Source: Candidatus Lindowiibacteriota bacterium
GTDB taxonomy: Bacteria > Lindowbacteria > 2-12-FULL-62-27
NCBI GenBank assembly: GCA_023249255.1
Contig: JAHFCY010000019.1
Location: 1 to 18,837 of the forward strand
DNA length: 18,837 nucleotides
Reading direction: 5' to 3'
Part shown: one piece after another, positions 1 through 18,837 of the stretch
How positions within the stretch are numbered: position 1 is the stretch's first letter
Layout: every line of letters starts with the position of its first letter
Program-made: the position numbers and the translations under genes
The notes under the pieces: generated by a model
What the model saw: the letters and a program-made list of their open reading frames with translations, nothing else
Databases searched by the model: none
What the model was told of the DNA's origin: nothing

Positions 1-664
1 GGGCGACTTCGTCCTGCGGCACGGAGCTGGAACCGTGCATGACGAGCGGAAATCCGGGGCGGAGTTTGGTGATGCGTTCGATGATTTCGAACTTGATTCC
101 CTGCGATCCCGAAAATTTGTAGGCGCCGTGGCTCGTGCCGATGGCGCAGGCAAGACTGTCACATCCGGATCGCGTGATGAATTCGACGGCCTGATCAGGA
201 TTGGTGAGACACGCGTGCGCCTCGTCAACCGACACGTGCTCCTCGACGCCGCCCAACATCCCAAGCTCGGCCTCAACCGAGATACCCTTGGCGTGGGCTG
301 CGTCCGTCACGCGTTTGGTGGTCTCAATGTTTTTGTCAAACGGGTCGCCGCTCGCGTCGATCATCACCGAACTGTAAAATCCGCTCTTGATGCAGTCCAT
401 GCAGGATTCCTCGTCACCATGATCGAGGTGAACGGCGAAAATTGCGTCGGGGAAAATAGTTTCAGAAGCGCGAATCATCGCTTCGAGAATCCGCTTGTCG
501 GTGTACGACCGCGCGCCTTTTGAAATCTGGATGATAAACGGCGCCTTACTCTCCGCGCATCCCCGAAAGAGTCCCATGAGCTGTTCGGCATTGTTGATGT
601 TGTACGCCCCAACCGCATATTTTCCGTACGCGTGCTTGAACAACTGTTTCGTCGTGACGATCAT
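1..664 (-). CDS. fba: Class II fructose-bisphosphate aldolase (3' end cut by window edge)
   Basis: This enzyme cleaves fructose 1,6-bisphosphate to glyceraldehyde 3-phosphate and dihydroxyacetone phosphate, and runs the reverse reaction in gluconeogenesis; it is cytoplasmic and zinc-dependent. The reverse strand reads open for 221 codons to the left edge. The N-terminus has the family pattern VTTKQLF..AYGKYAVGAYNINN. Residues matching the catalytic Asp and zinc-ligand His positions of class II aldolases are D81-H82 in HLDHG, H179 in GTSHGAYKF and H210 in VMHGSS; EAELG is at 131-135. I chose the ATG at 664 because an AGGGG ribosome site ends 9 bases before it; an in-frame ATG at 673 touches that site directly. 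About the last third of the protein is missing because of the window edge, not truncation. It is transcribed away from the small gene at 829. Confidence 0.95.
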   Translation of the reverse strand, partial: MIVTTKQLFKHAYGKYAVGAYNINNAEQLMGLFRGCAESKAPFIIQISKGARSYTDKRILEAMIRASETIFPDAIFAVHLDHGDEESCMDCIKSGFYSSVMIDASGDPFDKNIETTKRVTDAAHAKGISVEAELGMLGGVEEHVSVDEAHACLTNPDQAVEFITRSGCDSLACAIGTSHGAYKFSGSQGIKFEIIERITKLRPGFPLVMHGSSSVPQDEVA

Positions 665-732
665 CGAAATCATCCCCTCTTTGCGTCCCGCCGGACCCGG
701 CCGGCAAGTTAGTCATGATGCAGACGGCGCCC

Positions 733-761
733 ACCCTACATCCGCTCCGTGCGAGGGTCAA
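733..761 (-). promoter_or_regulatory. Possible sigma-70-like promoter for the aldolase gene
   Basis: On the minus strand a TTGACC box (756-761) lies 17 bases from TAGGGT (733-738), which would start transcription about 60 bases before the aldolase ATG. The -35 is a good match and the -10 a poor one (3 of 6), so this is only a candidate. The rest of 674-828 shows no recognisable gene, repeat or RNA. Confidence 0.25.
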
Positions 762-828
762 TGAACGGGGCGGCGAACAAGGGAGCCTGATTGAATCCAC
801 CCAATCTCCGTGATACACCGCAGGCGAT

Positions 829-1035
829 ATGTCTCTCAAAGCGTTTCACAAGTTTTTCATTACGGCGGCGATTTTCATCAGCGCGTGGCTGGCCCGGGCG
901 GAGCGGCAGGTTTATCTTCGCGAAGGACAAAAAAGCGAATTTTACACCAGCTTGTCCATGGGCGCGGTGGCGGCGACGCTGGTGCTTTATCTCACCTGGT
1001 TTTTGATCAAATCCCGCACGTGGCCGGAGGAGTGA
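829..1035 (+). CDS. Small two-helix membrane protein, unknown function
   Basis: This 68-residue reading frame is the only likely gene on the plus strand. I do not recognise it. It shows an N-terminal hydrophobic stretch (about residues 8-22, ending ISAWLARA), a charged middle (ERQVYLREGQKSEFYT) and a second hydrophobic segment (about 43-60), then a short charged tail, so it is probably an inner-membrane protein with two helices; the first helix could also be a signal peptide. The ribosome site is weak (AGGCG, 4 bases before ATG). Support for a real gene is its G/C-rich third codon positions, its membrane-protein pattern, and a stop placed just before the convergent stop of the diguanylate cyclase. 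It is divergent from the aldolase gene. A chance frame cannot be excluded. Confidence 0.5.
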   Translation: MSLKAFHKFFITAAIFISAWLARAERQVYLREGQKSEFYTSLSMGAVAATLVLYLTWFLIKSRTWPEE

Positions 1036-1047
1036 CCGGCGCGGTCA
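1033..1047. terminator. Perfect inverted repeat joining two convergent stop codons; weak bidirectional terminator candidate
   Basis: TGACCG-GCG-CGGTCA is a perfect 6-base stem with a 3-base loop. The left TGA is the stop of the plus-strand small protein and the right TCA is the TGA stop of the minus-strand diguanylate cyclase. There is no T tract on either side, so intrinsic termination would be weak; a chance palindrome is possible. Confidence 0.25.
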
Positions 1048-2292
1048 ACCGAGTTCGACGCGGTTTCGGCCTTTTTCTTTCGCGCGGTAGAGCGCGCGAT
1101 CAGCGGCGCGGAGGACATCCTCCGGCGCGGCGATGCGTTCGGTGCTCTGCGACACGCCGGCGCTGATGTGGACAGTGACGGATTTGTCGCGCTTTCGCGC
1201 CGATTTACCCCCGGCACGGAGCGCGCCGTTTAGAGGGATTTTGGTTTCCGCGAGAATCTGGCGCGCGGCGTTGACCTGTTCGGCGGCGGCGGCCACGTCA
1301 AGGTTCGGGAAGATGACGGAGAATTCCTCGCCTCCGTACCGGTAGACCCGCCCGCCGCTGTGATCGTTGAGAATGCCCGCAACGCGCCGCAGAACGACGT
1401 CGCCCGCCTCGTGGCCGTACGTATCGTTGAATTTTTTGAAATGGTCGACGTCGACCATCGCGATGGCGTAGGCGCCGGAGAGATGCGCCAGGGATTCATT
1501 GAGCGCGCGGCGGCCGAGAACCTGCGTGAGGTCGTCGATGTAGGCTTTGGACCAGGACAAAAATCCGTTCGCGTACACTGCAAAGGCTGCCGCAAGCGCC
1601 GAAAACGCGGCAAATGCGGCCGGCTCGACGGCAGGCGGCATCATCGGCCCGCTTGAGTAGACGGGACGAAACACGCCCGAAAAGTAATAGCACGGCATCA
1701 TCGCCGCAAGAATCTTTTTCATCTGGCCTTCCCGGCCGGCATGCGGCCAGAGCAAAATCAGAAGCAACACGGACAGATAGTATATGGCCGGACCGGATGG
1801 CGCGCCGAAAAATTCTGCGCCAGCCCATCGGTGTTCGCCGATCCACATGGACAGCCGGCGGCCAAAAAGGCCGGTGATCAGCGGTGGAGTCAAAAATCCG
1901 AGGGCGAGGACGATTATCCCGCACGCAAACGTACACGCGAGAGTCCGGTGAGACACAACCGATGCGGCCGCGACGTAAACCGGCACAAGCAAGAACAGGG
2001 TGAATTTGAGCTGGTCGCCGCCGCCCCACGCCGGGGCCCATCCGCCGGAAAAAAAATAATGCGCCGGAATCAGAAGCAGGCTTAGAATGTAAACCGGCGT
2101 GTTGGCGATCCGCGCCGACCACATCGCCGCAAGGCCGAAAAGGATGTACGGCAGAAACCGCAGATTCGAAAGCGTTGCCGCGCCTTCCGGCTTGCCGATC
2201 CACACTTCAAGGCTGGATGCATTGAGACGCAAAACGGCCAGCGACACGAAGGCGAGGCCAAGGCAGACCCAGACAGACCACGGGCGTTTCAT
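1045..2292 (-). CDS. Membrane-anchored diguanylate cyclase (GGDEF domain)
   Basis: Enzymes of this family make cyclic di-GMP from two GTP at the inner membrane. The 415-residue protein has several hydrophobic segments through about residue 245, with no recognisable sensor family, then a GGDEF domain from about 252 (DDLTQVLGRRALNE) to the C-terminus (AADRALYRAKEKGRNRVE). The active-site motif is GGEEF at 320-324, an accepted catalytic variant, and the metal/GTP region VDVDHFKKFND is intact, so it should be active. The allosteric I-site RxxD expected just before RYGGEEF is replaced by HSGG, which suggests no product inhibition at that site. It starts 21 bases after the deacetylase stop on the same strand, so it is probably the last gene of the gsp operon. 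Its ribosome site is weak. Confidence 0.93.
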   Translation of the reverse strand: MKRPWSVWVCLGLAFVSLAVLRLNASSLEVWIGKPEGAATLSNLRFLPYILFGLAAMWSARIANTPVYILSLLLIPAHYFFSGGWAPAWGGGDQLKFTLFLLVPVYVAAASVVSHRTLACTFACGIIVLALGFLTPPLITGLFGRRLSMWIGEHRWAGAEFFGAPSGPAIYYLSVLLLILLWPHAGREGQMKKILAAMMPCYYFSGVFRPVYSSGPMMPPAVEPAAFAAFSALAAAFAVYANGFLSWSKAYIDDLTQVLGRRALNESLAHLSGAYAIAMVDVDHFKKFNDTYGHEAGDVVLRRVAGILNDHSGGRVYRYGGEEFSVIFPNLDVAAAAEQVNAARQILAETKIPLNGALRAGGKSARKRDKSVTVHISAGVSQSTERIAAPEDVLRAADRALYRAKEKGRNRVELG

Positions 2293-2313
2293 ACTTAGAG
2301 TTTCGGCAGAAAG

Positions 2314-3270
2314 TCAGGATTCCAGAAGGGCTTGAATGTGCAGGGCGGCGCTCTCGCCGACCGCGCCGAGATCGTAGCCTCCTTCCAACATCGAAACGAT
2401 TTTGACGGGACGGTCGAGATCGCTCAACGTCCCTATGACACGGCGCGTCATTTCGGCGTAGCACTCGCTCGTGAGTTCGAGCATCGCGAGCGGATCGGCC
2501 GCATGGGCGTCGAATCCGGCGGAAATCAGAAGGATCGCCGGATCGAATTTTCGGATCGCCGGAAGAATCCGGTCGTTCAGGTCGGACAGGACTTCGACGT
2601 CACCCGATTCGGCCGACTGCGGACAATTCAACGTGAATCCCCGGCCCTCGCCCGCGCCGCGATCGCCGGAGTCGCCGCCGCCTGGATAAAACGGATACTG
2701 ATGGATCGAGCAATAGAAGACCTGATTCGAATCGTAAAACGCGGCCTGCGTTCCGTTGCCATGATGGACATCCCAGTCGAGAATAAACGCCCGCGGGTTA
2801 TTCTTCAGAGCGGGATGATCAACTGCGTATCGCGCGGCGATGGCGGTGTTGTTGAACAGGCAGAATCCCATCGCGCGGTCCGGCTCGGCGTGATGGCCGG
2901 GCGGGCGAACGGCGCAGAACGCGGCCGCGTCGACGGATTCGTTCAGGACAAAATCGACGGCATTGCATCCCGAGCCGGCGGCCAGAAGCGCGGCGTTCCA
3001 CGATCCTCTCGAGGTCGGCGTGTCGGGATCGAGCGGCAGGCCGTCAGCGCAGGCCGCGCGAACGCGCTCGATATGCCCGGCGGTGTGGACCGATCGCAGG
3101 CGCGATTCGGGCGCAGGGGTCGGAGTCTCAATATCGAGTTCATTCCAGAGAGAAAACGGCGCCGACCTCAATGCGTTGACAATGGCCTCCAGCCGCGCCG
3201 GACGCTCCGGATGGCCCGGTCCGGTGTCGTGTTCGAAAAACGCCTTTGAAATGTAAAATGCGGTTTTCAT
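2314..3270 (-). CDS. Class II histone-deacetylase-like amidohydrolase
   Basis: The 318-residue cytoplasmic protein belongs to the arginase/deacetylase fold family that contains HDACs, AcuC and acetylpolyamine amidohydrolases, which remove acetyl groups from lysines or polyamines with a zinc ion. All core motifs are present: PGHPERPARL near 18-27; the tandem catalytic histidines H126-H127 in RPPGHHA; zinc ligands D167 and H169 in DWDVHHGNGTQ and D254 in SAGFDAHAADPL; and the transition-state Tyr299 in LEGGYD. The length is normal for a single-domain member. Its ATG overlaps the gspN stop as ATGA, so it is translated with the secretion operon. The sequence does not show whether the substrate is a protein, a polyamine or something else, and a role in secretion is not established. 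Confidence 0.93.
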   Translation of the reverse strand: MKTAFYISKAFFEHDTGPGHPERPARLEAIVNALRSAPFSLWNELDIETPTPAPESRLRSVHTAGHIERVRAACADGLPLDPDTPTSRGSWNAALLAAGSGCNAVDFVLNESVDAAAFCAVRPPGHHAEPDRAMGFCLFNNTAIAARYAVDHPALKNNPRAFILDWDVHHGNGTQAAFYDSNQVFYCSIHQYPFYPGGGDSGDRGAGEGRGFTLNCPQSAESGDVEVLSDLNDRILPAIRKFDPAILLISAGFDAHAADPLAMLELTSECYAEMTRRVIGTLSDLDRPVKIVSMLEGGYDLGAVGESAALHIQALLES

Positions 3271-4058
3271 GACGTTGATCCGGCGCCCAGCATTCCCCCG
3301 ATCAGAACCGTATTGTCGATCTCAATGCTTTTTCCGCTCAGCGTGGCCCGGCCCTCCAGATGGAGGCGGGCGGCCGAAAGAGGCCACAGGGGACGGATTT
3401 CACCCGAGCCGGCAAACTCTCCGTCGGTCCGGATAGTCAGCGTGTTGATGTTGATCCCGCCGCCGGACGATTCCATCGCCGCGCGGCCCTCTTTGATGGT
3501 GCTTCCCCACATCGACGCCCAACCGGGCATGCCAAGCGCCTGCTCGCCGGCTTTGGCCAATCGCGAGGTCGGCGGAATTTCTCCCGTCATCCGTTCCACC
3601 ACGAATGTCGCGCCGTCGAAAATTTGAAAAGGCCGAAGTCCCACGGCGCCGGCGGACCGGGCATCGACTTCGAGTTTCAGATCGTGACCGATCGCCGGGA
3701 TCCACTGCGAAACGTCGCAATGCGTCGCCCTCGCGTCAAACGTCAGGCGTTCGGGCGATCCTGCCGCGATCGCCTCCATGCGGCCGTCACCGCGGACAAG
3801 GCTGATTTTCCATTTCAACGGAAATATGCCGGACGGACGAATGTGAATTTCGTCGACCGTCAGGGAAAAATACGCAGTGAAGTCATACCGGACGCCGGTG
3901 AGCCGAATTCCCGCCCAAGGCGATGCGGTCACATCGTCGTAGTGGAGCGCCGGGGCGACTTGCTCGAGACGATATCGGATGACGGAATCATAGGGGAAAA
4001 AAAGAACGAGGGTGAGGATGAACGCAACTGCGGCAAGAAGAATCGGTTTCCAATTCAT
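3267..4058 (-). CDS. gspN: Type II secretion system protein GspN
   Basis: GspN is an accessory T2SS protein of unclear role, found at the end of gsp operons. This 263-residue protein has one N-terminal membrane helix (about 5-22) and a beta-rich periplasmic body rich in alternating hydrophobic residues, including a VERMTGEIPPTSRLAKAG segment and a C-terminal ININTLTIRTDGEF..GSGEIRPLWPLS stretch typical of the delta-type GspN family. It starts at an ATG overlapping the gspM stop (ATGA) and its own stop overlaps the deacetylase start. The assignment rests on position, length, topology and general resemblance, because the family has no catalytic motif. Confidence 0.8.
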   Translation of the reverse strand: MNWKPILLAAVAFILTLVLFFPYDSVIRYRLEQVAPALHYDDVTASPWAGIRLTGVRYDFTAYFSLTVDEIHIRPSGIFPLKWKISLVRGDGRMEAIAAGSPERLTFDARATHCDVSQWIPAIGHDLKLEVDARSAGAVGLRPFQIFDGATFVVERMTGEIPPTSRLAKAGEQALGMPGWASMWGSTIKEGRAAMESSGGGININTLTIRTDGEFAGSGEIRPLWPLSAARLHLEGRATLSGKSIEIDNTVLIGGMLGAGSTS

Positions 4059-4546
4059 TCAGCCGGGCCGCCCCGGATTTCAACAAAGGTGGCGGAAAAA
4101 TCAAACCGCTCGTCCGACGCGCCGGATCGTTCCAGCCTGAACTGCGGCGATGCCACCGCGGCGTCCGAAGAAATCCGTTCGAGCAGTTCCGCGATGCGGT
4201 CAAACGGCGCGCCCTCAATGCTGACCGACACCGAGGCCGGCTGGCCGGGCGACGCGGGACCGGCGGACAATTTCGGCGCGCGATCTTTCAATCCCATCTG
4301 ATCGACACTTCGCTGGAGCCGGACCAGAAGCGGCTCCGAATACGCCGGTTCGGAAGACGGCGGCGGGGTCTGCTGGATGAGCGTCGAAAAAGTCCGGTAG
4401 TCAGCCATGCGCCGGGTCCGAATATCCGCGCGCTGTCTGACGTCCATCAAAACGATGATCAGCGTGATGACGTAGAGAGCAGCGGCCGCCAACACCCAGA
4501 GTTTGCCGCCGGATTTCATCCCGCTCATGTCCATCCGGTCGGTCAT
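4055..4546 (-). CDS. gspM: Type II secretion system inner-membrane protein GspM
   Basis: GspM partners GspL in the T2SS inner-membrane platform. The 163-residue protein has a short cytoplasmic N-terminus, one membrane helix (about 14-35), a proline-rich spacer (TPPPSSEP, about 60-67) and a periplasmic ferredoxin-like domain from about 70 with VSVSIEGAPFDRIAELLERI near 105-125. The fold and the position between gspL and gspN support the call more than sequence identity does, since GspM is poorly conserved. It is coupled on both sides by ATGA overlaps, and its first ATG fits that coupling. Confidence 0.85.
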   Translation of the reverse strand: MTDRMDMSGMKSGGKLWVLAAAALYVITLIIVLMDVRQRADIRTRRMADYRTFSTLIQQTPPPSSEPAYSEPLLVRLQRSVDQMGLKDRAPKLSAGPASPGQPASVSVSIEGAPFDRIAELLERISSDAAVASPQFRLERSGASDERFDFSATFVEIRGGPAE

Positions 4547-5769
4547 CCTCGACGCTCCGCCGCACTGCGCAGTTTCGCCCGGACCAAAAATACCGTGCGT
4601 TTATCCGAAACGCGCGTCTCCGACGAGATCAGCGACGCCTCCGTCAGATCCGGATCGTCGGCAAGATTGGACACCCACTGCGCCACCGATTTCAAATCGT
4701 CGGCCGAGCCGCGAATTTCTATGCGCGCGCCGTCCAGAGACGCCACGTCCAGCCGCAATCCGCCGGATTCCGCCTGTCCGCCGAGACGGTTCAGCGCCGT
4801 GATCCATATCGACAGCGGCAAAACCGCGGCGTGAGTCTGCTCGGATGCCTGGCGGGCTTTCGCCCGGAGCGCCATCACGGGGTCCGGCACGCGGGCGCCG
4901 AATCGTTTTTCGTAGGCGTCGGACATCACGCGGTCGATGGTTTCCATCATTCGAATGTGCCGTGATCGGGCCGTTCCCAGAGCGATGAACGGGAGAAGCA
5001 GGGACAGGACGACGAACGCCGCGCGAAGAACATGCAGTCCGCGGCGCATCAGGCCGGATGGATCGGCGGCCGATGGACTCTTCGGCACAGGGACGACCGC
5101 CGGAACCATCCGAAACCGCCGGGGCGCAATGACCGTCTTCAGCGCATCGGCGAATTGCGCGGCCGCGTCCTGCTCGACCATCGCGCCAAATCGGGACAGC
5201 GCATCACGCGCGGTTCCGCCGCCGTTCAAATAAACAAACGATGATCCTTTTCCGAGGCAGGCCGACATGCCCGGCGGAAGTTCAACCGGCGCGGATCCCG
5301 ATCCCAAAAACTGTTTCAACACCATCGCATTTTTTCGACCCTGAGCAACGCCGATCAGAGTCAACATGCCGGACCCGTCGAAGGCGAGAACGCCGCCGCG
5401 GTCAAATCGTCTGTCGAACGTCAGCGCCGCCAGAAGCGCGTCTTCCGAAACGCACAAATCGCCGGATGATTTGATGTGCGACGACGGCTGTGCGATGACC
5501 CAGGCCGTCGCAGTTCTCCTCGAAAACCATCCGATCCGCGGAAGAATCAGCCACGTCCGGACAGTGTCCGGAGGAGTCGGCAGGCGGTCGAAGGCCATCG
5601 CCCGAATCTGTGACTCGCTCATCTTTCGCATGAGACTCGCCGGAAGAACAACCGGAACCAGAAACGATATCCGGCTGGGCGTAACCTCGCAGTCGCCCGA
5701 CGGCGGGGCAGACCGGCCGCCCGTCGGCAATTCAACCGTCACACCGGTATCCTGAAATACAAAATTCAT
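4543..5769 (-). CDS. gspL: Type II secretion system protein GspL
   Basis: GspL links the cytoplasmic ATPase GspE to the inner-membrane platform. I start it at the ATG at 5769 (408 residues), 7 bases after the gspK stop, because GGGTGA lies 7 bases before it; a TTG eight codons further up is possible but poorer. The N-terminal ~230 residues are the cytoplasmic actin-like region, followed by a proline-rich segment, a single membrane helix at about 245-267 (LHVLRAAFVVLSLLLPFIAL) and a periplasmic ferredoxin-like domain ending in an Arg-rich tail. The periplasmic part carries the expected WITALNRLGG and LRLDVASLDGARIEIRGSA pattern. The stop overlaps the gspM start (ATGA). Confidence 0.9.
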   Translation of the reverse strand: MNFVFQDTGVTVELPTGGRSAPPSGDCEVTPSRISFLVPVVLPASLMRKMSESQIRAMAFDRLPTPPDTVRTWLILPRIGWFSRRTATAWVIAQPSSHIKSSGDLCVSEDALLAALTFDRRFDRGGVLAFDGSGMLTLIGVAQGRKNAMVLKQFLGSGSAPVELPPGMSACLGKGSSFVYLNGGGTARDALSRFGAMVEQDAAAQFADALKTVIAPRRFRMVPAVVPVPKSPSAADPSGLMRRGLHVLRAAFVVLSLLLPFIALGTARSRHIRMMETIDRVMSDAYEKRFGARVPDPVMALRAKARQASEQTHAAVLPLSIWITALNRLGGQAESGGLRLDVASLDGARIEIRGSADDLKSVAQWVSNLADDPDLTEASLISSETRVSDKRTVFLVRAKLRSAAERRG

Positions 5770-5776
5770 GGGCACG

Positions 5777-6658
5777 TCACCCGATCCGAACAATCCTGTG
5801 ATTTGCCGCCACAGACTCGTCCAGATTCAGGACGTAATCCGCGCGCGTGTGAAAATTTCGCGTCTCAATGTCGATGGTCACCATCCATGCGGTCGGTTTC
5901 GGCGTGAGAATTGACTGAAGAGACTGGAGATCTTTTTCCGGCATGACGGTGGACGGTATCTGAATCGACCTGTCGGGATTTCGCCGAAGATCGTCGATGT
6001 AATTTCGGACAGCCGGGCCGTAAGCATCCGTAATCATGTCGATCAGCTCGGGGTCGGCGGCGGGCAGATAAATTTTCCCGCTGCCGAACGTCGTGATCAG
6101 CGGGCGGATGCGGCCAAACGCCGACTCGTCTCGAAATCCGCGCACGAAACTCAGTTCATCCACGGTTTCAAACGGCCCGTTCCTCGGCGATACGTCTTCA
6201 CCGGAATAGTCGAGCCGCTCCGCGCCGCTCGGACGCGGATCGTCGTCCGCGTCAACCCAATCCAGGGCGCACGACAGGGCGCGTTGCTCAAAGCGCTCGT
6301 GTTTCAGCAGGGCCGCAACAAGCCGTTGGATCGGCTCGCCGACGATCAGGTCGTTCAGCCGGTTGACGTTGAGTTTCGCCTCGGGCGGCGACATCCGGAT
6401 TGTCACCTTGAATTCATCCAGATCAAATTCCTGCGCGCCGCCGGCCAGCGCATCGAGTTGATCCGATGACGCCGCGCCAAGAGCCATTTCAAGTTTGCTG
6501 AGAAGACTCCGCGCCTCGGCCATCTGCGCGGCCCGGCGCGCCCGGTCAAACGAAAGTCTGGATCGCAGGTCCACGTCCGTGACAAGCGCGACCAGGGTCA
6601 GGGTCACGACAAGAGCGAGCGGCAGAGCGGCGCCGCGGTCAGACCGGGATATGGCCAT
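5777..6658 (-). CDS. gspK: Minor pseudopilin GspK
   Basis: GspK caps the tip of the T2SS pseudopilus together with GspI and GspJ. The 293-residue protein has a 9-residue leader (MAISRSDRG) with cleavage expected after Gly9, and a hydrophobic helix at 10-27. Like most GspK proteins it lacks the Glu at mature position 5. The family landmarks PPEAKLNVNRLND (91-103), ALDWVDADDDPRPSGAE (131-147) and a TTFGSGKIY segment (189-197) are all present. The start overlaps the end of gspJ by 20 bases, with GGTGA 3 bases before the ATG. Length is typical. Confidence 0.93.
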   Translation of the reverse strand: MAISRSDRGAALPLALVVTLTLVALVTDVDLRSRLSFDRARRAAQMAEARSLLSKLEMALGAASSDQLDALAGGAQEFDLDEFKVTIRMSPPEAKLNVNRLNDLIVGEPIQRLVAALLKHERFEQRALSCALDWVDADDDPRPSGAERLDYSGEDVSPRNGPFETVDELSFVRGFRDESAFGRIRPLITTFGSGKIYLPAADPELIDMITDAYGPAVRNYIDDLRRNPDRSIQIPSTVMPEKDLQSLQSILTPKPTAWMVTIDIETRNFHTRADYVLNLDESVAANHRIVRIG

Positions 6659-7232
6659 TTTTCACCACAAGCCGGAACGGATCGAAAGGCAGAATTTTGA
6701 GATCGTCGGGCGACCGGGGCGCTGACGGGAGGAGGTGAAATGTTATGTAAATCATCGACGGCATTTCCGGTGTCTGATCGACCGGAACGAATTCTCCGGC
6801 CGTGTTCGAATAAATATCTATCCGCGGGGCATCGATCAGTTCGAGCAGAATTTCCTTCGACTCGCGCAGGCCGATGCCATCCGCGATCGAATATCTCGCC
6901 AGATGGTAGACTGGACGATCCGGATCCAGTTCGAAAACGTACCGGACGCGCTCTCGGAGCAGTTTCCCGCCGGGCCGGCCGTAGGTCAAAAATGAAAATC
7001 CGGCGGCGCGATTGTTTTGAATTTCCATCGTGAGAGCCGAAACGCTCAGGTCCAGCTCGGATTGAATGGTTTCCTGCAGAAGCCATTCTTTTCGGACGTG
7101 TTCCGTCTCCGCCGTCGCCGCGGCGGCGATCCGGCGGCCGTTTGACAACACGCTTCCGAGAAGTCCCGCCAGAAGGGCCATGAGCGACACGGCCAGAAGC
7201 AATTCGATCAGGGTAAATCCGCGTTTGTTCAT
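6639..7232 (-). CDS. gspJ: Minor pseudopilin GspJ
   Basis: GspJ forms the pseudopilus tip with GspI and GspK. The 197-residue protein has a short normal leader (MNKRG) and the prepilin signature G-FTLIELLLAVSLMALLAG with Glu at mature position 5, then a beta-rich body (QTPEMPSMIYITFHLL near the end). Its leader of 5 residues contrasts with the repeat-extended leaders of gspG and gspI. The ATG overlaps the gspI stop (ATGA). Confidence 0.93.
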   Translation of the reverse strand: MNKRGFTLIELLLAVSLMALLAGLLGSVLSNGRRIAAAATAETEHVRKEWLLQETIQSELDLSVSALTMEIQNNRAAGFSFLTYGRPGGKLLRERVRYVFELDPDRPVYHLARYSIADGIGLRESKEILLELIDAPRIDIYSNTAGEFVPVDQTPEMPSMIYITFHLLPSAPRSPDDLKILPFDPFRLVVKNGHIPV

Positions 7233-7561
7233 CTATAGAGCGTCAGGCGAATTCCGTCTTTTTCGTCCCTGCGGCGGAATTCCGTCACCACGCGTTGAAC
7301 CCGGATCGGACCCAGCTCGACATCCTCGGACGAAATTTCCCGCGACTCCATCCCGAATTTTTTCATCGCCGATTCCGGGATCATCGCCGCCTGCGCGGCG
7401 GACGCGGATGCGCTTGCCGTCCGCACCAACCGCAGATCGGAGCGGATCACGGCCAGAAGAGACACCATCGCAATCGAAACAAACGCAAGAGCGACCAGAA
7501 TCTCGATCAGGGTGAATCCCGTTTGCCGTTTGCCGTTTGCCGTTTGCCGTTCGGATTTCAT
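7229..7561 (-). CDS. gspI: Minor pseudopilin GspI with repeat-encoded leader
   Basis: GspI is a minor pseudopilin of the tip complex. The 110-residue protein carries the signature G-FTLIEILVALAFVSIAMVSLL with Glu at mature position 5, and ends RVQRVVTEFRRRDEKDGIRLTLYR, as expected for a short GspI. The leader is 15 residues (MKSERQTANGKRQTG), longer than the 5-10 usual for T2SS, and most of it is encoded by a perfect 7-base tandem repeat. The ATG overlaps the gspH stop (ATGA), which fixes the start upstream of the repeat. Any change in repeat number not a multiple of three would put gspI out of frame. Confidence 0.92.
   Translation of the reverse strand: MKSERQTANGKRQTGFTLIEILVALAFVSIAMVSLLAVIRSDLRLVRTASASASAAQAAMIPESAMKKFGMESREISSEDVELGPIRVQRVVTEFRRRDEKDGIRLTLYR
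7519..7551. repeat. Perfect 7-base tandem repeat in the gspI leader
   Basis: The plus strand holds four perfect copies of GTTTGCC at 7521-7548, with two matching bases before and three after. On the coding strand this is (CGGCAAA)n, and three units encode the 7-residue phrase QTANGKR. It lies between the gspI start codon and the prepilin peptidase cleavage site. Confidence 0.95.
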
Positions 7562-8037
7562 TCTTCCCGCTCCACCCGGATTGCGCCAAGCCTGTCGATC
7601 CGCCAGATGCGCCGGTCTTCCTGCGCGGCCACAAGATGAATCGAAAATGGCGGGAACGTCCCCAGCTCGTTAAAATCGAATTCGGGTTCCATCGATGATA
7701 GCGGCCGGCCGTTTTCCTCGATGCCTTCGATTCGAAACGTGGACAGATCGAATCTGGCAAGGGACGTATCAGCGCGAAGAAGTGTGAATGTCGAGGGCTG
7801 CGTGATGCGAATTCGAAGGGGGCGGGCGTCCGGCCGGTTGTGCGGCACGAGGGGTTCCCGGACAGCCCTGCGGGCGCCGCGTTCGATGAAATGTTCGAGC
7901 CCCCGAAAATCGCGGTCCTCGGGCGTGTATAGAAAAGCGGAGAGGCGGGGCGCGGCCATCGTCAGGACCAGCCCCATGATCGCCACGACAATCAACAATT
8001 CGATCAGGGTGAATGCGGATTGTTGTCGGCCAATCAA
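7558..8037 (-). CDS. gspH: Minor pseudopilin GspH (TTG start)
   Basis: GspH is the minor pseudopilin that joins the tip complex to the GspG shaft. The signature FTLIELLIVVAIMGLVLTMAAPRLSAF is clear, with Glu at mature position 5. I start at the TTG at 8037 (159 residues, leader MIGRQQSA): it overlaps the gspG stop as TTGA, as at neighbouring junctions, and AGGGG lies 5 bases upstream. A TTG at 8058 would add seven residues. The residue before the cleavage site is Ala where prepilins nearly always have Gly, which may slow processing. The stop overlaps the gspI ATG. Confidence 0.9.
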   Translation of the reverse strand: MIGRQQSAFTLIELLIVVAIMGLVLTMAAPRLSAFLYTPEDRDFRGLEHFIERGARRAVREPLVPHNRPDARPLRIRITQPSTFTLLRADTSLARFDLSTFRIEGIEENGRPLSSMEPEFDFNELGTFPPFSIHLVAAQEDRRIWRIDRLGAIRVEREE

Positions 8038-8513
8038 GGCGACCCCTGAAGGTTCCAACTTTCGATGTCCGCAGCGTCGCCGGTGCCCCCTTCCGCGCCA
8101 TCCGATCCGTAGCAGAGGATGTCAAAATCGGGATCGTGCAAGCCCGGCGACAGGTAAACGTAGTCGTGCGCCCATGGATCTTTCGGAACGGCTTTTTGCT
8201 TGAGATACCCGCCCTCACGCCACTTCGGCGGTTTAGGATCGGTCTGCGGGTTTTCGACGAGCGCGCGAAGCCCCTGCTCCGTCGTGGGAGGCTTGTTGTT
8301 GTCGACGGCGTACAATTCGATCGCGGATGACAATGTCTGAATGTCCGCCGACGCTTTGATCCGCTTGGCCTGCCCAAGATGGCCAATCAGCCGGGGCGCG
8401 ATCAACACCGCCAGAAGACCGATAATCGACACGACAATCAGAATTTCGATCAGGGTGAATCCCTTGACACCCTGTTGCCTGTTGCCCGTTGCCTGTTGCC
8501 GCTTCGCTTTCAC
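8034..8513 (-). CDS. gspG: Major pseudopilin GspG (GTG start, repeat-encoded leader)
   Basis: GspG builds the pseudopilus shaft. The mature part begins FTLIEILIVVSIIGLLAVLIAPRL with Glu at position 5 and contains the hallmarks PPTTEQGLRALVENP, DPWAHDYVYLSPG and the C-terminal calcium-loop region YGSDGAEGGTGDAADIESW. I start at the GTG at 8513 (159 residues), which overlaps the gspF stop as GTGA and has AAGGCGG 4 bases upstream. The open frame continues further up, but that part is a shadow of gspF. The leader (MKAKRQQATGNRQQGVKG, 18 residues) is about twice the usual T2SS length because a 7-base tandem repeat encodes its middle. Confidence 0.95.
   Translation of the reverse strand: MKAKRQQATGNRQQGVKGFTLIEILIVVSIIGLLAVLIAPRLIGHLGQAKRIKASADIQTLSSAIELYAVDNNKPPTTEQGLRALVENPQTDPKPPKWREGGYLKQKAVPKDPWAHDYVYLSPGLHDPDFDILCYGSDGAEGGTGDAADIESWNLQGSP
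8471..8500. repeat. 7-base tandem repeat in the gspG leader
   Basis: Four copies of TGTTGCC on the plus strand occupy 8473-8500, the third copy being CGTTGCC, with two matching bases before. On the coding strand the unit is GGCAACA and encodes RQQATGNRQQ between the GTG start and the peptidase cleavage site. The unit differs from the gspI one (GGCAAAC) by two positions. Confidence 0.93.
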
Positions 8514-9688
8514 TGGACCGCCTTCGACAGGTCGATAATCGGCAGAAGAACCGACACGACGATGATGCCGCAAAAAATTCCGAGCGATAAAATCAACACC
8601 GGTTCCAGAATCACAGCGAACCGCTCAAGCTGCCGCGCCGCTTCCTCCTCAAGCGCCTTCGACGCCGCCGCACACACCATCCTCAATTTTCCGCCCGACT
8701 CCCCCGAGGCCATCAGCTCCGCCGGCACCACGTCGAACGCCGGCCGCTCCTCCACCATCACGCTGAACGACCGGCCTCGCCGCAGGCCGTCACGGAGCGC
8801 GTCCATCTCGACCGCCAAAAGACGCGATCCAGCCGCGTCCTTGCACACCTCCAGCGCCCGCACGAGATCCAGGCCGCTTTCCAGAAGCGTTCCGAGCGAG
8901 GCAAGCCATCGAGAGACATAAATTTTTCGAACGACCTCCACGCGGAACAACGCCTGCTCCCGGAACAGAATCCCGCGGTCGGTCGTCAAAAACATCCATC
9001 CCGCGGCCGCCGCCGCCGCGAGAACAACCGCGATTGCCGGGCCGGCCGCATGGATGAATCCCGAAACAGCCAGAAGCGCGCGGGTGGTCAACGGGAGTTT
9101 TACCGGCGATCCTTCAAAAATTTCGGTGAGGCGGGGTACGACAAAGGTGATCAGAAATCCGATGACAAACATTGAAAATGTGAAAACCACCAGCGGGTAG
9201 AGGAGAATTCCCTCCATGCGGCGGCGGAACGCGTTCTCCCGCTCCAGCGTCGCGGCCGCGCGCTGGAGGGCATCGGCCAGTTTGCCCGATTCCTCGCCGA
9301 CGCGGATTCCAGCCAGAAGATGGGCCGGAAAAATTCCGGTGGCGGCCGCGGCGTCCGTCATCGACTGGCCGCTCTCGACCGCGCCGTACATCGACAGAAG
9401 CGCCGAACGAATGGCGCCCGACCGGGTGCGCTTGGAGACGGACTGGATCGCTGCAAGGATCGGCATGCCGCTCTGAAGCAGAATCGCGAGACTGCCGAGC
9501 GTCTCCTGAAGACGCGCCGGAGAAATCCGGCGGCGCTGAATCGAGCCGGCCGGCTCGACCGTGAGGACAGACGCCAGGCCCGTCTGCCGCAACTTCGTCC
9601 GCGCGTCGACCATGTCCGAAGCCATGACAGTCCCCCGCTCCACGCTCCCCGCTTTCGACACTGCCTCGTATTGAAAAAATGGACTCAT
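8510..9688 (-). CDS. gspF: Type II secretion system inner-membrane protein GspF
   Basis: GspF is the polytopic core of the inner-membrane platform, thought to couple ATP hydrolysis by GspE to pseudopilus growth. The 392-residue protein has the normal duplicated T2SSF layout: cytoplasmic helical domain 1 with GMPILAAIQSVS and VGEESGKL (130-137), membrane helices at about 161-184 and 213-235, cytoplasmic domain 2 with LLESGLDLVRALEV and ASGESGGKL (327-335), and a last helix at about 358-385. Both ends are 4-base overlaps (gspE stop ATGA, gspG start GTGA). Confidence 0.96.
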   Translation of the reverse strand: MSPFFQYEAVSKAGSVERGTVMASDMVDARTKLRQTGLASVLTVEPAGSIQRRRISPARLQETLGSLAILLQSGMPILAAIQSVSKRTRSGAIRSALLSMYGAVESGQSMTDAAAATGIFPAHLLAGIRVGEESGKLADALQRAAATLERENAFRRRMEGILLYPLVVFTFSMFVIGFLITFVVPRLTEIFEGSPVKLPLTTRALLAVSGFIHAAGPAIAVVLAAAAAAGWMFLTTDRGILFREQALFRVEVVRKIYVSRWLASLGTLLESGLDLVRALEVCKDAAGSRLLAVEMDALRDGLRRGRSFSVMVEERPAFDVVPAELMASGESGGKLRMVCAAASKALEEEAARQLERFAVILEPVLILSLGIFCGIIVVSVLLPIIDLSKAVQ

Positions 9689-11163
9689 AAAATTTTCAAA
9701 ATCTCTTCGACCGTCGTATCGCCGGCCGAAATTTTTTCCAGCGCGGACGCCCGAAGCGGCCGGAATCCCTCGGAAACCGCAATCTGTCTGAACCGTGACT
9801 CGTCAAATCCACGCGCGATTTCCTGCTGGAGCGCGGCCGACATCATCAGGATTTCAAACACGCCGGTCCGGCCCCGATATCCGGTGTTGAAACACGCCTC
9901 ACAGCCTTTGGGCATGCTCACCTGCGTGACATGCCCGCGCGCTTCCGGAAAAACCGCGAAAAACGCCGGAGCCGGCTCGCCGCTCTGCGCGCACGTGCAG
10001 AGCCTGCGGACCAGCCGCTGGGCCACGACGCCCACCAGCGATGACGCGATCAAAAACGGCTGAATGCCAAGATCGATCAGGCGGGAAATCGCGCCGATGG
10101 AGTCATTCGTGTGCAGAGTCGACAGCACGCGGTGGCCCGTCAGGGCGGCATGCACGGCGAGATCGGCCGTTTCGGTGTCGCGGATTTCGCCCACCGAAAT
10201 CGTGTCGGGGTCCTGCCGGAGGATCGATCGAAGACCGGTCGCAAACGTGAATCCGATCCGCGGCTTGACTTCAATTTGACTGATGCCGGCAAGTTTGTAT
10301 TCGACCGGGTCCTCGAGCGTGATGATGTTCGTGCCGGGATCGTTCAACAGCTGAAGAAACGAATAGAGCGTCGTCGATTTTCCGCTGCCGGTCGGGCCGG
10401 TCAGCAGAAGTATTCCGTTCGGCCGGCGAAGCATTTCGGACAATATTTCCTTCTGCGCGTCAGACAGCCCAAGCTCGGACAAGGTCAGAAGCCGGCCCTT
10501 GTCCAAAAGCCTCAACACGACGCGTTCACCGTGCGCCGTCGGCACCACGCTCACCCGCACGTCGATGTCCCGGCCGCCGCTCCGAAGATTGATCCGGCCG
10601 TCCTGCGGCAGAAGTTTTTCGGCGATGTCCAGTTTCGCCATCACCTTTACCCGCGACACGACCGCCGGATGAAGCGTCCGGGCATAAGACCGGACCGGAT
10701 GCAAAATGCCGTCCACGCGAAATCGCACGGTCACTTCCTCTTCGCCCGGCTCATAATGAATATCGCTCGCGCGTTTTCCCAGCGCGTCGGCAATCAGCGC
10801 GTTCACCATCCGGATCACCGGCGCCTGAACCGTCACGTCCAGGTCCGACCGCTCGTCCGAGACCTCCTGCTCCATTTTCGAGAGTTCCTCCGGATCCATC
10901 CCGAGGTCGAACTGTTTTTCGCCCGACGCAATCGCCTGCGACGCGCGCTCCAGTCCTTCGTCGACCACGCCGGCCGCAAGTTGAACGCACTCAACCGGCG
11001 ACTGATACAGGATCTGCAGATGGCTCAAAACTTCGGCATCAGGCGGGTTGACCACGCCGACCCTCACCGGCGGGCCGGACTCCAGCGGTAGAAGACGATG
11101 CTCTTTCAGAAAAGAAAAATTCACCCGGTCGAACAACTGCCGGACGTGCGAAACTTCCGTCAT
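9685..11163 (-). CDS. gspE: Type II secretion ATPase GspE
   Basis: GspE is the hexameric ATPase that powers pseudopilus assembly from the cytoplasmic face. The 492-residue protein has an N1E-like domain (about 1-85), then N2E and the RecA-like core: Walker A GPTGSGKS (256-263), Asp box ITLEDPVEY (281-289), Walker B region SVGEIRD (323-329) and His box STLHTND (348-354). The C-terminal metal element is present but altered: the first pair is C389-T-C391 rather than CxxC, while the second is normal (C421-EA-C424, in GCEACFNTGYRGR). The N-terminal domain does not show the MshEN c-di-GMP-binding pattern by eye. Both ends are ATGA overlaps with gspD and gspF. Confidence 0.97.
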   Translation of the reverse strand: MTEVSHVRQLFDRVNFSFLKEHRLLPLESGPPVRVGVVNPPDAEVLSHLQILYQSPVECVQLAAGVVDEGLERASQAIASGEKQFDLGMDPEELSKMEQEVSDERSDLDVTVQAPVIRMVNALIADALGKRASDIHYEPGEEEVTVRFRVDGILHPVRSYARTLHPAVVSRVKVMAKLDIAEKLLPQDGRINLRSGGRDIDVRVSVVPTAHGERVVLRLLDKGRLLTLSELGLSDAQKEILSEMLRRPNGILLLTGPTGSGKSTTLYSFLQLLNDPGTNIITLEDPVEYKLAGISQIEVKPRIGFTFATGLRSILRQDPDTISVGEIRDTETADLAVHAALTGHRVLSTLHTNDSIGAISRLIDLGIQPFLIASSLVGVVAQRLVRRLCTCAQSGEPAPAFFAVFPEARGHVTQVSMPKGCEACFNTGYRGRTGVFEILMMSAALQQEIARGFDESRFRQIAVSEGFRPLRASALEKISAGDTTVEEILKIL

Positions 11164-13808
11164 GGCGACTGTAATTTTGCCGGCAGGGGAAATTTTGTCT
11201 GCGTCTCGTTCATCATGTCCTGATCCTCCTGCTGCATCCGCTCCACCTTTTTTTCCCTCGACATGCGTTCCAGATCTTCGGCCGAGTCGATGACCTGCGG
11301 CGTGATAAAAACGAGCAAATTTGTATTTTTGTTTTCGTAGACGTCCTTGCGGAAGAGCGCACCCACCACCGGAATCTTCGACAGCACCGGCACGCCGCTT
11401 CTGCCCTGCGTCTTGCGCCGGCCCATGAGCCCCCCCAGAACCACTGTCTGGCCGCTTTCGACGGCGATGGTCGTCTGGAGGTTGCGGTTGGTCCGGGTCG
11501 GCGCGCCGATCTCGGCGACCGACTTGACCTCCTGAATCGCGATCGAAAAATCCATCGTGACGCGCGGGCGGTTCACGTGCGGCGTGATCGCGAGGTTCGT
11601 TCCGACGTTTTCAAAACTGAACGACCGGGTCACCGATCCGGTGGGCGTGACCTGGCTGTTCTGCAGGATCGGGACAACGTCTCCCACGGAAATTTTCGCC
11701 TGCTCGTTGTCCTTGACAAGAATGTGCGGCGTGCTCAACACGTCGAAATCCTTGTTGTCCAGAAACGCGTTGAACGCGGACGGCAGAACAGTCCCCGCTT
11801 TTGTGATGCCGATGGTCAGCCCCTCCTCGCCCGGCGTGGTTCCCGTCACGATTCCGGCGCCGCCGGTGTAACTGCCGCCCCGGAAGTTCCGATTCGTCTC
11901 GGCAAACCACTGGATCCCGATTTTCTTGGTCAACTCGCCCGACACCTCAACCACGTAGACTTCCAGCCACACCTGGGCGCGGCTGAGATCCAGTTTCTTG
12001 ATGATGTCCTCCAGTTCGGAGTAGCGCTGGGCGTTGGCTGTGATAATCAGCGAATTCGACTGCTCGTCGGCCACAATGCCGATCCGGTCCGCGGCGGACT
12101 GGTCCTTGTAGAGCGACGTCAATTTGTCGGCTATTTTCAGCGCGTCGGCGTTTCCGACTTTGTAGATGTGGATGTTCTCCGCGCGCCGGACATCCGGCTG
12201 GTCGATTTCATTAATCAGCTTGGTCACCAGCGCGAGAATTTTCGGCGAAACGGTCGAGAGGATCACCGATCGCCGGCGCACGTCCGGAATGATTTTGAAA
12301 TTGTCCACCGCGTACTTGGCCGTGCCGACCTGAAGCAAATCTCCCACCAGCTTCGCCACCTGATCTTCCGATGAGTATTTCAGCGGAATCACCGTCATCT
12401 GAACGTCATAGGAAAAGTCGGTATCCATCTCCTGAATCAGGGCATCAATCCGCTGAATGTCTTCAGGCAGGGCCGCCACCCACAACATGTTCATTTCGAT
12501 GATCGGCAGAGTGAAATAATCGGTCTTGCCCAGATACGATGACAGCATCGCGTCAAGCCGCGCCTTCAGATCCTGCGACTTCACGAATTTTAGCGTGTAA
12601 TATTTGTGGATCATCCGCCCCTGCATGTCCTCCAGCCTGCGGATCAGCTCTAAAATTTTCTCGACGTTCTCCCGGGTGTCCGTGAGAAGAATCAGGTTCA
12701 GGCGCGGGAGGACCTGGAAGTTGTTGTTCGGGCTGAGATAGGTCGAGAGGATATTTCGAATTTCGTTGAGCGAAATGCGGGGATCCACCCGGATGATCTG
12801 CGTGATAAATTCCTGCGTCATCCCGCGGCTCTGGGTATCGTACATCGGCACGTTCGCGCGAAGCGCCGTCGACGACGGCATGACTTTCCAGCCCTGATCC
12901 ATCTTGACCAGCACGAACCCGCGCATCGCCAGAACCTGCTGCGCCAGGTCCAGCACCTGCGACAGCGGCAGATCCGCCGGCCCGGACATCACAACCTGGC
13001 CGCCCACGTTTTGATCATACAAAATGTTTTCGCCCGTCAGCTCGCTCACGCCTTTCAGAAAATCCTTGAGGTCCGCCGTCAGATTCACCTGTACCGTCGG
13101 CTCGGATTCTTTCGGCGGTATCGCCGGCAACAACGGTACGGACGGAACCGGTGGTTTCAGAGTTTCGGCCGCGGCGTTCGATTCGGCGGATGCCTTCATT
13201 TCCACCGCGGGCTTCGGCTCGGCTTTCGATTTTTCCTCCGGCGGATTTTTTTCCGGAGGCTTCGACGCCTCTTCCGGCAATTTCGGTTTGACCGGATTCT
13301 TCGGCGCGGCGGCAGTCGTCGATTCCGCTTTTTCTTTCGGCGGCGACGGGTTCGGGGCGGATGTCACCGGTGGTTTGGGTTGGACAGAAACGGCCGTCGC
13401 CGCTTTCATGGGCGCTGGAGACCTCGATGTCGTATCCCGTGTGACGGGCGACGGAGCCGGTTGACGCGCCGCCGCCATCAACGCCGCCAAAACGGCCTGC
13501 GCGCGCTGGTCCTGCATGTCCTCGCCTGGTTCCGGCGTCCATTGCGGAAAATCATGGGCCATCGTTTCGCCGATCTTTCGAGCCGTCACCGTGTCTTTCA
13601 AATCCACAAGATATATCCGGAACCGGTTGTACAACGCCTCCGGATCATGTCCGGCCGCGTCGAACGACTTCAACGCCTCGGCAACCCGCCCTTTTTCATA
13701 ATTCGTTTTCCCCTGCCTGATCAACTGCGCCGTGTCGGCAGCCTGGACAGCCGTCGCCCACACGATCATCAGCAACGACAGAAAGAAAACTTTACGGTTT
13801 GAAGCCAA
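11160..13808 (-). CDS. gspD: Type II secretion secretin GspD, enlarged (TTG start)
   Basis: GspD forms the multimeric outer-membrane channel. At 882 residues it is about 200 longer than a typical GspD. In order: signal peptide (1-23, ending VQA), TPR-like helices (about 25-112), a Pro/Lys/Glu/Ala-rich linker (about 115-236), N0 (about 238-310), four N1-like modules (about 335-395, 402-465, 472-538, 545-607) and the secretin domain (about 610-845) with its VPVLSKIPVVGALF signature (806-819), then a charged tail (EKKVERMQQEDQD). The start is a TTG with AGGAG 7 bases upstream, overlapping the end of gspC by 17 bases. The linker could cross peptidoglycan or bind it; that is inference. Confidence 0.96.
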   Translation of the reverse strand: MASNRKVFFLSLLMIVWATAVQAADTAQLIRQGKTNYEKGRVAEALKSFDAAGHDPEALYNRFRIYLVDLKDTVTARKIGETMAHDFPQWTPEPGEDMQDQRAQAVLAALMAAARQPAPSPVTRDTTSRSPAPMKAATAVSVQPKPPVTSAPNPSPPKEKAESTTAAAPKNPVKPKLPEEASKPPEKNPPEEKSKAEPKPAVEMKASAESNAAAETLKPPVPSVPLLPAIPPKESEPTVQVNLTADLKDFLKGVSELTGENILYDQNVGGQVVMSGPADLPLSQVLDLAQQVLAMRGFVLVKMDQGWKVMPSSTALRANVPMYDTQSRGMTQEFITQIIRVDPRISLNEIRNILSTYLSPNNNFQVLPRLNLILLTDTRENVEKILELIRRLEDMQGRMIHKYYTLKFVKSQDLKARLDAMLSSYLGKTDYFTLPIIEMNMLWVAALPEDIQRIDALIQEMDTDFSYDVQMTVIPLKYSSEDQVAKLVGDLLQVGTAKYAVDNFKIIPDVRRRSVILSTVSPKILALVTKLINEIDQPDVRRAENIHIYKVGNADALKIADKLTSLYKDQSAADRIGIVADEQSNSLIITANAQRYSELEDIIKKLDLSRAQVWLEVYVVEVSGELTKKIGIQWFAETNRNFRGGSYTGGAGIVTGTTPGEEGLTIGITKAGTVLPSAFNAFLDNKDFDVLSTPHILVKDNEQAKISVGDVVPILQNSQVTPTGSVTRSFSFENVGTNLAITPHVNRPRVTMDFSIAIQEVKSVAEIGAPTRTNRNLQTTIAVESGQTVVLGGLMGRRKTQGRSGVPVLSKIPVVGALFRKDVYENKNTNLLVFITPQVIDSAEDLERMSREKKVERMQQEDQDMMNETQTKFPLPAKLQSP

Positions 13809-14781
13809 TGTTGATCTCCTGATCGACGCCCTGGCGCTGGATCGAAAACGTCACCTGATCTTTTCCGTGAATCTCCTGCCAGAGCCCCACGGCCTTGTCG
13901 ACGCTGTCCATCTTCACGCCGTTCACGCGCTTGATGATGTCCCCCTCGCGAAATCCGAGCAGATTGAAAAAAGGTTTGCCGCGCGGTTTGATGTTGCTCA
14001 ACTGAAATCCCTGGACTTCTCCGGCAGCCGCGTAAGGTTGAACATCAGCCCACGAAAAAATGACGTTTGAATTGTTGTCGATCGCCCTGTTGACTTCCGA
14101 TCGCGACAGAATGATTTTTCCGGACGCGGCCGATGAATTCGACGACGGCCGGCCGGTTCTGGAAACGGGGCCCGCACCCTGGAGCGCGTCGCTCGTAATG
14201 TACTCCTGCGCGCCGGTCGACATGTTTCGGACAAGCACCCGATTTCGCTCCACAGCCAGAAGCTCGATTCCCTGCCACTTTTCTCCGACATGCACGGCGT
14301 CGATGTCCCGCGACCCGGTCGTCAACTGAAGGAGCGCAACGGATTTCAATCCCGGTCTTTGATCCCGGAACGTCATCCCGCTCCCGCCCATCCATGGACT
14401 TCGCGGGATTTCCTTCATCCGGTCGGTCACGAACATCGTTCCAAGCAGATCGATCGGCAGGGAACTTTTTGCGGGCGCGCCGGACGGCGAAGAGACCGGG
14501 ATGGAAACCACGGGAGCGGTCCGCGCGGCAAGCGGGACGAATCCGCCCGGCGACATCTGTGGCGCGTTTGAGGCCGGCCCCGCGGGCGCCGAAACCTCCG
14601 GCAAGGACGGCAGGAATTTCATGTCCAGCCGCAGGGCCAGAATCTGATTCACAAGCGCCCCCAGGCTGACAGCCGCCACCACGCCGCAAACCGGCAGTGT
14701 CCAGGAATGTTCAATCACGCCGTCCCAAGCGGCGCGCATTCCGCCGCCCGGCAAGCGTCCAACCTCCATTGACTTGGCCAT
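13792..14781 (-). CDS. gspC: Type II secretion system protein GspC
   Basis: GspC bridges the inner-membrane platform and the GspD secretin. The 329-residue protein has a cytoplasmic N-terminus (1-27), one membrane helix (about 28-49), a Pro/Ser-rich spacer (60-105), the homology region that contacts GspD N0 (about 106-195: LLGTMFVTD..SVALLQLTTG..VHVGEKWQGIELLAVERNRVLVRN) and a C-terminal PDZ-like domain (about 248-325) with FFNLLGFREGDIIKRVNGVKMDS. The ATG is 16 bases after the rusA-like stop; a GGGG run 10 bases before it is a mediocre ribosome site. It is the first gsp gene, so any operon-specific promoter should lie just upstream, inside the resolvase gene. Confidence 0.95.
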   Translation of the reverse strand: MAKSMEVGRLPGGGMRAAWDGVIEHSWTLPVCGVVAAVSLGALVNQILALRLDMKFLPSLPEVSAPAGPASNAPQMSPGGFVPLAARTAPVVSIPVSSPSGAPAKSSLPIDLLGTMFVTDRMKEIPRSPWMGGSGMTFRDQRPGLKSVALLQLTTGSRDIDAVHVGEKWQGIELLAVERNRVLVRNMSTGAQEYITSDALQGAGPVSRTGRPSSNSSAASGKIILSRSEVNRAIDNNSNVIFSWADVQPYAAAGEVQGFQLSNIKPRGKPFFNLLGFREGDIIKRVNGVKMDSVDKAVGLWQEIHGKDQVTFSIQRQGVDQEINIGFKP

Positions 14782-14794
14782 GACAAATTACCCC

Positions 14795-14824
14795 ATGCTA
14801 ATTGGCGCGACGGCGGGCTGTCAA
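14795..14824 (-). promoter_or_regulatory. Possible promoter of the gsp operon
   Basis: On the minus strand a perfect TTGACA box (14819-14824) is followed after 18 bases by TAGCAT (14795-14800, 4 of 6 to consensus). It overlaps the end of the resolvase gene. The predicted start would leave a leader of only about 7 bases before the gspC ATG and would exclude its GGGG ribosome-site candidate, so this is uncertain. Confidence 0.25.
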
Positions 14825-15307
14825 TCGCCCGAAGGCCCGCCAAAAGGCGCGAGAGACCCCGGATGCCGGAGCCGACGGAGGCTCCCCAATCAGCGCCAGA
14901 ACACTGCCGGCAGGATCGGCTTCGCACAAAAACACTTTCGCGTGCGGCGTGGGAAATCGCGTCACGAGATAGTCGCTTCCGCGCACAATGGCGTCATCGC
15001 GCCGCACGATCCCCGATCGCTCGATCCCGTCCTGGACCGCCTTCATCAGATTGTCCCGGTCGACGGCATGAAAATCTTTTCGATAAAAAAAACATTTGAT
15101 TTCGACCGCCGTCTTCGGAGCAAACGCGGGAACCCTCCACACCAGCCGCGCGTATTGGGCGACCTTGTCCTGATAATCCAGCGACCGGCGGACTTTTACG
15201 TCGAGCCACTTGCCCCTCTGCGTCGTCCTCGCTTTCGGAATCGGCTCGCCGGGCACGCAAAAATAATAAATCGCCCGGCCCTCCACGGTCAGAATGGGAT
15301 TTTGCAT
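14798..15307 (-). CDS. RusA-type Holliday junction resolvase
   Basis: RusA enzymes cut four-way DNA junctions. This 169-residue protein (ATG at 15307) has the family N-terminus VPGEPIPKARTT near 18-29 and the acidic active-site block VDRDNLMKAVQDGIERSGIV..DD, giving D83, D85 and D93 plus D104-D105, matching the aspartates essential in RusA. A tail of about 35 residues (Pro/Ala-rich, then Arg-rich, from about 141) extends beyond the usual ~120-residue RusA. I rejected longer starts because they overlap the end of valS by up to 80 bases; the chosen ATG has only a weak ribosome site. It sits 28 bases after valS and 16 before gspC. RusA genes are commonly phage-borne, but nothing else phage-like is present. 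Confidence 0.85.
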   Translation of the reverse strand: MQNPILTVEGRAIYYFCVPGEPIPKARTTQRGKWLDVKVRRSLDYQDKVAQYARLVWRVPAFAPKTAVEIKCFFYRKDFHAVDRDNLMKAVQDGIERSGIVRRDDAIVRGSDYLVTRFPTPHAKVFLCEADPAGSVLALIGEPPSAPASGVSRAFWRAFGRLTARRRAN

Positions 15308-15335
15308 CCCATCCAGAAAATCGAGGTCGGAAAAA

Positions 15336-18071
15336 TCAGGCAAGGTGCATGGCCAGTTGATCTTTTTCCTGACGATAGCCTTCAGTCTTGTCGCGCATCG
15401 TCTCGACCACTTCATCCGGCGCGTTGTTCAAAAACTCGGCGTCCTTGAGCCTCCGCTCGTTTTTCTCGATGAGTCCGCCGAGTTCCTCCAGGCGCTGCCG
15501 GATGCGGTTGCGCTCCTGATCGAGGTCCACCACTTCGCTGAGCTGAACATGGACCGTGAATTCCGCGAAAACGCACGGCACGGAGGACGCCCGATCCGGC
15601 ACGGCCTCTTCGAACCGGCACACGCATTTGGCCAGCCGCTCAATAAGCGGGAACGCGTCCTGAATCCACGGGTGGCCTTCAATCCGGCCGTTAACGCGCC
15701 GGATCACCCCGTCGACCGGACGGTTCGGCGGGATTCGATACAGAGTGCGGACATTCCGGATTTGGCGGATGATCTCGATCACTGACGAAACCCGCCCGGT
15801 CTGTTCCGCAGCAGCCCAACTTGCGCCCGATACGCGGGAATACGCCGTGACTGCGAGCGGCCGCGAACCGGGACGGGACGTCGGCGGAAGACGCTCCCAC
15901 AACTCTTCCGTGATAAACGGCATGAATGGATGCAATAATTTCAAACTTTCTGTCAGCACGTGTAAAAGACACGCTTTCGTTTCGTCTTTGGCCTGTGCGT
16001 TGGAACCCGTCAGAAATATTTTTGAAATCTCGATATACCAGTCGCAAAATTCTCCCCAGATAAAATCGTAGAGTTTTCGCGCGGCCGCGTCGAATTCGTA
16101 TGCGTCCAAAGCGGAGCGGAGCGTCGCGACCGTTTCATCCAGCCGGCCCAAAATCCACGCGTTGCACATGTCGCAGAGCGCATCGCCCGATCGCCCCCCG
16201 GCGGGGCGCGACGGCCCGGAATCGTCAACGTTCATCAGAACAAACCGTGACGCGTTCCAGAGTTTGTTCGCAAAATGCCGGTATCCCTCGAATCTCTGCT
16301 CGGACAGACGGATGTCCCGCCCCTGCGCGGCCAGCGCGGCCAGCGTGAACCGCACGGCATCCGTGCCGAATTTGTCCATCATCACAAGCGGATCGATCAC
16401 GTTGCCTTTCGACTTGCTCATCTTTTCGCCCGTTTCGGTCCGGATCAGCGCGTGGATCGGCACGTCGCGGAACGGGATCGCCCGCGCCCAGTCGTCGTCG
16501 GACCAATCCATCCACGGTTTTTTCGGCCCGCGAAATTTCAATCCCATCACGATCATCCGCGAAACCCAGAATGTCAGAATGTCAAATCCCGTCGACAACA
16601 CGCTCGTGGGATAAAATTTCTTCAGGTCATCCGTTTCGGCCGGCCAGCCCATCGTCGAAAACGGCCACAACGCCGACGAAAACCACGTGTCCAGCACGTC
16701 CTCGTCCTGCCTGAGTTCCGCCGACCCGCACACCGGACATTGTCTCGGCTCTTCCCTTGCCACAACAATCCCCTGGATATCTTTGCTCGCTGTTGCCTGA
16801 CAACTTTCACAGTACCACGCTGGAATCCTGTGCCCCCACCAGATCTGGCGGCTCACGCACCAGTCGCGGATGTTTTCCATCCATTGCAGATAATCGTTTT
16901 TCCAACGCTCGGGATGCAGGCGGATATGGCCGCGCGTGACGGCCGCAATCGCCGGCTCGGCAAGAGGTTTCATGCGGATGAACCATTGCTTCGACACGTA
17001 CGGCTCGATCTGCGTCGAACAGCGGTAGCAATGTCCGACATTGTGTTTGTGCGGCTCGACTTTGATGAGAAACCCTTCCGCCTCCAGACGGGCCACCACC
17101 CCCTTCCGTGCCTCGAACCGGTCCTGTCCGCGAAATTCTCCGGCGTTTTCGTTCAGCGTCGCGTCGGCGTTGAGAATGTTGACAAGCGGCAGGCTGTGCC
17201 GTTGCCCGATCAAAAAGTCGTTCGGATCGTGCGCCGGCGTGATCTTGACCAAACCCGTGCCAAACGATGGATCGACATAAGAATCGGCGACGATCGGAAT
17301 CTCGCGCCCGACAATCGGCAGCCGCAATTTTTTCCCGACCACCGCCCGATGCCGTTCGTCGTCCGGATGGACCGCGACAGCCGTGTCGCCCAACATCGTC
17401 TCCGGCCGCGTCGTCGCAACAACAATGGATCCCTCTCCATCCACGAACGGATATCGAATATGATAAAACGCGCCGTCGATTTCCTTGTAGACGACTTCGA
17501 TGTCCGACAACGCCGTCCCGCACCGCGGGCACCAGTTGACGATATAGTCCCCCCGATAGAGCAGGCCGTCCTCCCACAGCCGCACGAATACTTCACGCAC
17601 GGCGGCCGACAATCCCTCGTCCATCGTAAACCGTGTCCGGGAAAAATCGCACGAACATCCAAGCCGCCGGAGTTGTTCCAGAATCCGCCCGCCGTATGTC
17701 TCCTTCCACTTCCACACACGTTCGAGAAATTTTTCGCGGCCCAAATCATGGCGCGTCCGGCCTTCCTTCGCAAGATCCCGTTCGACGACGTTCTGCGTCG
17801 CGATGCCCGCGTGGTCCGTCCCCGGCAGCCACAGAACTTCGAATCCATCCATCCGCTTGTAGCGCGCAAGAATGTCCTGAAGGGTGTTGTTCAGGGCGTG
17901 ACCCATGTGAAGGCTTCCGGTGACGTTCGGCGGCGGAATCACCATGCTGTACGCGGGCCGGTCAGACCGCGCGTTGGCGCGAAAGAGGTCTCCCTCCTCC
18001 CACCGGCGCCGAACATCGGGCTCGACGGTCGCCGGCTCGTAACTTTTGGGAAGCAGATCGGGGTCAAGCAT
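15336..18071 (-). CDS. valS: Valyl-tRNA synthetase
   Basis: This cytoplasmic class I synthetase charges tRNA-Val and edits mischarged threonine. The 911-residue protein is of normal length and has every landmark: the HIGH motif HMGH (55-58) in PPPNVTGSLHMGHALNNTLQD, GTDHAGIATQ, the editing domain with TTRPETMLGDTAVAVHP, the WCVSRQIWWGHRIPAWYC block with cysteine pairs (CESC, CPVC), KMSKS (550-554) followed by KGNVIDP, the anticodon-binding region, and a C-terminal coiled coil (about 845-911, VDLDQERNRIRQRLEEL). The ATG follows no clear ribosome site. It is transcribed in the same direction as the gsp genes and may share read-through transcription with them. Confidence 0.98.
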   Translation of the reverse strand: MLDPDLLPKSYEPATVEPDVRRRWEEGDLFRANARSDRPAYSMVIPPPNVTGSLHMGHALNNTLQDILARYKRMDGFEVLWLPGTDHAGIATQNVVERDLAKEGRTRHDLGREKFLERVWKWKETYGGRILEQLRRLGCSCDFSRTRFTMDEGLSAAVREVFVRLWEDGLLYRGDYIVNWCPRCGTALSDIEVVYKEIDGAFYHIRYPFVDGEGSIVVATTRPETMLGDTAVAVHPDDERHRAVVGKKLRLPIVGREIPIVADSYVDPSFGTGLVKITPAHDPNDFLIGQRHSLPLVNILNADATLNENAGEFRGQDRFEARKGVVARLEAEGFLIKVEPHKHNVGHCYRCSTQIEPYVSKQWFIRMKPLAEPAIAAVTRGHIRLHPERWKNDYLQWMENIRDWCVSRQIWWGHRIPAWYCESCQATASKDIQGIVVAREEPRQCPVCGSAELRQDEDVLDTWFSSALWPFSTMGWPAETDDLKKFYPTSVLSTGFDILTFWVSRMIVMGLKFRGPKKPWMDWSDDDWARAIPFRDVPIHALIRTETGEKMSKSKGNVIDPLVMMDKFGTDAVRFTLAALAAQGRDIRLSEQRFEGYRHFANKLWNASRFVLMNVDDSGPSRPAGGRSGDALCDMCNAWILGRLDETVATLRSALDAYEFDAAARKLYDFIWGEFCDWYIEISKIFLTGSNAQAKDETKACLLHVLTESLKLLHPFMPFITEELWERLPPTSRPGSRPLAVTAYSRVSGASWAAAEQTGRVSSVIEIIRQIRNVRTLYRIPPNRPVDGVIRRVNGRIEGHPWIQDAFPLIERLAKCVCRFEEAVPDRASSVPCVFAEFTVHVQLSEVVDLDQERNRIRQRLEELGGLIEKNERRLKDAEFLNNAPDEVVETMRDKTEGYRQEKDQLAMHLA

Positions 18072-18092
18072 TCTGAAATTACAAACCCGCCG

Positions 18093-18100
18093 ATTCTATA
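18093..18100 (-). promoter_or_regulatory. Possible -10 element upstream of valS
   Basis: TATAGAAT on the minus strand lies 21-28 bases before the valS ATG within the short AT-rich gap (18072-18126) behind the small genes. TAGAAT matches the -10 consensus at 5 of 6 positions, but no convincing -35 is found at the usual spacing. Confidence 0.2.
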
Positions 18101-18126
18101 TTGTGTGCCTTTTGTACAGGATCATC

Positions 18127-18448
18127 TCACTGACCACGGATGTGGTCGACGTCTTCGACTTTTAGCGCACCTGCTGAAATCCATTTTTGGGCACGATCTT
18201 TCGCCGCCATACTCTCCTCAACATAGATTCGCGTATATCTGATTTGCTCTGTGTCCACCGTATAAAGCCAAATATATTCATCCTCGGCCGTGTAGAACCT
18301 CTTTACCACACCTGTATCCAAAGAGGTTGTCTGGGAAAGGAATTCGTCCGTTTCGAACCTGATGTGAGGCAAACTAGAATCCCTTGAAATCGGCGTATGA
18401 ATCCCCTTGAAAAAAGAGAAAAAATACAATGGCAACGATGTAGACCAT
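18127..18448 (-). pseudogene. Small gene, out of frame after its signal peptide (frameshifted or slippage-dependent)
   Basis: I do not recognise the product. An ATG at 18448 overlaps the previous gene's stop as TGATG, the usual arrangement of a coupled second gene, and opens MVYIVAIVFFLFFQGDSYA, a plausible signal peptide, but this frame stops after 24 codons (TAG at 18374-18376). A different frame then runs open for about 100 codons to 18127 and looks coding (SSLPHIRFETDEFLSQ..DEYIWLYTVDTEQIRYTRIYVEESMAAKDRAQKW). The frames would join if one base were lost, and two T6 runs on the coding strand (18419-18424 and 18410-18415) sit in the region. It may be a true mutation, a sequencing error or slippage. 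The alternative is an intact protein from a TTG at 18435. Confidence 0.6.
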
Positions 18449-18807
18449 CAGAATGGCGCCTTCGATGGAAACCTGTCCTTATACAGGGCTTTCGCATAAT
18501 TCAGTGCCGCAGTTCTGCCGGAAAGCCTCATGGTATGTGTATCTTTTTCAATCAATAACATGTCTGCGGAACTGGCCAATACGCAGACCACCGCCGTATC
18601 ATATCCGACAGGCTTGATTGCCACAAACGAATCATATTTCGCATCGGTGTGGACGAGAAAAGACGGGTAAAATCTATCATCAATTTTGCTCTGAACGTAG
18701 GGACAACTAAAATAGGCCACTTCTTGATCCGCCCAAGCCGTGGACGAGTTAATAAAAATAAGGAATGCCAACCCACCAACCACTTTTAGAATTGTCTTTT
18801 TCCCCAT
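18448..18807 (-). CDS. Secreted small hypothetical protein
   Basis: I do not recognise this 119-residue protein. It has a clear Sec signal peptide (MGKKTILKVVGGLAFLIFINSSTAWA, cleavage expected after Ala26), so the ~93-residue mature part should be periplasmic or exported. Two cysteines (C35, C75) could form a disulfide. A strong ribosome site, GGAGG at 18817-18821, lies 9 bases before the ATG. Its base composition is clearly more AT-rich than the valS-gsp region. It is coupled to the next, frameshifted gene by a TGATG overlap. Being exported, it could be a T2SS substrate, but there is no sequence evidence for that. Confidence 0.85.
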   Translation of the reverse strand: MGKKTILKVVGGLAFLIFINSSTAWADQEVAYFSCPYVQSKIDDRFYPSFLVHTDAKYDSFVAIKPVGYDTAVVCVLASSADMLLIEKDTHTMRLSGRTAALNYAKALYKDRFPSKAPF

Positions 18808-18837
18808 TGGGGTTTCCCTCCAATACCACTTCGTTTC

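Follow-up and report, generated by a model that had tools for sequence, protein, structure and literature searches.

A gspI-like gene in the genome of a Candidatus Lindowiibacteriota bacterium carries, between its start codon and the prepilin cleavage site, a perfect array of heptanucleotides; the array is probably a local instance of a dispersed heptanucleotide repeat of known type, tolerated in leaders which are cleaved off and kept in frame by selection. Related arrays are scattered over the same genome, where most of them lie in N-terminal export signals, and orthologous leaders in relatives are free of them.

The gspI leader and its operon

Within the window (the whole contig analysed, 18,837 nt) the array occupies 7519–7551 on the minus strand and consists of 4.7 copies of CGGCAAA in 33 bp without a mismatch (TRF score 66, 100% match). 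The coding strand reads AACGGCAAACGGCAAACGGCAAACGGCAAACGG, the first base being no more than 12 bases from the ATG (7561–7559) and the last at the cleavage motif, and specifies RQTANGKRQT; the N-terminus of the deduced protein is MKSERQTANGKRQT/GFTLIE (leader/prepilin cleavage motif). The length of the array is far above chance expectation: the matched tandem overlap is 26 nt, whereas 300 simulated windows (order-1 Markov) contained none above 12 nt at periods from 5 to 9, so that the repeat reported in the first-pass annotation does exist.

The gene (7229–7561, minus strand) encodes a GspI-like minor pseudopilin with a prepilin cleavage and methylation motif (N_methyl, PF07963; 23.5 bits, cut-off 21.2). 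Its score with the curated GspI model TIGR01707 is 28.8 bits, under the cut-off of 44.35, which is why it is named here by its place between gspH and gspJ and by the prepilin motif. The surrounding operon codes for type II secretion, running from gspC to gspK, with further genes following at the positions of gspL, gspM, and gspN. Reading frames are tightly joined: on the minus strand, the GTG start of gspG (major pseudopilin, 8034–8513; TIGR01710, 151 bits, cut-off 88.85) overlaps the gspF stop (GTGA), the stop codon of a gspH-like pseudopilin gene (7558–8058) overlaps the gspI start (ATGA), and the ATG of a gspJ-like pseudopilin gene (6639–7232) overlaps the gspI stop. A second heptamer array, missed by the first-pass annotation, is located at 8471–8500 in the gspG leader; it is imperfect, with 4.3 copies of CCTGTTG (CAACAGG on the coding, that is, minus strand), one unit being a variant, and gives KAKRQQATGNRQQGVK/GFTLIE.

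Related heptamers in the source genome and its relatives

Pattern searches of the whole genome revealed 13 arrays of GGCAA-type heptamers, while a reversed control pattern gave fewer matches. The units stand head to tail beyond chance and one word family recurs at many loci, as is characteristic of dispersed heptanucleotide repeats; the exact gspI word, GGCAAAC, forms an array at gspI only. Ten of the 13 arrays are inside N-terminal export signals and the other three just upstream of exported genes. Eight of the ten fall within the hydrophobic stretch of a signal peptide, of Sec or lipoprotein type, and are oriented so as to read LLPVACC (for example, LLLPVACCLLPSDKAYA and LFPVACSLLPVNFAYA); the two in prepilin leaders, gspI and gspG, have the opposite orientation and read RQQATGN or RQTANGK. 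The chance of finding ten of twelve or thirteen arrays in export signals is near 1e-13, with these signals set at 3% of the genome (an assumed, upper value) and classified by eye, post hoc, and without a predictor. The mature parts of the array-bearing genes include a solute-binding lipoprotein, beta-helix, kelch, and TPR proteins, and a PorV-like membrane protein; the domains downstream of the arrays are from families whose members are mostly extracytoplasmic.

About 0.98 Mb of the genome was also sampled by stretches chosen without regard to repeats. This sample holds 14 period-7 arrays of any word, three of them in or beside export leaders, among which is a third prepilin gene with an array of a different word (GCCGGGC). 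Most of the remaining arrays fall outside core coding sequence, and for this reason the general tendency is read as avoidance of constrained coding sequence; the GGCAA family is instead found mainly in translated export signals, which count as weakly constrained. Export signals are not the sole sites, as some arrays are inside enzymes. In one enzyme-like frame with an AFDGDGDRC motif (L080:11225-11329), 7-base and 8-base tandem arrays occur together, apparently in frame, as if they formed a loop insertion.

The nearest named genome is that of Candidatus Lindowbacteria RIFCSPLOWO2_12_FULL_62_27. In two genomes of the same family the orthologs were without heptamers at these sites and had ordinary signal peptides or leaders, such as MKRLALLVCLAAVCWLWPVAGWG and MKKEMFLLSLLMFCPTLRAWA, which strengthens the case that the signal peptides were correctly recognized and that the arrays are of lineage-specific origin. 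The gspI leader of a relative is simply MSRPVRN/G, with no heptamer; in one relative it is the gspH leader that is repeat-bearing, with another heptamer (GGATTGC).

Orthologs without arrays also bear on the possibility that the heptamers bind a protein, as DNA or as mRNA, and thereby co-regulate exported proteins. Many arrays are indeed at or just before the starts of exported genes, and a function as regulatory sites has been suggested for dispersed heptamers in other bacteria, as with TAACTGA of Beggiatoaceae (PMC4679880, PMC2700814). Yet the orientation of the arrays is not fixed to a strand but tracks what the protein needs, a basic leader or a hydrophobic core, the gspI word differs from the common word of the genome, and words differ between genomes. 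Mainly because orientation follows protein need and orthologs do without the arrays, such a regulatory role is considered improbable. Still less credit is given to an effect on translation, whereby the repeat would keep the early gspI mRNA unstructured and allow more initiation: folding predicted for the start region is less stable when there are four units instead of one (−17.3 versus −22.2 kcal/mol), but this is a single comparison of windows that are similar in length and not identical, and base composition is different in the opposite orientation seen in signal peptides.

Leader arrays in other bacteria and the question of a switch

Among 107 loci from other genomes, with the 75 nt before prepilin motifs taken as leader windows, 16 period-7 arrays were found in 24.7 kb of leader and 18 in 811 kb elsewhere, an about 29-fold difference. 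All other periods from 4 to 12 combined gave three arrays in leaders versus 137 elsewhere; thus, enrichment in leaders is confined to period 7. The words vary (GGATTGC, AAATCCG, GCAATCC, CTCCGAA, and others). Most of these leader arrays are from Nitrospirota, with additional ones in a Lindowbacteria relative and in a Legionellaceae genome, and since so few lineages are represented, they are not independent; some loci may also be duplicates. In Nitrospirota the leader word is dispersed genome-wide as well, including sites within enzymes and in intergenic sequence. At least three GGCAA-type units were detected in 14 of 290 sampled genomes, some of them in the basic n-region of signal peptides; GCAATCC adjoins the prepilin motif in four of 295 genomes of a phylum scan and is, therefore, restricted to few genomes. 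Three type II secretion loci of Nitrospirota (L166, L169, and L164) have, ahead of GFTLLE or GFTLIE, heptamers in one orientation (GGATTT, GGATTGC, encoding IADCGLRIAD) followed by the complementary GCAATCC (NPQSAIRNPQSK); as complementary heptamers are present in one leader, the leader mRNA could form a hairpin.

The proposal of the first-pass annotation that the gspI repeat is tolerated by virtue of its position in a cleaved leader is thus strengthened by a pattern which recurs in export leaders of this and other genomes. The same annotation had suggested a phase switch by gain or loss of a unit; slipped-strand mispairing would then toggle gspI and maybe other genes with leader repeats. A precedent exists in Opa of Neisseria, where a CTCTT repeat in the region coding for the cleaved leader is a proven switch with a rate of about 1e-3 (PMC3960869). 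The layout at gspI is the same, a non-triplet repeat in the 5′ part of the gene, where the cleaved leader of an exported protein is encoded, which made the idea worth testing; the repeat is, moreover, common to several exported proteins of one genome. A second precedent, neuO of E. coli K1, also has heptamers in its 5′ coding region (AAGACTC); there, expression needs a unit number divisible by three, the number ranges from 3 to 53 and is most often 20, and the gene is OFF in 65.6% of 64 genomes (PMC13001214). The arrays considered here differ from both: unlike Opa, with its unit of five and measured switching, they have few units (2.3–4.7), and those in leaders keep the frame almost without exception; against the 3–53 units of neuO, which is OFF in two thirds of genomes, the gspI array has 4.7, and the neuO repeat is not presented in PMC13001214 as a cleaved export leader.

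Across phyla, 18 of 19 leader arrays are open in the core frame from an upstream start codon, which is ATG in 14 of the 18 as compared with two of 38 alternative frames. In the nineteenth the core frame is interrupted by a stop codon, and this array is probably not translated. Free switching would leave about a third of such arrays in frame; on that expectation the probability of the outcome is 3e-8 (relatedness ignored), with the reservation that assemblies give majority alleles, so that minority OFF variants could hide behind the in-frame bias. The retained frame argues for selection against frame changes rather than for a useful switch.

The frame arithmetic of the first-pass annotation is right, three 7-bp units being equal to seven residues, and in a simulation of copy number at gspI one-unit changes would shift GspI out of frame. 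The further claim of that annotation, that a one-unit change would disturb the coupling to gspJ, holds in part: with one unit less (or two more) translation would terminate after 15–22 amino acids, and the nearest start in the core frame would be a TTG at 7587–7589 (minus strand), but with one unit more a 111-residue out-of-frame product would end at a stop at 7233–7235, right beside the gspJ ATG at 7232. With one unit more or two less, the core frame would have no start codon. Removal of three units would leave MKSERQT/G, a seven-residue leader equal in length to the MSRPVRN/G of the relative. Because the relative's leader length is restored in this way, the history of gspI looks like an in-frame expansion by three units, or 21 bp, which also tells against a switch.

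OFF-state genes were sought in the source genome, and the two candidates, one without a clear start codon (C201) and one with its ATG in another frame (C209a), were not convincing. The former (contig C201, L234:3736-3830) is a family 5 solute-binding lipoprotein with the heptamer in its signal peptide and no in-frame ATG, GTG, or TTG before the array. Its translation may begin at an unusual codon (ATC would be needed for IKRFLCFQIP) or at a TTG within the array, or else the gene may be out of frame. The genes affected include a protease, a solute-binding lipoprotein, and parts of the secretion machine, and do not resemble a set of variable surface antigens. With in-frame arrays of few units, in a family common to many unrelated genes of the genome, gspI is not marked as a controlled switch; phase switching of gspI is unlikely, as is phase variation of the other leader-repeat genes, and rare slippage is compatible with the data.

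Origin and significance of the leader arrays

Dispersed heptamers are known from several bacteria, among them the STRR of Calothrix, GGGAATC of Xanthomonas and Nostoc, TAACTGA of Beggiatoaceae, and elements of Geobacter metallireducens (PMC4692102, PMC4679880, PMC2700814); for TAACTGA a regulatory role has been suggested (PMC4679880, PMC2700814). According to two of these reports, heptamer arrays outnumber the other classes of longer repeats in many bacteria (PMC4679880, PMC4692102). The arrays described here share with the known ones the period of 7, the few units, the presence of one word family at many loci, the scattering among unrelated lineages and, as far as the sample taken without regard to repeats goes, a location mostly outside core coding sequence. 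They differ in that the known ones were described mainly between genes, whereas the main family here is in translated export signals, in frame, and in an orientation that suits the peptide.

The likely course of events begins with replication slippage, which would have created and extended the array within the gspI leader. Apart from its start codon and a glycine ahead of the cleavage site, the cleaved leader presumably needs little more than some positive charge; extra residues should therefore be harmless, as the prepilin peptidase would remove them. Frame-breaking changes would be eliminated by selection, which would leave as the surviving allele a short ancestral leader plus three units (21 bp, seven residues). 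The same process would also account for the arrays of the gspG leader and of another prepilin gene and, with the repeat reversed, for those which form part of hydrophobic Sec signal-peptide cores; arrays would persist where a protein needs a kind of residue rather than an exact sequence, and those persisting in export signals would be heptamers that lack stops in any frame and have the right polarity in one orientation. The recurrence of a single word throughout one genome does not follow from local slippage alone.

A wider reading, which we put forward tentatively and think rather doubtful, is that heptanucleotide arrays are recurrent raw material for export signals in several unrelated lineages, slippage products serving again and again to remake signal peptides and prepilin leaders, since a heptamer array gives one seven-residue cycle in every frame, an LLPVACC core or a basic RQQATGN leader depending on orientation. 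In literature on repeats in prepilin leaders and on heptamers with signal peptides this pattern was not found, most of the subscription literature being outside the scope of the search. Dispersed heptamers and leader repeats are already known; what appears to be undescribed is their in-frame, protein-suited concentration in prepilin leaders and signal peptides across phyla, a claim limited by the post hoc classification and the few lineages. As a measured case, the arrays illustrate how short repeats enter coding sequence at places where amino-acid composition alone matters, and they show that a non-triplet repeat following the start codon does not by itself indicate a switch. Annotators should be aware that leaders such as RQTANGKRQT or NPQSAIRNPQSK derive from repeats. 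Coding DNA would be safer with periods of 6, 9, or 12, and yet enrichment is confined to period 7; this is relevant to the prevalence of heptamers among bacterial genomes, so far unexplained.

Repeats of other periods were seen in the source genome as well. On contig C67 (L084:1171-1321) tandem repeats of a 10-mer (GAAGACGGAA), an 11-mer (TTCTCCAATCC), and a 7-mer (TGCCTGT) follow each other in a row from upstream into the signal peptide of a PorV-like protein, so that repeats may have given rise to nearly all of its predicted N-terminus. A dispersed palindromic octamer element, two to three copies of TGATATCA followed at short distance by two to three copies of ATATCATG, occurs at five places in the sample (L046:9929-9973, L068:337-389, L080:1598-1650, L233:10797, and L244:10), and 10-base tandem repeats of the types CACACACAGA, TCTGTCTGTG, and CTCCCGCCTT are present at several loci, for example, L042:9444, L053:2635-2746, and L082:270-308.
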